Below, in pieces: positions 1 through 64,000 of a DNA stretch of 64,000 nucleotides; positions within the stretch are counted from its first letter, which is position 1; each line of letters starts with the position of its first letter. The stretch lies in the NCBI GenBank assembly GCA_019634955.1, contig JAHCAK010000001.1:62001-126000 (forward strand), read 5' to 3'. The translations under genes were made by a program, and so were the position numbers. The DNA is from Burkholderiales bacterium. Lineage in GTDB: Bacteria; Pseudomonadota; Gammaproteobacteria; Burkholderiales; Usitatibacteraceae. The notes under the pieces were generated by a model. That model saw only the letters and a list, made by a program, of their open reading frames with translations. It did no database searches and was not told where the DNA came from.

Positions 1-152
1 TCGCCGTGCGCGTGGCCGCGAGCGCGCACGCGAAGTGCGACCGGTGCTGGCACTTCCGCGAAGACGTCGGCGCCGACCCGCGCCACCCCGCGATCTGCGG
101 CCGGTGCGTCTCGAACGTCGAGGGCGCGGGCGAGGTGCGGCGGCATGCCTGA
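1..152 (+). CDS. ileS: Isoleucyl-tRNA synthetase, C-terminal end (partial)
   Basis: The frame open from base 3 to the TGA at 150-152 encodes the last 49 residues of an isoleucyl-tRNA synthetase. The visible part is the C-terminal zinc-ribbon: two CxxC pairs (CDRC and CGRC) about 20 residues apart, with the typical W-H after the first pair. In this family the ribbon helps the enzyme charge tRNA-Ile in the cytoplasm. The rest of the gene lies upstream of the window. The stop overlaps the lspA start by 8 nt, matching the ileS-lspA pairing common in proteobacteria. Confidence 0.9.
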
Positions 153-663
153 GGCCCGCCCCGGCCCCTGGTGGCGCTGGCTCGCCCTGTCGGCCGTCGT
201 CGCCGCCGCCGACCTCGCCACCAAGGCGTGGGTGAGCGCGGCCTTCCAGGTGGGGGACGTGCACGTCATCACGCCGTTCTTCAACCTGGTGCTCTGGCAC
301 AACCCGGGCGCCGCGTTCAGCTTCCTCGCGGGCGCCGGCGGCTGGCAGCGCTGGTTCTTCGTGGCCGTCACGCTCGCGGTTTCCGCGGTGATCCTCGCGA
401 TGCTGAGGAAGAGCGGCGGCAACCGGCTCCTCGCCGCCGCGCTCGCCCTCGTGCTGGGCGGCGCGCTGGGCAACCTGTGGGACCGCCTCACGCTCGGCCA
501 CGTGGTCGACTTCATCCAGGTGCACGCCGCGGGCTATTATTGGCCGGCCTTCAACGTCGCCGACTCCGCCATCACCGTGGGCGTCGTCCTGATCCTGTGG
601 GACGGGGTGCGCGACGCGAGGGCCGCCCGCGCCGGCCAACCCCACAGGAGCGCCCCGCCGTGA
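145..663 (+). CDS. lspA: Lipoprotein signal peptidase (signal peptidase II)
   Basis: A 172-residue inner-membrane aspartic protease that removes the signal peptide from diacylglyceryl-modified prolipoproteins. Four hydrophobic segments are visible, and the two catalytic aspartates fall in the conserved contexts VVDF (about D122) and NVADSAI (about D140), close to the E. coli positions. Length is normal for the family. The ATG lies inside the end of ileS, and the TGA overlaps the GTG start of ispH (GTGA), so the three genes are probably translationally coupled. At least one client is in this window, the lipobox protein at 9481-10308. Confidence 0.95.
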
Positions 664-1610
664 CCGCCCCCATCGACATCGTGCTCGCCAAGCCGCGCGG
701 CTTCTGCGCCGGCGTGGACCGCGCCATCGCCATCGTCGAGCGCGCCCTGGAGGTCCACGGCGCGCCCATCTACGTCCGCCACGAGATCGTCCACAACAAG
801 TTCGTGGTCGAGGACCTGCGCCGCAAGGGCGCGGTGTTCGTCGAGGAACTGTCCGAGGTGCCCTCGGGCGGCACCGTCATCTTCTCGGCGCATGGCGTCT
901 CGATCGCCGTGCGCGAGGAGGCCGAGCGGCGCGGCCTGCGCGTCTTCGACGCCACCTGCCCGCTGGTGACCAAGGTCCACGTCGAGGTCGCCCGCATGCG
1001 CGAGCAGGGGCGCGAGGTCGTGATGATCGGCCACCGCGGCCACCCCGAGGCCGAGGGCACGATGGGGCAGTCCGGCTCGGGGATGTACCTGGTGGAGACC
1101 GAGGAGGACGTGGCGCGCCTGGCCGTGAAGGACCCCGGCAACCTGGCCTACGTCACCCAGACCACGCTCTCGATGGACGATGCCTCGCGCATCGTCACTG
1201 CGCTGCGGTCGCGGTTTCCGGCGATCGTCGGCCCGAAGAAGGACGACATCTGCTACGCCACGCAGAACCGCCAGGACGCCGTGAAGTTCATGGCCCCGCG
1301 CTGCGACGTGGTGATCGTCGTGGGCTCGCCCAACAGCTCCAATTCCAACCGCCTGCGCGAAGTGGCCGAGAACCTCGGCAAGAAGGCCTTCCTGGTCGAC
1401 CGCGCCGAGGAGGTCCGCCCCGAATGGCTCGCCGGGGCGCGCACCGTCGGCGTCACGGCCGGGGCGTCCGCGCCCGAGGTGCTCGTGCAGGACGTCATCG
1501 CCGCGCTGCAGCGGCTCGGGGCGGCGCGGGTGGCCGAGCTGGAGGGGATCACGGAAGCCGTGACCTTCCCCCTGCCCAAGGCGATCGCCAAGGCGCCGCC
1601 GGCGGGCTAA
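660..1610 (+). CDS. ispH: 4-hydroxy-3-methylbut-2-enyl diphosphate reductase
   Basis: The last enzyme of the MEP isoprenoid pathway, an iron-sulfur protein that reduces HMBPP to IPP and DMAPP. The 316-residue product has the three cluster-ligand cysteines: C16 in [10 protein letters not shown]100 in ATCPLV and about C198 in [10 protein letters not shown], at nearly the E. coli positions. The GTG at 660 is chosen because the conserved N-terminus ([12 protein letters not shown]) begins right after it and it overlaps the lspA stop; the longer open frame upstream only shadows lspA. The TAA stop shares bases with the stop of the convergent minus-strand gene (CTAA at 1607-1610). Confidence 0.95.
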
Positions 1611-1918
1611 CCCGGCTGGTTCGGGGGCGGCCGGTGCGCTGGCCCGGGCTTGAAGGAAGGCGCCGGCGGCGTGTACTTGGCGTCGGGCTTGAGGCCCACG
1701 CACCGGGGTTTCGCCCCGGAGAGGTCCATCCGGAAACCCGCCTCGCACTTCTTCACGCAGTAGGCGTTGCGGACCACCTCCGACTTGCTGCAGGTGTCGA
1801 GCGCGGTCCGCAGGCGCTGCTGCGGCTCGTAGGAAGGCATTCCGCCGCCCTGCGCGGCCGCCGCGGGCGAGAGGCCCGCCGCGACGGCCGCGGCCGCGAG
1901 GAGGAGCGCGGGCCTCAT
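1607..1918 (-). CDS. Small secreted four-cysteine protein coupled to pilY1 (unknown function)
   Basis: A 103-residue protein I do not recognise. It has a clear signal peptide (hydrophobic stretch ending SPAAAA, about residue 22), then a core with four cysteines spaced C-x10-C-x3-C-x14-C and a Pro-rich tail. Two disulfides in the periplasm or outside are likely. Its ATG overlaps the pilY1 TGA (ATGA), so it is translated with pilY1 as the last gene of the minor-pilin operon. By context it may assist or bind PilY1, but nothing in the sequence proves this. A second 103-aa, four-cysteine secreted protein coupled to another propeller gene lies at 34268-34579. Confidence 0.75.
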
Positions 1919-4900
1919 CGTTGCATCAGCTCGCGCCAGGAGATGCGCCGGGCCGCGCCGCCGCCGCCGCCGATGTTCACCGCGAACGGTGTCTTGGTTC
2001 CCGTCGCGCCCGTCGCGATGCCCTTGAACACCCCGCTGGGCAGCCGCACGACGACGAGGCCCACCGTGATCTGGCCCGTGAACTTCTGGCCGGCCACGCC
2101 GAGCGCGGAGGACTGCACGAAGGTGCCGGACTTGTAGTCGAACTGGTAGATCCAGCTGTCGCCACCCACCGCGCAAGCGCTGTTGTTCGGCACGTTCGTC
2201 GCCACGATCAGCGTGCCCTGGACGAGCTGCAGGTCGAGGTTCACGCGCTCGCCCGGGGAGTCGTTGCCGGGATTGAAGTCCATGAACCAGCCGTCCTTCG
2301 TCGCCCAGTCGACGGTGTTGTTCGTCGTCGTGCGCGTGGTCGGCCCGGCCACGAGGAGCGAGTTCTGCACCACGTTGCCGGTGCGGAAGTTCCCGTAGGA
2401 GACCCCCTTGTCCTTGATGGCGTAGAGGGACTGCTGGTAGGCCCACTGGTTGGGCGGCGAGAGCGTCGCCGGGTCGACGAGGTCGTCGGTGCCCAGGTAG
2501 CGGCCCGTGCCGACGTAGACGATCGGGAAGCCGTCGATGAGCGCGAGCTCCATGCGGGCGGTGATGGACTGCGGCTTGCCGCTGCCGTCGCGCAGCGTCG
2601 CGAGCCGCGTGACCGAGCCGCTCGCCATGTCGAACTTCCACACGTTGCCCTTGAGGTCGCCACCGTAGACGTACTTGGCGGTGTTGTCGTTGTTGAAGTT
2701 GTCCGCGAAGGCCGCGATGTGGTTGAGGCCGGCCGGCGTCGTCGTGTCGCCGTCGCCCGTGTCGATCTTGCTCAGGATGTTGCCGGTGGCGAGGTCCACC
2801 ACGAAGAGGTAGCCGCGCCCCGTGCCCGGCGAGACGTTGTTGAGCCCCGAGGTGAGGAGCGCCACCCACTTGCCGTCGCTCGGGCGCTTCGTGATGACGG
2901 GGTTGGTGTGGGTATAGCCCACGTCCGGGTCGCTGATCGCGCAGAGCGTCGGGTCGTGGCAGATCTCCCACAGCACCTTCGGGGTCGAGGGGACGGTGAC
3001 GTCGAGCGCGTAGTAGCCGCGGCCGCCGTGGTTGAGCCCCGCGATGAGGACGGTCTTCCAGGAGCCGCCGAAGTAGGCGTCCATGATCTCCGGCGAGCCG
3101 TCGACGTTGAACTCGTGGGTCACGGTCCAGTTCTCGGTCGCGAGCCGGTGCAGCTTCGGCATGACGATGCGCGGCACGTAGGCCCACATCTCGTTGCCCG
3201 TGTCGCCGTTGAGGGCGTGCAGCATGCCGTCGTTCGCGGCGATGAAGAGCGTGGCCTGCCGCCCCTCGTTGGCGATCTTGTAGTCGGCGTAGGTCGGGGT
3301 CACCGCGTCGGTGAAGTTGAAGCGCGGCGACTTCATGAAGGCCGGCGTCGCGTTCACCGGGTCGCCGAGAACGTGGTCGCGCGCGCGGAACGGCGGGTTG
3401 GTCTCGGGCGCGGCGAAGGACTCGTGCTGGCGCTGGCCGCGCAGCCAGTTCACGAGGTGGTCGCCGTTGTTGGCGATCGCCTTCTGGGCGGCGGTGAGCA
3501 GCGCGCACTGCGAGAGCGCCGTGCACTTGTTGTCGAAGTAGGCCCGCTCGGGGGCGATCCCGCCGGCGACCGCATTGGAAAGGTTTGCGTAGGTGAAGAG
3601 CTTCCTCTTGCTGCCGCCGCTCTCGTCGATGGTGTAGATGGCGCGCGAGTCGGAGTTGCCCGTGGTGCGGCCGTCGAGGAGCGCCTGCGCCGACCAGACG
3701 ATCGCCGGCAGGACGTTGCCGGAGACCGTGTCGATGCGCTGCGCCACGATCTCGCCGTCCCACTTCACCGTGCGGAAGGTCGAGCTGTAGATGTAGTTGT
3801 CGGTTTCGGTGATGTTCGGGCTGGAGGTCGCCGAGGCCGCCGCCGCGGCCGTCTGGATGTTGAGCGCCGCGAGCGCGCTCTGCAGGCCCTGCGTGAGCGA
3901 GTTCGGGTCGCTGGCGCTGAAGTACCGGCCGCGCCCGTTGACGGCGGCGTGCCAGAGGTCGTCCAGCGTGCTCGGCTGGTTCGAGGACGGCACCGGCCAG
4001 TTGCAGGTGCCCGACGTCCACGAGCACGCGTTGTTGGTGCCCGCCTTGATCTTGGCGAAGTCGCCCGTGAGCGCGGTCTCGTAGTCGGCCTGGTAGTCCA
4101 TGAACCCCTCGAGGCCCAGGCCCAGCGTGAAGGTCACCATGTGCTGCGCCGGGTTCTGGTCGCGCGACGACGTGGGCACGTTGTTCTGGGAGACCGCCCC
4201 CGAGGTGCGAAGGTCGGTCTTGTAGTAATAGGCTGCCACGTCCGCGAGCGTGTCGGAGGCCCCGGAGAGGCCGCCGTCATAGGCGCCGTAGGCTCGCGTG
4301 GTGTAGCCGCTGTTGGCGTTGTCCTGGTTGCCGATCGCCGAGAAGGTGTCGTTCCAGTACCCGTCCGTCGTGAGCAGCGTGAAGTTCTGCTGGCAGGAGA
4401 ACTCGACCGGGTCGGGCGTCATGCCCGAGTTGATGCCGCTCGTCTCGCCCGCGTAGTAGCGGCCCACGCGGTGCAGCGCCGTGCGGTTCGGCGTGCTGCC
4501 GTTGGTGGTCTGCGCGTACACGAGGTCGTACCACTTCTTCTTCTGCGTCGCGTCGAACTTCGACACGCCGATGAACTTGTCGGCGGTCACGGGGCTGTTC
4601 GGGTTGATCGTGATGAAGCCGATGCGGAAGCGGTCGTCGATGGAGAGGAACGCGCGGCCCGTGGCGGTCTTCATGAGCGCCATGCGCGTGCGGTAGTAGG
4701 TCCACCAGTTGGCGAAGTTCTGGATCTCCTCGGCATAGGTGCAGAAGCCGGCCGCCGCGCAATCCGTGCGCACGGAATCGGGCCCCTTGGGGAAGCTGGG
4801 GGTCGCGGCCGAGATGTCCACCCGGGTGAAACGCCCGTACCGGGGGTAGCGGTAGGTGCCCTGGTTGAACTTCTTCTGGCAGCGCGGCGTGCCGGCGGAG

Positions 4901-5811
4901 TTGCCGGACACCACGGCGGTGCTGGTCGCGTCCGCCTGCGACTTGCACCAGCGGATCGGCGCGGGGATGGTGTTGGGACTGCCCGGCGAGGCGCCCGCGG
5001 CCGTGGCGAGCGCGCAGTTCACGAGGTTCGCGTCGCTGCAGTACTCGTGCGGCGTGATGTTGAAGTAGTGCGCGTTGGAGTTCTTGATGAGGACCTTGTT
5101 GTAGTAGGCCGTCGTCGGGAAGCCGACGTTGGCGCCGCTCGCGCCCCAGTAGAGAAAATGGCTCGTCGTGCCCGAGAACGGCGAAACGTTGTGAATGCCG
5201 TTCTTGCGGCACCGGGCGGGGTTCACGAGGTCCGCTCCCGTGGGGTTGGCGACGTTGCAGTAGATCACCTCGCTGAAGCCGCTGACGAGGTTGGTCTTGG
5301 CGGTGCCGAGGTAGGCGTCGTCGGGCGCGAGGGCGGGGTTGGCGTTGCCCAGGCTGACCCCCGCGAAATCGATCGCCGGGGCATAGGTGACGTTCGGGTT
5401 GTACCAGATCTTGTTGAAAACCGTGGCGTAGAACGGCGCCTCGCCGTACTCCGTCGGCGCCGTGTTCGAAGCGGTGTCCGGGTCCGTCTCGTCGTTGCCG
5501 CACTGCCAGCCGCTCGCGCTGCTCGTCCCGCCGGGGCCGACGCAGGAGGTGCTCGTGCAGCGCTTGCAGTTGTAGAGGATGGAGCCGCCGCTGGTGCGGA
5601 AGATGTGGTCGGGCATGTAGTTCCAGGCCATCGACCCCGAGTCGTCCAGCACGTACATCAGGTTCGGGAGCACCGCGTCGGAAGGCGAGTTCGCGAGCGG
5701 CACCTGGGCCACGTCGGCGATCTCGGCGAGCGCCGGACGTGCCGGCACGAGTCCGATGGCGGCCGCGGCAAGCGCCGTTGCGAGGATCCTGCGGAATCGG
5801 GAGGGGGTCAT
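1915..5811 (-). CDS. pilY1: PilY1-type type IV pilus tip/assembly protein
   Basis: A 1298-residue secreted protein with a signal peptide (cleavage near ALA, about residue 29). A von Willebrand A-like region begins at once, with MIDAS residues D56-x-S58-x-S60 (DDSGSM). The C-terminal third is the PilY1 beta-propeller, recognised from phrases such as AANDGMLHALNGDTG and YVYGGDLKGNVWKFD. In the family this protein sits at the pilus tip with the minor pilins and governs extension, retraction and adhesion. The calcium loop before YVYGGD is degenerate here (see findings). A ribosome site (AGGAG) precedes the ATG. It follows pilX in the operon and its stop overlaps the next start. Confidence 0.9.
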   Translation of the reverse strand: MTPSRFRRILATALAAAAIGLVPARPALAEIADVAQVPLANSPSDAVLPNLMYVLDDSGSMAWNYMPDHIFRTSGGSILYNCKRCTSTSCVGPGGTSSASGWQCGNDETDPDTASNTAPTEYGEAPFYATVFNKIWYNPNVTYAPAIDFAGVSLGNANPALAPDDAYLGTAKTNLVSGFSEVIYCNVANPTGADLVNPARCRKNGIHNVSPFSGTTSHFLYWGASGANVGFPTTAYYNKVLIKNSNAHYFNITPHEYCSDANLVNCALATAAGASPGSPNTIPAPIRWCKSQADATSTAVVSGNSAGTPRCQKKFNQGTYRYPRYGRFTRVDISAATPSFPKGPDSVRTDCAAAGFCTYAEEIQNFANWWTYYRTRMALMKTATGRAFLSIDDRFRIGFITINPNSPVTADKFIGVSKFDATQKKKWYDLVYAQTTNGSTPNRTALHRVGRYYAGETSGINSGMTPDPVEFSCQQNFTLLTTDGYWNDTFSAIGNQDNANSGYTTRAYGAYDGGLSGASDTLADVAAYYYKTDLRTSGAVSQNNVPTSSRDQNPAQHMVTFTLGLGLEGFMDYQADYETALTGDFAKIKAGTNNACSWTSGTCNWPVPSSNQPSTLDDLWHAAVNGRGRYFSASDPNSLTQGLQSALAALNIQTAAAAASATSSPNITETDNYIYSSTFRTVKWDGEIVAQRIDTVSGNVLPAIVWSAQALLDGRTTGNSDSRAIYTIDESGGSKRKLFTYANLSNAVAGGIAPERAYFDNKCTALSQCALLTAAQKAIANNGDHLVNWLRGQRQHESFAAPETNPPFRARDHVLGDPVNATPAFMKSPRFNFTDAVTPTYADYKIANEGRQATLFIAANDGMLHALNGDTGNEMWAYVPRIVMPKLHRLATENWTVTHEFNVDGSPEIMDAYFGGSWKTVLIAGLNHGGRGYYALDVTVPSTPKVLWEICHDPTLCAISDPDVGYTHTNPVITKRPSDGKWVALLTSGLNNVSPGTGRGYLFVVDLATGNILSKIDTGDGDTTTPAGLNHIAAFADNFNNDNTAKYVYGGDLKGNVWKFDMASGSVTRLATLRDGSGKPQSITARMELALIDGFPIVYVGTGRYLGTDDLVDPATLSPPNQWAYQQSLYAIKDKGVSYGNFRTGNVVQNSLLVAGPTTRTTTNNTVDWATKDGWFMDFNPGNDSPGERVNLDLQLVQGTLIVATNVPNNSACAVGGDSWIYQFDYKSGTFVQSSALGVAGQKFTGQITVGLVVVRLPSGVFKGIATGATGTKTPFAVNIGGGGGAARRISWRELMQR

Positions 5812-5841
5812 GCGTGTCGCTCCTGGGGAGTGAGGCGCCGT

Positions 5842-6474
5842 TTAGATGCTCACGAGGACGCTGGTCTGGATGACGCTCACGGTGTCGCGAGGGCCCTCGA
5901 CGCGGGTCGTGATGCGGTAGTAGATCTGCGGCGAGCCGATGAACTGCGGCGCGCCCACGGCCATGCTGCCGCCGGAGGCGGCGGCGCTGGCCGCGTAGAA
6001 GAGCGCGCACTCGTTCGCCACGCCGCCGTTCATGCCGTTGTAGGCCGTGTCGGGCTGGGTGCACATGCGGTGGATCACGTAGCGCACGACGTTGCCGGAG
6101 GCATCGGGCGCGCCCCCGTTCACCGCCGCCGATTCCGACCAGCTGGCGGGATCGAACCAGTTGGGCTCGACCACGGGGCGCGACGAGAAATAGCCCGCGC
6201 CCGTGTTGGTGTTCTGGAGCACCGCCCCGGCGCTGTTGGCCTGGAGCCACTGCACGGCGTTCTGCGTGCCGCGGTCGGCCACCATGATGGCGGCCTGCTT
6301 GAACGCCATGTTGCCGGCGACCACGGTGCCGGTGTCCACGGCGCGCATCAGGGAAACGCCCGCGAGCGACATGGCCACGAGGACGATGAGGGCGATGAAG
6401 AGGACGAGCCCCTCCTGCGCGCGGCGCGCGGCGGGAGCCGGGGCTCGGGAACGGGCTTTGCGGGTGTCGGGCAT
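5842..6474 (-). CDS. pilX: Minor pilin / pilus assembly protein PilX
   Basis: A 210-residue pilin-like protein. After a basic, Pro/Ala-rich leader comes QEG followed by a long hydrophobic helix (LVLFIALIVLVAMSLAGVSLMR), which is the PilX N-terminal pattern. As in many PilX proteins, the Glu normally at +5 after the prepilin cleavage site is absent (Ile there). The globular domain contains a few cysteines. In the family PilX joins PilV, PilW, FimT and PilE in a priming complex under PilY1 in the inner membrane. It lies between pilW (28 nt before it) and pilY1 (30 nt after it), consistent with a single operon. Confidence 0.85.
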   Translation of the reverse strand: MPDTRKARSRAPAPAARRAQEGLVLFIALIVLVAMSLAGVSLMRAVDTGTVVAGNMAFKQAAIMVADRGTQNAVQWLQANSAGAVLQNTNTGAGYFSSRPVVEPNWFDPASWSESAAVNGGAPDASGNVVRYVIHRMCTQPDTAYNGMNGGVANECALFYAASAAASGGSMAVGAPQFIGSPQIYYRITTRVEGPRDTVSVIQTSVLVSI

Positions 6475-6502
6475 GGCCGGGGTCCGGTGGATGTCGCGTC
6501 GG

Positions 6503-7723
6503 TCAGGCGTTCTGCGGGAACCACACCATGTTGCGGATGGGCACGAGCACCTCGAAGGTGCGGTAGCGGTAGCACCGCCAGTTCACCGGGTCCGCGATCG
6601 AGATGTCGAGGTCCGCGCCGCCGGGCAGCGCCGGGGTCGCCGCCCCGATCCACTTCGGGTAGACGGTCGTCGCGTCGCACACGCCCGTGGCCGGGTTCGG
6701 GCGCTCCGGCGTGATGCTGCGCGCCGTGACCACCAGGCGGATGGCGATCACCTTGGCCCAGTCGAGCCCGGTGGCCGCCGCCGGCATGTTGTTGGCCCAC
6801 TGGTCGGTGTTGCCGACCACGAGGTTGTCGTTCACCGTCGCGTCGGTGGCGACGCGACCGTCGGAGTTGCCGTCGTAGCCGTACTGGGCCTGGAGCTGCA
6901 CCACGCCGTCGGCCAGCGCGAACGTCTGCCCCGGGGCGCCGGGCGTGAGCTCGTTGATCGCCACGAGCTGGGAGTGGCCAAGGCCGTCGTTCTGGATGGC
7001 GTAGGTCACGACGGTGGGCGCCGCGCCGATGTTGTACAGCCGCCCGCCGGTGCCCGTCGCCGGGTTCCAGGCGTTGTACGAGATGTCGTTGGGCGGAGGC
7101 AGCCCCCCGGGGCGGTTGTAGTCCGCCGGGACGTTCGCGCCCTCGTCGTTCTTGTAGTTGCCGCTGTTGTGGATCACGTTGTCGGAGTTGCCGGGGGTGC
7201 CGGGCGTGTCGGTGGCCTGCGCGAGCGTGCACGGCCGGCCGCTCTCGGCGGCGATGACGAGGTCGCCGGGCTTGAAGCCGAAGCGGTTGTCGACCTTGTA
7301 GACGGCCGCGGGGCTGGGCATCGTCTGGATGATCTTCGCCGGCGCCATGAAGAGGTCGGAGTTGCCGAACGCGAGGCGGATGCGGTCCGGGGCGCCCACC
7401 GCGCCGTTGATGATCTCGACGGGCACCAGCTTGAACTGGATGGGCGCATTGCCCGGCTCGTACCAGCCGTTGATCTGGCAGCCGAGCAGCGGCATGTAGT
7501 TCAGGCCGTAGCCCGCCATGCGGATGTCGCGCTCGATCTGGAAGAGGCCGAACACGCCGTTCTGCTGGGCGTCGCTCGCGCCGGTGGTGGTGCGCTTCTG
7601 GCCCTCCGACACGGCGAAGACCTGGAAGATGACGACCGTGCCGATGAGGCCGATCAGCACGCCCACCAGCACCTCGACGAGGGTGAAGCCGCGCGACTTC
7701 CGGGGATGGTTTCCGATTCTCAT
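6503..7723 (-). CDS. pilW: Minor pilin PilW
   Basis: A 406-residue minor pilin. The type III (class IVa) signal is clear: a short basic leader ending RKSRG, then FTLVE with the Glu at +5 and a hydrophobic helix. The large globular C-terminal domain, typical of PilW, is far bigger than in the major pilin. Phrases such as IERDIRMAGYGLNY are characteristic of the family. It is cleaved by prepilin peptidase PilD and forms part of the pilus-priming complex. The neighbouring genes are pilV upstream and pilX downstream, all on the minus strand. Confidence 0.9.
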   Translation of the reverse strand: MRIGNHPRKSRGFTLVEVLVGVLIGLIGTVVIFQVFAVSEGQKRTTTGASDAQQNGVFGLFQIERDIRMAGYGLNYMPLLGCQINGWYEPGNAPIQFKLVPVEIINGAVGAPDRIRLAFGNSDLFMAPAKIIQTMPSPAAVYKVDNRFGFKPGDLVIAAESGRPCTLAQATDTPGTPGNSDNVIHNSGNYKNDEGANVPADYNRPGGLPPPNDISYNAWNPATGTGGRLYNIGAAPTVVTYAIQNDGLGHSQLVAINELTPGAPGQTFALADGVVQLQAQYGYDGNSDGRVATDATVNDNLVVGNTDQWANNMPAAATGLDWAKVIAIRLVVTARSITPERPNPATGVCDATTVYPKWIGAATPALPGGADLDISIADPVNWRCYRYRTFEVLVPIRNMVWFPQNA

Positions 7724-7745
7724 GTTGGCGGTTCCGGGGCGTGCC

Positions 7746-8186
7746 CTAGGGGTCGCTGATGAAGGCGACGGCGACGTGGTTGCTCGGGGCGACCGCGTCC
7801 GGGGCCTTCCAGCGCAGCGTGACGGTGACCTGGCGGCCGCCGGCGGCGGGCGTGGCGATGGCCACGTCGGGCCCGTAGGTGTCGGAAGCGGGCAGGAGCG
7901 TGCGCACCTTCTGCACCCAGCGCTGCGCGGGCACGTAGGAGGCGACCCCCGACGAGATCGCGTAGTTGGCGACGTTGGAGTAGCCGACGCCCCGGTCGAC
8001 CCAGATTTCGCTGATGATCTCGTTGGCGAGGAAGGCCGCCTCGGTGCGGTAGCGGGCGTTGGAGACGTTGCTCACGGAGACGGCCTGCATCGCCACCAGG
8101 GCGAGCACGCCGAGGGAAAAGATGAGGATGCCGATGAGCGCCTCGAGCATCACGACGCCCTGCTGGTTGCCGGGTCTGGGTGCCAT
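7746..8186 (-). CDS. pilV: Minor pilin PilV
   Basis: A 146-residue minor pilin with leader MAPRPGNQQG, cleavage after the Gly, then VVMLE (Glu at +5) and a hydrophobic helix. The ATG at 8186 is preferred because a consensus AGGAGG lies 8 nt before it; that site overlaps the fimT stop codon, so translation of the two genes is probably coupled. An open frame continues upstream but only shadows fimT. It belongs to the PilE-FimT-PilV-PilW-PilX-PilY1 set that primes pilus assembly. Confidence 0.88.
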   Translation of the reverse strand: MAPRPGNQQGVVMLEALIGILIFSLGVLALVAMQAVSVSNVSNARYRTEAAFLANEIISEIWVDRGVGYSNVANYAISSGVASYVPAQRWVQKVRTLLPASDTYGPDVAIATPAAGGRQVTVTLRWKAPDAVAPSNHVAVAFISDP

Positions 8187-8197
8187 GGCTTTGCCTC

Positions 8198-8731
8198 CTA
8201 GCAGGCCCGCGGGTCGCCGGCTGCGACCTTCGGGTCGCACATCCGGATGGCGCCGCCCGTGGGCACGACGATCTGCAGGGTCCGCCGGTCGGCCACGACG
8301 GTGATCGTGGGGTTGTCGACCAGGACCGAGGTGATGGAGGGCGAGGCGTCCGCATTGGGCACCACGCGCCCCAGCGCGCTGAAGGTGACCGTGTCCGCCC
8401 CCCCGGGCGCGACCACGATGGTCGCGTTGGGCGAGCCTTCCTCGGCCGGCCGGGACTGCAGCGGGTTCGTGTCGGGGTCGGAGAAGAAGTTCACGCGCCA
8501 CTGCGTGTTGCCGGCGCCGTCGAGCTTGAACTGGACGGCGGCATTGCGCCGGATGGCCTCGTTGCGGGCCGTCTGCATGCCGGCGAGGATGGAATCGGCC
8601 GCGGTGCGGATCTGCGTGTTCTGGATCCACGTGCCGTACGCCGGCACCCCCATCGCGATCACGATGCCGACGATGGCGATCGTGATCAGGACCTCGATGA
8701 GGGAGATGCCCGACTGGGCCGCGGGGCGCAT
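8198..8731 (-). CDS. fimT: GspH/FimT-family pseudopilin
   Basis: A 177-residue pseudopilin of the GspH/FimT family. The prepilin motif is SG followed by ISLIE with Glu at +5 and a hydrophobic helix. The middle carries the family pattern of a long amphipathic helix (ADSILAGMQTARNEAIRRN) with a beta-rich C-terminus. FimT-type minor pilins help prime the pilus, and in some bacteria the FimT family binds DNA during uptake; that second role is not shown here. Its ATG overlaps the last base of the pilE stop (TGATG), so it is tightly coupled to pilE. Confidence 0.85.
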   Translation of the reverse strand: MRPAAQSGISLIEVLITIAIVGIVIAMGVPAYGTWIQNTQIRTAADSILAGMQTARNEAIRRNAAVQFKLDGAGNTQWRVNFFSDPDTNPLQSRPAEEGSPNATIVVAPGGADTVTFSALGRVVPNADASPSITSVLVDNPTITVVADRRTLQIVVPTGGAIRMCDPKVAAGDPRAC

Positions 8732-9156
8732 CAGCAGTACCCTTTCCTCGAGATCCAGCAGGCCGCCTGCGCGCCGCCCCAGCCGGCCGGGGTGGCGGTG
8801 GTGGCGCGCACGTTCTGCTCGTTGATCGTGAAACCGAAGCCGACCATGCGCCCGGCGCTGCCGGTGGCCGTGGCGGTGTAGGTCTGGCCGAGCGAGCGGC
8901 AGTTGAAGGTGAAGTTCTTGGCCACGGCCGGCGCGGCCGCGCCGCAGTTGTCGAGCGCCGCCCCGTCGTAGCTGCGGTTGTCCTGGTAGAACTGCTCCAT
9001 GCGCACCCGGAAGTCGGAAAGGCCCGTGTGCGCCTCGACGAGCTGGCTGCGGGTGATGTGCTCCGTGTACATCGGCACGGCGATGGCCGCCAGGATGCCG
9101 ATGATCGCGACGACGATCAGGATCTCGACGAGGGTGAAGCCGCTTGCCTTCTTCAT
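8731..9156 (-). CDS. pilE: Type IV pilin-like protein PilE
   Basis: A 141-residue type IV pilin: leader MKKASG, then FTLVEILIVVAIIGILAAIA with Glu at +5 and the long N-terminal helix. Four cysteines occur downstream, with a C-terminal pair (AACWISRKGYC) like the disulfide loop of type IVa pilins. Position at the head of a minor-pilin operon makes it more likely a minor PilE/ComP-type pilin than the major subunit. The start at 9156 has a good GGAGG 7-11 nt upstream; the open frame further upstream is noncoding. A TATATT hexamer at 9179-9184 (minus strand) could be the operon's -10. Confidence 0.87.
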   Translation of the reverse strand: MKKASGFTLVEILIVVAIIGILAAIAVPMYTEHITRSQLVEAHTGLSDFRVRMEQFYQDNRSYDGAALDNCGAAAPAVAKNFTFNCRSLGQTYTATATGSAGRMVGFGFTINEQNVRATTATPAGWGGAQAACWISRKGYC

Positions 9157-9316
9157 GGGGTTCCTCCAGGACGATTCGAATATAGGCAGGCCCGCGTCGG
9201 CCCGCCAGTCGGCCCGACGCGAGGCGCCGGGGGGCCGACGAACGGAAGGCGCCCGGGCATCCCGCCCGCCGCCGCGCGCCATGGCCCGGCCCTCGCGTAA
9301 AGGCCGGCTCCCGCGC

Positions 9317-9322
9317 TATAAT
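9317..9322 (+). promoter_or_regulatory. -10 box of the tRNA-Thr promoter
   Basis: A perfect TATAAT lies 13 nt before the mature 5' end of the tRNA gene, giving transcription from about 9329. No good -35 is visible at 16-18 nt upstream. Confidence 0.6.
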
Positions 9323-9335
9323 GCCCGACTCGCGT

Positions 9336-9411
<76 letters not shown>

Positions 9412-9426
9412 GGAATTCGCCAAGCG

Positions 9427-9456
9427 AAAACGCCGTGGGTCGCCCCACGGCGTTTT
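9427..9456. terminator. Bidirectional intrinsic terminator after tRNA-Thr
   Basis: A 13-bp stem, AAAACGCCGTGGG pairing with CCCACGGCGTTTT around a 4-nt loop, flanked by an A run on one side and a T run on the other. It can end the tRNA transcript rightward and the minus-strand lipoprotein transcript leftward. Confidence 0.8.
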
Positions 9457-9480
9457 CCGTTCCGGCGGCCGGCCGCCCGC

Positions 9481-10308
9481 TCAGCAGGCGCCCTTCGTGT
9501 CGCCGTGGGCCTGGTGGGCCGGCCAGGCGCTCGCGTCGATGGTGATCGTCTTCTTCTTCGACGGGTTGCCTGGCGGGACGTGGCAGATCTCGATCTGCTC
9601 CCCGCCCGCGGTTTCCGGTGAACCGGGGTTCTGGATGATCACCTGGTGGGCGAGCACGTCGGTGGAGCCCTCGACCCGCGCGCCCTTCACGTGGACGCGC
9701 ATGCCCGCCGCCAGGTCCTGGAAGGTCTTCCTCTCCGCGCCCTTGCGGATCGCGGTGACGCCCGGGCGGACGATGACGGTGCGCCCGGCGAGCGAGAAGG
9801 TGCCGTCGCCCGCGGGATCGAACGACAGGATGGCCTCCACCAGCCCCTCCAGCTCGATGCCCGCGTTGCCAATGCCGCGGCGGTCCTCGTCGAGCAGGAC
9901 CACCTCGCCGTCGACCACCTGCACGCGGATGGTGATCTGCTGGTTGGCCGCGACCTCCGCGAACTCGAGGGTCCCGATGAGATCGCCGCCCTGCCGGAAC
10001 TCCAGCGTGAACCGGCCCTCGGGCAGGCCGCGCAGCGTGAAGGTGCCGTCCGCGCCCACCGTGGCCGTGATGGCGGGCTGGCCCGCCAGCGTGACGACGA
10101 TCGGGTCGTCGGCCGCGGTGAAGGCGACGCCCGCCTTCGCGGCCTTTGGCGCCGCGGCCACCGTGCCCTGCACCATCGCGGTCGCCTTCGGTCCCGCGAT
10201 CTCCGCGGAAATGCCGCCGCCGCCACCACTGCCGCAACCCGCGAGGAATGCGATGCCCGTCGCGAGGGAAAGGGCCGCGAGCCTGCCCATGAGCCAGTCG
10301 CGCATCAT
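9481..10308 (-). CDS. Lipoprotein with carboxypeptidase-regulatory-like and DUF5666-like regions
   Basis: A 275-residue predicted lipoprotein of unknown function. The signal peptide ends in the lipobox LAGC (cysteine about residue 25), followed by a Gly-rich linker. Residues about 55-110 resemble a carboxypeptidase regulatory-like beta domain (VGADGTFTLRGLPEGRFTLEF). The middle to C-terminal part (VEAILSFDPAGDGTFSLAGR, then HVKGARVEG) looks like DUF5666. The C-terminus has the short ICHVPPGNP...AHGD motif seen at the ends of various secreted proteins. A consensus AGGAGG precedes tandem ATGs at 10308 and 10305. Nothing indicates a specific substrate. Confidence 0.75.
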   Translation of the reverse strand: MMRDWLMGRLAALSLATGIAFLAGCGSGGGGGISAEIAGPKATAMVQGTVAAAPKAAKAGVAFTAADDPIVVTLAGQPAITATVGADGTFTLRGLPEGRFTLEFRQGGDLIGTLEFAEVAANQQITIRVQVVDGEVVLLDEDRRGIGNAGIELEGLVEAILSFDPAGDGTFSLAGRTVIVRPGVTAIRKGAERKTFQDLAAGMRVHVKGARVEGSTDVLAHQVIIQNPGSPETAGGEQIEICHVPPGNPSKKKTITIDASAWPAHQAHGDTKGAC

Positions 10309-10504
10309 GCCGCGCCTCCTTCTTGCAAATGAAACATCCGGGGCGCAATGGAACCACGATCCCCCGCGCGGTTCTGTGAACTGGCGCACTTGTCGTGGCG
10401 GGGCGACAGGTGGCGCCACGAAAATCGGATAGGATTCCCGCTGCCCCGTTCGGGGCACGCGGCTGCCGCGCCCCGCGGTGCCGATGCAGGAAAAGGAGCC
10501 CCCG

Positions 10505-10957
10505 ATGCCGTTGACGGTCCAGGAAATCCTCGATGACAAGGCCGTGAAGGGCGGCCGCACCCACGGCGTGGCGCCGGGCGCGCCGGTGCGCGAGGCGGTG
10601 GCCACCATGGTCCGGGAGGACATCGGCTCGGTGGTGGTGCTCGACGGCGGGCGGCTCGCGGGCATCGTCACCCTGCGCGAGCTGCTGCGCGGACTCGACC
10701 GGCAGGGCCCCCGGCTGCTGGAGGCGGAGGTCCGCGAGGTCATGAACCCGGATCCGGCCGTCGTCCACCCCGAGGATTCGGCCGACGGCCTGCGCGCGAT
10801 GATGACCGAGCGGCACGTGAGCCACGCGCCGGTCCTGAAGGACGGCGCGCTCGTGGGCATCGTCTCGTTCCACGACATCGCCCGCAGCGCGGTGAAGGAC
10901 GTCGCGTTCGAGAACAAGCTCCTCAAGCAGTACATCAAGAACTGGCCGCAATCCTAG
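10505..10957 (+). CDS. CBS-domain pair protein
   Basis: A 150-residue protein made almost wholly of two tandem CBS motifs. The first has the phrase VREDIGSVVVLDGGRLAGIVTLREL and the second RHVSHAPVLKDGALVGIVSFHDI. Stand-alone CBS pairs bind adenine nucleotides or similar ligands and regulate other proteins, but the partner here cannot be inferred. The ATG at 10505 is chosen over one at 10478 because AAAGGAG sits just before it. It is divergent from the lipoprotein gene and convergent with ilvA, 25 nt away. Confidence 0.82.
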   Translation: MPLTVQEILDDKAVKGGRTHGVAPGAPVREAVATMVREDIGSVVVLDGGRLAGIVTLRELLRGLDRQGPRLLEAEVREVMNPDPAVVHPEDSADGLRAMMTERHVSHAPVLKDGALVGIVSFHDIARSAVKDVAFENKLLKQYIKNWPQS

Positions 10958-10982
10958 CGGCCGCCAATCGCCCCGCCCCCCC

Positions 10983-12494
10983 CTACTTCAGGAACAGCCG
11001 GTAGGCCGGGTTGCGCGTCTCGTCCGCGTAGTCGTAGCCCAGTTCCTTCAGGAACCGCCGGAACGCCGCCTTGTCCCGGTCCGGGACCTGCAGCCCCACC
11101 AGCACGCGACCCACGTCCGCGCCGTGGTTGCGGTAGTGGAAGAGCGAGATGTTCCAGCCCGAGCCCATGCGCTTGAGGAAGTTCATGAGCGCGCCCGGGC
11201 GCTCCGGGAACTCGAACCGGTAGACCATCTCTCCCGCCCGGTCCGGCGCGTGGCCGCCGACGAGGTGGCGCACGTGCAGCTTGGCCATCTCGTTGTCGGA
11301 GAGGTCCACGGCTTCCAGCCCCGCGCGCCGCAGCTGGTTGATCAGCCGCTCCGTCTCCTCGCGGCCGGAGACCGTGACGCCGATGAAAACATGCGCCTGC
11401 GTGGGGTCGGCGATGCGGTAGTTGAACTCCGTCACGTTGCGCCGGCCGAGCAGCTCGCACAGCGCGCGGAAGCTGCCGGGCTTCTCGGGGATGGTCACCG
11501 CCAGCACCGCCTCGCGGTGCTCGCCCAGCTCGGCGCGCTCGGCCACGAAGCGCAGGCGGTCGAAGTTCATGTTGGCCCCGCAGGCGATGGCCACGACGGT
11601 GCGGCCCTTGAGGCGCCGGCGCGCGAGCCAGCGCTTGGCCCCGGCCAGCGCGAGCGCGCCCGAGGGCTCCACGACCGTGCGCGTGTCCTCGTAGATGTCC
11701 TTGATGGCGGCGCAGATCTCGTCGGTGTCGACGAGGACCATCTCGTCGACGAGCTCGCGGCACATCCGGAAGGTCTCGCGCCCCACCTGCCGCACCGCCA
11801 CGCCGTCGGCGAAGATGTTCACGTGCGGCAGCGTCACGCGCCGGCCGGCCTTGAGCGACGCCGTCATGGCGTTGGAGTCCGCGGGCTCCACGCCGATGAT
11901 GCGCGTGGCCGGCGACAGGCCCTTCACCCAGGCCGCGATGCCCGCGATGAGCCCGCCGCCGCCCACGGGGACGAAGATCGCGTCGATCGGCCGCTGGTGC
12001 TGGCGCAGGATCTCCATGCCGATGGTGCCCTGCCCGGCGATCACCAGCGGGTCGTCGTACGGGTGGACGAAGGCGAGGCCCTGCTTGCGGGCGAGCGCCC
12101 TGGCGTGCTGGGCGGCCTCGTGGTACGAGTCGCCGTGCAGCACCACCTTCGCGCCGCGCGCGGCGACGGCTGAGACCTTGATGCGCGGCGTCGTGACCGG
12201 CATCACGATCGTGGCCGAGGTGCCCAGGCGCTGCGCGCCGAGGGCCACGCCCTGCGCGTGGTTGCCGGCGCTCGCGCAGATCACCCCGCGCGCGAGCTGC
12301 GCCGGCGTGAGGTGCGCCATCTTGTTGTAGGCGCCCCGCAGCTTGAAGGAGAAGACCGGCTGCTTGTCCTCGCGCTTGAGGAGGATGTGGTTGCCGGTCC
12401 GGCGCGAGATGGCGGGGGCGGGCTCCAGGGGGCTCTCGATCGCCACGTCGTAGACGCGGGCGGCGAGGATGCGGCGCAGGTAGTCGTTCTTCAT
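10983..12494 (-). CDS. ilvA: Threonine ammonia-lyase, biosynthetic
   Basis: A 503-residue PLP enzyme that deaminates threonine to 2-oxobutanoate, the first step of isoleucine synthesis. The N-terminal catalytic domain has the PLP lysine K51 in [12 protein letters not shown] and the glycine loop VGGGGL. Two ACT-like regulatory domains follow ([15 protein letters not shown] and [15 protein letters not shown]), so allosteric control by isoleucine and valine, as in the long IlvA form, is expected. Length is close to E. coli IlvA (514). It is divergent from rpiA with only about 42 nt between start codons. A TATATT at 12520-12525 (minus strand) is a plausible -10. Confidence 0.93.
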
Positions 12495-12523
12495 GATGTT
12501 CCCAGACCCCAAGAATACCAATA

Positions 12524-12529
12524 TATGAT
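12524..12529 (+). promoter_or_regulatory. Putative -10 for rpiA (possible leaderless start)
   Basis: TATGAT lies exactly 7 nt before the ATG at 12537, so transcription would begin at or beside the start codon. No Shine-Dalgarno sequence is seen. The ilvA promoter must share the same 42-nt gap on the other strand. Confidence 0.45.
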
Positions 12530-12536
12530 TGGCGCC

Positions 12537-13217
12537 ATGGACCAGGACGCTCTCAAGAGGCTCTGCGCCGAGGCCGCCCTCGCCTTCGTCGAGGATGACA
12601 TGATGGTGGGCGTGGGCACCGGCTCGACCGTGAACCACTTCATCGCCGCGCTGGCCGCGCGCCGCGGCCGCGTCGCCGGCACCGTCTCCAGCTCCGAGGC
12701 GAGCGCCGCCCGCCTGCGCGAGGCGGGCATCCCCGTGATGGACCTCAACGCGACCGGCGGCTGCGACGTCTACGTCGACGGCGCCGACGAGGTGACCGAG
12801 CACCTCGCGATGACGAAGGGCGGCGGAGGGGCCCTCACGCGCGAGAAGATCGTCGCCCAGGCGAGCCGGAAGTTCGTCTGCATCGCCGACGCCTCCAAGC
12901 TCGTGCCCGTGCTCGGTCGCTTCCCGCTCCCCGTCGAGGTGATCCCCATGGCGAGGAGCCTCGTCGCGCGCGAGATCGTGCGGCTGGGCGGCCGCCCCGT
13001 GTGGCGGGAAGGCGTGGTCACCGACAACGGCAACGCGATCCTGGACGTCCACGGGCTCGTGATCACCGACCCCGCGGCGCTCGAGTCCGACCTGAACCAG
13101 CTCCCCGGCGTCGTGACGAACGGCCTCTTCGCCCGCCGCCCGGCCGACGTCCTGCTGCTCGGGACGCCGCAGGGCGTGCGGCGCATCGACCGGGCCGTCA
13201 CGCGCCCGTCACAATGA
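12537..13217 (+). CDS. rpiA: Ribose-5-phosphate isomerase A
   Basis: A 226-residue enzyme interconverting ribose 5-phosphate and ribulose 5-phosphate in the pentose phosphate and Calvin cycles. Family motifs are clear: [12 protein letters not shown] near the N-terminus, [14 protein letters not shown] with the catalytic acidic residues, and [14 protein letters not shown]. An in-frame ATG at 12525 would add four residues; 12537 is preferred because TATGAT overlaps the earlier ATG. It is the only Calvin-cycle gene of the window outside the cbb cluster, about 7.5 kb away. phoU follows 70 nt downstream. Confidence 0.93.
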
Positions 13218-13287
13218 ACGCCTAGCATCAGCCATCCGGCGACGGGCGCCGCCCGCCCCGCCGCCAGCCGCCACGAGGAGCGCGCGC

Positions 13288-14007
13288 ATGCCCCTGAACA
13301 CCCAGGAACACACCTCCAAGCGCTACGACGCGGAGCTGGAGACCGTCCGCTCGCGCGTGCTGCAGATGGGCGGGCTCGTGGAGACGCAGATCACCGCCGC
13401 CATCGAGGCGCTCTCGACCGGCAACCTCCAGCTCGCCGAGCAGACCATCGCCAACGACCACCGCGTGAACGCGCTCGAGGTGCAGATCGACGAGGACTGC
13501 GCCCACATCATCGCCCGCCGCCAGCCCGCGGCGCAGGACCTGCGCATGATCGTGACCATCATCAAGATGATCACCGACCTCGAGCGCATCGGCGACGAGG
13601 CCGAGAAGATCGCGCGCATGACCAAGCTCATCTACTCGGCCGAGCGCCTGCTGCTGCCGCGCTTCGGCGAGATCAAGGTGGCCGCGGGCTACGCGCTCGA
13701 GATGCTCAAGAAGGCGCTCGACGCCTTCGCGCGCGTCGACATCACCGCCGCCGCCTCGGTGGTGCGGCAGGACCGGGTGCTCGACGAGCAGTTCCGCGGC
13801 ATCATGCGCCAGCTCATCACCTTCATGATGGAGGACCCGCGCACCATCTCCACCTCCATCGAGATCCTCTTCGTGGCCAAGGCGCTGGAGCGCATCGGCG
13901 ACCACTCCAAGAACATGAGCGAGTACGTGGTCTACCTGGTCAAGGGCAAGGACGTGCGCCACATCACGGCGGAGGAGTTCGAGCGGGAGACCTCCTCCTC
14001 CGACTGA
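13288..14007 (+). CDS. phoU: PhoU phosphate-signalling regulator
   Basis: A 239-residue cytoplasmic helical protein with two PhoU repeats. Each holds a metal-binding E/DxxxD-type motif, visible as TDLERIGDEAEKIA and AKALERIGDHSKNM. In the family PhoU links the PstSCAB phosphate transporter to the PhoR/PhoB two-component system and limits phosphate uptake and Pho activation. Here it stands alone, without pst or phoB genes beside it. GAGGAG lies about 8 nt before the ATG. A strong intrinsic terminator follows 19 nt after the stop. Confidence 0.93.
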   Translation: MPLNTQEHTSKRYDAELETVRSRVLQMGGLVETQITAAIEALSTGNLQLAEQTIANDHRVNALEVQIDEDCAHIIARRQPAAQDLRMIVTIIKMITDLERIGDEAEKIARMTKLIYSAERLLLPRFGEIKVAAGYALEMLKKALDAFARVDITAAASVVRQDRVLDEQFRGIMRQLITFMMEDPRTISTSIEILFVAKALERIGDHSKNMSEYVVYLVKGKDVRHITAEEFERETSSSD

Positions 14008-14026
14008 CCCTTGCCTGCAGGAAGCG

Positions 14027-14052
14027 AAAAAGCCGCCTTCCGGCGGCTTTTT
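14027..14052 (+). terminator. Intrinsic terminator of phoU
   Basis: Hairpin AAAAAGCCGCC-TTCC-GGCGGCTTTTT, an 11-bp stem with a 4-nt loop ending in five T. It lies 20 nt after the phoU stop and also carries an A run on the other side, so it could work in both directions. Confidence 0.85.
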
Positions 14053-14057
14053 GTCAT

Positions 14058-14225
14058 GCGGGAACGCCGATTTCCGCCGATGCTCCGCCGATTGCCGCAG
14101 ATCAGGCCCGGATCGAACGCCGAGACTTGATCCACCGTGCACGAGGTGAGCGGCAAGCACGCCCATCCTGATAATGATTCATCTGCGGCAATCGGCGGAG
14201 CATCGGCGGGAATCGGCGTTCCCGC
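14058..14225. repeat. Long inverted repeat, 45-nt arms, 78-nt spacer
   Basis: Arms at 14058-14102 and 14181-14225 are reverse complements with one mismatch in 45. Each arm is built of short units of the form CGCCGAT (three times) ending in CCGCAGAT. The 78-nt centre has no gene and no obvious feature. The element fills the whole gap between the phoU terminator and the yggX stop. It could be a small non-autonomous mobile element or a dispersed intergenic repeat; no transposase is nearby. Confidence 0.85.
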
Positions 14226-14230
14226 ACCGC

Positions 14231-14500
14231 TCAAGCCTTGGGCACGTACCCCTGCGCCGTGTCCGCCCCCTCGCCGAAGAAGTGCCGCACCATCTGCTCC
14301 TCGAGGTACTTGCGCGCCCGCGGGTCGGCGAGGTTCAGGCGGTTCTCGTTCACGAGCATCTTCTGCTGCTCGAGCCACTGCTTCCACGCCTCCTTGGAGA
14401 CGCCGGCCCAGAGCTTCTTGCCCAGCTCGCCGGGGTACGGGGGGAAATCGAGGCCCTCGGCCTCGCGCTTCAACTTGACGCAATTGACCATCCGGGTCAT
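14231..14500 (-). CDS. yggX: YggX-type Fe(II) trafficking protein
   Basis: An 89-residue protein of the YggX family, linked in enterobacteria to iron trafficking and protection of iron-sulfur clusters from oxidation. The signature is clear: [21 protein letters not shown] with the single cysteine near the N-terminus, then [18 protein letters not shown] and the C-terminal MVRHFF. The ATG overlaps the argA stop (ATGA), so the two are translationally coupled. Confidence 0.92.
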
Positions 14501-15831
14501 GGCTGGAGTCCCTTCATGAAGATCTTGGATCGGCGCTCGTAATTGTAGAGCGACTGCTTGCGCGCCGGCAGGCGCGCGATGTCGGCCTCGGCGAAGCCGC
14601 GCTCGATGAACCAGTGGGTCGTGCGCGTGGAGAGCACGAAGAGCGTGCGGAAGCCCGCCTGGCGCGCCCGCGCCTCGGCGAAGGCGAGCAGGCGCTCGCC
14701 GCGCCCGCCGTCGCGGTAGAAGGGGTTCACGGCGAGGCAGGCGAGCTCCGCGGTCGACTCGTCCGGGAAGGGGTAGAGCGCGGCGCACCCGAGGATGTTG
14801 CCGCCGCTCTCGATCACGAAGAACCGCCCGATCTCGCCCTCCAGCCGGTCGCGCTCGCGGCGCACGAGGATGCCCTGCTGCTCGAGCGGCTCGATGATCT
14901 GCACGATGCCCGGGATGTCCTCGGCGGTCGCGTCGCGGATCACCTCGGGCGATTCCGGCACCAGCATCGTGCCGATGCCGTGGTGCGTGAAGAGCTCGAT
15001 GAGGAGCGCCCCGTCGACGTGCCGGCTGATGAGGTGCGAGCGGCGCACCCCGTTGGCGCAGGCCTTCACCGCGCACGGCAGGTAGACGCGCACGTCCTCG
15101 GGCAGCGCCCCGTTGGCCGCGAGGAGCTCCCCGGCCTGCTTGACCGTGAGCTCCGAGAGGAGGCGGCCCTTCGCGTCGGTGGCGCCCGCCGTCTCGGTGA
15201 GGAAGATGAGCTTGTCGGCCTGCAGCGCGATCGCGGTCGAGGTGGCCACGTCCTCGAGGGTGCAGTTGAACACGTCGCCCGTGGGCGAGAAGCCGATGGG
15301 CGAGATGAGCACCACCTCGTGGTCGTCGAGGCGCTTCCGGATGCCCTCGGCGTCTATCTTGCGCACTTCGCCCGTGTGGCCGAAGTCCACGCCGTCGACC
15401 ACGCCCACGGGCTTGGCCGTGACGAAGTTCCCCGAGGACACGCGGATGTCGGCCCCCCACATCGGGCTGTTGGCGAGCTCCATCGAGAGCAGCGCCTCCA
15501 TCTCCACCCGCACGATGCCGTTGGCCTCCTTCACGCAGGAAAGGGCCTTCGCGTCCGTCACGCGCCGGGCGCCGACGTAGCGCGACTCGACCCCGTGCTG
15601 GCGCATCTGCTCCTCGACCTGCGGGCGCGTGCCGTGGACCAGCACGACGCGCACCTCGAGGCTCACGAGGACGTTGATGTCGTGGGTGAGCTGCTGGAAC
15701 TCGCCGTCGGCCAGCACCTCGCCGCCGAAGGCGATGACGAAGGTGGCCCCGCCCCACTGGTGGATGTAGGGCGTGGCCGACCGGAACCACTTCACGAAGG
15801 CTTCGGTCTTGAGGGCGGGGGGCTTGGGCAT
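14497..15831 (-). CDS. argA: Amino-acid N-acetyltransferase (N-acetylglutamate synthase)
   Basis: A 444-residue enzyme that acetylates glutamate with acetyl-CoA, the first step of arginine synthesis. Residues about 1-290 form an amino-acid-kinase-like domain ([29 protein letters not shown]) that normally binds feedback arginine. Residues about 295-440 form the GNAT acetyltransferase domain ([19 protein letters not shown], then [17 protein letters not shown]). Length matches E. coli ArgA (443). It sits between rsmE and yggX on the minus strand. A TAGAAT overlapping the rsmE stop, 27 nt before the ATG, could be its own -10. Confidence 0.93.
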
Positions 15832-15861
15832 CGGGCGCAGGGGAGGATCGCGAAGCGGATT

Positions 15862-16596
15862 CTACCGGCGGAAGTCGCCCCAGAGCGCCTGCATGGCGGC
15901 GAGCGCCGCGAGCGGCGCCGTCTCCGCGCGCAGCACGCGGGGGCCGAGCGACAGCGGCTGGAAGCCCACGGTCTGCGCGATGTCGACCTCGCGCTCCGAG
16001 AGGCCGCCTTCCGGCCCCACGAGCAGTTCCACCGGGCCGGCGGGCGCCTCGCGGCCGGCGAGACTCTCGCCCACGCCGGGCGAGAGCATCCAGCGGGCGG
16101 CCGCGGAGGGCTGCGCCGCCCAGTCGCGGAAGGCGGCGGTCGGCCGCAGCTCGGGCACTCGGTTTCGCCCGCACTGCTCGCAGGCGGCCACCACCACGCG
16201 CCGCCAGTGCGCCTCGCGCCGCGCGGCCCGCTCGCCGGCGAGCCTGACGACGCTCCTCTCGCAGACGAGCGGCTGGATCCACGCCACGCCCAGCTCCACC
16301 GACTTCTGCAGGATCCAGTCCATCTTGTCGGCTTCGGGAAGGCCCTGGACGAGCCCCACGGCGACCGGCGACTCGCGGTCGGCTTCGCGCCAGGCGCCCG
16401 TCTTCACCTCGACGCGCGCCCGGTCCATGCGCTGGATGACGGCGTCGTACTCGCCGCCCGCGCCATCGAAGACCACGATCGCGTCGCCCGGGCGCAGGCG
16501 AAGCGCCTTGCCCACGTGGTTCGCGGCGTCGTCGGGAAGCGGGAACTGCGCGCCCGGGCCGAGCCGGAAATCGCAGAAGATGCGCGGGGATGCCAT
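15862..16596 (-). CDS. rsmE: 16S rRNA m3U1498 methyltransferase
   Basis: A 244-residue SPOUT methyltransferase that methylates U1498 of 16S rRNA. The N-terminal PUA-like part ([30 protein letters not shown]) and the C-terminal knot motifs ([15 protein letters not shown], then [16 protein letters not shown]) are both intact. Length is usual for RsmE. It is divergent from the inositol-phosphatase gene and lies 30 nt upstream of argA. Confidence 0.93.
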
Positions 16597-16664
16597 GGGG
16601 AAGGCGGGATTGCGGCGGTCGACCCGATGCTAACATACCGGCCGCGCCCGACCCGGCGCCTCCC

Positions 16665-17516
16665 ATGCCCCCGACCGACCCGCCAGGCGGCGCGCTTCCC
16701 GGCGCCGCGTCACCGCTCACCGTCGAGTTCACCTCGCGCGTCGTGCGCGCCGTGCGCGCGGTCGCCTCCGCCGAGATCCTGCCGCGCTTCCGCACCGTCG
16801 CCGCGCGGCGCAAGGCCGACGGCAGCCTCGTCACCGAGGCCGACCTCGCCACCCAGCACGCGCTCGCCGCCGCCCTCGGGGCCCTCGAGCCGGTCGCCTT
16901 TCTCGGCGAGGAGATGCCCGAGGCCGAGCAGCACCGCGTCCGCGAAGCCGGCGGGCGCCACTGGTGCGTGGATCCGCTGGACGGCACCGCCAACTTCAGC
17001 GCCGGCGTGCCCTATTTCGCCGTCTCGGTGGCCCTGATGGAGGGCACCCGGCCGCTCCTCGGCGTGGTGGTCGACCCCATCGCCGACGAGGCCTACTTCG
17101 CCGTCCGCGGGGCGGGCGCCTGGAGGGACGGCTTCGCGCTCCCCCCGGCGTCCCGCGAGGTGACGCTGGCCGAAGCGGTGGCCGAGGTGGACCTGCGCCG
17201 CTCGCTCGCCCATGTCCGCCACGAGATCAAGCACCGGCCGCCGTTCGCGAAGCGCCTGACGAGCGGTTCCACCGCGCTCGCCTGGTGCCACCTCGCGGCC
17301 GGCCGCCGCGACCTCTTCCTCCACGCCGGGCAGAAGATCTGGGACTACGCGGCCGGCGCCCTCATCGCCGAAGAGGCGGGCGCGGCCCTGTGCACGCTGC
17401 GCGAGGACGACTTCTGGGCCGGCCCGGCCTGGGACCGCTCCGTGATCGCCGCGCGCACGCCGGCGCTCTTCTCGCAGTGGCGCGACTGGGTGCGCGCGAC
17501 CCTGCCGCCGCGCTAG
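16665..17516 (+). CDS. Inositol-monophosphatase-family phosphatase
   Basis: A 283-residue Mg-dependent phosphatase of the IMPase/CysQ/HisN superfamily. Metal-ligand motifs are present: GEEMPE (E82/E83), DPLDGTANF (D103, D106) and WDYAAG. The exact substrate (inositol phosphate, PAP, histidinol phosphate or another) cannot be told from motifs alone. The ATG at 16665 is chosen as the nearest to the conserved core; an upstream frame open from 16590 overlaps the rsmE start. The TAG stop shares bases with the speE stop on the other strand (CTAG, 17513-17516). Confidence 0.85.
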
Positions 17517-18358
17517 GCGACGAGGTCGCGGACGTAGTTGGGCAGCGCGAAGACGGCGCGGTGGGTCTCGCCGTTGTAGTACTGCAGGTCGCCCACGCCG
17601 CGCGCGGCCAGCCGGCGCTCCGCTTCCGCCGGATCCAGCCCGCGAGGGTCCAGCGTGTCGGAGGCGCAGGCGAAGCCCCAGATGGACCCGTAGAGCGGGA
17701 TGTGCACGAAGTAGGGCGCCACCACCCGGAAGACCTCGCGCAGGTTGGCGAGCGTCCGGCGCACGCGCGCCGGGTGCGAGAAGGGCGAGCCCAGGTGCAG
17801 CACCAGCGCCGCGCCCTCGGCCATCGCGCCCTTGGCGAGCGCGAACGTGGCGGGCGCGTAGAGCGCCTCGGAAGGCCCCACGGGGTCGGTGAGGTCCATG
17901 GCCACGAGGTCGTAGCGCGCCGCGGTCGAGCGCAGGTAGGCGAGCCCGTCGCCCACCGTCACCTGCAGGCGCGGGTCGTCGAAGGCGCCGCGGTGGACCT
18001 TTCCGAAGCTCGCCTTCGCGATCGCGATCACCTCCGGGTCGAGCTCGGCCATGTGCACGCGCTCCATCGTCGCGTGCTTGAGGAGCTCCTCCGCGGAGCC
18101 GCCGTCGCCGCCGCCGATCACCAGCGCGCGCCGGGGCGCCGGGTGCGCGACGGCCGCGGGGTGGACGAGGTTCTCGTGGTAGAAGAACTCGTCGCGCTCG
18201 CTCGTCATGTTGTAGCCGTCGAGGCGGAAGATGCGCCCGAGCTCGGGCGTCTCGTACACCTCGAGCAGCTGGAAGGGCGTGCGGCGCCGCTCGACGAGCG
18301 TGCCGTCGAACCACGCCCCGCTCGCCTCGTTGAGGCGCTCGATGATGCGTTCGGTCAT
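17513..18358 (-). CDS. speE: Polyamine aminopropyltransferase (spermidine synthase)
   Basis: A 281-residue enzyme transferring the aminopropyl group of decarboxylated S-adenosylmethionine to putrescine. Motifs include the nucleotide-binding loop VIGGGDGGSAEELLKH and the DLTDPVGPS loop that contacts the amine. It follows speD, which makes its co-substrate. The 62-nt gap between them holds a 10-bp hairpin (18380-18402) without a T run. The stop overlaps that of the convergent phosphatase gene. Confidence 0.93.
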   Translation of the reverse strand: MTERIIERLNEASGAWFDGTLVERRRTPFQLLEVYETPELGRIFRLDGYNMTSERDEFFYHENLVHPAAVAHPAPRRALVIGGGDGGSAEELLKHATMERVHMAELDPEVIAIAKASFGKVHRGAFDDPRLQVTVGDGLAYLRSTAARYDLVAMDLTDPVGPSEALYAPATFALAKGAMAEGAALVLHLGSPFSHPARVRRTLANLREVFRVVAPYFVHIPLYGSIWGFACASDTLDPRGLDPAEAERRLAARGVGDLQYYNGETHRAVFALPNYVRDLVA

Positions 18359-18379
18359 GGGTGGTACCCCCGAAATGAA

Positions 18380-18402
18380 GGCGCCCGCCTGCGGCGGGCG
18401 CC
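18380..18402 (-). other. Hairpin between speD and speE
   Basis: GGCGCCCGCC-TGC-GGCGGGCGCC, a perfect 10-bp stem with a 3-nt loop in the speD-speE gap. No U tract follows on either strand, so it is more likely an RNA stabiliser or processing point than a terminator. Confidence 0.5.
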
Positions 18403-18420
18403 GGGAGAGGCCGGGGCGCG

Positions 18421-18831
18421 CTACTTCACCGCCGCGAGCCGCTGCTTCCGCATGGGGAGGTCGCGCCCGCGCCACACGCGCTCGACCAGCACGTCGGCGG
18501 GCTGGAGCGCCGCGGCGAGCGTCTCGTAGAGTTTCTCCGCCTTGCCGCTGTTGTCGCTCGTGACGTTGCAGACGTACACATCGAGCGTGGCGCCGTCGCG
18601 CTCGGGCCAGGTGTGGATCGCGAGGTGCGATTCCGCGAAGACGACCGCGCCCGTGGCGCCGCCGGCCTGGGTCGCGTCGAGACCCTCGAACTGGTAGAAG
18701 TGGTCCCCGAGGACCGTGAGCCCCACGTCCTTGCACGCTGCCACGCAAGTGTCGCGAAGGCTGGCGGAGGAGGCCAGCATGTCGCGGTTCCGGCAGCCGT
18801 ACAGGTCGGCGATGATGTGCAGTCCCTTCAC
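18421..18831 (-). CDS. speD: S-adenosylmethionine decarboxylase proenzyme
   Basis: A 136-residue class 1B AdoMet decarboxylase, the small prokaryotic type. The self-cleavage site that creates the pyruvoyl cofactor is E67-S68 in VVFAESHLAIHTWPE, with H73 and C88 as the other expected catalytic residues. It makes decarboxylated AdoMet for SpeE next door. The start is GTG at 18831, supported by GGGAGG about 8 nt upstream. The leader to the cbbR stop is about 177 nt and contains several GC-rich inverted repeats, with a TATAAT on the minus strand at 19008-19013. Confidence 0.93.
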   Translation of the reverse strand: MKGLHIIADLYGCRNRDMLASSASLRDTCVAACKDVGLTVLGDHFYQFEGLDATQAGGATGAVVFAESHLAIHTWPERDGATLDVYVCNVTSDNSGKAEKLYETLAAALQPADVLVERVWRGRDLPMRKQRLAAVK

Positions 18832-18878
18832 TCCGTTACCTCCCTCTGTTGGCGGGTTGCCGCGAAAGGGGGCACTGT

Positions 18879-18931
18879 CGCGAAGGCTGGGGCGCCGGCG
18901 GCCTTCGCGGGTGGCGAGGCCGGGCGCCCGG
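18879..18931 (-). other. Structured speD leader (inverted repeats)
   Basis: Two inverted repeats lie in the untranslated region before speD: CGCGAAGGC/GCCTTCGCG with a 13-nt loop (18879-18909), and a 12-nt perfect palindrome CCGGGCGCCCGG (18920-18931). A 15-nt sequence TGTCGCGAAGGCTGG at 18877-18891 recurs exactly inside the speD coding region at 18750-18764. No known riboswitch was recognised. Confidence 0.4.
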
Positions 18932-19007
18932 ATCAGCCGGGCGGCGGGTGGGACCCTTTCTGCGGTGGTATGTACAAGCAGTTCGTGCGTCGAAAACGAA
19001 GCCGGGA

Positions 19008-19013
19008 ATTATA
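19008..19013 (-). promoter_or_regulatory. -10 box for speD
   Basis: A perfect TATAAT on the minus strand overlaps the cbbR stop codon. It would give a speD leader of about 170 nt. No clear -35 is found at 16-18 nt. Confidence 0.4.
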
Positions 19014-20007
19014 GGCGATTCTGCACCCCGTATGCAGCTTTTTTCAAGGTTTTCCGGGGCTTGGGCTCGCCGTCGCCGCGCGCGGCCACCCCCGTGGTTT
19101 CCTCGATGAGCTTGGCGCCCTCGGCGGCGAGGAAGGCCCGGAAGCTCTCCGCCAGCGGCGACAGGCGCTTGCCCTTGCGGCTCACCACGTGCCAGTCGCG
19201 CGTGACGGGCGTGCCCACCACGTCCAGCCGCGCGAGCTTTCCCGCGGCGAGCTCCAGCCCCACGGTGTGAAGCGACAGGAACGCGAGCCCCATCCCGGCC
19301 ATCACCGCCTGCTTGATCGTCTCGTTGCTCGCGAGCTCCATGCTGGAGGCGGGCTTCACGCCGCGGTCGGCGAAGACGCGCTCCATCGACATGCGCGTGC
19401 CGGAGCCCGGCTCGCGGATGAGGAAGTTCTCGCCGGCGAGTCGCGTGAGGTCGAGGCGGCGCTTCGCCGCGAGCGGGTGGTCGGGGGCGGCGATGATGCC
19501 GTGCGGGTGCTTCGCGAAGGCGGTCGCCTCGACGTCCAGCCCGCGCGGCGGGCGGCCCATGATGGCGAGGTCCACCTGGTTCGCCTGCAGCGCCGCGATC
19601 ACCTCCTCGCGGTTCACCACCGAAAGCTTCACGGTGACGCCGGGGTGCCGGCGCGAGAACTCCGCGAGCAGGCGCGGCGCGAAGTACTTGGCCGTGCTCA
19701 CCACCGCGAGGTGCAGCCGCCCGCCGGACACCCCGCGGATCGCCGCGAGCGTGTCCTCGCAGTCCTTGAGGCCGCTCAGCAGCTCGAGCGCGAATCGCGC
19801 CACCTCCGCGCCGGCCTCGGTGAGGTGGATCTTCTTGCCCACCTGCTCGAAGAGCGGCAGCTCCGCCTGCGCCTCCAGCCCCTTCACCTGCATGGAGACG
19901 GCCGGCTGCGTGAGGTGCAGCTCCTCGGCCGCGCGCGAGAAGGAGAGGTGGCGCGCCACCGCCTCGAAGACCTTGAGCTGGCGCAGCGTGATGTGGCGAA
20001 GGGGCAT
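19009..20007 (-). CDS. cbbR: LysR-type regulator of the Calvin cycle genes
   Basis: A 332-residue LysR-family regulator. The N-terminal winged helix-turn-helix (residues about 6-64, TLRQLKVFEAVARHLSFSRAAEELHLTQPAVSMQVKGLE) is followed by the co-inducer domain. It is transcribed away from cbbQ, the arrangement typical of CbbR, which activates cbb operons in response to metabolites such as phosphoenolpyruvate, RuBP or NADPH depending on species. The 101-bp gap to cbbQ contains a LysR-like operator (20025-20062) that recurs before cbbL. The longer open frame upstream is noncoding. Confidence 0.9.
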   Translation of the reverse strand: MPLRHITLRQLKVFEAVARHLSFSRAAEELHLTQPAVSMQVKGLEAQAELPLFEQVGKKIHLTEAGAEVARFALELLSGLKDCEDTLAAIRGVSGGRLHLAVVSTAKYFAPRLLAEFSRRHPGVTVKLSVVNREEVIAALQANQVDLAIMGRPPRGLDVEATAFAKHPHGIIAAPDHPLAAKRRLDLTRLAGENFLIREPGSGTRMSMERVFADRGVKPASSMELASNETIKQAVMAGMGLAFLSLHTVGLELAAGKLARLDVVGTPVTRDWHVVSRKGKRLSPLAESFRAFLAAEGAKLIEETTGVAARGDGEPKPRKTLKKAAYGVQNRL

Positions 20008-20024
20008 GGCGGCCTCCGTGAAGC

Positions 20025-20062
20025 CTTATGGAAACGATAATTTTTCCTGAGTGTATCTTATG
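20025..20062 (+). promoter_or_regulatory. CbbR-type operator upstream of cbbQ
   Basis: CTTATGGAAACGATAA at 20025-20040 is an imperfect palindrome of the LysR kind (TTAT...ATAA), followed by CTTATG at 20057-20062, 32 nt after the start of the first box. The same layout recurs before cbbL at 23290-23327. It lies in the divergent cbbR-cbbQ gap, as expected for autoregulation and activation. Confidence 0.7.
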
Positions 20063-20108
20063 GGCGATCGGGGCCAGACTGGCCGCATCCCCCGTCCGGA
20101 GCCCCGCC

Positions 20109-20933
20109 ATGAACGCCCCCGAGCCCGTCGCGGCCGACCCGCTGGCCGCCCACCGCATCGCCGCCGCGCCCTGGTACCGCCCCGTCGCCGACGAGATCGC
20201 CCTCTTCGAGGCCGCCTGGCAGGCGCGCATGCCGATGATGCTCAAGGGCCCGACGGGCTGCGGCAAGACCCGCTTCGTCGAGCACATGGCGTGGAAGCTC
20301 GGCAAGCCCCTCGTGACGGTCGCCTGCAACGAGGACATGACGGCCGCCGACCTCGTGGGCCGCTACCTGCTGGACGCGAGCGGCACGCGCTGGCAGGACG
20401 GCCCGCTCGCCCTCGCCGCGCGCCACGGCGCCCTCTGCTACCTCGACGAGGTGGTCGAGGCGCGCCAGGACACGACCGTCGTGATCCACCCGCTCACCGA
20501 CACGCGCCGCGCCCTGCCGCTGGAGAAGAAGGGGGAGCTCCTTCACGCCCACCCCGACTTCCTGCTCGTGATCTCCTACAACCCGGGCTACCAGAGCGTG
20601 ATGAAGGACCTGAAGCCCTCCACGAAGCAGCGCTTCGGCGCGCTCGACTTCGGCTACCCGGCACACGAGGTCGAGGCCGAGATCGTCGCGCACGAGGCCG
20701 GCGTCGACCCGGCGGTCGCCTCGAAGCTGGTGAGCGTCGCCGAGCGGGCGAGGAACCTCAAGGGCCACGGCCTCGACGAGGGGATCTCCACCCGCATGCT
20801 GGTGCACGCGGGCTCCCTCATGGCGCGCGGCGTGGAGGCCGTCGCCGCCTGCCGGGTGGCCCTCGTGCGGCCCATCACCGACGACCCCGACATGCGCGAC
20901 GCGCTCGACGCCGCGGTCACCACCTACTTCTGA
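20109..20933 (+). CDS. cbbQ: Rubisco activase AAA+ subunit CbbQ
   Basis: A 274-residue MoxR-class AAA+ ATPase. Walker A is GPTGCGKT (residues 47-54) and Walker B is LCYLDEV (about 113-119); [22 protein letters not shown] is characteristic of CbbQ/NorQ. With CbbO it forms an activase that uses ATP to remove inhibitory sugar phosphates from rubisco. The ATG at 20109 follows CGGAG; an upstream in-frame ATG would overlap the operator. The gene lies first in the operon, before cbbL, rather than after cbbLS. Confidence 0.93.
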
Positions 20934-20955
20934 ACCGCGCCGCGGAGAGCCTGCC

Positions 20956-23268
20956 GTGGCCGTGAACCTCGACGAGCGCCGCGAGCTGCTCGAGGACCTG
21001 GGTCCCCACGCGGCCGACCTGCTGCGCGCTGCCTGGCAGGAGGCTTCGCGCGCCTTCTCGCCGCGCGGGCTCGAGGCCTTCCTCGACGGCGCCGTGGCGA
21101 TGCACGCCCTCGGGCGCGGGGCCGAGCCGGTGGCGGCCTGGGTCCGGGCCGCGCCGGCCGTCGCGCGCGAGGCCGGCGAGGAAGCGGCGGCGGAGCTGCG
21201 CCACGCCGCGCTCGCGCTCGCCTCCAAGACGAGCGGCACCGTCATCGCGGCGACACTCTCGGCCGCCCCCACGGCCGCGCGGCGGCTGGCGGACGCGGAG
21301 CTCTTCCGGGGCTGGCTCGCCCTCGTGGCGCAGCTCGCGGCGCAGGCTCCGCGCGGGGTGCGCCCGATGCTCGAGAATCTCGACCGGCTGCTAGCCGTCC
21401 TCACGCTGGGCGGCCTGCGCCGCTGGGCGCAGTGGGGCGCACGGGCGCATGCGACCGACTTCGCCGCGCAGGAGCGCTACTTCGCGCTCGCGAGCCCCGA
21501 CTCGGCCGCCATCCTGCAGCAGGAACGCAAGGGCACGCTCCTCGTGGACGCGCACCGCCGGCTCTCGGCCTACCTGCGCGCGCTTTGGGGCCGCGATTTC
21601 TGGCTGCGCCCGGCCGGCGGCGAAAGCGAGGCGGCGCGGCCCTTCATCGAGGACTGGACCATCCACCTTCCGGACGCGCTGGACGACGCGCCCGAGGCCA
21701 CCGGGCTCGAGCTCTACCGGGCGATGGCCGCGCACGCGGCGGCGCACCTGGCGTACACGCGCGAGGCGCTTTCCGCCGAAGGCCTCACGCCCCTTCAGGC
21801 CGCGGCCGTCGGCGCGATCGAGGACGCCCGCGTGGAGTGGCTCGCCGCCCGCGATTTCCCCGGCCTCGCGACCCTCTGGGCGCGGCTGCACCGCGCCACG
21901 CCCGCCGACGAGGGCCGCGTCGGCGCGATCCTCGACCGCATCGCCCGCGCGCTCGCCGACCCTTCCTACGCCGACCCCGATCCCATCGTCGCCGCAGCAC
22001 GCCGCCATTGGGCCGAATGCGCATTGCCGCGCGAGTCCAACCGCGTATCGTGGGAAGTCGGCGTGGCCGTCGCGAACGAGATCGCGCGGCTGCGCCTGCC
22101 CTTCCATCCGCGCGAGGATTCGGGGGCCGTGCCCTACCGGGACGACAACCGGTACCTGTGGTCCTTCGACGAGGCGGACGCCCTCGCCGGGGCGGCGCCG
22201 TGGCAGGAGCGGCAGGTTCGCCGGCGCGTGAGCCTCATGGAATTCGTGAACGAGGTCGACGCCGAGGGCGCCGGCGACGACGCGCAGGAAGTGTGGACGC
22301 TTTCGACCGAGCTCTTCCCCTACGAGGAGGACGGCCGCAGCTGGAACGCGCGCGAGGGCCGGCCGCCGGCGCCCGAGCCGGTGCGCTACCCCGAGTGGGA
22401 CTACCGCCTGCAGGTCGACCGCCCCGACTGGTGCACCGTGGTCGAGGGCCGCGCCGCGGCCGGCGACGCCGCCGTGGTCGACGCGCTGGTGGCCGCCAAC
22501 AAGCCGCTGGCGCAGCGCCTTCGCCGCCTCATCGAGGCGCTGCAGCCCGAGGGCGTGCAGCGCCTGCGCCGCCAGGAGGAAGGCGACGACCTCGACCTGG
22601 AGGCGGCGGTGCGCGCCGCCGTCGACCTCCGCCTCGGCGCCACGCCCGACACGCGCGTGCACCGCCGCAACGTGCGACGCACGCGCGACCTCGCCGTCCT
22701 CTTCCTGCTGGACCTGTCGCAGTCCACCAACGAGCGCGTGCACGGCGGCCGGTCGACGGTGCTCGACCTCACGCGCGAGGCGACGGCGCTGCTGGCCGAC
22801 GCCATGGCGGGGCTGGGCGACCCCTTCGCCATCCACGGCTTCTGCTCCAACGGCCGCCACGAGGTGGGCTACACGCGGTTCAAGGATTTCGAGGAGCCCC
22901 ACGGGGCCGCCTCGCGCGCGCGGCTCGCGGCGATGAAAGGCGAGCTCTCCACGCGCATGGGCGCGGCGATGCGCCACGCGGGCGCCCTCCTCGCCCGCCG
23001 CCCGGAGAGGAAGCGCCTGCTGGTCGTGCTGACCGACGGCGCGCCCTCCGACGTCGACGTGCGCGACCCCGGCTACCTGCGCGCGGACGCGAGGAAGGCC
23101 GTGGAAGCCCTGGCTCGCGACGGCATCGCCGCCTTCTGCGTGAGCCTGGACGCGCAGGCCGACGACTGGGTGCGCCGCATCTTCGGCGCCGGCCGCTACG
23201 CCGTCGTCGACCGCGTCGAGCGCCTGCCCGAGCGCCTGCCGATGCTCGCCCTCGGCCTGCTGCGCTGA
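20956..23268 (+). CDS. cbbO: Rubisco activase adaptor CbbO (VWA domain)
   Basis: A 770-residue protein whose C-terminal region (about 580-765) is a von Willebrand A domain with MIDAS residues D586-L-S588-Q-S590 and a later TDG (about D694). In the family CbbO binds a CbbQ hexamer and docks it on rubisco through the VWA domain. The long N-terminal part is alpha-helical and low in recognisable motifs. The start is GTG at 20956, 23 nt after cbbQ. The gap to cbbL carries a second CbbR operator. Confidence 0.92.
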   Translation: MAVNLDERRELLEDLGPHAADLLRAAWQEASRAFSPRGLEAFLDGAVAMHALGRGAEPVAAWVRAAPAVAREAGEEAAAELRHAALALASKTSGTVIAATLSAAPTAARRLADAELFRGWLALVAQLAAQAPRGVRPMLENLDRLLAVLTLGGLRRWAQWGARAHATDFAAQERYFALASPDSAAILQQERKGTLLVDAHRRLSAYLRALWGRDFWLRPAGGESEAARPFIEDWTIHLPDALDDAPEATGLELYRAMAAHAAAHLAYTREALSAEGLTPLQAAAVGAIEDARVEWLAARDFPGLATLWARLHRATPADEGRVGAILDRIARALADPSYADPDPIVAAARRHWAECALPRESNRVSWEVGVAVANEIARLRLPFHPREDSGAVPYRDDNRYLWSFDEADALAGAAPWQERQVRRRVSLMEFVNEVDAEGAGDDAQEVWTLSTELFPYEEDGRSWNAREGRPPAPEPVRYPEWDYRLQVDRPDWCTVVEGRAAAGDAAVVDALVAANKPLAQRLRRLIEALQPEGVQRLRRQEEGDDLDLEAAVRAAVDLRLGATPDTRVHRRNVRRTRDLAVLFLLDLSQSTNERVHGGRSTVLDLTREATALLADAMAGLGDPFAIHGFCSNGRHEVGYTRFKDFEEPHGAASRARLAAMKGELSTRMGAAMRHAGALLARRPERKRLLVVLTDGAPSDVDVRDPGYLRADARKAVEALARDGIAAFCVSLDAQADDWVRRIFGAGRYAVVDRVERLPERLPMLALGLLR

Positions 23269-23289
23269 CCCGCGGGCAATCAGGCAAAC

Positions 23290-23327
23290 CTTATGGAAAT
23301 GATAAACAAGCGTGACTATCCCTTATG
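23290..23327 (+). promoter_or_regulatory. CbbR-type operator upstream of cbbL
   Basis: CTTATGGAAATGATAA at 23290-23305 matches the box before cbbQ in 15 of 16 positions, and CTTATG at 23322-23327 again starts 32 nt later. It sits 52-89 nt before the cbbL ATG, with a TTAAAT (23339-23344) as a possible -10. This indicates a second, internal CbbR-controlled promoter driving cbbLS. Confidence 0.7.
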
Positions 23328-23378
23328 AAAGGGAGCGCTTAAATTGACCCCAGACCGCACCCACCCGAGGAGCCCCGA

Positions 23379-24806
23379 ATGAAGCCAGCCGCCAAGGCCT
23401 ACAGCGCCGGCGTGAAGGAATACCGCCACACCTACTGGGAGCCGCACTACGACGTCAAGGACACCGACATCCTGGCGTGCTTCAAGATCACGCCCCAGCC
23501 CGGCGTGGACCGCGAGGAGGCCGCCGCCGCGGTCGCCGCCGAGTCCTCGACCGGCACCTGGACCACGGTGTGGACGGACCTCCTCACCGACCTCGACCAC
23601 TACAAGGGCCGCGCCTACCGCATCGAGGACGTGCCCGGAGACGACACCTGCTTCTACGCGTTCGTCGCCTATCCCATCGACCTCTTCGAGGAAGGGTCGG
23701 TCGTGAACGTGTTCACCTCGCTCGTGGGCAACGTCTTCGGCTTCAAGGCCATCCGGGCGCTGCGCCTGGAGGACGTGCGCTTCCCCATCGCCTACGTGAT
23801 GACCTGCGGCGGCCCGCCCCACGGCATCCAGGTCGAGCGCGACAAGATGGACAAGTACGGGCGCCCGCTGCTGGGCTGCACCATCAAGCCCAAGCTGGGG
23901 CTCTCGGCCAAGAACTACGGCCGCGCCGTCTACGAGTGCCTGCGCGGGGGCCTCGACTTCACGAAGGACGACGAGAACGTGAACTCGCAGCCCTTCATGC
24001 GGTGGCGCGACCGCTTCGGCTTCGTGGCCGAGGCCATCCGCAAGGCCGAGGCCGAGACGGGCGAGAGGAAGGGCCACTACCTCAACGTCACCGCCCCCAC
24101 GCCCGAGGAGATGTACAAGCGCGCCGAGTTCGCCAAGGAGCTCGGCATGCCGATCATCATGCACGACTTCCTCACCGGTGGCTTCTGCGCCAACACGGGC
24201 CTGGCCAACTGGTGCCGCGACAACGGCATGCTGCTGCACATCCACCGCGCCATGCACGCCGTGCTCGACCGCAACCGCCACCACGGCATCCACTTCCGCG
24301 TCCTCACCAAGGCGCTGAGGCTTTCGGGCGGCGACCACCTGCACACCGGCACCGTGGTCGGCAAGCTCGAGGGCGACCGCCAGTCGACGCTGGGCTGGAT
24401 CGACCTCCTGCGCGAACGCTACGTGAAGGAGGACCGCTCGCGCGGCATCTTCTTCGACCAGGACTGGGGCTCCATGCCCGGCGCCTTCGCGGTGGCCTCC
24501 GGGGGCATCCACGTCTGGCACATGCCGGCGCTGCTCGCCATCTTCGGCGACGACGCGGTGCTGCAGTTCGGCGGCGGCACGCTCGGCCACCCCTGGGGCA
24601 ACGCGGCCGGCGCCGCCGCCAACCGCGTGGCGCTGGAAGCCTGCGTGGAGGCGAGGAACGCCGGCCGCCAGGTCGAGAAGGAAGGCAAGGAGATCCTCAC
24701 CCAGGCCGCGCGGTCGAGCCCCGAGCTCAAGATCGCGATGGAGACCTGGAAGGAGATCAAGTTCGAGTTCGACGTCGTCGACAAGCTCGACGTCGCCCAC
24801 GCCTAG
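23379..24806 (+). CDS. cbbL: Ribulose-bisphosphate carboxylase large chain, form I
   Basis: A 475-residue rubisco large subunit that fixes CO2 on ribulose 1,5-bisphosphate. Key residues are intact: K170 in TIKPKLG, the carbamylated K196 with D198/E199 in [18 protein letters not shown], and loop 6 [11 protein letters not shown]. The sequence resembles green-type form IA of proteobacteria rather than red-type or form II. Association with cbbQ/cbbO and the absence of carboxysome genes in the window favour a cytosolic, CbbQO-activated enzyme. GAGGAG lies just before the ATG. Confidence 0.97.
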
Positions 24807-24826
24807 CGCCCGCGAAGGAGCACACG

Positions 24827-25183
24827 ATGAGCACGATGCAGGACTACCACTCCCGGCTGTCGGACCCCGCCAGCCGCAAGTTCGGGACCTTCTCCTACCT
24901 GCCGCCGATGCCGGCGCAGGCGATCCGCAAGCAGGTCGAGTACCTCGTCGCCCAGGGCTGGTCGCCCGCAATCGAGCACACCGAGCCCGCGCACGCTTTC
25001 AGCTGCTACTGGTACATGTGGAAGCTGCCGATGTTCGGCGAGACGAGCGTCGAGAAGGTGCTCGCCGAGGCCGAGGCCTGCCACAAGGCCAACCCCGGCA
25101 ACCACGTGCGGCTCGTGGGCTACGACAAGCTTCGCCAGACGCAGGGCACGGCGATGGTCATCTACCGCGGCAACGCCGTGTAG
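24827..25183 (+). CDS. cbbS: Ribulose-bisphosphate carboxylase small chain
   Basis: A 118-residue small subunit for the form I L8S8 enzyme. Conserved phrases include [31 protein letters not shown] and [18 protein letters not shown] lies 7 nt before the ATG at 24827; a second ATG nine bases later is less well placed. The gene starts 20 nt after cbbL. Confidence 0.96.
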
Positions 25184-25193
25184 GGCCGCCGCC

Positions 25194-25967
25194 ATGGCGA
25201 TCGCCGCCCTGCTCTTCGACGTCGACGGCACGCTCGCCGACACCGAGGAAACCCACCGCCAGGCCTTCAACGCGGCCTTCCTCGAGTTCCGCCTGCCGTA
25301 CGCGTGGAGCGCCGACGAGTACGAGGTGCTGCTGAACGTCTCGGGCGGCAAGGAGCGCCTCGCGCACTACTTCGAGGGCCTTCCCGCCCCGCGCGCCGAG
25401 AAGGACCGCCTGCTCGCCAACGTGGCGGGCCTGCACCGCGTGAAGACCGAGCGTTACGCGGAGCTCGTCGCGAGCGGCGGCTCGCCGCTGCGCCCGGGCG
25501 TGAAGCGCCTCGTGGGCGAGGCGCTGGCCGCGGGCGTGAAGGTCGGCATCGCTTCCACCACGACCTCGGCCAACGTCGCGGCGCTCCTCGACGCGGAGCT
25601 GGGCCGCAATGCCCACCAGCGCTTCGCCGTGATCGCCTGCGGCGACGTCGTGCCTGCCAAGAAGCCTGCCCCGGACATCTACCGCCTCGCCCTCTCGACG
25701 CTGGGCCTATCGCCCGCGCAGGCCGTCGCCTTCGAGGACTCGGCCAACGGGCTCGCGAGCGCCAAGGCGGCGGGGCTCTTCACCGTGGTCACGCCCACGC
25801 GCTGGACGGCGAGCCAGGACTTCGGCGAGGCGGACCTCACGCTCCCGCACCTGGGCGACCCGGAGGCGCCGCTCGACGCGGCCGCCGCCGCGCGCGCCGG
25901 CGGCGCCTTCCTCACCCTGGATGCGCTCGCGCGGCTGCATGCCGGCGCGGCGAGGCAGGCGGCCTGA
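25194..25967 (+). CDS. cbbY: CbbY-type HAD phosphatase
   Basis: A 257-residue HAD-superfamily phosphatase. The nucleophile motif is [18 protein letters not shown], motif II is IASTTTS, the lysine is in [10 protein letters not shown] and motif IV is FEDSANG. CbbY proteins in cbb operons hydrolyse xylulose 1,5-bisphosphate, a rubisco misfire inhibitor released by the activase. This fits its place directly after cbbS and with cbbQO in the same operon. Phosphoglycolate phosphatase (CbbZ) is a less likely alternative. Confidence 0.87.
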
Positions 25968-26022
25968 GCCCGACACACGATTCGAAGCGGGCGCGAAGAC
26001 CCGCCACCTCCGGAGCGAGACG

Positions 26023-27114
26023 ATGAAGCAGACGATCCAGGTAGAGACCCGGCCCACGATCACCGAGTTCCTGCTGCGCGAGCAACGCAAGGCGACGGCG
26101 GCCACGGGCGCCTTCACGGCCGTGATCAACAACGTGCGCCTCGCCTGCAAGCGCATCGCCCACGCGGTGGGCCAGGGCGCGCTCTCGGGCGCGGGCGGCA
26201 CGGCGGGCTCGCAGAACGTCCAGGGCGAGACGCAGATGCAGCTCGACGTGCTCGCCGACGAGATCTTCGTGCGCACCAACGAGTGGAGCGGCACGCTCGC
26301 CGGCCTCGTCTCGGAGGAGCGCGACGACCCGGTGCAGATCCCCGAGGAGCACCCGCGCGGGCGCTACCTCCTCGTCTACGACCCGCTCGACGGCTCCTCC
26401 AACATCGACGTGAACGTCTCCGTGGGGAGCATCTTCTCCGTGCTGCGCTGCCCCGAGGGCGTCACGGAGCCGCGCGCGAAGGACTTCCTGCAGCCCGGCA
26501 CGCGGCAGGTGGCCGCGGGCTACGCGATCTACGGCCCGACCACGATGCTCGTGCTCACGCTGGGCCGCGGCACCCACGGCTTCACGCTCGACCGCAACAT
26601 GGGGGAATTCATCCTCACCCACCCGGACATGACGATCCCCGCCGCGACGCGGGAGTTCGCCATCAACGCCTCCAACGAGCGCTTCTGGGAGCCGCCCGTG
26701 CGCCGCTACGTGGCCGAGTGCGTGCAGGGCAAGGCCGGCCCGCGTGGCGCCGACTTCAACATGCGCTGGATCGCCTCCATGGTGGCCGAGGTGCACCGCA
26801 TCCTCGTGCGCGGCGGGCTCTTCATGTACCCGCGCGACACCAAGGACCCCTCCAAGCCCGGGCGCCTTCGCCTGATGTACGAGGCCAACCCCATGGCGAT
26901 GATCGTCGAGCAGGCGGGCGGCGCGGCCTCCACGGGGCGCGGCCGCATCCTCGAGCTCGAGCCCACGTCGCTGCACCAGCGCGTGCCCGTGATCCTCGGA
27001 TCCCGCGACGAGGTCTCGCGCATCGAGGCCTATCATCACGACCACGACGCGGGGGTGTCGCCGCCCACGCCGCCGCCGCTCTTCGGCGAGCGCTCGCTCT
27101 TCACCAAGGCCTGA
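26023..27114 (+). CDS. cbbF: Fructose-1,6-bisphosphatase class I
   Basis: A 363-residue Mg-dependent enzyme that removes the C1 phosphate of fructose 1,6-bisphosphate; in autotrophs it may also act on sedoheptulose 1,7-bisphosphate. Metal and catalytic motifs include [21 protein letters not shown] and [15 protein letters not shown]. The ATG at 26023 is favoured by CGGAG upstream and by the family's usual N-terminus. It lies between cbbY and cbbP, as in many cbb operons. Confidence 0.94.
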
Positions 27115-27144
27115 CGAAGCCGCCCCCCCAGGAGGAAGCCCCCG

Positions 27145-28026
27145 ATGTCCGCGAAGCACCCCATCATCGCCATCACCGGCTCGTCCGGGGCCGGCACCAC
27201 GTCCGTCATGCGCACGTTCGAGCAGATCTTCCGGCGCGAGAGCGTGAACGCGGCCTTCATCGAGGGCGACAGCTTCCACCGCTACGACCGCGCCGAGATG
27301 AAGGCGAAGATGGCCGAGGCGCTCGCCGCCGGCAACCGCCACTTCAGCCACTTCGGGCCCGATTCCAACCTCTTCGCCGAGCTGGAGGAGCTCTTCCGCA
27401 CCTATGCGGAGACGGGGCGCGGGCGCCATCGCAAGTACCTGCACGACGAGCGCGAAGCGGCGCCCCACAAGCAGCCGCCCGGCACCTTCACGCCCTGGGA
27501 GGACCTGCCGGCCGACACCGACCTCCTCTTCTACGAGGGGCTGCACGGCGCGGTGGCGGGCGAGGGCTTCGACGTCGCGAAGCATCCGGACCTCCTCATC
27601 GGCGTGGTGCCCGTGATCAACCTCGAGTGGATCCAGAAGCTGCACCGCGACCGCTCGATGCGCGGCTACTCGACGGAGGCCGTGACCGACACGATCCTCC
27701 GGCGCATGCCCGACTACATCAACTACATCACGCCGCAGTTCTCGCGCACGCACATCAACTTCCAGCGCGTGCCGACGGTGGACACCTCCAACCCCTTCGT
27801 CGCGCGCTTCATCCCGACGCCCGACGAGAGCTTCCTCGTGATCCGCTTCGCCAACCCGCGCGGCATCGACTTCCCGTACCTGCTGTCGATGCTGCACGAC
27901 TCCTTCATGTCTCGCGCCAACACCATCGTCGTGCCCGGCGGCAAGATGGACCTCGCCATGCAGACCATCCTCACGCCCATGATCTGGCGCCTCATGGAGA
28001 GAAAGAAGCAGGCCGGCGCCCGCTAG
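27145..28026 (+). CDS. cbbP: Phosphoribulokinase
   Basis: A 293-residue kinase that phosphorylates ribulose 5-phosphate to the rubisco substrate RuBP, a step specific to the Calvin cycle. The P-loop is GSSGAGTTS (residues 12-20), followed by [12 protein letters not shown] and YEGLHGAV. Size and sequence fit the proteobacterial class I octameric enzyme, which is usually activated by NADH. It follows cbbF by 30 nt with AGGAGGA at the ribosome site. Confidence 0.95.
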
Positions 28027-28050
28027 CGGCGGCCCGCCTCCCGCATCCGA

Positions 28051-28056
28051 TAAAAT
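28051..28056 (+). promoter_or_regulatory. Putative -10 for tkt
   Basis: TAAAAT within GATAAAAT, 13 nt before the ATG at 28070. The same GATAAAAT octamer occurs before fba, and TTAAAAT before gap, suggesting extra internal promoters in the operon. No consensus -35 is seen. Confidence 0.4.
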
Positions 28057-28069
28057 AGGGACCCCCCAC

Positions 28070-30097
28070 ATGCAGTCCGCCCTCGCCCCCACCCGCATGG
28101 CCACCCCTTCCGTCTCGCCGCACGACCTCGCCAACGCCATCCGCGCCCTCGCGATGGACGCCGTCCAGAAGGCCAACTCCGGCCACCCCGGCATGCCCAT
28201 GGGCATGGCCGAGATCGCGGAAGTCCTCTGGCGCCGCTTCCTGCGCCACAATCCGGCCAACCCCGCGTGGGCCGACCGCGACCGCTTCGTGCTCTCCAAC
28301 GGCCACGGCTCGATGCTGCAGTACGCGCTGCTGCACCTCACGGGCTACGCCGTGACGATGGAAGACCTCAAGGCCTTCCGGCAGATGCACTCGAAGACGC
28401 CGGGCCACCCCGAGTACGGCATGACGCCGGGCGTGGAGACCACCACCGGCCCGCTCGGCCAGGGGCTCGCCAACGCCGTGGGCATGGCGCTCGCGGAGAA
28501 GCTGCTCGCCGCCGAATTCAACCGGCCGGGCCACACCGTCGTCGACCACCAGACCTACGTCTTCCTCGGCGACGGCTGCCTGATGGAGGGCGTCTCGCAC
28601 GAGGCCTGCTCGCTCGCCGGCACCTGGAAGCTGGGCAAGCTCATCGCGCTCTACGACGACAACGGCATCTCGATCGACGGCCACGTCGACGGCTGGTTCA
28701 CCGACGACACGCCGATGCGCTTCGCCGCCTACGGCTGGCACGTGATCCCGGGCGTCGACGGCCACGACCCGAAGGCGGTCGAGGCCGCCATCGCCGAGGC
28801 GCGCGCCGACCAGTCGCGCCCGACGCTCATCTGCTGCAAGACCGTCATCGGCAAGGGCTCGCCCAACAAGGCCGGCACCCACGACGTGCACGGCGCGGCG
28901 CTGGGCGACAAGGAAGTCGCCGCCACGCGCGAGGCCATCGGCTGGCCGCACGCGCCCTTCGAGATCCCGTCCGCCGTCTACGCCGCCTGGGACCAGCGCG
29001 GCCGCGGCGCGGAGCTCGAGGGCGACTGGAATGCCCGCTTCGAGGCCTACGCCCGCGCGCACCCCGACCTCGCGAAGGAATTCCGCCGCCGCATGGCCGG
29101 GGACCTGCCGCCCAACTGGGCGGAGGTCGTCGAGGCCATGGTCGCCAAGGCCGTCGAGAAGGGCGAGACCGTCGCCACGCGCAAGGCTTCCCAGGTCGCG
29201 ATCGAAGCCATCGCCCCGCACCTGCCCGGCTTCCTCGGCGGCTCGGCGGACCTCACCGGCTCCAACCTCACCAACTGGTCGGGGTCCAAGGCCGTGAAGG
29301 CCGACGGCAGCGGCAACTACGTGAGCTTCGGCGTGCGCGAGTTCGGCATGGTCGCCATCGGCAACGGGCTCGCGCTGCATGGCGGCTTCATCCCCTACTC
29401 CGGCACCTTCCTCGTCTTCAGCGACTACGCGCGCAACGCCGTGCGCATGGCCGCGCTCATGAAGGTGAGGAACGTCCTCGTCTTCACGCACGATTCCATC
29501 GGCCTGGGCGAGGACGGCCCGACGCACCAGGCGGTGGAGCATGTTTCGAGCCTTCGCCTCATCCCCAACCTCGACCTCTGGCGCCCCTGCGACACGGTGG
29601 AGACGGCAGTCGCCTGGGGCGAGGCGGTCGGCCGGCGCAACGGCCCCTCGGCCCTCGCGCTCTCCCGCCAGAACGTGCCCTTCGTGAAGCGCGGGGCCGA
29701 GCAGGTCGCGGCCATCCGCCGCGGCGGGTATGTCCTGTCGGAAGCGGCCGGTGCGGCGAAAGCCGTGATCATCGCCACCGGCTCCGAGGTCTCCCTCGCC
29801 CTCGCCGCGCAGAAGACGCTCGCCGAGGCGGGCATCCCGGTTCGCGTGGTCTCCATGCCCTGCACCAGCGCCTTCGACCGCCAGGACGCCGCCTGGAAGG
29901 CCGCGGTGCTCCCCAAGGGGCTGCCGCGCGTCTCCGTCGAGGCCGGCGTCACCGACTACTGGCGCAAGTACGTGGGCCTCGACGGTGCCTGCATCGGCGT
30001 GGACAGCTTCGGCGAGTCCGCCCCGGCGGGCGCCGTCTACAAGCACTTCGGCGTCGACGCCGACCACGTCGCCGCCGCCGTGAAATCCGTCCTTTAA
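28070..30097 (+). CDS. cbbT: Transketolase
   Basis: A 675-residue thiamine-diphosphate enzyme that exchanges two-carbon units among sugar phosphates to regenerate RuBP. The motifs [50 protein letters not shown] (ThDP/Mg site) and the C-terminal [15 protein letters not shown] are intact. An in-frame ATG at 28097 would give a start closer to the usual N-terminus; neither site has a Shine-Dalgarno sequence, so the start is uncertain by nine codons. Confidence 0.94.
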
Positions 30098-30132
30098 CCG
30101 CGCCGCCGCGAGGGCATCCGTAGACCTGGGTC

Positions 30133-30151
30133 AAAGGGGGGTATGCCCTTT
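30133..30151. promoter_or_regulatory. Inverted repeat in the gap promoter
   Basis: AAAGGG-n7-CCCTTT lies directly upstream of the TAAAAT at 30156-30161, where a -35 region would be. Its position suggests a regulator-binding site controlling gap, but no known regulator can be assigned. Confidence 0.35.
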
Positions 30152-30155
30152 GGCT

Positions 30156-30161
30156 TAAAAT
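30156..30161 (+). promoter_or_regulatory. Putative -10 for gap
   Basis: TAAAAT in the 103-nt gap between tkt and gap, giving a leader of about 38 nt with CGGAG before the ATG. No consensus -35 is present; the inverted repeat at 30133-30151 occupies that place. Confidence 0.45.
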
Positions 30162-30200
30162 AGGGCTTTCCCCGCACCTTTCCCGTACCGGAGCCCCCCA

Positions 30201-31214
30201 ATGACCATCCGCGTCGCCATCAACGGCTACGGCCGCATCGGCCGAAACATCCTCCGCGCCCACTACGAGGGCGGCAAGAAGCACGACATCCAGATCGTCG
30301 CCGTGAACGACCTCGGCAACGCCGAGACCAACGCGCACCTCACGCGCTACGACACGGCGCACGGCAAGTTCCCCGGCACGGTGGCGGTGGACGGCGACCA
30401 CATGGTGGTGAACGGCGATCGCATCCGCGTGCTCGCCAACCGCGACCCGTCGCAGCTGCCCTGGGGCGAGCTGGGCGTGGACGTGGTGCACGAGTGCACC
30501 GGCTTCTTCACCTCCAAGGAGAAGGCCGGTGCGCACCTCAAGGGCGGCGCGAAGAAGGTGATCATCTCCGCCCCCGGCGGCAAGGACGTCGACGCGACCG
30601 TCGTCTACGGCGTGAACCACGGCGTGCTGAAGGCCTCCCACACCGTCATCTCCAACGCCTCCTGCACGACCAACTGCCTCGCCCCGCTGGTGAAGCCGCT
30701 CAACGACAGGATCGGCCTCGTGAACGGCCTCATGACCACGGTGCACGCCTACACCAACGACCAGGTGCTCACCGACGTCTACCACGAGGACCTGCGCCGC
30801 GCCCGCTCGGCCACGATGTCCATGATCCCGACCAAGACCGGCGCCGCGGCGGCCGTGGGCCTGGTGCTGCCGGAGCTCAACGGCAAGCTCGACGGCTACG
30901 CCGTGCGCGTGCCCACGATCAACGTCTCGCTCGTCGACCTCTCCTTCGTGGCCGCGCGCGACACGACGGTGGACGAGGTGAACGCGATCATGAAGGAGGC
31001 CGCCGAGAGCGCCGCGCTCAAGGGCATCCTCAACTACAACAAGGGCCCGCTGGTCTCGATCGACTTCAACCACGACCCGGCTTCCAGCACCTTCGACGCG
31101 ACGCTCACCAAGGTCTCGGGGCGCCTCGTGAAGGTCTCCGCGTGGTACGACAACGAGTGGGGCTTCTCCAACCGCATGCTCGACACCACCGTCGCGCTGA
31201 TGGCGGCGAAGTAG
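30201..31214 (+). CDS. gap: Glyceraldehyde-3-phosphate dehydrogenase
   Basis: A 337-residue GAPDH that interconverts 1,3-bisphosphoglycerate and glyceraldehyde 3-phosphate. The nucleotide site is [14 protein letters not shown] and the catalytic cysteine is about C155 in [18 protein letters not shown] after the second strand carries the acidic residue usual in NAD-preferring enzymes, though NADP use in CO2 fixation cannot be excluded. It heads the gap-sugE-pgk-pyk segment. Confidence 0.95.
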
Positions 31215-31221
31215 GCCCGCC

Positions 31222-31563
31222 GTGGCTTCCTCGCCCGCCCTGGCCTGGTCGATCCTGCTGCTCGCGGGGCTGGCCGAGGTCTGGTGGGCGGTGGGGCTCA
31301 AGTACACCGACGGCTTCACGCGCCCGCTGCCCACCGCGCTCACCATCGCCGGCATGGTGGTGAGCGTCTGGCTGCTGGCCGTCGCCCTGCGCACCATCCC
31401 GCTGGGCACGGGCTACGCCGTGTGGACGGGCATCGGCGCCGTCGGCACGGCGATCGCCGGGATGGTCCTCTTCGGCGAGTCGCGCGACGCCGCGCGGCTC
31501 GCCTGCATCGCGCTCATCGTCGCGGGCATCGCGGGGCTCAAGCTCCTCACGCCCGACCCCTGA
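31222..31563 (+). CDS. sugE: SMR-family transporter, SugE/Gdx type
   Basis: A 113-residue four-helix membrane protein of the small multidrug resistance family. The N-terminus [21 protein letters not shown], with the essential glutamate (E19), and [16 protein letters not shown] match the SugE/Gdx subgroup, characterised members of which export guanidinium in exchange for protons. The start is GTG at 31222, 7 nt after gap, and pgk begins 22 nt after its stop, so it is co-transcribed with central carbon genes. No guanidine riboswitch is seen. A drug-exporting (EmrE-like) role is less likely. Confidence 0.87.
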
Positions 31564-31585
31564 ACCCTTCCCCGGAAGAACGACC

Positions 31586-32767
31586 ATGAAAGTCCTCAAG
31601 CTCGCCGACCTCGACCTGAAGGGCAAGCGCGTCTTCATCCGCGCCGACCTGAACGTCCCGCAGGCCGACGACGGCACGATCACCGACGACACGCGCATCC
31701 GCGCTTCCGTGCCCGGCGTGCGCATGGCGCTCGACAAGGGCGCGGCGGTGATGGTGACTTCCCACCTCGGCCGCCCCAAGGAGGGCGAGTTCTCGGAGGC
31801 CGATTCCCTCGCGCCCGTGGCGAAGCGCCTCGGCGAGCTCCTCGGCCGCGAAGTGCCGCTCGCGCGCGACTGGGTCGACGGCGTCCAGGTCCAGCCCGGG
31901 CAGGTGGTGCTCCTCGAGAACTGCCGCTTCAACAAGGGCGAGAAGAAGGACGACGAGGCGCTCGCCCGCCGGATGGCCGCGCTCTGCGACGTCTACGCCA
32001 ACGACGCCTTCGGCACCGCGCACCGGGCCGAGGCGACCACGCACGGCATCGCGAAGTTCGCGAAGGTCGCCTGCGCGGGGCCGCTGCTCGCCGCCGAGCT
32101 GGACGCCCTCGGGCGCGCGCTCGCGAACCCGAAGCGCCCGCTGGTGGCGATCGTCGCGGGCTCCAAGGTCTCCACCAAGCTCACGATCCTGAAGAGCCTC
32201 TCGCAGCGCGTGGACCAGCTCATCGTCGGCGGCGGCATCGCCAACACCTTCATGCTGGCCGCGGGGCTACCCATCGGCAAGTCGCTGTGCGAGGCCGACC
32301 TCGCCCCCGAGGCGAAGGAGATCGCGGTGATGATGCAGGCGCGCGGCGCGGCCGTGCCCATCCCGGTGGACGCCGTCTGCGGCAAGGCCTTCGCCGCCGA
32401 CGCGGCCGCCACGACCAAGGACGCGAAGGCCGTCGCCGACGACGACCTGATCCTGGACATCGGCCCGCAGACCGCGAAGCGCTACGCGGAGATCCTCGCT
32501 GCCGCCGGCACCATCGTCTGGAACGGCCCGGTGGGCGTCTTCGAGTTCGACCAGTTCGGCGCCGGCACCAAGGCCGTGGCCGAGGCGATCGCCGCCTCGC
32601 CCGCGTTCTCCATCGCCGGCGGCGGCGACACGCTCGCGGCCATCGCCAAGTACGGCGTCACCGACCGCATCGGCTACATCTCCACGGGCGGCGGCGCCTT
32701 CCTCGAGTTCCTCGAGGGCAAGGTCCTGCCGGCCGTGGCGATGCTCGAGTCGAGGGCCGGCGGATAG
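31586..32767 (+). CDS. pgk: Phosphoglycerate kinase
   Basis: A 393-residue kinase that interconverts 3-phosphoglycerate and 1,3-bisphosphoglycerate with ATP. Family motifs include [21 protein letters not shown] and the C-terminal [14 protein letters not shown]. In autotrophic growth it acts in the direction of ATP use, directly after rubisco. It sits between sugE and pyk, with GGAAGA before the ATG. Confidence 0.95.
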
Positions 32768-32827
32768 GCCCCGCCCCGCTCCCGGGGTAGCATCACGGTC
32801 GGACAACGCAGAGGAGCCCCGGAACAG

Positions 32828-34258
32828 ATGCGAAGCACCAAGATCGTGGCCACGCTCGGGCCGGCCTCGAGCGACCCCGCCGTGCTCGAGCGCATGATCC
32901 GCGCCGGCGTGGACGTCGTGCGGCTCAACTTCTCGCACGGCACCGCCGCCGACCACGAGGCGCGCGCGGAGCTGGTGCGCGAGACCTGCCGCAAGGTGGG
33001 CCGCACCGTGGGCATCATGGCCGACCTCCAGGGCCCCAAGATCCGGGTCGGCAAGTTCAAGGACGGCAAGGTCCCGCTCAAGCCGGGCGACCCGTTCATC
33101 CTCGACGCCGCCTGCGCGCTCGGCGACGCCGGCCGCGTGGGCCTCGACTACAAGGAGCTGCCGCGCGACGTGAAGGCGGGCGACGTGCTGCTGCTCGACG
33201 ACGGCAAGATCGTGCTGGACGTGCGCGAGGTGCGCGGCCACGAGATCCACACGGTGACGCGCCACGGCGGCACGCTCTCCAACAACAAGGGCATCAACCG
33301 GCAGGGCGGCGGCCTCACCGCGCCCGCCCTCACGCCCAAGGACATCGAGGACATCCGCACGGCCGCGCGGCTGAAGGTGGACTACCTCGCCGTCTCCTTC
33401 CCCAAGAGCGGGGCCGACATGTACATGGCCGGCGAGCTGCTGCGCGCCGGCGGCGGGCACGCGCTCCTCATCGCCAAGATCGAGCGCGCCGAGGCGATCC
33501 CGGCGCTGGAGGAGATCATGCGCGCCTGCGACGGCATCATGGTCGCGCGCGGCGACCTCGCGGTGGAGGTGGGCGATGCCTCCGTGCCCTCGCTGCAGAA
33601 GCGCATGATCCGGCAGGCGCGCGAGCTCAACAAGCTCACCATCACCGCCACGCAGATGATGGAATCGATGATCTCCTCGCCCGTGCCCACGCGCGCGGAG
33701 GTCTCCGACGTGGCCAACGCCGTGCTCGACGGCACCGACGCCGTGATGCTCTCGGCCGAGAGCGCCTCGGGCCAGTACCCGGTGGAGACCATCGAGGCGA
33801 TGGCCCGCATCTGCATCGAGGCGGAGAAGTCGCAGACGGTCACGCTCGACCGCGACTTCCTCGACCGCGTCTTCCAGCGCGTCGACCAGTCGATCGCCAT
33901 GGCCGCGCTCTTCACCGCCTTCCACCTGAAGGTGAAGGCCATCGCCTCGCTCACGGAGTCGGGGTCGACGGCCCTGTGGATGAGCCGCCTCAACTGCGGC
34001 GTGCCGATCTACGCCCTCACCTCGCAGACGCCGACGCGCTACCGCGCCACGCTCTTCCGCGGCGTCTTCCCGCTCACCGTCCGCTACGTCGGCCACGACC
34101 GCGAGGAACTGCTCGCGGAGGCCGAGGCCGTGCTCGTGAAGGGCGGGGTGGTGAAGGAAGGCGACCTCATCGTGCTCACCATCGGCGAGCCCATCGGCAA
34201 GGCCGGCGGCACCAACACGATGAAGATCGTGAAGGTGGGCGAGCACCGCGGCAGCTAG
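32828..34258 (+). CDS. pyk: Pyruvate kinase
   Basis: A 476-residue kinase that forms pyruvate and ATP from phosphoenolpyruvate. RSTKIVATLGPASSDP, VRLNFSHG, IMADLQGPKIR and ARGDLAVEV (active-site loop) are intact, with the C-terminal allosteric domain present. It follows pgk by 60 nt with GAGGAG upstream. The stop lies 9 nt from the stop of the convergent small secreted protein gene. Confidence 0.95.
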   Translation: MRSTKIVATLGPASSDPAVLERMIRAGVDVVRLNFSHGTAADHEARAELVRETCRKVGRTVGIMADLQGPKIRVGKFKDGKVPLKPGDPFILDAACALGDAGRVGLDYKELPRDVKAGDVLLLDDGKIVLDVREVRGHEIHTVTRHGGTLSNNKGINRQGGGLTAPALTPKDIEDIRTAARLKVDYLAVSFPKSGADMYMAGELLRAGGGHALLIAKIERAEAIPALEEIMRACDGIMVARGDLAVEVGDASVPSLQKRMIRQARELNKLTITATQMMESMISSPVPTRAEVSDVANAVLDGTDAVMLSAESASGQYPVETIEAMARICIEAEKSQTVTLDRDFLDRVFQRVDQSIAMAALFTAFHLKVKAIASLTESGSTALWMSRLNCGVPIYALTSQTPTRYRATLFRGVFPLTVRYVGHDREELLAEAEAVLVKGGVVKEGDLIVLTIGEPIGKAGGTNTMKIVKVGEHRGS

Positions 34259-34267
34259 CGTCCCGCC

Positions 34268-34579
34268 TCACTGGTGGGTCACGATCCGCTGGATCCTCGC
34301 GTGCGTCTCGCAAGCGCCCTCGCCGCGCGCGCGCCCTTCGGCGATCGCCTTCTCGGTGGCGGCCAGCACCTCCGCGTGACGGCGGCGGTGGCTCTCCGAC
34401 TCTCCCGGCGGCGTGGCCTTCATGCTCGCGAGCATCTGCTCGGAGGCACGCCGGCACGCCGTCTCCCGCTCCGCGCGGCATTCCGGCTCGGCGAGGTCGC
34501 GGCAGGGCCCGGTGGCTTCGGCCGGCGCGGCCGCGAACGCAAGCACGATCGCGGCAACCCGCATCGCGCGCGCCCTCAT
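34268..34579 (-). CDS. Small secreted four-cysteine protein coupled to the propeller gene (unknown function)
   Basis: A 103-residue protein I do not recognise. A signal peptide (hydrophobic residues about 7-20, end near AEA) is followed by a charged, probably helical region with four cysteines; the first three are spaced C-x7-C-x7-C and the fourth is near the C-terminus. Its ATG overlaps the stop of the propeller gene (ATGA). This mirrors, in length and arrangement, the small gene after pilY1, although the two proteins do not look alike in sequence beyond signal peptide and cysteine count. Confidence 0.7.
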   Translation of the reverse strand: MRARAMRVAAIVLAFAAAPAEATGPCRDLAEPECRAERETACRRASEQMLASMKATPPGESESHRRRHAEVLAATEKAIAEGRARGEGACETHARIQRIVTHQ

Positions 34580-36348
34580 GGCATCCCCCGCGGCCGGTGC
34601 GTGAACCAGGCGAAGAACGCGGTTCCGTCCGCGCGCCGGTCGATGAACCAGCCTTCCCCGGCGCGCGCCTCGCCCCCCCACCACTGGCCGTTCACCCAGC
34701 TCCGGTCGGCGGCGTCGATCCCCTGCGCGCGGCAGCGCGCCGCGTTCTCGTCGTCGAAGTAGCGCTGCGCGTCGTAGGCGCCGCTGCCGAAGCCCGCGGA
34801 GTCCGGGCCCGTCGAATCCCACGCGAAGCGCGCGCTCGCGCAGCCGGTGAACTCGATCGAGACCGATCCCCAGCGCTCGAGCCGCAGTTGCGCGAAGGAG
34901 AGCCCCGCTCCGAACGAGGTGCCCGTGGCGCTCAGCACGCCCGCGAGCTCGAGCCTTCGCCCGTTCATCACCGCGTCGCCCACCACCCAGTACTGCGTGC
35001 CGGCGTGGGTCGCATCCGCCCCGGGCGTCGCGGCCGACGGCCGGTGCGTGAACCACGCGAGGAACACGGCGCCGTCCGCGCGGCGGTGCAGGAAGAGCCC
35101 CTCGCCCGCCCGCGCCTCGCCGCCCCACCACTGCCCGTTCACCCAGCTCGCGTCGGCGGCGTCGATCCCCTGCGCGTCGCAGCGCGCGGTCGCCTCGTTC
35201 GTGAAGTAGCGCTCGATCTCCCAGGCGCCCGTGCCGAAGCCCGCGGCGTCCGCGCCCGTCGAGTTCCACGAGAAGCGCGCGCGCGTGCACGACAGGAACT
35301 CGATCCGCGCCGAGCCCCAGCGCCGCAGCGCGAGGTCCTGGAAGCGCAGCCCCGGCCCGAACTCGGCGCCCGAGGCGCTCCAGAGCGTGCCGACCTCGAC
35401 GACCCGGCCCTGCATCCGGCCGTCGCCCACGACCCAGAACTGCGAGCCGACCTGCGCCGCGTCCACCACCGGCGCCGACGCCTTCGCGATCACGGCGACG
35501 AAGACCGGCCCGGAGAGGCCGCCGGCGCCCACGTTCACCACCGTCGAAAGCGTCTCGCCCGTGGCCGGGTCCAGCTTCACCACCGCCTCCCCGCTCACCA
35601 CCAGCAGGTTGCCGTCGGGCGCGTAGTCGATGCCCGTGGGCCGCGAGAGCGACCCGCGCAGCAGCGAGACGGCGCCGCTCGCGAGGTTCCAGCGCAGCAG
35701 TTGCCCGGAACCCTCGGCGGTGATGAACAGGTGCTGGCCGTCGCGCGCCGGCAACAGGCCGCGGGTGTTGCGGATCCCGGCCGTGCGCGCCGCCACCGCC
35801 ACGGAAGCCTGGCCCGTGCGCGGGTCCCAGCGCACGACGCTGTGCGAGTCGTAGCCCGGCACGTAGAGATTGCCGTCCGGCCCGAACACGAGACCGTTGT
35901 CCGGGCCGCCCAGCCCCGCGGCGCGCGGCGCCACCACCGTCGCGGAGAGCGCCCCGTCGCGGCCGTAGCGGCGCACGTCCTGCGTGCGGTAGCCGCCCAC
36001 GAAGGCGTTGCCCGCGGCGTCGAACGCGAGGCCCGTCGGCCCCGTGGGGCCCGTGCGCGTGAACTCGCCGGCGTACGCGAGGGTGTCGTTGCGGTACTTG
36101 TGGATGGTGGAGGTCTCCTCGCTGATCACGTAGAGGAACCCGTCGGGCCCGAGCCGCACCGCCTGCGCCCCCTGGATGCGGTCGCGCGAGTCCAGCTCGC
36201 GCAGGAAGGCGCCGGTGCAGGCGTCGTAGACGTGGACGGTGGACCAGTACCCGCTGACGAAGAGGCGGGAGGGGCACTCGGCCTGGGCGGCGGCCGGTGC
36301 GGCCCGCAGCGCGAGCAGGAGGGCGATCAGGAGGATGCGGTGGGCCAT
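34576..36348 (-). CDS. Secreted NHL-type beta-propeller protein with tandem duplicated module
   Basis: A 590-residue protein with a signal peptide (cleavage near AQA, about residue 23). Residues about 28-285 look like an NHL/SMP-30-type beta-propeller, with repeated phrases such as VRLGPDGFLYV, LVFGPDGNLYVPGYD and DYAPDGNLLVVS. Residues 301-436 and 450-585 are near-identical repeats (149-residue period) containing YWVVGD, ARFxWxSTG and WVNGQWWGGEARAGEG...AWFTHRP. The latter half resembles a module found singly or in tandem in other secreted proteins of beta- and gammaproteobacteria. Function is unknown; an extracellular adhesion or binding role is a guess. Confidence 0.75.
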   Translation of the reverse strand: MAHRILLIALLLALRAAPAAAQAECPSRLFVSGYWSTVHVYDACTGAFLRELDSRDRIQGAQAVRLGPDGFLYVISEETSTIHKYRNDTLAYAGEFTRTGPTGPTGLAFDAAGNAFVGGYRTQDVRRYGRDGALSATVVAPRAAGLGGPDNGLVFGPDGNLYVPGYDSHSVVRWDPRTGQASVAVAARTAGIRNTRGLLPARDGQHLFITAEGSGQLLRWNLASGAVSLLRGSLSRPTGIDYAPDGNLLVVSGEAVVKLDPATGETLSTVVNVGAGGLSGPVFVAVIAKASAPVVDAAQVGSQFWVVGDGRMQGRVVEVGTLWSASGAEFGPGLRFQDLALRRWGSARIEFLSCTRARFSWNSTGADAAGFGTGAWEIERYFTNEATARCDAQGIDAADASWVNGQWWGGEARAGEGLFLHRRADGAVFLAWFTHRPSAATPGADATHAGTQYWVVGDAVMNGRRLELAGVLSATGTSFGAGLSFAQLRLERWGSVSIEFTGCASARFAWDSTGPDSAGFGSGAYDAQRYFDDENAARCRAQGIDAADRSWVNGQWWGGEARAGEGWFIDRRADGTAFFAWFTHRPRGMP

Positions 36349-36471
36349 GGGGGCTCCGGGGCGTGAAGGAGCCCGCACGATGGCCGCCGCGGCGCCCGCC
36401 GGCCCGGTGAAAAACCTCCAATTTTCTTCCGATCCACCCCCGCGGCCCGGCAGCGCCCGCGGCCGAGGCCC

Positions 36472-36477
36472 TAGAAT
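36472..36477 (+). promoter_or_regulatory. Putative -10 for the ToxR/CadC-like regulator (possible leaderless start)
   Basis: TAGAAT lies 6 nt before the ATG at 36484. No Shine-Dalgarno sequence is present, so the mRNA may begin at or next to the start codon. Confidence 0.4.
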
Positions 36478-36483
36478 CGCGCC

Positions 36484-38574
36484 ATGCCTGCCCCGACCCG
36501 GCCGCCGTGGCGCCCGACCGCCCCCCTGCGGATCGGCGAGTTCCGGGCGCTTCCCGCCTCCAACGAGCTGGAGGGACCCGGCGGCACCGTCCGCCTGCGC
36601 CCGCTCCTCATGGACGTCCTCCTGCGCCTCGCCGCGCAGCCGGGCGAGGTCGTCCCGCGCGAGCGGCTGATCGAGGACGTCTGGCCGCGGCGCATGGTGA
36701 ACGACGAGGTGCTCTCGCGCGCCATCGCGGAGCTGCGGACCGCGCTGGGCGACGACCCGCGGCAGCCGCGCTACGTCGAGACGATCCCGAAGGCGGGCTA
36801 CCGGCTCGTGGCGGCCGTGGGCGAAGCCGCGCCGGCGCCGCCGCGGCCCGAAGCCCGGCCGGTGCGCGCCCGGCTCGTGGTCCTCGCCGTCGCCGTGGCC
36901 CTCGTCGCCGCGGGGGCGCTCACGCTGCACAAGACCGCGGCCCCCGCGCCGGCGCTCGCGGAGCGCATCGCCGCCGCGAAACCCCTCACGGCCGACCTCG
37001 CGCTCGAACTGGGCCCGCGCTTCTCGCCGGACGGGCAGCGCGTCGCCTTCGCCGTGGGCGAGGGGCTCGCCTTCCGCATCGCCGTGCAGCCCGCCGCGGG
37101 CGGCGCGCGCCGCCTCATCGGCGAGGAAGGGGCCACCCACCTCTCACCGGTGTTCTTCCCCGACGGCCGGCGGCTCGCCTACTGGCGGCAGCGCGAGGGC
37201 GACTGCGCCATCGTCGAGCACGACCTCGACTCGGGCCGCGAACGCCCGCTGCTGGGCTGCGCGATGCGACCGCGCTCGCGCTTCGACCTCTCGCCCGACG
37301 GCACGCGCCTGGCCGTCACCGCCACGGCCGCGACCGCGGTGCCGCCGGGCATCGTCCTGGTGGACATCGCTTCGGGCGCCGCGACCTCGCTCACCGTCAC
37401 CGCCCCCGGCGGCCAGGACGACCTCTACCCGCGCTTCAGCCCCGACGGCCGGCGCATCGCGTTCTTCCGCGGCACGGAGTCGCACCGGCGGCTGTGGATC
37501 GCGGAGACCGCCGACCCGGCGAGCGCGCGCGAGGCCCTGCCGATCGAGGGGCTCGCCTACGGCGCGGCGTGGCTCGCGCCCGAGGGCCCGCTCATCGTCG
37601 CGGCCGACTGGCTCGGGTTCCGGGCGCTCACCCTCGTGGACCTCGCCACGCACGAGGCACGGCTCCTGGGCGCGCGCGGCGCGCGCTTCCCGGATGCGAG
37701 CCCCGCGGGCGACCTCGCCTGGGAGAACGCGGTCTTCCGCGCCAACCTTCGGCTCGTCGATCCCGCGCGCGAGGACGCCCCGGCGCAGCCGCTCTGGCCC
37801 TCCACGCGCTACACCAACATGCCCGTCTTCTCGCCCGACGGCGGCCGGGTGGCGTTCGTCTCGAACCGGGACGGGCCCGAGGCGCTCTACGTTGCGGCCC
37901 TCGACGGCGAGGCCGCGCGGGTCTCGCCGCCGGGCGAGCACCGCTACATCCGCCCGCGCTGGGCGCCCGACGGCCGGGCGCTCTACGCCGTGCGCATTCC
38001 CGTGGGCGCGAAGCCCGCGCCGCAGGTGGCGGTGCGCGTCACGCTCGCCGACGGGCGCGAGGAAGCCCTCGAGGCGCTGGGCACGGCGATCAACGCCGTC
38101 TCCCCCTCCGCGGACGGGCAATGGCTCTACGCCGGCATCCTGGAAGGCGAGTCGATGCGCGTGGTGCGGGCGCCCGCCGCCGCGCCCGCCGCCCCGGAGC
38201 GCCTGCCGCTTCCCCCGGTGGCGGAGTTCCACCTCAACGCCACCCACCTCGCCTACACCCGGCCCGGCCGCACCGGCGCTTCCCTCTGCCGGCTGGCCGA
38301 CCTCGCCTGCGAGGCGCTCGACGTGCCGCTGGACGACGCCAACCGGTTCGACTGGGTGCTGGCGGCGCAAGCCCTCTACTACCCGGTGCCGGCGCCCGGC
38401 GGCCGGCGCCTCGCGCGTTACGATCTCGGGGCCCGGAAGCTCGCGTGGGTGAAGGACATCGCCCCCACGGCGAGCGGCCTCGCGCTGGCGGTGAGCCCGG
38501 ACGAGGCGCGGCTCGTGGTGTCGCGCCAGGATCCCCCCGCCATCGACCTCATGATCGCGCCTGCGCGGCGCTGA
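36484..38574 (+). CDS. ToxR/CadC-like membrane regulator with periplasmic propeller
   Basis: A 696-residue one-component membrane regulator. Residues about 15-112 form an OmpR-type winged helix (MDVLLRLAAQPGEVVPRERLIEDVWP, then YVETIPKAGYRLVA). One transmembrane helix follows (about 131-148). The rest is a TolB/PD40-type propeller with about six xxFSPDGxxxAF motifs, expected in the periplasm. The family senses envelope or extracellular signals and binds DNA from the membrane. It is divergent from the secreted propeller gene (135-nt gap), which is its most likely target. Confidence 0.83.
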   Translation: MPAPTRPPWRPTAPLRIGEFRALPASNELEGPGGTVRLRPLLMDVLLRLAAQPGEVVPRERLIEDVWPRRMVNDEVLSRAIAELRTALGDDPRQPRYVETIPKAGYRLVAAVGEAAPAPPRPEARPVRARLVVLAVAVALVAAGALTLHKTAAPAPALAERIAAAKPLTADLALELGPRFSPDGQRVAFAVGEGLAFRIAVQPAAGGARRLIGEEGATHLSPVFFPDGRRLAYWRQREGDCAIVEHDLDSGRERPLLGCAMRPRSRFDLSPDGTRLAVTATAATAVPPGIVLVDIASGAATSLTVTAPGGQDDLYPRFSPDGRRIAFFRGTESHRRLWIAETADPASAREALPIEGLAYGAAWLAPEGPLIVAADWLGFRALTLVDLATHEARLLGARGARFPDASPAGDLAWENAVFRANLRLVDPAREDAPAQPLWPSTRYTNMPVFSPDGGRVAFVSNRDGPEALYVAALDGEAARVSPPGEHRYIRPRWAPDGRALYAVRIPVGAKPAPQVAVRVTLADGREEALEALGTAINAVSPSADGQWLYAGILEGESMRVVRAPAAAPAAPERLPLPPVAEFHLNATHLAYTRPGRTGASLCRLADLACEALDVPLDDANRFDWVLAAQALYYPVPAPGGRRLARYDLGARKLAWVKDIAPTASGLALAVSPDEARLVVSRQDPPAIDLMIAPARR

Positions 38575-38581
38575 TCGCGCG

Positions 38582-38610
38582 GGAAGACCCCCTGCGGGGG
38601 TAATCCTTCC
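38582..38610 (+). other. Hairpin after the regulator gene
   Basis: GGAAG-ACCCCC-TGC-GGGGGT-aat-CCTTCC forms a stem with a small bulge 8 nt after the regulator stop. There is no T run, so termination is doubtful. Confidence 0.4.
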
Positions 38611-38662
38611 GCGCCCCCGGGCCGCCCCATCCGGGCGATCGCGGCCGCCCTCCCGCCCCTGA

Positions 38663-38668
38663 TAAAAT
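38663..38668 (+). promoter_or_regulatory. Putative -10 for fba
   Basis: TAAAAT within GATAAAAT, 45 nt before the fba ATG, giving a leader of about 38 nt with a good GGAGGA ribosome site. The same octamer occurs before tkt. Confidence 0.45.
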
Positions 38669-38713
38669 TGCAGTTTCGCTCCCCTGTCCCGCCCGCCCCC
38701 CTCCGGAGGAACC

Positions 38714-39778
38714 ATGGCACTCGTATCGATGCGTCAACTGCTGGACCACGCGGCCGAGCACGGCTACGGCCTTCCCGCCTTCAACGTGAACAACCTGGAG
38801 CAGGTGCAGGCGATCATGGAGGCCGCGGCCGAGACCGACAGCCCGGTGATCATGCAGGCCTCCGCGGGCGCCCGGAAGTACGCCGGCGAGACCTTCCTCA
38901 AGTACCTGATCGAGGCGGCCGTGAAGTCCTACCCGAACACGCCCGTGGCGATGCACCAGGACCACGGCCAGTCCCCCGCCGTGTGCGAGGGCGCGATCAA
39001 GCTGGGCTTCTCCAGCGTGATGATGGACGGCTCGCTCGAGGCCGACGGCAAGACCATCTCCAGCTACGAGTACAACGTGAACGTGACGAAGCAGGTCGTC
39101 GACATGGCGCACCGCCTCGGCGTCTCCGTCGAGGGCGAGCTGGGCTGCCTCGGGTCGCTCGAGACCATGAAGGGCGACAAGGAGGACGGCCACGGGACGG
39201 ACGCGACGATGACCCGCGACATGCTCCTCACGGACCCCGAGCAGGCCGCCGACTTCGTGAAGAAGACGGGCGTGGACGCGCTCGCCATCGCCATCGGCAC
39301 CTCCCACGGCGCCTACAAGTTCACCCGCAAGCCCACCGGCGACATCCTCGCCATCGACCGCATCAAGGCGATCCACGCGCGCATCCCCAACACGCACCTG
39401 GTGATGCACGGCTCGTCCTCGGTGCCGCAGGACCTGCTCGCCATCATCCGCGAGCACGGCGGCGAGATGAAGGAGACCTACGGCGTGCCCGTCGAGGAGA
39501 TCCAGGAGGGCATCAAGCACGGCGTGCGCAAGGTGAACATCGACACCGACATCCGCCTCGCCATGACGGCCGCGGTGCGCAAGTTCCTCGCCACCAACCG
39601 CAGCGCCTTCGACCCGCGCGACTACCTCAAGCCCGCGCGCGCCGCCGCCAAGGAGATCTGCAAGCAGCGCTACCAGCAGTTCGGCTGCGCCGGCATGGGC
39701 TCGAAGCTCCAGCCGATCGCGCTGGAGAAGATGGCCGACCGTTACGCGAAGGGCGAGCTCAAGGCCGTGGTCGTCTGA
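38714..39778 (+). CDS. fba: Fructose-bisphosphate aldolase class II
   Basis: A 354-residue zinc-dependent aldolase of the Calvin-cycle/CbbA type. Zinc-ligand and catalytic segments are visible: [42 protein letters not shown] and MHGSSSVPQ. It condenses triose phosphates to fructose 1,6-bisphosphate and, in the cycle, may also form sedoheptulose 1,7-bisphosphate. GGAGGA precedes the ATG. purC starts 2 nt after the stop. Confidence 0.95.
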
Positions 39779-39780
39779 CC

Positions 39781-40656
39781 ATGGACCTCTTCGAGTCGAG
39801 CATCCGGAGCCTGCCGCTCGTCGCGCGCGGCAAGGTGCGCGACATCTACGCGGTGGGCGAGGACAAGCTGCTGCTGGTCGCCACCGACCGGCTGAGCGCC
39901 TACGACGTGATCATGCCCACGCCGATCCCGGAGAAGGGCCGCGTCCTCACGGAGGTGGCCAACTTCTGGTTCGCGAAGCTCGCGCCCATCGTGCCCAACC
40001 ACCTCACCGGCATCGACCCGGAGAGCGTGGTGGCCCCGGGGGAGCGCGAGCAGGTGCGCGGGCGCGCCGTCGTGGTGAAGAAGCTCGCGACGCTGCCCAT
40101 CGAGGCGGTGGTGCGCGGCTACCTCGAGGGCTCCGGCTGGAAGGAGTACCGCGAGACGCAGTCGGTGTGCGGCATCCGCCTCCCGCCGGGGCTGCAGCGC
40201 GCCTCCAAGCTCCCGCAGCCCATCTTCACGCCGGCCACCAAGGAGCAGGCCGGCACCCACGACGAGAACATCACCTTCGAGCGGATGGCGCAGATCGTGG
40301 GCGAGGCGCGGGCGGCCGAGGTGCGCGACGTGGCGATCCGCCTCTACGTGGCCGCGGCCGAGTTCGCGCTCGCGAAGGGCATCATCATCGCCGACACCAA
40401 GTTCGAGTTCGGCACCGACGCGGCCGGGCGGCTGCACCTCATCGACGAGGCGCTCACGCCGGATTCCTCGCGCTTCTGGCCGCTCGACAGCTACAAGGTC
40501 GGCGAGAGCCCCGAGAGCTTCGACAAGCAGTACATCCGCAACTGGCTCGACTCCATCGGCTTCAAGCGCACGCCCCCGGCGCCGCCGGTGCCGGCGGAGG
40601 TCGCGATGCGCACTTCCGAAAAGTACCAGGAGGCGCTCCGGCGGCTGGCCGCATGA
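39781..40656 (+). CDS. purC: Phosphoribosylaminoimidazole-succinocarboxamide synthase
   Basis: A 291-residue SAICAR synthase of purine biosynthesis. Motifs include [45 protein letters not shown] and IADTKFEFG. The ATG at 39781 is two bases after the fba stop, the usual fba-purC pairing in betaproteobacteria. The stop overlaps the next start (ATGA). purE and purK, which often follow, are not found here. Confidence 0.95.
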
Positions 40657-41258
40657 GGCGGCGCGCGGTCCTGCTCGACATGGGCGGGGTGCTGGTGGAG
40701 CTGGGGGGGGAGAAACCCTTCCTCGACATGATCGGCGGCGGCATGCAGGCCGACGAGATGTGGCGGCGCTGGCTCGCCTCGCCCGCCGTGCGCGCGCACG
40801 AGACGGGGCGCATGGGCACCCCCGAGTTCGCGGAAGCGGCCGTGCGCGAGTTCGGCCTCTCGCTCGCCCCCGGGGAATTCCTCGACCACTTCCGCGGCTG
40901 GCTGCAGGGCCCCTACGAGGGCGTCCACGACCTGCTGGACGAGCTCGCCGCGCGGCACCGCACGGCCATCCTCACCAACATCAGCGCCGTGCACTGGCCC
41001 ATCGCGCAGGGCTACGGGATCTTCGAGCGCGTCGAGCGCGTGATCGCTTCCCACCAGGTGGGCGCCATCAAGCCCGACCGCGAGTTCTTCGAGATCGCGC
41101 TGGCGGAGCTGGGTGCGGCGCGGGAGGAGGCAGTCTTCATCGACGACAACGTGGTGAACGTGGAGGGCGCACGCGCCGCGGGGCTGGAGGCCCACGTGGC
41201 ACGCGGCATCGGCGAGACGCGCGACTGCCTGCGCGCGCTGGGGCTGCTCGGCGCCTAG
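40653..41258 (+). CDS. HAD-family hydrolase (YihX-like)
   Basis: A 201-residue HAD hydrolase. Motif I is [11 protein letters not shown], in which the usual second aspartate of DxD is replaced by Gly, as in the epoxide-hydrolase-N/YihX branch. Motif II is ILTNIS, the lysine is in [11 protein letters not shown] and motif IV is [13 protein letters not shown]. coli YihX acts on glucose 1-phosphate, but the substrate here is not known. The ATG overlaps the purC stop, and the TAG stop shares bases with the hydrolase stop opposite (CTAG, 41255-41258). Confidence 0.82.
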
Positions 41259-41998
41259 CGCAGCACCGACCCGAGCCAGTCCGAGACCGTCCGCGCCAGC
41301 TCGTCCTCGCGCCCGGCGTAGAAGTGGTCGGCCCCGGCGATCATCGCCTGGCGCGACCCCTCGGGCGCCATCCCGACCGTGATGCGCCGCCGCCACGCCG
41401 CCGAGACGCTCGGCTCCAGGTCGCGCTCGCCGTAGACGTCGAGGATCGGGCGCGGGCTCCCCCAGGTGGCGAGGCTGTAGCCGCCGGTGAGCCCGAGGCA
41501 GGCCCAGGCGGCGAAGGGCGAGCGCTCCACCGTGTCGAAGTACTCGTTCGCCATCCACGAGCCCAGGCTGTGCGTGACGAGCGCGATCTTCTTTTCGCCG
41601 CGCGCCTCGAGCCACGCCGCGGCGCGCGCGATGCGGTCGATCGCCTCGGGGAAGAGCGCGGGGTAGTACGCCTCCGACCGGGCGTCGGCCGCCTGCACCG
41701 GCATCTGCACCGAGAGCGTGGTCCACCCGAGGTCCGTGAGCTTCGATCGCAGCACGCCGATCACGCCATGGTCCGGGTGCACGCCGATCCCGTGGACGAT
41801 GACCACCGCGCCCTTCGGCTTGGCCGCCGGCGCGTGGATGGCGAGGTAGCGGCGGCCCGCCGCGGTCTCGAGCCACACGGCATCCCCCACCACCAGCCCG
41901 GGCACCACCTCGTCGGCCCACCGCTTCTCGCGCGCGTAGTCCTGCGCGGCCGCCGGAAGGGCGGCCAGCAGGGCCAGCAATGCGAGCCTCGCGAGCAT
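41255..41998 (-). CDS. Secreted alpha/beta-hydrolase-like protein (DUF3530-type)
   Basis: A 247-residue protein with a signal peptide (cleavage near AAA/AQD, about residue 19) and an alpha/beta-hydrolase fold. The oxyanion region is VVIVHGIGVHPDHG, the nucleophile elbow is VTHSLGSW and a late histidine is in GADHFYAG. This fits the DUF3530 family of periplasmic proteins of unknown substrate. It is divergent from terC with about 30-40 nt between starts, and a TATTCT on the minus strand (42006-42011) is 7 nt before its ATG. Confidence 0.78.
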   Translation of the reverse strand: MLARLALLALLAALPAAAQDYAREKRWADEVVPGLVVGDAVWLETAAGRRYLAIHAPAAKPKGAVVIVHGIGVHPDHGVIGVLRSKLTDLGWTTLSVQMPVQAADARSEAYYPALFPEAIDRIARAAAWLEARGEKKIALVTHSLGSWMANEYFDTVERSPFAAWACLGLTGGYSLATWGSPRPILDVYGERDLEPSVSAAWRRRITVGMAPEGSRQAMIAGADHFYAGREDELARTVSDWLGSVLR

Positions 41999-42005
41999 GC
42001 GTGAG

Positions 42006-42011
42006 AGAATA
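42006..42011 (-). promoter_or_regulatory. Putative -10 for the secreted hydrolase (possible leaderless start)
   Basis: TATTCT on the minus strand ends 7 nt before the ATG at 41998, with no Shine-Dalgarno sequence between. Confidence 0.35.
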
Positions 42012-42028
42012 CACGCCCGGCCCCCCGG

Positions 42029-42784
42029 ATGGCATCCATGGAATTCCTCACCTTCGCCTGGGTCACGAACCCCGAGATCTGGCTGTCGCTCGTCACGCTC
42101 TCGGCGCTCGAGATCGTGCTCGGGATCGACAACCTCGTCTTCATCGCGATCCTCACGGGGCGGCTGCCGGCGCACCAGCGCGCCCTCGGCCGCCGCGTAG
42201 GCCTCGCGCTCGCGCTCATCACGCGGCTCATGCTCCTCGCGACGCTCGCGTGGATCGTGGGCCTCGTGGAGCCCGTGTTCACCGTGGCCGGCAAGGCCTT
42301 CTCGTGGCGCGACATGATCCTCATCGGCGGCGGCCTATTCCTCCTCTGGAAGGCGACCGTCGAGATCCACGAGATGGTGGAGAAGGAGGAGGACGAGCCC
42401 GACAGCCCGCAAGGCGCGGCGGGCGCGACCTTCCGCGGCGTCGTGCTGCAGATCGCCGTGATCGACATCATCTTCTCGCTCGATTCCGTCATCACCGCCG
42501 TGGGCATGGCCGACCAGCTCTGGGTGATGGTGACGGCGGTGGTGATCGCGATGATCATCATGATCATCGCCGCCAACCCGCTCGCGGAGTTCGTCTCCAC
42601 GCACCCGACGGTGAAGATGCTCGCGCTCGCCTTCCTGCTGCTCATCGGCGTGATCCTCATCGCCGACGGCCTCGGCCTGCACGTGCCCAAGGGCTACATC
42701 TACTTCGCGCTCGCCTTCTCGGTGGCCGTGGAGACGCTCAACCACTTCGTCCGCCGTCGCCGCAAGCGGCTGAAGGGCGCCTGA
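42029..42784 (+). CDS. TerC-family integral membrane protein
   Basis: A 251-residue inner-membrane protein with about seven transmembrane helices. The TerC signature is strong: LSALEIVLGIDNLVFIAILTGRLP and VLQIAVIDIIFSLDSVITAVGMA, with conserved acidic residues inside helices. Relatives include Alx/TerC proteins linked to manganese export, tellurite resistance or metal loading of exported enzymes. No yybP-ykoY (Mn) riboswitch is visible in the short leader. An ATG at 42038 (MEFLTF) is an equally good start. Confidence 0.88.
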   Translation: MASMEFLTFAWVTNPEIWLSLVTLSALEIVLGIDNLVFIAILTGRLPAHQRALGRRVGLALALITRLMLLATLAWIVGLVEPVFTVAGKAFSWRDMILIGGGLFLLWKATVEIHEMVEKEEDEPDSPQGAAGATFRGVVLQIAVIDIIFSLDSVITAVGMADQLWVMVTAVVIAMIIMIIAANPLAEFVSTHPTVKMLALAFLLLIGVILIADGLGLHVPKGYIYFALAFSVAVETLNHFVRRRRKRLKGA

Positions 42785-42797
42785 GGAACGCCGCCGC

Positions 42798-43928
42798 ATG
42801 AAGACCCGCATCGATCCCCGCGTGCTCACGCGCGAGCTGCTCGCCTTCAACACGATCAACCCGCCCGGGATGGAGCGCGCCTGCGCCCGCCACCTCGGGG
42901 CCATCCTCGAGGCGGCGGGCTTCCGCACCGCCTACCACGAGTTCGCCGAGGCGCGGACGACCCTCGTCGCCGAGATCGGCGGCGACGCGGAACGCCCGCC
43001 CATCTGCTTCACCGGCCACATCGACACCGTGCCGCTGGGCGCCAAGCCCTGGACGAAGGACGCCTTCGCGGGCGAGACCGACGGCGACCGGCTCTACGGC
43101 CGCGGCTCGACCGACATGAAGAGCGGCATCGCCGCGTTCGTCGCGGCGGCGGTGGAGCTTGCGCCGCGGCTCGCGCGCAGCCCCGGCGTGGTGCTGGTCA
43201 TCACCGCGAGCGAGGAGGTGGGCTGCGAGGGCGCGCGCCACCTCGCCGAGCACAAGCTCCTCGACCGCGCCGGCGCCATCGTCGTGGCCGAGCCCACGGC
43301 CAACTACCCGTTCGTCGGCCACAAGGGGCTCGTGTGGTTCGAGATCGAGACCACGGGCGTCACCGCCCACGGCTCCATGCCGGAGGTGGGCGACAACGCC
43401 ATCAACAAGATGGCGCGCGTGATCGGCGACCTCGAGTCGTTCCGCTTCCCGGTGGAGTCGCACCCCGTGATGGGGAGCCCCACGCTCAACGTGGGCACCA
43501 TCCGCGGCGGCCTCAACACCAACTCCGTGCCGGATTCCGCCAAGATCACGGTCGACGTGCGCACCGTCCCCGGCATCGACCACGGCCACCTCTGCCACTC
43601 GCTCGAGCGCCTGCTCGCGCCGCGCGAGGCGCGCGTGAGGACGATCGTCGACACGCCCTCGCTGTACACGGAGCCGGAGAACGAGTGGGTGCAGGAAGTC
43701 TTCGAGGTGTGCTCGACCTTCCTCGACGGCCGCCCGGACCCGAAGACCATCACCTTCTCCACCGACGGGGCGTGGCTCAAGCCCGGCTACGGCGGCCCGC
43801 CGGCCGTGATCCTCGGCCCCGGCGAGCCGAAGCTCGCGCACCAGACGGACGAGTGGTGCTCGATGGCGCGGATCGAGCAGTCGGTCGACGCCTTCGCGAC
43901 GCTCATGCGCCGCTGGTGCGGCGTCTAG
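42798..43928 (+). CDS. M20-family deacylase/peptidase (ArgE/DapE type)
   Basis: A 376-residue metallopeptidase-family enzyme. Metal ligands are seen in FTGHIDTVP, GRGSTDMKSGIAA, ASEEVGCEG and, near the C-terminus, LAHQTDEWC. A dimerisation domain lies in the middle (GVTAHGSMPEVGDNAIN). The family hydrolyses amide bonds, for example acetylornithine (ArgE) or succinyl-diaminopimelate (DapE); ArgE is the nearest guess but the substrate is open. GAGGAA precedes the ATG, 13 nt after terC. Confidence 0.85.
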   Translation: MKTRIDPRVLTRELLAFNTINPPGMERACARHLGAILEAAGFRTAYHEFAEARTTLVAEIGGDAERPPICFTGHIDTVPLGAKPWTKDAFAGETDGDRLYGRGSTDMKSGIAAFVAAAVELAPRLARSPGVVLVITASEEVGCEGARHLAEHKLLDRAGAIVVAEPTANYPFVGHKGLVWFEIETTGVTAHGSMPEVGDNAINKMARVIGDLESFRFPVESHPVMGSPTLNVGTIRGGLNTNSVPDSAKITVDVRTVPGIDHGHLCHSLERLLAPREARVRTIVDTPSLYTEPENEWVQEVFEVCSTFLDGRPDPKTITFSTDGAWLKPGYGGPPAVILGPGEPKLAHQTDEWCSMARIEQSVDAFATLMRRWCGV

Positions 43929-43933
43929 GGGCG

Positions 43934-45163
43934 ATGGGCGCGGAGGGCGGCACGGCGCAGCGCGCGGCCGCGTTCTTCCTCGCGGCGGCGCTCTTCGTCC
44001 TGCCGTTCACCTCCAGCGTCGCGCTGCGCAACGGCTTCATGGCGCTCGCGGCGGCTTGCCTGCTGTGGGCGGCTTTCCGCGGCGGCCTCGCGCGCCCGCG
44101 CCTGCCCCCGTGGCGCGTGCTGGCGCCCATGCTCGCGTGGGGGGCGTTCTGCGTCGCCTCCGTCGCGTGGAGCAACGACCCGGCCTACACGCGGTCCGAG
44201 CTGCGCCCCGAGCTCCTGTACCCCTTCGCCGCATTCCTGCTCTTCCACGCCGCCACGCCCGACGCGCGCGCGCTGGACCGCTGGGCTTGGATCGCCGTCG
44301 CGGGGCTCGCGGCGCTGGCGCTCGCCGCCGTCGCACAGAGGGCGCTCGAGGGCGCGTGGGACCCGAAGCGCTGGCACGGCGACGTGGGGAGCTTCGCGAC
44401 GCACACCGTGCTCGCGCTGCCGCTGCTCGCCTGGGCCTTCCTTCGGGCGCCGGGCGGAAGCCTTGCGCCGCGCGCCGGGCTCGTGGCGACGGCAGCCCTC
44501 ACGCTGCTGGTCACCTCGTGGAACGACAACCGCATCGCCTGGATCGCGTTCGCGGGCATGGCGTTGCTCGCGGCCGCGCTCTGCGCCCCGGCCCTGCCGC
44601 GGCCGGCGCGCATGCGGGTGGCCGGCGCGGCACTTCTCGCCACCGCCGCCTTCGGCGCGCTCTTCGCCCTCTCGCTCGAGAGCCGCACGGAAAAGCTGCA
44701 GGGCACGGAGCGCGAGGCGGAAGCGCGCTTCGAGCGCGACCCGCGGCTCGCCATCTGGCGCTTTTCCGCCGACCGCGTGGCCGAGGCGCCGTGGATCGGC
44801 CACGGCTTCGGGCGCGGCATCCTGCGCCACGAGATCCGAGCCGGCACCGTGCCGGGCGTGGACAACCCGCTCTACGGCCACGCGCACAACACCGTGGTGA
44901 ACGTGGCGTTGCAGGGCGGCGTCGCGGGGCTGGCCCTCTTCGCGTGGCTGGTCGCGGCGGTGGTGCGCGAGCTGGCCGCGGGCCTACGCGAGGCGCCACC
45001 GCGCCGCCACGTGGCGGTGCTGGGGCTCGTGCTCGTGGCGGGCTTCGCCCTGCGCAACATGACGGACGACTTCCTCGTGCGCCACAACGCCGTGCTCGCG
45101 TGGGCGCTGGCGGGGGCGCTGCTGGGGGCAATGCGGCCTACTTCCGCCAGAACGCCGGCGTGA
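43934..45163 (+). CDS. O-antigen ligase-like membrane protein
   Basis: A 409-residue membrane protein with about ten hydrophobic segments and a large periplasmic loop in the second half, as in the WaaL/O-antigen ligase (Wzy_C) family. The loop contains IGHGFGRGI and GHAHNTVVNVALQGG; the His before the last helices matches the catalytic histidine region of WaaL. It may attach O-antigen to lipid A-core or ligate another polymer. The end overlaps the convergent trkH by 26 nt. The ATG at 43934 lies 5 nt after the previous stop. Confidence 0.82.
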   Translation: MGAEGGTAQRAAAFFLAAALFVLPFTSSVALRNGFMALAAACLLWAAFRGGLARPRLPPWRVLAPMLAWGAFCVASVAWSNDPAYTRSELRPELLYPFAAFLLFHAATPDARALDRWAWIAVAGLAALALAAVAQRALEGAWDPKRWHGDVGSFATHTVLALPLLAWAFLRAPGGSLAPRAGLVATAALTLLVTSWNDNRIAWIAFAGMALLAAALCAPALPRPARMRVAGAALLATAAFGALFALSLESRTEKLQGTEREAEARFERDPRLAIWRFSADRVAEAPWIGHGFGRGILRHEIRAGTVPGVDNPLYGHAHNTVVNVALQGGVAGLALFAWLVAAVVRELAAGLREAPPRRHVAVLGLVLVAGFALRNMTDDFLVRHNAVLAWALAGALLGAMRPTSARTPA

Positions 45164-46655
45164 AGAGCACCACGATCGCGAAGAGCTCGAGACGCCCGAG
45201 CAGCATCGTGGCGGTGCACACCCAGGTCTGGAAGTCGGTGAGCGGCGCGTAGGTCGAGGCGGGCCCCACGAGGCCCAGCCCCGGGCCCATGTTGTTGATC
45301 GAGGCGAGGACGGCGGACACGGCGGTCACGATGTCCAGCCCGCTCGCCATGAGCATCATCATCGCCACGATCACGGTGCCGCCGTACATGAGCATGTAGG
45401 CGAGGACGGCGAAGATGAGGCTGTTCTCGATCACGCGGCCGTCGACCTTCACCTGGACAACCGCGTTCGGGTGGACGATGCGCGTGAGCTCGCGCAGCGC
45501 CTGCCGGAAGAGCACCACCGCGCGGATCATCTTGATGCCGCCGCCCGTGGAGCCGGCGCTCGCGAGAAAGCAGGACAGGAAGAGCAGCAGCGCCGGCGCG
45601 AACACGGGCCACTGCGCGTAGTCCGCCGCGGAGTAGCCCGTGGTGGTCCCCACGGACACGACGTGGAAGACGGCGTGGCGCATCGCGGTGGCGAGGTCGT
45701 CGTAGGTGCCCTGGCCCCACAGGTGCATGCCGACCATGAAGGTGGCCGCACCGGCCCAGAAGGCCACGCGCTTCGCCTCGGGGTCGCGCGCGTAGGCCAT
45801 CGGCCCCTGCCCGCGGATGGCGAGGAAGTGGACGGTGAAGTTGATGGCCGACATGAGCATGAAGATCACCGCCACGGCCTCGACGAGCGGGGAATCGAAG
45901 TGGGCGAAGCTCGCGTCGTGGGAGGAGAACCCGCCGAGCCCCACGGTGGTGAAGGCGTGCATCACCGCGTCCGCCGTGCCCATGCCCGCGGCCGCGTAGC
46001 ACGCGGCGCAGGCCGCCGTGAGGATGAAGTAGACGAACCACAGCCCCTTGGCCGTCTCCTCGATGCGCGGCGTGAGGCGCGTGTCCTTCATGGGGCCCGC
46101 CATCTCCGCGCGGAAGAGCTGGCTGCCGCCGACGCCCAGCAGCGGCAGGATCGCCACCGCGAGCACGATGATGCCCATCCCGCCCATCCAGATCATGAGC
46201 GAGCGCCACAGGTTGATCGACAGCGGCAGCGCGTCCAGCCCCGTGAGCGCCGTGCCGCCGGAGGCCGTGAGGCCGGAGACGCATTCGAAGTACGCGTCGG
46301 TGAAGGAGAGCCCCGGGATCTGCGCGAGCAGCGGGATCGTCGCGAAGGCCGGCAGCACCGTCCAGACGAGCGCCACGAGGAGGAACCCGTCGCGCGGCTG
46401 GATCTCGCGGCGGTGGCGCCCGCGCGTGCCGAGGTAGAGCACGAGCCCGGCCACGAGCGACGCGACGATCGCCTCGACGTAGCTGCCCTGCGCGCCGTCG
46501 TTGGTCGCGCGGGAGACCGCCCACGGGATCGCGATGCTGCCCCCGAAGATCATGAGGACCACGCCCAGCACGCTCAGGACGGGCGCCACGCGCTCGTAGA
46601 GCGTGAGCGGCCGGCCGCCGGCCGCGGGCAGGACGATGCGCTTCAGGCGCCGCAC
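45138..46655 (-). CDS. trkH: Potassium uptake protein TrkH
   Basis: A 505-residue K+-translocating subunit with four pore-like repeats; selectivity-filter segments are visible as SGLTASGGTAL, TTVGLGGFSS, SVGTTTGYS and a final NNMGPGLGLVG. It pairs with the cytoplasmic TrkA, whose gene ends 10 nt upstream. The start is GTG at 46655; no better ATG exists nearby. The last 26 nt overlap the 3' end of the O-antigen ligase gene on the plus strand. Confidence 0.92.
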   Translation of the reverse strand: MRRLKRIVLPAAGGRPLTLYERVAPVLSVLGVVLMIFGGSIAIPWAVSRATNDGAQGSYVEAIVASLVAGLVLYLGTRGRHRREIQPRDGFLLVALVWTVLPAFATIPLLAQIPGLSFTDAYFECVSGLTASGGTALTGLDALPLSINLWRSLMIWMGGMGIIVLAVAILPLLGVGGSQLFRAEMAGPMKDTRLTPRIEETAKGLWFVYFILTAACAACYAAAGMGTADAVMHAFTTVGLGGFSSHDASFAHFDSPLVEAVAVIFMLMSAINFTVHFLAIRGQGPMAYARDPEAKRVAFWAGAATFMVGMHLWGQGTYDDLATAMRHAVFHVVSVGTTTGYSAADYAQWPVFAPALLLFLSCFLASAGSTGGGIKMIRAVVLFRQALRELTRIVHPNAVVQVKVDGRVIENSLIFAVLAYMLMYGGTVIVAMMMLMASGLDIVTAVSAVLASINNMGPGLGLVGPASTYAPLTDFQTWVCTATMLLGRLELFAIVVLFTPAFWRK

Positions 46656-46665
46656 GCCGGCGCGC

Positions 46666-48042
46666 TCAGAAGAACCCCACGCCGACCTCGAAGAGCTTTT
46701 CCACCTTCGGGATCATGCGCTTCTGGGTGAGGAAGACGAGGACGTGGTCCTCCGCCTCGATCACGTGGCCGTCGTCCTCGGCCACGATCGCCTCGCCGCC
46801 GCGGATGATCCCGACGATGGTGGCGCCGGGCGGCAGGTCGATCTCGCGGATGCGCCGGCCGACCACGCGGGAAGTGCGGCGGTCGCCGTGGGCGATGAGC
46901 TCGAGCGCCTCCGCGCGCCCGCGGCGCACGCTGTGCACGGCCACCACGTCGCCGCGGCGGACGTGCTCGAGGAGGCTCCCGAGCGTGGCCTGCGCCGGCG
47001 AGATGGCGATGTCGATCTGCCCGCCCTGCATGAGGTCGCCGTAGGCGCGGCGGTTGATGAGCGCGATCACGCGGCGCGCGCCCATCCGCTTGGCGAGCAG
47101 CGCCGACATGATGTTGGCCTCGTCGTCGTTGGTCACCGAGACGAAGAGATCCGTGTCGTCCACGTTCTCGTCGCCGAGGAGGTCCTCGTTGCTCACGTCG
47201 CCGTTGAGGACCAGCGCCGAGCCGAGCTGGCCCGCCAGGAACTCGCAGCGCCGCTTGGAGGCCTCGATCACCTTCACGTTGAGCCGGTCCTCCAGCGCGC
47301 GGGCGAGGCGCAGCCCGATGTTGCCGCCGCCGGCGATGATGACGCGGGCCACGGGGCGGTCCCGCTGGCGCATCTCGGCCATCACGCCGCGGATGTCGGC
47401 CGCGGCCGCCACGAAGAAGACCTCGTCGCCCGCCTGCACCACGGTCTCGGGCGCGAGCGGCATCGGGCGGTCGTGGCGGTAGATGGCGGCCACCTTCACG
47501 TCGGTGGTGGGCAGGCGCATCTCGAGGTCGCGCAAAGGGTGGCGCACGATGGGCCCGCCCTCGACCGCGCGCACCGCGACGAGCGCGATCTTGCCGCCGG
47601 CGAACTCGGCCACCTGGAGCGCCTCCGGGAACTCGATCAGCTTGCCGATGTACTCGGTCACGATCTGCTCCGGGCAGATGGCGTGGCTCACGGAAAAGCA
47701 GTCGCTCTCGAGGAGCTGCGGGTGGCTCTGGAACCAGGTCGAGCGGATGCGCGCGATGCGAGTCGGGATGTTGAACACCGCGTGCCCGACCTTGCTCGCG
47801 ACCAGGTTGGTCTCGTCGCTCGCGGTCACCGCGAAGAGCATGTCCGTGTCGGCGGCGCCCGCGTCGGCGAGGATCTCGGGGTGGGCGGCGTTGCCCGTGA
47901 CGGTGCGCAGGTTCAGGCGCGAGGCGAGCTCGCGCAGCCGGTCGGCGCTCGTGTCCACGACGGTCACGTCGTTCTTCTCCGAGACGAGGCTCTCGGCCAC
48001 GCTGGCGCCGACCTGCCCGGCGCCGAGGATGAGGATCTTCAA
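46666..48042 (-). CDS. trkA: Trk potassium system peripheral protein TrkA
   Basis: A 458-residue cytoplasmic gating protein with two RCK units, each with an N-terminal nucleotide-binding fold (LILGAGQVGASVAESL and VIIAGGGNIGLRLARAL) and a C-terminal TrkA_C domain. The length equals E. coli TrkA. The start is TTG at 48042, as KILILGAGQVG should directly follow the initiator and no ATG or GTG is available. A TAAGAT on the minus strand (48074-48079) may be the -10. Confidence 0.92.
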   Translation of the reverse strand: MKILILGAGQVGASVAESLVSEKNDVTVVDTSADRLRELASRLNLRTVTGNAAHPEILADAGAADTDMLFAVTASDETNLVASKVGHAVFNIPTRIARIRSTWFQSHPQLLESDCFSVSHAICPEQIVTEYIGKLIEFPEALQVAEFAGGKIALVAVRAVEGGPIVRHPLRDLEMRLPTTDVKVAAIYRHDRPMPLAPETVVQAGDEVFFVAAAADIRGVMAEMRQRDRPVARVIIAGGGNIGLRLARALEDRLNVKVIEASKRRCEFLAGQLGSALVLNGDVSNEDLLGDENVDDTDLFVSVTNDDEANIMSALLAKRMGARRVIALINRRAYGDLMQGGQIDIAISPAQATLGSLLEHVRRGDVVAVHSVRRGRAEALELIAHGDRRTSRVVGRRIREIDLPPGATIVGIIRGGEAIVAEDDGHVIEAEDHVLVFLTQKRMIPKVEKLFEVGVGFF

Positions 48043-48101
48043 GGGATAGGGTTCGTTGGGTAAGCCGTCGCGAATCTTACGCCGGCCGGTTCCAGCGCGC
48101 G

Positions 48102-48905
48102 CTACAGCGAGGTGATGAGCTTGACTGCCAGGGCCAGCAGGAAGACGGCGAAGGCCTTCTTGAGCGTGGCCACGGGCAGCCGGTGGGCGAGGCGCGCGCC
48201 CAGCGGCGCCACGAACACGCTCGTGACCGAGATGCCCACGAGCGCCGGCAGGTAGACGTAGCCCACCGTCCAGGCGGGAAGCCCCGGCACCGTGAGGCCG
48301 GCGGCGACGAAGCCCACGGTGCCGGCGATGGCCACCACGAAGCTGATGGCGGCCGAGGTGCCGATGGCCGACTTGAACGGCACGCCCCAGAGCGTCATGA
48401 AGGGCACCGAGATCATCGCGCCGCCCACGCCCGCGAGCCCGGAGAGGCCGCCGATGAGCGTGCCCACGCCGAAGAGGCCCGCGCGCCCCGGCAGCGGCCG
48501 CTCGTGCTTCGGCTTCAGCCCGAAGAGGATCTGCGCGGTCACGTAGAAGACGAAGGCGAGGAAGAACCACTTGAGGAAGGCCACGGGCGCCGCGCGCGCG
48601 ATCGCCCCCGCGCCGAGACCCGCGGCGACGATGCCGGGAGCCAGCCCGCGCACGATGTCGCCGCGCACGGCGCCGTGCCGGTGGTGGGCGCGCGCGCCCG
48701 AGGCGGTGGCGAGCACGATGGCCGCGAGCGAGGTGCCGAGCGCGAGCGGCATCACCAGCTGCGGGGCGAAGCCGAAGGCCACGAAGACGAGCCCCAGCGT
48801 CGGCACGATCATGGAGCCGCCGCCGATGCCGAGCAGGCCGGAGGTGAAGCCGACGAAGACGCCCAGGCCCAGGTAGGTGAGCCAGGTGGCCGCGTCACCG
48901 GGCAT
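48102..48905 (-). CDS. TauE/SafE-family membrane exporter
   Basis: A 267-residue membrane protein with about eight helices in two related halves. Each half starts with a Gly-rich TauE motif: FVGFTSGLLGIGGGSMIVP and IGGLSGLAGVGGAMISVP. The family exports or imports sulfite, sulfoacetate or other small organic anions; the substrate here is unknown. The start overlaps the EVE-domain gene by 11 nt, so the two are probably co-translated. Confidence 0.87.
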   Translation of the reverse strand: MPGDAATWLTYLGLGVFVGFTSGLLGIGGGSMIVPTLGLVFVAFGFAPQLVMPLALGTSLAAIVLATASGARAHHRHGAVRGDIVRGLAPGIVAAGLGAGAIARAAPVAFLKWFFLAFVFYVTAQILFGLKPKHERPLPGRAGLFGVGTLIGGLSGLAGVGGAMISVPFMTLWGVPFKSAIGTSAAISFVVAIAGTVGFVAAGLTVPGLPAWTVGYVYLPALVGISVTSVFVAPLGARLAHRLPVATLKKAFAVFLLALAVKLITSL

Positions 48906-49365
48906 CGCGCGCGAGCAGCCGGCCGATCGCCTTCCATTCCGCGGCCGTCACGGGCGTGACCGACAGGCGGTTGCCGCGGCGCAGGATCACCATGTCGCCG
49001 AGCGCGGCGTGCGCGCGCAGCTCGTCGAGCGGCAGGAGGCGGGTCTTCCGCACGAGTTTCACGTCGACCAGCATCCAGCGCGGCTCCTCGCGGCGGGACT
49101 TCGGGTCGAAGTACGGGCTCTTCGGGTCGAACTGCGTCTCGTCGGGGTAGGGAGCGCTCGCGACCTCGGCGAGCCCCGCGATGCCGGGAACCGCGCAGCT
49201 CGAGTGGTAGAAGAGCACGCCGTCGCCCGGGCGCATCGCGTCGCGCATGTAGTTGCGGGCCTGGTAGTTCCGCACGCCGAACCACGGCGTGACCTGCTTC
49301 GGGGCGCGGGCGAGGTCGTCGATCGAGAACTCGTCCGGCTCCGACTTCATGAGCCAGTAGGGCAT
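48895..49365 (-). CDS. EVE-domain protein
   Basis: A 156-residue protein consisting of one EVE domain, a PUA-like fold. Typical phrases are MPYWLMKSEPDEFSIDDL, WFGVRNYQARNYMR and PGDGVLFYHSSC. EVE domains bind modified bases in nucleic acids in other systems; the role of the stand-alone bacterial form is not settled. The neighbouring 6S RNA gene lies just upstream on the same strand. Confidence 0.88.
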   Translation of the reverse strand: MPYWLMKSEPDEFSIDDLARAPKQVTPWFGVRNYQARNYMRDAMRPGDGVLFYHSSCAVPGIAGLAEVASAPYPDETQFDPKSPYFDPKSRREEPRWMLVDVKLVRKTRLLPLDELRAHAALGDMVILRRGNRLSVTPVTAAEWKAIGRLLARDAR

Positions 49366-49393
49366 GGGAAGGGTCGGGAGAAGGTGCCGGGAT

Positions 49394-49564
49394 CCTGCGG
49401 TGTTCGTCCGGGCCGCACGCTCGAACCCAGGGGTTCAAGGCGGTTGCCTACCGGGTGCCGTAGGTACATCCGACGGGGGACGCGCACAAAAGCACCACAT
49501 TGGCGGGCATCCAGGCGTACCAGATTATCGGCTCGAAGATGTAAGCCCGGACGAACACCGCAGG
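49394..49564 (-). ncRNA. ssrS: 6S RNA
   Basis: Reading the minus strand downstream of zapA, a perfect 20-bp closing stem is formed by 49545-49564 and 49394-49413 (CCTGCGGTGTTCGTCC... with its complement). Between the arms lies an irregular stem interrupted by a central bubble, including GAGCCGATAATCTGG on the 5' side, as in betaproteobacterial 6S RNA. Size (171 nt between stem ends, a few more in the transcript) and the zapA-ssrS order fit. 6S RNA binds the sigma-70 RNA polymerase holoenzyme in stationary phase. Exact ends are uncertain by a few bases. Confidence 0.9.
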
Positions 49565-49583
49565 AAACCGGCAGGCCATTCGC

Positions 49584-49599
49584 GCGGCCCGCGGGCCGC
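49584..49599 (-). other. 16-nt palindrome between zapA and 6S RNA
   Basis: GCGGCCCGCGGGCCGC is a perfect palindrome that starts at the zapA stop codon. It could form a hairpin separating the zapA message from 6S RNA, perhaps a processing point; there is no T run. Confidence 0.4.
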
Positions 49600-49937
49600 T
49601 AGAAGAGCTTGTCCTGGTCGGCGGCGAGTGCCGCCTCCAGTGTTTCCTGCATGGCGAGGATTCTACGCCGATGCTCCGGTCCGTCAACGGAAGCGCCGCC
49701 CTTGCCGGGCTTCTGGTGCAGGTGCTCGTGCGCGATGTTGACCGCCGCGATGATGGCGAGGCGCTCGTTGCCCGAGAGCTTGCCGCCCTCGCGCAGGTCC
49801 TTGATGCGCTCGTTCAGGTAGTCGACGGAGGCGAGCAGCTGCTTCTCCTCGCCCTCGGGGCAGGCGAGGCGATAGTCGCGCCCGAGGATGTGGACGGAGA
49901 TCCCCCGGTCGCGCGCCCTGGACTCGTCGCCGCTCAC
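49599..49937 (-). CDS. zapA: Cell division protein ZapA
   Basis: A 112-residue cytoplasmic protein that bundles FtsZ filaments at the division site. The N-terminal part (ISVHILGRDYRLACPEGEEKQLLASVDYLNERI) is the ZapA signature, followed by NERLAIIAAVNIAHEHL and a helical tail. Its start overlaps the stop of the coiled-coil gene upstream by 4 nt. Confidence 0.92.
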   Translation of the reverse strand: MSGDESRARDRGISVHILGRDYRLACPEGEEKQLLASVDYLNERIKDLREGGKLSGNERLAIIAAVNIAHEHLHQKPGKGGASVDGPEHRRRILAMQETLEAALAADQDKLF

Positions 49938-50134
49938 GCCTCGGTCTCGGGAATCTGCTTGAGCAGCGCCTCGATGCGCGCCTTCGCGGCCGCGAGCTTC
50001 TCGGCCAGCCGCGCGTTCTCGTCGGCCTTGGCGGCCAGCTGCTGGCGAAGCTCGCGCCCCTCCTCGCGCAGCTTCTTCAACTGCGCGACGGCCTGCTCGA
50101 CCTTCGCCTCGAGGGCGGAAAGCTCCGGATCCAT
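49934..50134 (-). CDS. ZapB-like coiled-coil cell division protein
   Basis: A 66-residue protein that is almost entirely one coiled coil (heptad-like spacing from residue 4 to 58, rich in Ala, Glu, Leu, Lys). It is cotranscribed directly ahead of zapA, as are short TIGR02449/ZapB-like proteins in other proteobacteria. ZapB links ZapA rings to the chromosome terminus in E. coli; that role here is inferred from context and shape. A TTGACT (-35-like, 50164-50169, minus strand) lies upstream. Confidence 0.8.
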   Translation of the reverse strand: MDPELSALEAKVEQAVAQLKKLREEGRELRQQLAAKADENARLAEKLAAAKARIEALLKQIPETEA

Positions 50135-50163
50135 TCGCGAAGCCTATTGGAAAACCATTTCCC

Positions 50164-50169
50164 AGTCAA
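50164..50169 (-). promoter_or_regulatory. Putative -35 for zapB-zapA-ssrS
   Basis: TTGACT on the minus strand, followed 17 nt later by a weak TAGGCT close to the start codon. It could drive the zapB-zapA-6S unit. Confidence 0.35.
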
Positions 50170-50234
50170 TGCGTAAGCGCTTATTTTGAAAGTGATTTCG
50201 AATGTAACGGATGGCCTTTCGTCCTATCCGGGCG

Positions 50235-50240
50235 TATCAT
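50235..50240 (+). promoter_or_regulatory. Putative -10 for the btuB leader
   Basis: TATCAT just before the riboswitch, with a poor -35 (TGGCCT) at 17 nt. It would start the transcript close to the first riboswitch helix. Confidence 0.4.
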
Positions 50241-50247
50241 GGGCACC

Positions 50248-50392
50248 GCTTTCGGGTGCACGGGAAGCCGGTGAGAGACCGGCGCTGCCCCCGCAACGGT
50301 AAGCCAGTGGGGACCACCCTCCAGCCACTGCGGCCCTCGCGCCGCGGGAAGGCGGTGGTCAAGCCTGGCGAGCCCGGAGACCGGCCCGGAAG
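50248..50392 (+). promoter_or_regulatory. Cobalamin (AdoCbl) riboswitch
   Basis: The core elements occur in order: GGTGCACGGGAAGCCGGTG, then CCGGCGCTGCCCCCGCAACGG, a variable helix (AAGCCAGTGG with CCACTGCGG), GGGAAGGCGG, and the B12 box AGCCCGGAGACCGGCC. This family represses downstream genes when cobalamin is plentiful. It lies upstream of a BtuB-like receptor gene. The 52-nt palindrome that follows (50399-50450) separates it from the ribosome site. Confidence 0.92.
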
Positions 50393-50398
50393 CATGGT

Positions 50399-50450
50399 GG
50401 GGACAGGTTTCGGGGACGGTTCTTCAGAACCGTCCCCGAAACCTGTCCCC
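50399..50450. repeat. Perfect 52-nt palindrome between riboswitch and btuB
   Basis: Arms 50399-50423 and 50426-50450 are exact reverse complements (25 bp) around TC. The arm starts GGGGACAGGTTTCGGGG. It resembles palindromic REP-like repeats scattered in betaproteobacterial genomes, but that is from memory. In the mRNA it would form a very stable hairpin about 60 nt before the btuB start. No T run follows, so it is not a standard terminator. Confidence 0.88.
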
Positions 50451-50508
50451 GTGTTCGAACCTGTGGCCTGCGGGGACGCTGGCCACGCGGAACAGGAATC
50501 TCCATCCC

Positions 50509-52356
50509 ATGAAGACCATGCCCCTCGCCGGCCTCGCCGCCGCGATGGCGCTGGGCGCCCATGCCCAGCAAGCCTCTCCCGCCCCGACCCTCGCCTTCGC
50601 CCCCCTCGACGCCATCGTCGTCACCGCCGCCCGCACCCCCCAGAAGGCCTCCGAAGCCCTGCGCGACGTGACCGTGATCACGCGCGAGGCCATCGACCGC
50701 GCCGGGCCGATATCGCTGGCCGAGCTGCTGCAGCGCGAGGCCCTCGTCGAGTTCCGCGGCACCGGCGGCGCGGGCCAGCCGGCCGGCCTCTTCCTGCGCG
50801 GCGCCAACGCCGGGCACACGCTGGTGCTTGTCGACGGCCTGCGGGTGAGCTCGGCAACCGTGGGCACCACCTCGATCGAGAACCTGCCCCTCGACATGAT
50901 CGAGCGCATCGAGGTGGTGAAGGGGCCGCTGTCCAGCCTCTACGGCCCCGACGCCATCGGCGGCGTGGTGCAGATCTTCACGCGCGCTTCCGCCAAGCCG
51001 CGCTTCTTCGCCACCGGCGCCTACGGCACCGACGCCGACCGGATGGCGAGCGCCGGCTTCACCACGACCGAGCGCGACACCACGCTCTCGTTCGCCGCGG
51101 GCGCGCGCAAGGTGGACGCGCCCAGCGCCACCAACGCGCGCGCCTGGTGCCACGACCCGGACCGCGACCGCTACGAGAGCGCGTTCGCCAACGCGCAGGT
51201 CGTGACGCGCCCCTGGCCCGGCGAGACGATCACGCTCTCCGGCTTCGTGAGCGAGGGCAAGGCCCGCTTCGACGGCTGCCCGGACGCGCAGGGCCGCTTC
51301 GCCGACGACCGCAACGAGCAGACCCTCGCGGGCGCGCGGCTCTCGTCGTTCATGTTCTTCGCGCCGTGGTGGTCCAGCCGCTTCACGCTCGGCGAGGGCC
51401 GCGACGAGCTGCGCATCGAGGGCAGCGAGCCGCTGCGCTTCGAGACCCGCCAGACGCAGGCCTCCTGGGTGAACGAGTTCGGCACGAAGGTGGGCACGGC
51501 GATGGCCGGCCTCGAGACGGTGCGCCAGCAGGTGCTCTCGGGCGTGGCCTTCACGAAGACGCGCCGCGACACCAACTCGGCGTTCGTGGGCTTCAACGAG
51601 ACCTGGCGCGGCCAGCGGCTGGAGGTGTCCCTGCGCCGCGACGACGACGACCAGTTCGGCTCCCGCAACACCGGCACCGCGAGCTACGGCGTGCCCGTCC
51701 CGGGCGCGGGCTACCTCACCGCCACGGTCGGCCGCGGCTTTCGCGCGCCCACCTTCTACGACCTCTACGCCCCCGCCTCGGATTTCTACGTGCCGAACCC
51801 CGACCTGCGGCCCGAGAAGAGCCGCAGCCGCGAGCTGGGCCTGCGCGGCGAGCCCTTCGCCGGCTGGCAGGCGCGCGTGGCGGCCTACGACCACCGCATC
51901 GACGACCTCATCACCTACGTCTACCCCACGATGCAGAACGTGCGCCGCGCGCGCATCCGCGGCGCCGAGGCGGCCGTCGAGGGCACCGCGTGGTGGGGCG
52001 TGCGCGTGAAGGCCTCGCTCGCCGTGCAGCGCCCGCGCGACGAGGACACGGGCTACCGCCTGCAGGGCCGCGCGCAGCGCTTCGGCCGCGTGGAAGCCTC
52101 CCGCGCCTTCGGCAAGTGGTCGGTCGCGGCCGGCGTCACCGCGAGCGGCGAGCGCTTCGACTCTCCCGACGAGTCGCCGGCCATGCGCCTGCCGGGCTAC
52201 GCCATCGCCGACGCGCGCCTCTCGTGGGCGGCGGCCAAGGGTTGGCGCGTCGAGCTCGCCGCCACGAACCTCCTCGACAAGCGCTACGAGCACGTGATCG
52301 GCTACGACGCGCCCCGCCGGGGCGTGCTGCTGAGCGTGCGCTTCGAGGCCCCGTGA
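50509..52356 (+). CDS. btuB: TonB-dependent cobalamin receptor (BtuB-like)
   Basis: A 615-residue outer-membrane receptor with a signal peptide (end near AHAQQ, about residue 20), a TonB-box-like DAIVVTA (about 34-40), a plug domain (PISLAELLQREALVEFRGTGG, then GPLSSLYGPDAIGGVVQIFT) and a C-terminal beta-barrel ending LLSVRFEAP. Control by a cobalamin riboswitch and similarity to BtuB support uptake of corrinoids. No BtuCDF or cob genes lie nearby. The ribosome site (AGGAAT) is weak. Confidence 0.9.
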   Translation: MKTMPLAGLAAAMALGAHAQQASPAPTLAFAPLDAIVVTAARTPQKASEALRDVTVITREAIDRAGPISLAELLQREALVEFRGTGGAGQPAGLFLRGANAGHTLVLVDGLRVSSATVGTTSIENLPLDMIERIEVVKGPLSSLYGPDAIGGVVQIFTRASAKPRFFATGAYGTDADRMASAGFTTTERDTTLSFAAGARKVDAPSATNARAWCHDPDRDRYESAFANAQVVTRPWPGETITLSGFVSEGKARFDGCPDAQGRFADDRNEQTLAGARLSSFMFFAPWWSSRFTLGEGRDELRIEGSEPLRFETRQTQASWVNEFGTKVGTAMAGLETVRQQVLSGVAFTKTRRDTNSAFVGFNETWRGQRLEVSLRRDDDDQFGSRNTGTASYGVPVPGAGYLTATVGRGFRAPTFYDLYAPASDFYVPNPDLRPEKSRSRELGLRGEPFAGWQARVAAYDHRIDDLITYVYPTMQNVRRARIRGAEAAVEGTAWWGVRVKASLAVQRPRDEDTGYRLQGRAQRFGRVEASRAFGKWSVAAGVTASGERFDSPDESPAMRLPGYAIADARLSWAAAKGWRVELAATNLLDKRYEHVIGYDAPRRGVLLSVRFEAP

Positions 52357-52361
52357 TTTGC

Positions 52362-52367
52362 TAATCT
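52362..52367 (+). promoter_or_regulatory. Putative -10 for the GT9 gene (possible leaderless start)
   Basis: TAATCT ends 7 nt before the ATG at 52375. No Shine-Dalgarno sequence is visible. Confidence 0.35.
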
Positions 52368-52374
52368 GGCGGGC

Positions 52375-53451
52375 ATGGTCCCCGACCCGATAGGCGTCGA
52401 CTCCCTGCGGCGCGTGCTGGTGGTGAAGCTGCGCCACCACGGCGACGTGCTCCTCACCTCGCCCGTGTTCACGGTGCTCGCCGCGCGCGCCCCGCACGCC
52501 GAGATCGACGCGCTGGTCTACGCCGACACGCGCGACATGCTGGCCGGGCACCCGGCGGTGGCGCGCCTGCACCTGGTCGACCGCGAGTGGAAGCGGCAGG
52601 GGCTCCTCCTGCAGGCGCGGCGCGAGGCGGCGCTGCTCGCGGCGCTGCGCGAGCGCCGCTACCAGCTCATCGTCCACCTCACCGACCACTGGCGCGGCGC
52701 CTGGCTCGCGCAGCTGCTGCGGCCGCGGTGGTCGGTCGCGCCCGCGCGCCCGGGCTGGGCCTGGAAGGCGTGCTTCTCGCACCGCTTTCCCCTGCCCAAG
52801 GGGACGCCTCGGCACACGGTGGAGGCGAATCTCGACGCCCTGCGGCGCGTGGGGCTCTACCCCACCGAGGACGAGAAGCGCCTGGTGATGGTGCCGGGCC
52901 CCGAGGCCGAGGCGAAGGTGGACGCTCTCCTGGCGCAGCACGGCCTCGCCGCGCGCGGCTTCCTGCACGTGCACCCCACCTCGCGCTGGCTCTTCAAGGC
53001 CTGGACGGACGAGGCCAACGCCGAGCTCCTCGCGCGGCTGGCGGCCGACGGGCACCGCCTCGTGGTCACCGGCGCGCCCAACGCGCGCGAGCAGGCCATC
53101 GTGAAGCGCATCCTCGAGCGGGCGCAAGCGCCCGTGGTCGACCTCTCGGGCGCCCTCACGCTTCGCGAGATGGGGGCGCTCGCGGCGCGCGCGCGCCTCT
53201 TCTTCGGCGTGGATTCCGCGCCGATGCACATCGCGGCGGCGATGGGCACGCCCGTGGTCGCGCTCTTCGGCCCGAGCGGCGAGCGCGAGTGGGGCCCGTG
53301 GATGGTGCCGCACCGCGTCGTGGCGAGCGACCACTCCTGCCGGCCCTGCGGCAACGACGGCTGCGGCGGCGGCAAGCTGAGCGAGTGCCTCACGGGCCTG
53401 CCGGTCGACCGCGTGCACGCCGCCGTGAACGAGCTCCTCGCGCAGCCGTGA
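52375..53451 (+). CDS. waaQ: GT9 heptosyltransferase (WaaQ-like)
   Basis: A 358-residue glycosyltransferase family 9 enzyme. The N-terminus VLVVKLRHHGDVLLTSPVF and the C-terminal VDSAPMHIAAAMGTPVVALFGPSGEREWGPW are those of LPS core heptosyltransferase III (WaaQ). It would add a heptose branch to the inner core in the cytoplasm. A cysteine-rich stretch (HSCRPCGNDGCGGG) near the end is common in this group. It is the first gene of a rightward envelope-polysaccharide block. Confidence 0.85.
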   Translation: MVPDPIGVDSLRRVLVVKLRHHGDVLLTSPVFTVLAARAPHAEIDALVYADTRDMLAGHPAVARLHLVDREWKRQGLLLQARREAALLAALRERRYQLIVHLTDHWRGAWLAQLLRPRWSVAPARPGWAWKACFSHRFPLPKGTPRHTVEANLDALRRVGLYPTEDEKRLVMVPGPEAEAKVDALLAQHGLAARGFLHVHPTSRWLFKAWTDEANAELLARLAADGHRLVVTGAPNAREQAIVKRILERAQAPVVDLSGALTLREMGALAARARLFFGVDSAPMHIAAAMGTPVVALFGPSGEREWGPWMVPHRVVASDHSCRPCGNDGCGGGKLSECLTGLPVDRVHAAVNELLAQP

Positions 53452-53477
53452 GCCCCACCGTCCGCGGCCGCGGCGCG

Positions 53478-54611
53478 ATGGGCCCCCGCGTGGCCCTCGT
53501 GCGCAGCCGCTTCGACGCCTTCGGCGGCGCGGAGCGCTTCGTGCAGTCGGCCATCGCGGCGCTGAAGGCGCAGGGCGCCTCCCTCACGCTGGTCACGCGC
53601 CGCTGGCCCGACAACGACGGCACCGCCATCATCGTCGACCCCTTCCACGTGGGCAGCCTCTGGCGCGACCGCAGCTTCGCGCGGGCCGCCTGCGCGGCGC
53701 TGGCGAAACGCCGCTTCGACCTCGTGCAGTCCCACGAGCGCATCGCCTGCTGCGACGTCTACCGCGCCGGCGACGGCGTGCACGCCGAGTGGCTCGCCCA
53801 GCGCGCACGCGTGCAGTCCCCGCTCGCCCGGCTCGCCACCTCGCTTTCGCCGCACCATCGCTACCTGCTCGAAGCCGAGCGCCGGCTCTTCACCGCCGCG
53901 CGCCTCAAGGCCGTCATCTGCAATTCGGAGATGGTACGGGCCGAGATCGCGCGCCGCTTCTCCACGCCCGCGGAGAAGCTCGTCCTCATCCGCAACGCCG
54001 TCGACGGCGCGCGCTTCCACCCGGGCCTGCGCGCCGAGATGGGGGAAGCCGTGCGCCAGCAGGTGGCCATCCCGCGCGATTCCCCCGTTTTCGCCTACGT
54101 GGGGTCCGGCTTCGAGCGGAAGGGCGTCGGCCCCTTCCTGCGCGCGCTCGCCCGGCGGCGCGAGCCCGCGTGGGGAATCATCGTCGGCAAGGACAAGAGA
54201 GCCGCGCGCTACGGCGCGCTCTCGGTGAAGCTCGGCATCGCCGCGCGCGTGCGCTTCGTGGGCGGCATCTCCGACGTGCGACCCTTCCTCGCCGCCGCCG
54301 ACGCCTTCGTGCTGCCCACGCTCTACGACCCGTTTCCCAACGCGGCGCTCGAGGCGATGGCCACGGGGCTGCCGGTCGTGACGAGCACGAAGTGCGGCGC
54401 CGCCGAGGTCGTGCGCGAGGGCGAGAGCGGCTTCGTGCGCGATGCCCTCGACATCGACGGGCTCGCCGACTGCCTCGACCGGCTGGACCCCGCCACGGCC
54501 GGGCGCATGGGCGAGGCGGCGCGCGAGGCGGTCGCCCCCCTCACCCCCGAGGCGATGGGCCGCGAGTACCTCGCCCTCTACGAGAGGCTGCTGTCCGGCA
54601 AACTGGGATAA
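53478..54611 (+). CDS. GT4-family glycosyltransferase (WaaG-like)
   Basis: A 377-residue glycosyltransferase family 4 enzyme. The N-terminus RVALVRSRFDAFGGAERFVQ holds the donor-side loop, and the C-terminal domain has VGSGFERKGV and LPTLYDPFPNAALEAMATGLPVV with the E-x7-E-like motif. It resembles WaaG-type core glucosyltransferases. The ATG at 53478 is chosen because homologues start just before VALVR; a GTG at 53448 that overlaps the previous stop (GTGA) would add ten residues. Confidence 0.83.
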   Translation: MGPRVALVRSRFDAFGGAERFVQSAIAALKAQGASLTLVTRRWPDNDGTAIIVDPFHVGSLWRDRSFARAACAALAKRRFDLVQSHERIACCDVYRAGDGVHAEWLAQRARVQSPLARLATSLSPHHRYLLEAERRLFTAARLKAVICNSEMVRAEIARRFSTPAEKLVLIRNAVDGARFHPGLRAEMGEAVRQQVAIPRDSPVFAYVGSGFERKGVGPFLRALARRREPAWGIIVGKDKRAARYGALSVKLGIAARVRFVGGISDVRPFLAAADAFVLPTLYDPFPNAALEAMATGLPVVTSTKCGAAEVVREGESGFVRDALDIDGLADCLDRLDPATAGRMGEAAREAVAPLTPEAMGREYLALYERLLSGKLG

Positions 54612-54612
54612 T
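54607..54612 (+). promoter_or_regulatory. Putative -10 for msbA (possible leaderless start)
   Basis: GATAAT, overlapping the stop of the preceding gene, ends 6 nt before the ATG at 54619. There is no Shine-Dalgarno sequence. Confidence 0.35.
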
Positions 54613-54618
54613 GCCGCG

Positions 54619-56367
54619 ATGACCGACCCGCATCCCGACGGCCGCGCGCTCTACCGCCGCCTCCTCACGCACGTCTGGCCGTACCGCGCCGCGCTCTTCG
54701 GGGCGATCGTGGCCATGGTCGTGGGCGGGCTCTCGGACGCGGCGCTCGTGAAGCTCACCGGGCCGCTCGTGAACGAGCTCTTCGTGAACCGGAACCGCGA
54801 GCTGGCCATCCTCATCCCGCTGGGCGTGGTGGCCGTCTTCCTCGTGAGCGGGCTGGCGAGCTTCAGCTCCGGCTATCTCGTGCAGTGGGTCAACAACAAG
54901 GTGATCCTGGACCTGCGCGCGGCGATGTTCGCGAACGTCCTGCGGCTGCCGCCGGCCTTCTTCGACGAGGTGCCCACGGCGCGGCTCGTCTCGCGCTTCA
55001 CCCACGACGTGACGCAGATCGCCTCGGCCTCGACGAGCGTGCTCGCGACGCTGGTGCGGGACACCGTGACGATCGCGGCGCTGCTGGCGATCCTGCTGTG
55101 GTCGAACTGGCGCCTCACCCTCATCACCTTCGTCGTGATCCCGCCGCTCGCGCTCGCGGTGCGCTACTTCAGCCGGCGGCTTCGCGACATGAGCCGCGCG
55201 AGCCAGAAGGCCGTGGGCGGCGTGGCCGAGGTGCTCGACGAGTCGATCACCAACCAGCGCGTGGTGCGCGTCTTCGGCGGCCAGGCCTACGAGAGCGGGC
55301 GCTTCGCCAAGGCAGCGCAGCTCATCCGCCGCTACAACATGAAACAGGCGGCGGCCGCCGCCGCGACCGTGCCCGTGACCCAGCTGCTGGTGGCCTGCGC
55401 GGTCGCCGCCATCATCTACTTCGCCGCGGAGCTCGCCTTCGCCGGCCAGACGGATGTCGGCCGCTTCGTCGAGTTCATCGCCGCCACCGGCATGCTGCTG
55501 CAGCCGCTCAAGCGCCTCACCGGCGTGAACGAGCACCTGCAGCGCGGGCTGGCCGCCTGCGAGAGCGTCTTCGGCCTCATCGACGAGAAGCCGGAGGAGG
55601 ACCGCGGCACCGTGACGCTGGGCCGCGCGCGCGGCGCCGTGCGCTTCGAGGGCGTCTCGCTCACCTACCGCACGGGCGCGGGCCCCGCGCTCGACGGCGT
55701 GACGCTCGACATCGCCCCGGGCGAGACGGTCGCGCTCGTGGGCGCCTCCGGCAGCGGCAAGTCGAGCCTCATCCACCTGCTGCCGCGCTTCTACCACCCC
55801 ACGGCAGGGCGCGTGACGCTCGACGGCCACCCGCTCGAGGACCTCACGCTGGAGAGCCTGCGGCGGCAGGTCTCGCTCGTGTCGCAGAACGTCGTTCTCT
55901 TCAACGACACGGTGGCCGCCAACATCGCCTACGGGCAGGGCGAGCGGGCCTCCGAGGCCGACATCCTGCGCGCCGCCGAGGCGGCCCACGCGATGGAGTT
56001 CATCCGCGGGCTGCCGCAGGGGCTCGCCACCGAGATCGGCGAGAACGGCGCCAAGCTCTCCGGCGGGCAGCGCCAGCGCATCGCCATCGCGCGCGCGATC
56101 CTCAAGGACGCGCCCATCCTGCTGCTCGACGAGGCCACCTCGGCGCTCGACACCGAGAGCGAGCGCGCGGTGCAGGCCGCGCTGGAGACGCTGATGAAGG
56201 GCCGCACCACCATCGTCATCGCGCACCGGCTCTCGACCGTCGAGGGCGCCGACCGCATCGTCGTGCTGGCCCGCGGCCGCATCGTCGAGGAGGGCACGCA
56301 CGCGGCGCTCCTTGCCGCCGGCGGCGCCTACGCGGGGTTGCACCGCCTCCAGTTCGCCGGAGCCTAG
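54619..56367 (+). CDS. msbA: Lipid A export ABC transporter MsbA
   Basis: A 582-residue half-transporter that flips lipid A-core across the inner membrane. Six transmembrane helices fill residues about 15-310. The ATPase domain has Walker A GASGSGKSS, signature LSGGQRQR and Walker B ILLLDEATSALD. The coupling of msbA with LPS core glycosyltransferases supports the lipid A role over drug export. Confidence 0.93.
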   Translation: MTDPHPDGRALYRRLLTHVWPYRAALFGAIVAMVVGGLSDAALVKLTGPLVNELFVNRNRELAILIPLGVVAVFLVSGLASFSSGYLVQWVNNKVILDLRAAMFANVLRLPPAFFDEVPTARLVSRFTHDVTQIASASTSVLATLVRDTVTIAALLAILLWSNWRLTLITFVVIPPLALAVRYFSRRLRDMSRASQKAVGGVAEVLDESITNQRVVRVFGGQAYESGRFAKAAQLIRRYNMKQAAAAAATVPVTQLLVACAVAAIIYFAAELAFAGQTDVGRFVEFIAATGMLLQPLKRLTGVNEHLQRGLAACESVFGLIDEKPEEDRGTVTLGRARGAVRFEGVSLTYRTGAGPALDGVTLDIAPGETVALVGASGSGKSSLIHLLPRFYHPTAGRVTLDGHPLEDLTLESLRRQVSLVSQNVVLFNDTVAANIAYGQGERASEADILRAAEAAHAMEFIRGLPQGLATEIGENGAKLSGGQRQRIAIARAILKDAPILLLDEATSALDTESERAVQAALETLMKGRTTIVIAHRLSTVEGADRIVVLARGRIVEEGTHAALLAAGGAYAGLHRLQFAGA

Positions 56368-56370
56368 GCC

Positions 56371-57483
56371 GTGGCGGGCGAGAGCCTTCGCATCCTGCAC
56401 ACGGAGTCCTCGCTGGGCTGGGGCGGGCAGGAGATCCGCGTGCTCACCGAGGCGCGCGGGGTGGCCCGGCGCGGGCACGACGTCGCGATCGCCGCGCCGG
56501 AGGAGTCGCGCATCCTTCAGGCCGCCGCCGGCTACGGGGTGGAGGCCATCGCGCTGCCCATCGGGCGCAAGTCCCTCCAGGGCCTGCTCGCGATGACCGG
56601 CCTGCTGCGCAACCGTCGCTTCGACGTGGTGAACACCCACAGTTCCACGGACAGCTGGCTCGCGTCGCTGGCGGCCTGCTTCCAGCGCCACGCGCCGCCG
56701 ATCGTGCGCACGCGCCACATCTCCGCGCCCGTGCCGCGCAACTTCGCCACGCGCTGGCTCTACCGAAGCGCCACGCGCCGCATCGTCACCACGGGCGAGC
56801 GGCTGCGCCTGCAGGTGATCGAGGAGACGGGCGTCGACCCCGGCCACGTCGTCTCGATACCGACGGGCATCGACCTCGACCGCTTCCGCCCGGGCCCGGC
56901 GGCGCAGGCGCGCGCGGACCTGGGGCTCGCCGTCGACGGCAGGGTGATCGGCATCGTCGCGACGCTGCGCAGCTGGAAGGGCCACCGCTACCTGTTCGAG
57001 GCGTTCGCGGGGCTCGCCGACCGCCATGCGCGGCTCGTGGTCGTGGGCGACGGGCCGCAGCGCGAGGCGCTCGAGGCGCTCGCGAAGGAGCTCGCGATCG
57101 AGCCGCGCGTGACCTTCGCCGGCAACCGCGAGGACGTCGCGCCCTGGCTTCGCGCCCTCGACCTCTTCTGCCTGCCGTCCTACGCCAACGAAGGCGTGCC
57201 GCAGGCGTTGATGCAGGCGATGGCGTGCGGGCTGCCGGTGATCTCCACCCCCGTGGGCAGCATCGCCGAGATCGTCGAGGACGGCGTCTCGGGCGTGCTG
57301 GTTCCGCCGGAGGACGCCGGCGCGCTGCGCGCCGCCATCGAGCCGCTGCTCGCGGACGGCTCCCGCCGCGCCCGCCTCGCCGCGGCTGCCCGCGAGTCGG
57401 CGCTGCGGCGCTTCGGCGAGGACCGCATGGTCGAGCGCATGCTGGAAGTCTTCACGATGGTGGCGAGGGCGGCGCGTGGGTGA
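56371..57483 (+). CDS. GT4-family glycosyltransferase
   Basis: A 370-residue glycosyltransferase with two Rossmann domains. The donor-site motifs are VATLRSWKGHRYLFEAF, VVGDGPQREALEAL and LPSYANEGVPQALMQAMACGLPVI. It is a retaining GT4 enzyme probably acting on LPS core or another surface glycan; sugar and acceptor are unknown. The start is GTG at 56371, 3 nt after msbA. Its end overlaps the next gene by 8 nt. Confidence 0.85.
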   Translation: MAGESLRILHTESSLGWGGQEIRVLTEARGVARRGHDVAIAAPEESRILQAAAGYGVEAIALPIGRKSLQGLLAMTGLLRNRRFDVVNTHSSTDSWLASLAACFQRHAPPIVRTRHISAPVPRNFATRWLYRSATRRIVTTGERLRLQVIEETGVDPGHVVSIPTGIDLDRFRPGPAAQARADLGLAVDGRVIGIVATLRSWKGHRYLFEAFAGLADRHARLVVVGDGPQREALEALAKELAIEPRVTFAGNREDVAPWLRALDLFCLPSYANEGVPQALMQAMACGLPVISTPVGSIAEIVEDGVSGVLVPPEDAGALRAAIEPLLADGSRRARLAAAARESALRRFGEDRMVERMLEVFTMVARAARG

Positions 57484-58588
57484 GCGCTTCGCGACGCGCG
57501 CGACCGTGGTCACGCGCGCGCTGGCGCGCCGCCTCGCCTCCCCCGGGCTCGCGAAGCCGCCCGCCGATCCGCGGCGCATCCTCGTCGCGCACCACCTGCT
57601 GCTGGGCGACACCGTGATGCTCTCGCCGCTGCTCGCGAAGCTGCGCGCCGCCCACCCGCGCGCGGACATCGCGATGACCGTCTCGCCGGCGATGGTGCCG
57701 CTCTACGCCACGCGTCCCTGGGGCGTGCGCGCGCTGGCCTTCACGCCCCGCGACGCGGCGACGGCCCGCGCGCTGCTCGCCGAGGCGCCCTTCGACTTCG
57801 CGGTCGTGCCGGGAGACAACCGGTACAGCTGGCTCGCGGCCGCCCTCGGGGCGCGCCACGTCGTCGCCCACGGCGACGACCCGCACGCGCTGAGGAATCC
57901 GTTCGTGGACGACGAGCGCGCTATCGGCGACGTTCCCGCCTCTTGGGGCGAGCTCGTCGCCGCGCTCGTCGATGGCGATGCGCCCGCCCCCTACCGGCGC
58001 GGCGACTGGACGGTGCGCCCCGCCGTGCCCGTGGACCGGCCCGGGGGCGCCTATGCCGTGCTGCACGTCGGCGCGAGCACGGCGCTCAAGCGCTGGCCCG
58101 CGGCGCGGTGGGCGGCCGTCGCGGCGGGCCTCGCGTCGCGCGGCCTCGCCGTCGTGTGGAGCGCCGGGCGCGGCGAGGAGCCGCTCGTGGCCGGGTGCGA
58201 TCCCGAGGGGCGGCACGCCTCGACCGCGGGCAGGCTCGGCCTCGACCAGTTGTGGCAGCTGGTGGAAGGCGCGCGCCTCGTCGTCGCGCCGGACACGGGC
58301 GTGGCCCACCTCGCGCGCGCCGCCTTCGCGCCCACGCTCGCGCTGTTCGGGCCGGGGTCCGCGCGCCTTTGCGCTTCCGGGGACTTCTGGCGCGACACGC
58401 CGTGGCAGGCGCTCGGCGAGCCCGACTTTCCCTGCCGCGACCAGCAGGTCCTCTTCGGCCGCCACGTCGCGTGGGTGAGGCGCTGCGCCCGCGGCCCGCG
58501 CGAGTGCGCCGAGCCGCGCTGCATGCACGCCATCGGCGCCGACTCCGTGCTCGCGGCCGCCGACACGCTCCTCGAAAAGGGGACCTGA
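57476..58588 (+). CDS. GT9 heptosyltransferase-family protein
   Basis: A 370-residue glycosyltransferase family 9 member, more divergent than the gene at 52375. Recognisable parts are RRILVAHHLLLGDTVMLSPLLAKLRAAHP, AVLHVGASTALKRWP and VVAPDTGVAHLARAAFAPTLALFGPGS. A C-terminal cysteine cluster (RRCARGPRECAEPRCMHA) is present. The start is GTG at 57476. It ends 7 nt from the stop of the convergent gene cluster. Confidence 0.83.
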   Translation: MGERFATRATVVTRALARRLASPGLAKPPADPRRILVAHHLLLGDTVMLSPLLAKLRAAHPRADIAMTVSPAMVPLYATRPWGVRALAFTPRDAATARALLAEAPFDFAVVPGDNRYSWLAAALGARHVVAHGDDPHALRNPFVDDERAIGDVPASWGELVAALVDGDAPAPYRRGDWTVRPAVPVDRPGGAYAVLHVGASTALKRWPAARWAAVAAGLASRGLAVVWSAGRGEEPLVAGCDPEGRHASTAGRLGLDQLWQLVEGARLVVAPDTGVAHLARAAFAPTLALFGPGSARLCASGDFWRDTPWQALGEPDFPCRDQQVLFGRHVAWVRRCARGPRECAEPRCMHAIGADSVLAAADTLLEKGT

Positions 58589-58595
58589 CGCCGCC

Positions 58596-59975
58596 TCAGC
58601 GCAGGCGCAGCGGCTCCGGCGGGCCGTGGAAGCGGCGCTCGGCGAGCGCCAGCATCCAGAAGGCGAGCAGCGGCACCATGTGGAAGACGGCGCGGTTCAC
58701 CGTCGAGAAATCGCTCACCCACTCGCCCGCGATCGAGAAGTAGAACACCACCGCGAGGAAATAGGCGCCGAAGGCGACCATCGTCGTCATCGCCGCGATC
58801 GGGCCGTCCAGCAGCCGCCTCCAGGCGGCCAGCGCCATCGCCGGCGCGAGCCAGAAGAACAGGTTCCAGTTGCCCATCTGGAAGAGGTTCTGCGCGAGCG
58901 CCTTGGTGACCTCGGCCGTGTCCACGTCCGCGGTGAGGGCGTAATTGAACACGCGCAGCCCCGTTTCCCGCAGGAAGAAGAGCACGCCCACGCCGGCCGC
59001 GGCCGCCACGCCCAGCCCGATGGCGGCGGCCCGCGGCCGCAGGATCACGAGCCACGCGGGCAGGAAGGAGGCGAGCCAGAAGATGCCCGGCTTCTTCACG
59101 AGCGGCAGCGCGAGCGCGAGTGCCAGCGCAAGCCACCCCTGCCGCGCGTCGCCGTCGCGGGCCCAGAGGAAGAAGGCCATCGCCGCGAGCCCGTAGAGCG
59201 CGGCCATGTGCAGCTCCGCGTAGCCCGCGAGCGCCACGTGGATGTTCACGAAGGGCACCGTCATCAGCAGCCAGGTGCCGACCGCCGCGAGGAACGCCGA
59301 CACGCCCCAGGCGCGCGCCTGCCCGTGGAACGCGAAGCCCATCGCCACGCCGCAGGCGAACCACGGCACGTTCATGAGCGCGTCGTCCCATCGCCCCAGC
59401 GCGAGCGCGCTCCACACCTGCAGCAGCGGCACCGTCGCGGGGTACGAGGGCGCCGGGTCGGTGAACACCTTCGCGGGGTCGGCGGCGATCCACTCGGCGG
59501 CCGGGACGAAGGGGGCCATGTAGCCCAGCTCGAACCACACGCGCGCCTTCGTGGCCCACTGCATCCAGGCGTCCCAGGCGAAGAGCGGCCGCCACAGGAT
59601 CTCGAGCAGCAGCCCGGCGTAGCGCACCGCGACCAGCGCGAGGAGGATCGCGGCGACGATCGCCTTCCAGCGCGCGAGCCCCGCCCAGTCGCCGCGCAGG
59701 TCCGGCATCGCGAGCGCCGCGCGGCGGTTCGCGCACCGCCACACCGGCACGAGCCCGAAGACGGCGAGCGCTGCGGCGAGCGCCCAGAAGCTCCACTTGA
59801 GCCCCGCGAGGCTCGTGGCGCGCATGAGCAGCGTGAGCGCGAGGATCCCGATGAAGTGCCCGTAGCCGATGGCGGTGGCCCACGGCAGCGGCGCGCCCTT
59901 CGGCAGGAAGCGAAGCCACGCCGTGCCCGCCGCCCAGGGCAGCGCCACGCTCAGGAGGAGGAGGATCGCGTCCAC
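58596..59975 (-). CDS. GT39/ArnT-like multi-pass membrane glycosyltransferase
   Basis: A 459-residue membrane protein with about eleven hydrophobic segments. The first periplasmic loop has PLFAWDAWMQWATKARVWFELG, an aspartate-containing motif of polyprenol-phosphate-sugar-dependent transferases (GT-C fold). It could transfer a sugar to a lipid or glycan in the periplasm, but donor and acceptor are unknown. The start is GTG at 59975, 3 nt after the preceding gene. Confidence 0.65.
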   Translation of the reverse strand: MDAILLLLSVALPWAAGTAWLRFLPKGAPLPWATAIGYGHFIGILALTLLMRATSLAGLKWSFWALAAALAVFGLVPVWRCANRRAALAMPDLRGDWAGLARWKAIVAAILLALVAVRYAGLLLEILWRPLFAWDAWMQWATKARVWFELGYMAPFVPAAEWIAADPAKVFTDPAPSYPATVPLLQVWSALALGRWDDALMNVPWFACGVAMGFAFHGQARAWGVSAFLAAVGTWLLMTVPFVNIHVALAGYAELHMAALYGLAAMAFFLWARDGDARQGWLALALALALPLVKKPGIFWLASFLPAWLVILRPRAAAIGLGVAAAAGVGVLFFLRETGLRVFNYALTADVDTAEVTKALAQNLFQMGNWNLFFWLAPAMALAAWRRLLDGPIAAMTTMVAFGAYFLAVVFYFSIAGEWVSDFSTVNRAVFHMVPLLAFWMLALAERRFHGPPEPLRLR

Positions 59976-59978
59976 GGC

Positions 59979-61172
59979 TCAGCCCGGCCCGGTCACGCGG
60001 AAGACGGCGCTGCCGGCCGAGAAGTGGATCATCTCCGCCTTCACCGCCTGGGTGCCTTCCCACCGCAGCGTCCTGTCGGCCGGGCTGTACTCGACCCCGC
60101 GCTTGCGGTAGACCACGAGCACGTCACCCGCCTTGAAGGTCGCCGCCGGCAGGAGCGACTGCCGCTTGGGCTGCACGGTCACGTTGCGCGGATAGAGGTG
60201 GTAGGCGCCGCGGACGCGGTCGAACTCCTCGTCGGCGAACACGAACACGTGCGCGGGCGCCGCCCCGATCTTCTCCTTCGCCTCGCGCATGAAGGCGAAG
60301 AGCCGGCCGTCCTCCGCGGCGAGGCGCTTCTCCTCCCAGCTCTTGCCCGCGTACTGCCAGCGCGTGATGTCGAGCTGCTTCAGGAGATTGAGCTGCCAGC
60401 GCGCGTCGATGACCGCCCAGCCGAGCAGCGCGATCGCGAGCGCCGCCTGCGGCTCGAAGCGCGTGTGGCCGAGCACGATCACGAGGAGGTAGAGGCCGAT
60501 CGCGGCGAGGAAGGAGATGCCCAGGAACAACGGCAGCGGGTGGCGAAGCGACGGGTTGCCGCCGGCCATGAAGTGGATCGAGCCGCCGTCCCAGGGCTCG
60601 AACTCGGCCCAGTCGCCGAGCATGCGCGTGGCGGTGGCCCACCACGAGGTGGGCACGAACTCGATGCCGTCGACCAGCAGCGGCGCCGCGAGCTCCCCGC
60701 GCATCGCGAGGCCCACGCCGACGATGCGGCCGTTCCAGCCGTCGATCTCGCCCAGGGTGAGCGGCAGCACGCGCCCGCCCGACGACGCGAGCGGCAGGCG
60801 CGGCACCTTCGCCTCGCCGCGGTCGGTGCGCCAGATGAACGAGATCCCCTCGCGCGGGAAGGCGCCCGCGAGCCGGACGCGGGCGTAGCGGAAATCCGAC
60901 GCCGCGAGGGGCTGCTCCAGCGTCGCCGAGACGACGAGCGTGCCGTCCTGCCCGGGGCGCTCGAGCCAGATCGCCTCGCCATCCACGCGCACGGTGCCCT
61001 GGACCACGGCGAGCTTCGCGCCGGGAATGGTGCGCGGCTCCACGCGCGACTGCCACGGGCCCGTGTGGAAGGCCATGAGGAAGCCGATGAAGGTGAGGAC
61101 GAGCGCCGCGACCCAGCAGGAGATCGCCCAGAAGAGCCAGTGGCGTTGCGGGACGGCGGGCAGGGTGCTCAA
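59979..61172 (-). CDS. Membrane protein of unknown function in the polysaccharide cluster
   Basis: A 397-residue protein I cannot assign. One transmembrane helix near the N-terminus (about 12-34) is followed by a beta-rich periplasmic stretch (about 45-195; includes AIWLERPGQDGTLVVSATL and WNGRIVGVGLAMRGE). Two or three helices then occur (about 215-265), and a soluble C-terminal domain ends the protein. The start is apparently TTG at 61172; no ATG or GTG fits. It lies between the WcaJ-type transferase and the GT39-like gene, so a role in surface polysaccharide assembly is likely by context only. Confidence 0.6.
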   Translation of the reverse strand: MSTLPAVPQRHWLFWAISCWVAALVLTFIGFLMAFHTGPWQSRVEPRTIPGAKLAVVQGTVRVDGEAIWLERPGQDGTLVVSATLEQPLAASDFRYARVRLAGAFPREGISFIWRTDRGEAKVPRLPLASSGGRVLPLTLGEIDGWNGRIVGVGLAMRGELAAPLLVDGIEFVPTSWWATATRMLGDWAEFEPWDGGSIHFMAGGNPSLRHPLPLFLGISFLAAIGLYLLVIVLGHTRFEPQAALAIALLGWAVIDARWQLNLLKQLDITRWQYAGKSWEEKRLAAEDGRLFAFMREAKEKIGAAPAHVFVFADEEFDRVRGAYHLYPRNVTVQPKRQSLLPAATFKAGDVLVVYRKRGVEYSPADRTLRWEGTQAVKAEMIHFSAGSAVFRVTGPG

Positions 61173-61214
61173 GGAGGGGAATGCCGACGGCGGGATGCGC
61201 GGAAGTATATCGCC

Positions 61215-62612
61215 TCAGTAGGCGTGCCGGCTCCGCAGCACCTGCCAGGCGGTCATGAGGATGATGCGCAGGTCGAACCACACCGACCAGTTGTCGATGT
61301 AGAAGAGGTCGAACTCGATGCGCCGCGCGAGGTCGGTGTTGCCGCGCAGGTCGTTCACCTGCGCCCAGCCGGTGATGCCCGCCTTCACGAGGTGCTTCTG
61401 CATGTAGCCGGGGATCTGGTCGCGGAAGCGCTCGATGAACTCCGGCCGCTCGGGGCGCGGGCCCACGATCGACATCTCGCCCTTGAGCACGTTGAGGAAC
61501 TGCGGCAGCTCGTCCAGGCTCCAGCGCCGCATGAACCGCCCGAACGGCGTGGCCCGGTCCTCGCCCGGCCGCGCCCAGACGGGCCCCGTGCCCGCCTCGG
61601 CGTCCACCGGCATCGAGCGGAACTTGAGCATCTCGAACTGCGCGCCGTTCCAGGTCACGCGGCGCTGGCGGTAGAGCACCGGCCCCGGCGAGGAGAGCTT
61701 CACGCCGATCGCGAGCGCGGCGAGCAGCGGGCTGATCGCCAGCACGATGAGCGCGGCGAGCACGTAGTCCTCCACCGCCTTCACGAGGACGTTCGTGCCC
61801 GACATCGGCGACTCGGTGAGGTTGATGACGGGAAGCCCCGCGACCTCGGTGACCGAGTGGTTGAGGAGCTGGAAGCCGAAGATGTCCGGCACGTAGCGGA
61901 CCTCCGCCGTGGTCGAGCGCAGCGCGGCCAGCACCTGCTTCGCCCGCAGCTCCGCGCGCAGCGGCAGCGCCATCCACACCTGGTCGATGCCCTCGCGCTC
62001 GACGAAGGCCGCCAGCTCGTCGAGCGTGCCGCCCACGGGCACGCCCTCCACGGCGCCCGCCGCGAGCTCCGGCCGGTCGTCGAAGAACGCCACCACGTGC
62101 AGGCCCGTCCACGGCGCGGCCCGCAGGCGGCGGGCGATCTCGACGCCCAGCGCGCCCGCGCCCGCCACCACGATGTGCCGCAGGTTGTAGCCGCGCCTTC
62201 GCACCGACCGCAGCGCGAGGCGCAGCAGCATCCGGAACGCCGCGAGCGCCGCGAAGCTCGCCACCGCCCAGGTCATGAGCCAGAGCCGCGAGAAGACGTA
62301 GGTCGTCTTGGTGAGGATGAGCAGCACCGCGATGATCGCCACGGTGGCGAGCCAGGCCTTGAAGAGGCCCTGCACCTCGATCCAGAGGCTGGTGCCGCGG
62401 TAGGGCTGGTAGATGCGGAAGAACGGGAACACCGCGAACACGACGGCGAAGGCCACGGCGAGGCCCAGCCCGTAGCCGCGATTGAACTCCTCCAGCGTGA
62501 AGAGCACGGGGAAGAGAAGCCACCCCGTGGCAACCACGACCACCGGATCGGCCAGCCGGAACACGGCCTCGAGGAGCCCCGCGTTCTCCTTGAGGTGCGT
62601 GCCGCGGTTCAT
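61215..62612 (-). CDS. Undecaprenyl-phosphate sugar phosphotransferase (WcaJ type)
   Basis: A 465-residue initiating transferase. The N-terminal half has four transmembrane helices and a CoA-binding-like domain (HIVVAGAGALGVEIARRL). The C-terminal catalytic domain follows the last helix with MLKFRSMPVDAEAGTGPVWA, RWSLDELPQFLNVLKGEMSIVGPRPERPEF and GITGWAQVNDLRGNT. It transfers a sugar 1-phosphate, often glucose, to undecaprenyl phosphate to begin exopolysaccharide synthesis. The ATG overlaps the preceding gene's stop (ATGA). Confidence 0.9.
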   Translation of the reverse strand: MNRGTHLKENAGLLEAVFRLADPVVVVATGWLLFPVLFTLEEFNRGYGLGLAVAFAVVFAVFPFFRIYQPYRGTSLWIEVQGLFKAWLATVAIIAVLLILTKTTYVFSRLWLMTWAVASFAALAAFRMLLRLALRSVRRRGYNLRHIVVAGAGALGVEIARRLRAAPWTGLHVVAFFDDRPELAAGAVEGVPVGGTLDELAAFVEREGIDQVWMALPLRAELRAKQVLAALRSTTAEVRYVPDIFGFQLLNHSVTEVAGLPVINLTESPMSGTNVLVKAVEDYVLAALIVLAISPLLAALAIGVKLSSPGPVLYRQRRVTWNGAQFEMLKFRSMPVDAEAGTGPVWARPGEDRATPFGRFMRRWSLDELPQFLNVLKGEMSIVGPRPERPEFIERFRDQIPGYMQKHLVKAGITGWAQVNDLRGNTDLARRIEFDLFYIDNWSVWFDLRIILMTAWQVLRSRHAY

Positions 62613-63781
62613 GGCGCGCGGCCTCGCCCGTGCGACCGCAGCCCCGCTTCGGCGAAGGCGCGGAACTCGTCGCGGAACCGGGGCTCGGAGAAGGCTTCCG
62701 CGCGCGCGCGGCACCGCGCCGGGTCGATCGCGCGCGCGGCCTCGAAGCGCTCCACCGCGGCCGCGATCGCCGCCGGCGAGGGCTCGTCGAAGAAGGTCCC
62801 CGTCTCGCCCTCGACGACCGTCTCGAGGAGGCCCCCGCGCGCGAGCGCGATCACGGGCGTGCCGCAGGCCATCGCCTCGACCGGCGCGATGCCGAAGTCC
62901 TCCTCGCCCGCGAACAGGAACGCCCGCGCGCGGCGCAGGTGGTCGAGCACCGCCTCGTGCGGGGCGTGCCCGAGCAGCCGCACGTTCGCCGGCCGCCGCG
63001 CCTCGATCGCCGCTCGCTGCGGCCCGTCGCCGATGACCACGAGGCGGCGCCCCGGCATGGCCCGGAAGGCTTCCACGACAGCGTCCACGCGCTTGTAGGG
63101 CACGAGCCGCGAGACCACCACGTAGAAGTCCTCCTTCGGGCCGCCGGGAGTGAAGGCCGCCACGTCGACCGGGGGATGGATCACGGACGCCTCGCGACCG
63201 TAGGCGACGCGGATGCGATCCGCGATGAAGCGCGAGATGCCAACGATGTCGTCCACGCGGGCGGCCGCCGCGCGGTCCCATTCACGCAGCGTCGCGAGCT
63301 CGCGACGCGCAAGCCACGCGAGCGGCCCCCGAGCCAGGCCGAAATCCCGCAGGTACTCGCCTTCCATCGCCCAAGCATAGCGCATGGGGGTGTAGCAATA
63401 GCAGAGGTGGTACTGCCCGGCGCGCGTGCGCACCCCCTTGGCGAAGGCGTGGGCGCTCGAGATCACCATGTCGTAGCCGGAGAGGTCGAAGGACTCGATC
63501 GCCCGCCGCATGAGCGGCACGTACTTGCGGAAGTGGCGCCGCGCGAACGGCATCCGCTGCAGGAACGAGGTCGTGATGCGCCGGCCCGCGAACGGGGCGC
63601 GGTCGGCCTCGGGCAGGAAGTCGACGAGGACGAAGAGATCGGCCTGCGGCCAGATCGCGAGGATCTGGGCCGCCGCGCGGTCGGATCCCGCCCAGGTGTC
63701 CAGCCACTCGTGGACGACCGCGACCTTGGGCGGTGGGCCGCCTGATAGAATTTCCGCCGGTTCCCGACCTGGCCTCGCCAT
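62609..63781 (-). CDS. GT4-family glycosyltransferase
   Basis: A 390-residue GT4 enzyme. The N-terminus VAVVHEWLDTWAGSDRAAAQIL and C-terminal EDFGIAPVEAMACGTPVIALARGG are typical of mannosyl/rhamnosyl-type transferases of exopolysaccharide clusters. The ATG at 63781 is the nearest start to the conserved N-terminus; an in-frame ATG at 63856 would add 25 low-complexity residues. It is the first gene of the leftward wcaJ operon. Confidence 0.83.
   Translation of the reverse strand: MARPGREPAEILSGGPPPKVAVVHEWLDTWAGSDRAAAQILAIWPQADLFVLVDFLPEADRAPFAGRRITTSFLQRMPFARRHFRKYVPLMRRAIESFDLSGYDMVISSAHAFAKGVRTRAGQYHLCYCYTPMRYAWAMEGEYLRDFGLARGPLAWLARRELATLREWDRAAAARVDDIVGISRFIADRIRVAYGREASVIHPPVDVAAFTPGGPKEDFYVVVSRLVPYKRVDAVVEAFRAMPGRRLVVIGDGPQRAAIEARRPANVRLLGHAPHEAVLDHLRRARAFLFAGEEDFGIAPVEAMACGTPVIALARGGLLETVVEGETGTFFDEPSPAAIAAAVERFEAARAIDPARCRARAEAFSEPRFRDEFRAFAEAGLRSHGRGRAP
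63746..63751 (+). promoter_or_regulatory. Putative -10 facing the GT2 gene
   Basis: TAGAAT on the plus strand inside the first codons of the leftward GT4 gene. It could drive the rightward small frame and the GT2 gene at the window edge. Confidence 0.3.
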
Positions 63782-63914
63782 GCGTTCGCTTGCCGCCCCC
63801 TTGCGGGGCTTCTCCCGTTTCCTGGTCGTCGTCGCGGCCGCGTGGGGCCAGGCCATCCTTCCCGCGGCGCTCGCGGAATTCTACGTGGGTTCACCGGGAG
63901 CCGCGCGCTCCTGA
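63780..63914 (+). CDS. Possible small membrane protein (uncertain)
   Basis: A 44-residue frame with one hydrophobic stretch (about residues 12-38) between a putative promoter and the GT2 gene. Its ATG and the ATG of the leftward GT4 gene share the same CATG tetramer (63779-63782). No Shine-Dalgarno sequence or family match is seen; it may be noncoding leader. Confidence 0.2.
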   Translation: MRSLAAPLRGFSRFLVVVAAAWGQAILPAALAEFYVGSPGAARS

Positions 63915-63922
63915 GGCGACCG

Positions 63923-64000
63923 ATGCCGCCCTCCCTCTCCGTCGCGATCGTCACGCACGCCCCGGATTCCCGGCTGCTCGCGCGCACGCTCGCGAGCGTG
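63923..64000 (+). CDS. GT2-family glycosyltransferase, N-terminal end (partial)
   Basis: The first 26 codons of a gene running off the window. The start LSVAIVTHAPDSRLLARTLASV is the nucleotide-sugar-binding beginning of GT-A family 2 transferases (rhamnosyltransferase-like). It is divergent from the leftward polysaccharide genes. Confidence 0.7.
   Translation, partial: MPPSLSVAIVTHAPDSRLLARTLASV

Follow-up and report, generated by a model that had tools for sequence, protein, structure and literature searches.

A perfect 52-nt palindrome lies between a cobalamin riboswitch and the btuB-like gene that the riboswitch would be expected to control. The question raised by this locus is whether the palindrome has cut the aptamer off from its expression platform, has itself become the platform, or has been accommodated in a leader that still responds to cobalamin. 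All positions given here are coordinates of the window, the 64-kb stretch of DNA that was analysed, and the genome from which the window was taken (3.86 Mb in 90 contigs, about 96 % complete) is labelled G000. The features of the leader and its neighbours are listed in Table 1.

Table 1. Features of the btuB leader and adjoining genes in the window
Feature	Position	Strand	Evidence or remark
zapA-like gene across the intergenic region, reading away from btuB	49599–49937	-	PF05164, 70.2 bits
Cobalamin riboswitch aptamer, RF00174	50237–50403	+	cmscan 91 bits, E 3.2e-21, model 1–189 complete
L5 loop in the aptamer, CCCCCGC, expected to pair with L13	50288–50294	+	Read from the sequence; CTGCCCCCGCAAC string in 26/26 loci
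B12-box segment CCGGAGACCGGCC, used to mark the limit of the linker on the aptamer side	50374–50386	+	Read from the sequence; served as search pattern
52-nt perfect palindrome, REP/REPIN-type dispersed repeat	50399–50450	.	Core 50412–50437
P13/L13 hairpin GTGGCC-TGCGGGGACGCT-GGCCAC, expression platform	50463–50486	+	L13 GCGGGG at 50470–50475; 26/27 family riboswitches
Probable Shine-Dalgarno AGGA	50494–50497	+	Inferred by sequence inspection
btuB-like TonB-dependent vitamin B12 receptor gene, 615 aa	50509–52356	+	ATG 50509; Plug and beta-barrel Pfam domains

The palindrome reported in the preliminary description was confirmed, with an RF00174 aptamer on its 5' side and a btuB-like gene on its 3' side. 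Its arms (50399–50423 and 50426–50450) are 25 nt each, 100 % complementary and separated by 2 nt. The window contained 28 inverted repeats of at least 16 nt and, among the 25 that were listed, this pair alone was fully complementary. It also formed the longest perfect hairpin found in the window, the others (arms of at least 11 nt and loops of at most 12 nt, over the 64 kb) having arms of 14, 11 and 11 nt. Elsewhere in the window, a 14-bp perfect hairpin at 9426–9457 starts 18 nt past the end of the tRNA gene at 9336–9408 and is possibly the terminator of that gene.

The aptamer scored 91 bits against a gathering score of 31.5, and no second RF00174 match was found in the genome. Pairing in the model ends at 50396, which places the start of the palindrome 3 nt beyond it, and the unpaired 3' tail of the model overlaps the first 5 nt of the palindrome. 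The best NCBIfam match of the receptor was the vitamin B12 receptor family TIGR01779 (408 bits, E 7e-122), below the cut-off of 599.7 for that family. The aptamer thus lies upstream of a B12-related (BtuB-like) gene, as is expected for this riboswitch class.

Folded alone, the palindrome gave −51.9 kcal/mol, compared with −23.6 kcal/mol for the 65 nt behind it. In the predicted fold its arms paired with each other and with neither the ribosome site nor P13, and its pair probability of 0.984, like that of P13 given below, was calculated without the L5–L13 pairing, a kissing loop that ViennaRNA folding cannot represent. No intrinsic terminator (stem-loop followed by a U-run) was found in 50100–50560; the palindrome itself was rejected as a terminator because it lacks a U-run.

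The palindrome belongs to a dispersed family. Its core, GGGGACGGTTC-N4-GAACCGTCCCC, was found at 19 places on 15 contigs of the genome (17 exact and two with one mismatch), and the reversed core, used as a control in the same genome, at none. In 14 of the 19 places (counted by eye) the core is framed at a distance of 6 nt by GGGACA and TGTCCC heads, one to either side, with a spacer that was variable and sometimes paired; the window copy pairs over its whole 25 bp. Each arm comprises two GGGGAC units and the two arms are inverted, which amounts to the layout of a REPIN. The palindrome is most likely a copy of a dispersed, non-autonomous repeat of the REP/REPIN type, probably a mobile one. The earlier suggestion that a mobile REP-type palindrome had been inserted between aptamer and gene is supported by the 19 core places, by congeners that have no palindrome, or another repeat, in the same position, and by RAYT-like genes in this genome and in a congener.

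The REP-associated tyrosine transposase (RAYT) to which the preliminary description had pointed as a possible companion was traced only in part. The genome encodes two Y1_Tnp genes whose sole NCBIfam match was to this transposase, with 46.3 and 76.4 bits where the cut-off is 80, and neither was flanked by the window's own repeat; the repeats beside them (GACCGGTTCCG, GGGGACGTACCC) are related to the window repeat but different. Tandem and inverted GGGGACGTACCC and GACCGGTTCCG units surround these RAYT-like loci (L002 and L001), and the two kinds of unit look like dialects of one repeat style. A RAYT in the congener G005 was 59 % identical to the first of the two genes and 53 % identical to the second. 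A palindrome of the GGGACGGTTCTGTAGAACCGTCCC kind (a GGGACGGTTC palindrome) stands at either side of this gene, and the downstream copy runs into the end of the reading frame; the copies beside this gene carry GTAG next to their stems. Several composite palindromes that mix GGGACGGTTC with ACCGGTTCC units, with GTAG between the stems, were seen within 3.3 kb around one RAYT gene of G005 (L093, contig C14). Another RAYT, in G006, has a GGGGTCAGGTTACTTTG palindrome at each end. Judged from these sequences, RAYT-driven mobility of the window copy is plausible.

The stretch between the palindrome and the ATG contains a conserved hairpin, P13/L13, that the preliminary description had overlooked. 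It begins 12 nt behind the palindrome, and its L13 is the exact complement of L5 CCCCGC at 50289–50294. When 28 genomes of the family were searched with RF00174, 26 were positive, with 27 matches, and a hairpin with the loop TGCGGGGACGC was present downstream of the aptamer in 26 of the 27, the exception being a second riboswitch in G005. This second riboswitch (L031, contig C107) is without a GCGGGG P13 hairpin; its box is separated from an ATG by no more than about 60 nt, and another reading frame follows. It probably uses another platform. Reading frames were compared behind 14 of the riboswitches and all 14 aligned as BtuB-like, the 13 others being 45–79 % identical to that of the window.

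The P13 stem is supported by covariation: all 104 cells of its four pairs, taken from 26 distinct rows, were standard, and 23 of them were double-changed, compared with no more than 12 in any of 1000 column shuffles and no more than four in four slid controls. The predicted pair probability of P13 was 0.999, whether the palindrome was included or left out. The L5 and L13 strings were nearly invariant across the leaders, leaving their pairing without covariation support. With regard to the ribosome site, inspection revealed only a weak 3-bp GGA/TCC pairing possibility. In other corrinoid riboswitches the L5–L13 kissing loop stabilizes P13, which promotes a hairpin at the RBS (PMC10653944).

The spacing on the two sides of L13 differed greatly among the 26 leaders. 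The distance from L13 to the start codon had a mean of 35.7 nt (sd 3.6), start calls that include one mechanical TTG at 22 (G017), where an ATG lies at 34, whilst that from the B12 box to L13 had a mean of 80.2 nt (sd 26.4, range 25–141). The near constancy of the former and the variability of the latter indicate that the platform is anchored to the gene and that the linker on the aptamer side is free to vary. In the window, P13/L13 is intact and lies at the usual distance from the start. The earlier observation that the B12 box lies more than 110 nt from the start codon holds (122 nt in the window), but the spacing is not unusual, since it ranged from 59 to 180 nt across the 26 leaders and was at least 103 nt in 21 of them.

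Linkers at the same position were compared among relatives. Within the genus (eight genomes), a palindrome of a dispersed repeat was present in the linker of four (G000, G001, G004 and G005), representing at least two repeat families. The G001 linker carries a GGTGTCAGGTTACTTTT palindrome, the arm of which had 7 + 4 strand matches in that genome at up to two mismatches, two of these being the linker's own. In G004 a GGGGACGGTTCC core, with 56 copies in the genome, is located at the tip of a native stem, and in G005 the palindrome is long and composite, with arms that cover 85 nt; similar arms (one to three mismatches) were found elsewhere in G005 and in G002. Only short native stems were present in the linkers of G002, G003, G006 and G007. 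G000, G004 and G005 share a core family, and the independence of their insertions rests on the tree, on their different arms and on their different loops.

In the BtuB tree, G001/G006 and G002/G005 formed sister pairs with 97 % identical BtuB, and in each pair one member has the repeat. Between G006 (without the repeat) and G001 (with it), the aptamer was 98 % identical and P13 plus gene 95 %; between G002 (without) and G005 (with), the corresponding values were 95 and 96 %. Each pair thus sets a leader carrying the repeat against a closely related one free of it, a difference to which loss in the sister may also have led. The window copy has no such close empty site: its BtuB was 79 % identical to those of the nearest relatives, G002 and G005, and its linker aligned with that of G007 at 73 %. 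In another genus of the family, the G024 linker contains GTCATTCCCGCGTAGGCGGGAATCCAG, which belongs to a third repeat family and is one of 42 strand matches in G024 at up to three mismatches.

Conservation of the same palindrome in distant relatives would, as the preliminary description had it, mark an ancient platform and not an insertion. The palindrome was not found at this spot in the other leaders among the 26, which have different repeats or none, so that the position appears to have been reused by different repeats. The possibility that every linker palindrome is mobile was ruled out by the leader L030 of G008, where a 13-bp perfect palindrome is single-copy in its genome; from its sequence this is a native or decayed hairpin of repeat-like size. 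Long near-palindromic stretches were also noted on the upstream side of the riboswitch at L038 and L032 (G010 and G011; GTTCGTCCTGAGCTTGTCGAAGGAC type and CCCCGGACTCGTTCCGGGG type).

A survey of the wider order gave RF00174 matches in 337 of 399 genomes. Ninety aptamers were inspected (30 loci and 60 top matches, a selection biased to high scores), of which 84 had the box pattern and 51 of these 84 a GCGGGG P13-like hairpin within 300 nt. For the 51 that have this comparable P13, the linker had a median length of 36 nt when the P13 stem was taken as its end. Hairpin scores in the linkers of the 84 did not exceed 12. The hairpins at 11–12 (L123, L125, L154 and L158) are as long as the bare REP core, and repeats may therefore also occur in other families of the order.

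Taken together, the linker is most likely a tolerant, repeatedly hit site at which cobalamin control survives. For the window copy, we consider it probable that the repeat landed in a naturally variable aptamer–P13 linker, that it folds on itself and that cobalamin control through L5–L13 was kept. A repeat of the REP/REPIN type would have inserted into the linker that joins the cobalamin aptamer to a kissing-loop platform, and in the mRNA it would self-fold into a rod of 24–25 bp, lengthening the linker and exposing no new unpaired sequence. With cobalamin bound, L5 would still kiss L13, P13 would be stabilized beside the ribosome site and translation of btuB would be lowered, as in other corrinoid riboswitches. 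The aptamer–P13 joint would tolerate hairpins of very different sequence, and it may be because of this tolerance that different repeat families have gathered in the linkers of the family. We infer from this arrangement that regulation by cobalamin has been retained, and any benefit of the hairpin would be of the same inferred kind.

A broader reading is that mobile REP/REPIN hairpins serve as interchangeable riboswitch parts. Unrelated selfish palindromes would then land at the joint again and again and be taken on as spacer stems, with transposition supplying RNA architecture; we regard this as doubtful. The unpaired length of the folded linkers was no smaller than in dinucleotide shuffles (26 linkers), so a need for the hairpin to hold the geometry gets no support. 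The mean fold z of the 22 linkers that exclude the four genus repeats (the G024 repeat being included) was −1.46.

The number of repeats in these linkers was compared with chance expectation. The calculation took copy numbers from 12 genomes, set the linker at 62 nt and distributed the copies uniformly over the noncoding share, assumed to be 5–12 %. Outside G000, the ascertaining genome, 0.045–0.109 linker copies were expected and four were seen (G001, G004, G005 and G024; P about 2e-7 to 5e-6, or 0.001 to 0.0055 if only two insertions were independent), an estimate in which some families had their strand matches counted double (making the expectation higher), the G005 composite family was left out and the three repeat families are known because of their presence in linkers. 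About 372 kb of genus sequence contained 11 perfect hairpins (arms of at least 11 nt, loops of at most 12 nt), three of them in these linkers and the other eight all of at most 14 bp, in a scan that misses long-looped and composite repeats such as that of G005.

This enrichment over a uniform expectation would also be produced if the joint were simply a hot target, the transposase of the repeats preferring a hairpin loop or a single-stranded stretch and function playing no part. In G001, G004 and G005 the repeat is located at the tip of the linker stem, and flanking stems around the G004 copies were mildly in excess, with stems of at least 6 bp in 11 of 43 copies (null 13.2 %, 5.7 expected) and of at least 7 bp in six of 43 (null 5.6 %, 2.4 expected). 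However, stems of at least 9 bp flanked only two of the 43, one of which is the btuB linker site itself, making tips at most a weak target, and one and the same preference would have to be shared by three repeat families that differ in sequence. We judge a hot target unlikely. For the general proposition that REPs insert at hairpin tips, 43 of the 56 G004 copies gave no more than a weak indication, and the flanking stems in G000 were mostly the repeat's own heads.

It is less likely still that the insertion uncoupled the riboswitch, such that the aptamer still binds its ligand, cannot act on btuB and leaves the gene constitutive in this strain. The insertion is large and begins 3 nt behind the paired part of the aptamer model, the added GGGGAC stretches could compete with L13 for L5 during transcription of the arm, and the event could be too recent for decay to be visible. 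Nevertheless, box-to-L13 linkers of 82–141 nt with L5 and P13 occur both with and without repeats, and the aptamers of the four genus carriers scored 91–99.9 bits, inside the genus range of 87.9–99.9, with standard P13 pairs. The aptamer of G024 is weaker (61 bits), yet so is that of its repeat-free congener G023 (58.2). The earlier proposal that the repeat had split aptamer from platform is thus literally correct, but loss of control is not indicated, as the linker is naturally variable and both kissing-loop partners are kept.

A further explanation is that the hairpin is kept for an added role in the mRNA, either as a barrier to 3'-5' decay or by making RNA polymerase pause during folding of the aptamer. 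Transcription of many REPs is plausible, and they may act at the RNA level (PMC3733652); a site behind the aptamer and ahead of P13 would suit a pause. On the other hand, four of the eight genus genomes have only short native stems in the linker, and such a role seems improbable to us.

Recruitment of the palindrome as the platform, in which cobalamin binding would govern formation of the 25-bp hairpin and so hide or expose the ribosome site, can be given very little credence, since this palindrome, very stable alone and lying in the mRNA between aptamer and start as it does, is so stable that switching is unlikely, is predicted to pair with itself, lacks a terminator tail, is absent or different in congeners, and is followed by a P13/L13 that covaries across 26 leaders, 21 of them without a palindrome proven to be a dispersed repeat.

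On the reading that we favour, a tolerated insertion with control through L5–L13 retained, these leaders are of use beyond this locus. Corrinoid riboswitches signal to the gene by a kissing loop across a linker, and the family offers a natural series of linkers before related genes, with 25–141 nt from box to L13 and with a bare linker, a native stem or one of three kinds of dispersed palindrome in between. The series lends itself directly to testing what distance, and what kind of intervening structure, may part the two halves of a riboswitch. It also provides an example of a 5' leader position that repeats have occupied on more than one occasion.

Both components are of known kinds. With the kissing-loop corrinoid riboswitches of Escherichia coli btuB and P. 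megaterium metE (PMC10653944, PMC9600662), the locus has in common the RF00174 aptamer, an L5 of CCCCCGC and a P13 with a complementary G-rich loop upstream of the start, here of a btuB-like gene. It differs from them in the long linker between aptamer and P13 with its mobile-type palindrome, and regulation is presumed here. Like the REPIN, a hairpin formed by a REP doublet (PMC3116915), the repeat is a short inverted doublet that is dispersed in a genome with RAYT-like genes; here there are only 19 copies, the RAYT with GGGACGGTTC palindromes sits in a congener and a cognate RAYT is putative. The REPs tagged by GTAG or CGTC (PMC3733652) are likewise palindromic and dispersed, and GTAG stands beside the stems near the congener's RAYT, whereas the window copy has TTCA in its loop and, on inspection, no unpaired GTAG or CGTC tag next to it.

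Searches of the open-licence literature yielded no description of a REP or MITE at the junction of a riboswitch aptamer with its platform, and a single precedent for a repeat within a riboswitch leader. This nearest case is the pneumococcal BOX element located between two T-box riboswitches upstream of trp, a leader that its authors considered still able to regulate (PMC3049150). The two cases have in common a dispersed repeat inside a riboswitch leader. BOX separates two whole riboswitches, whereas the repeat described here lies inside one, at the joint between aptamer and platform, a site that has been reused by several repeat families.
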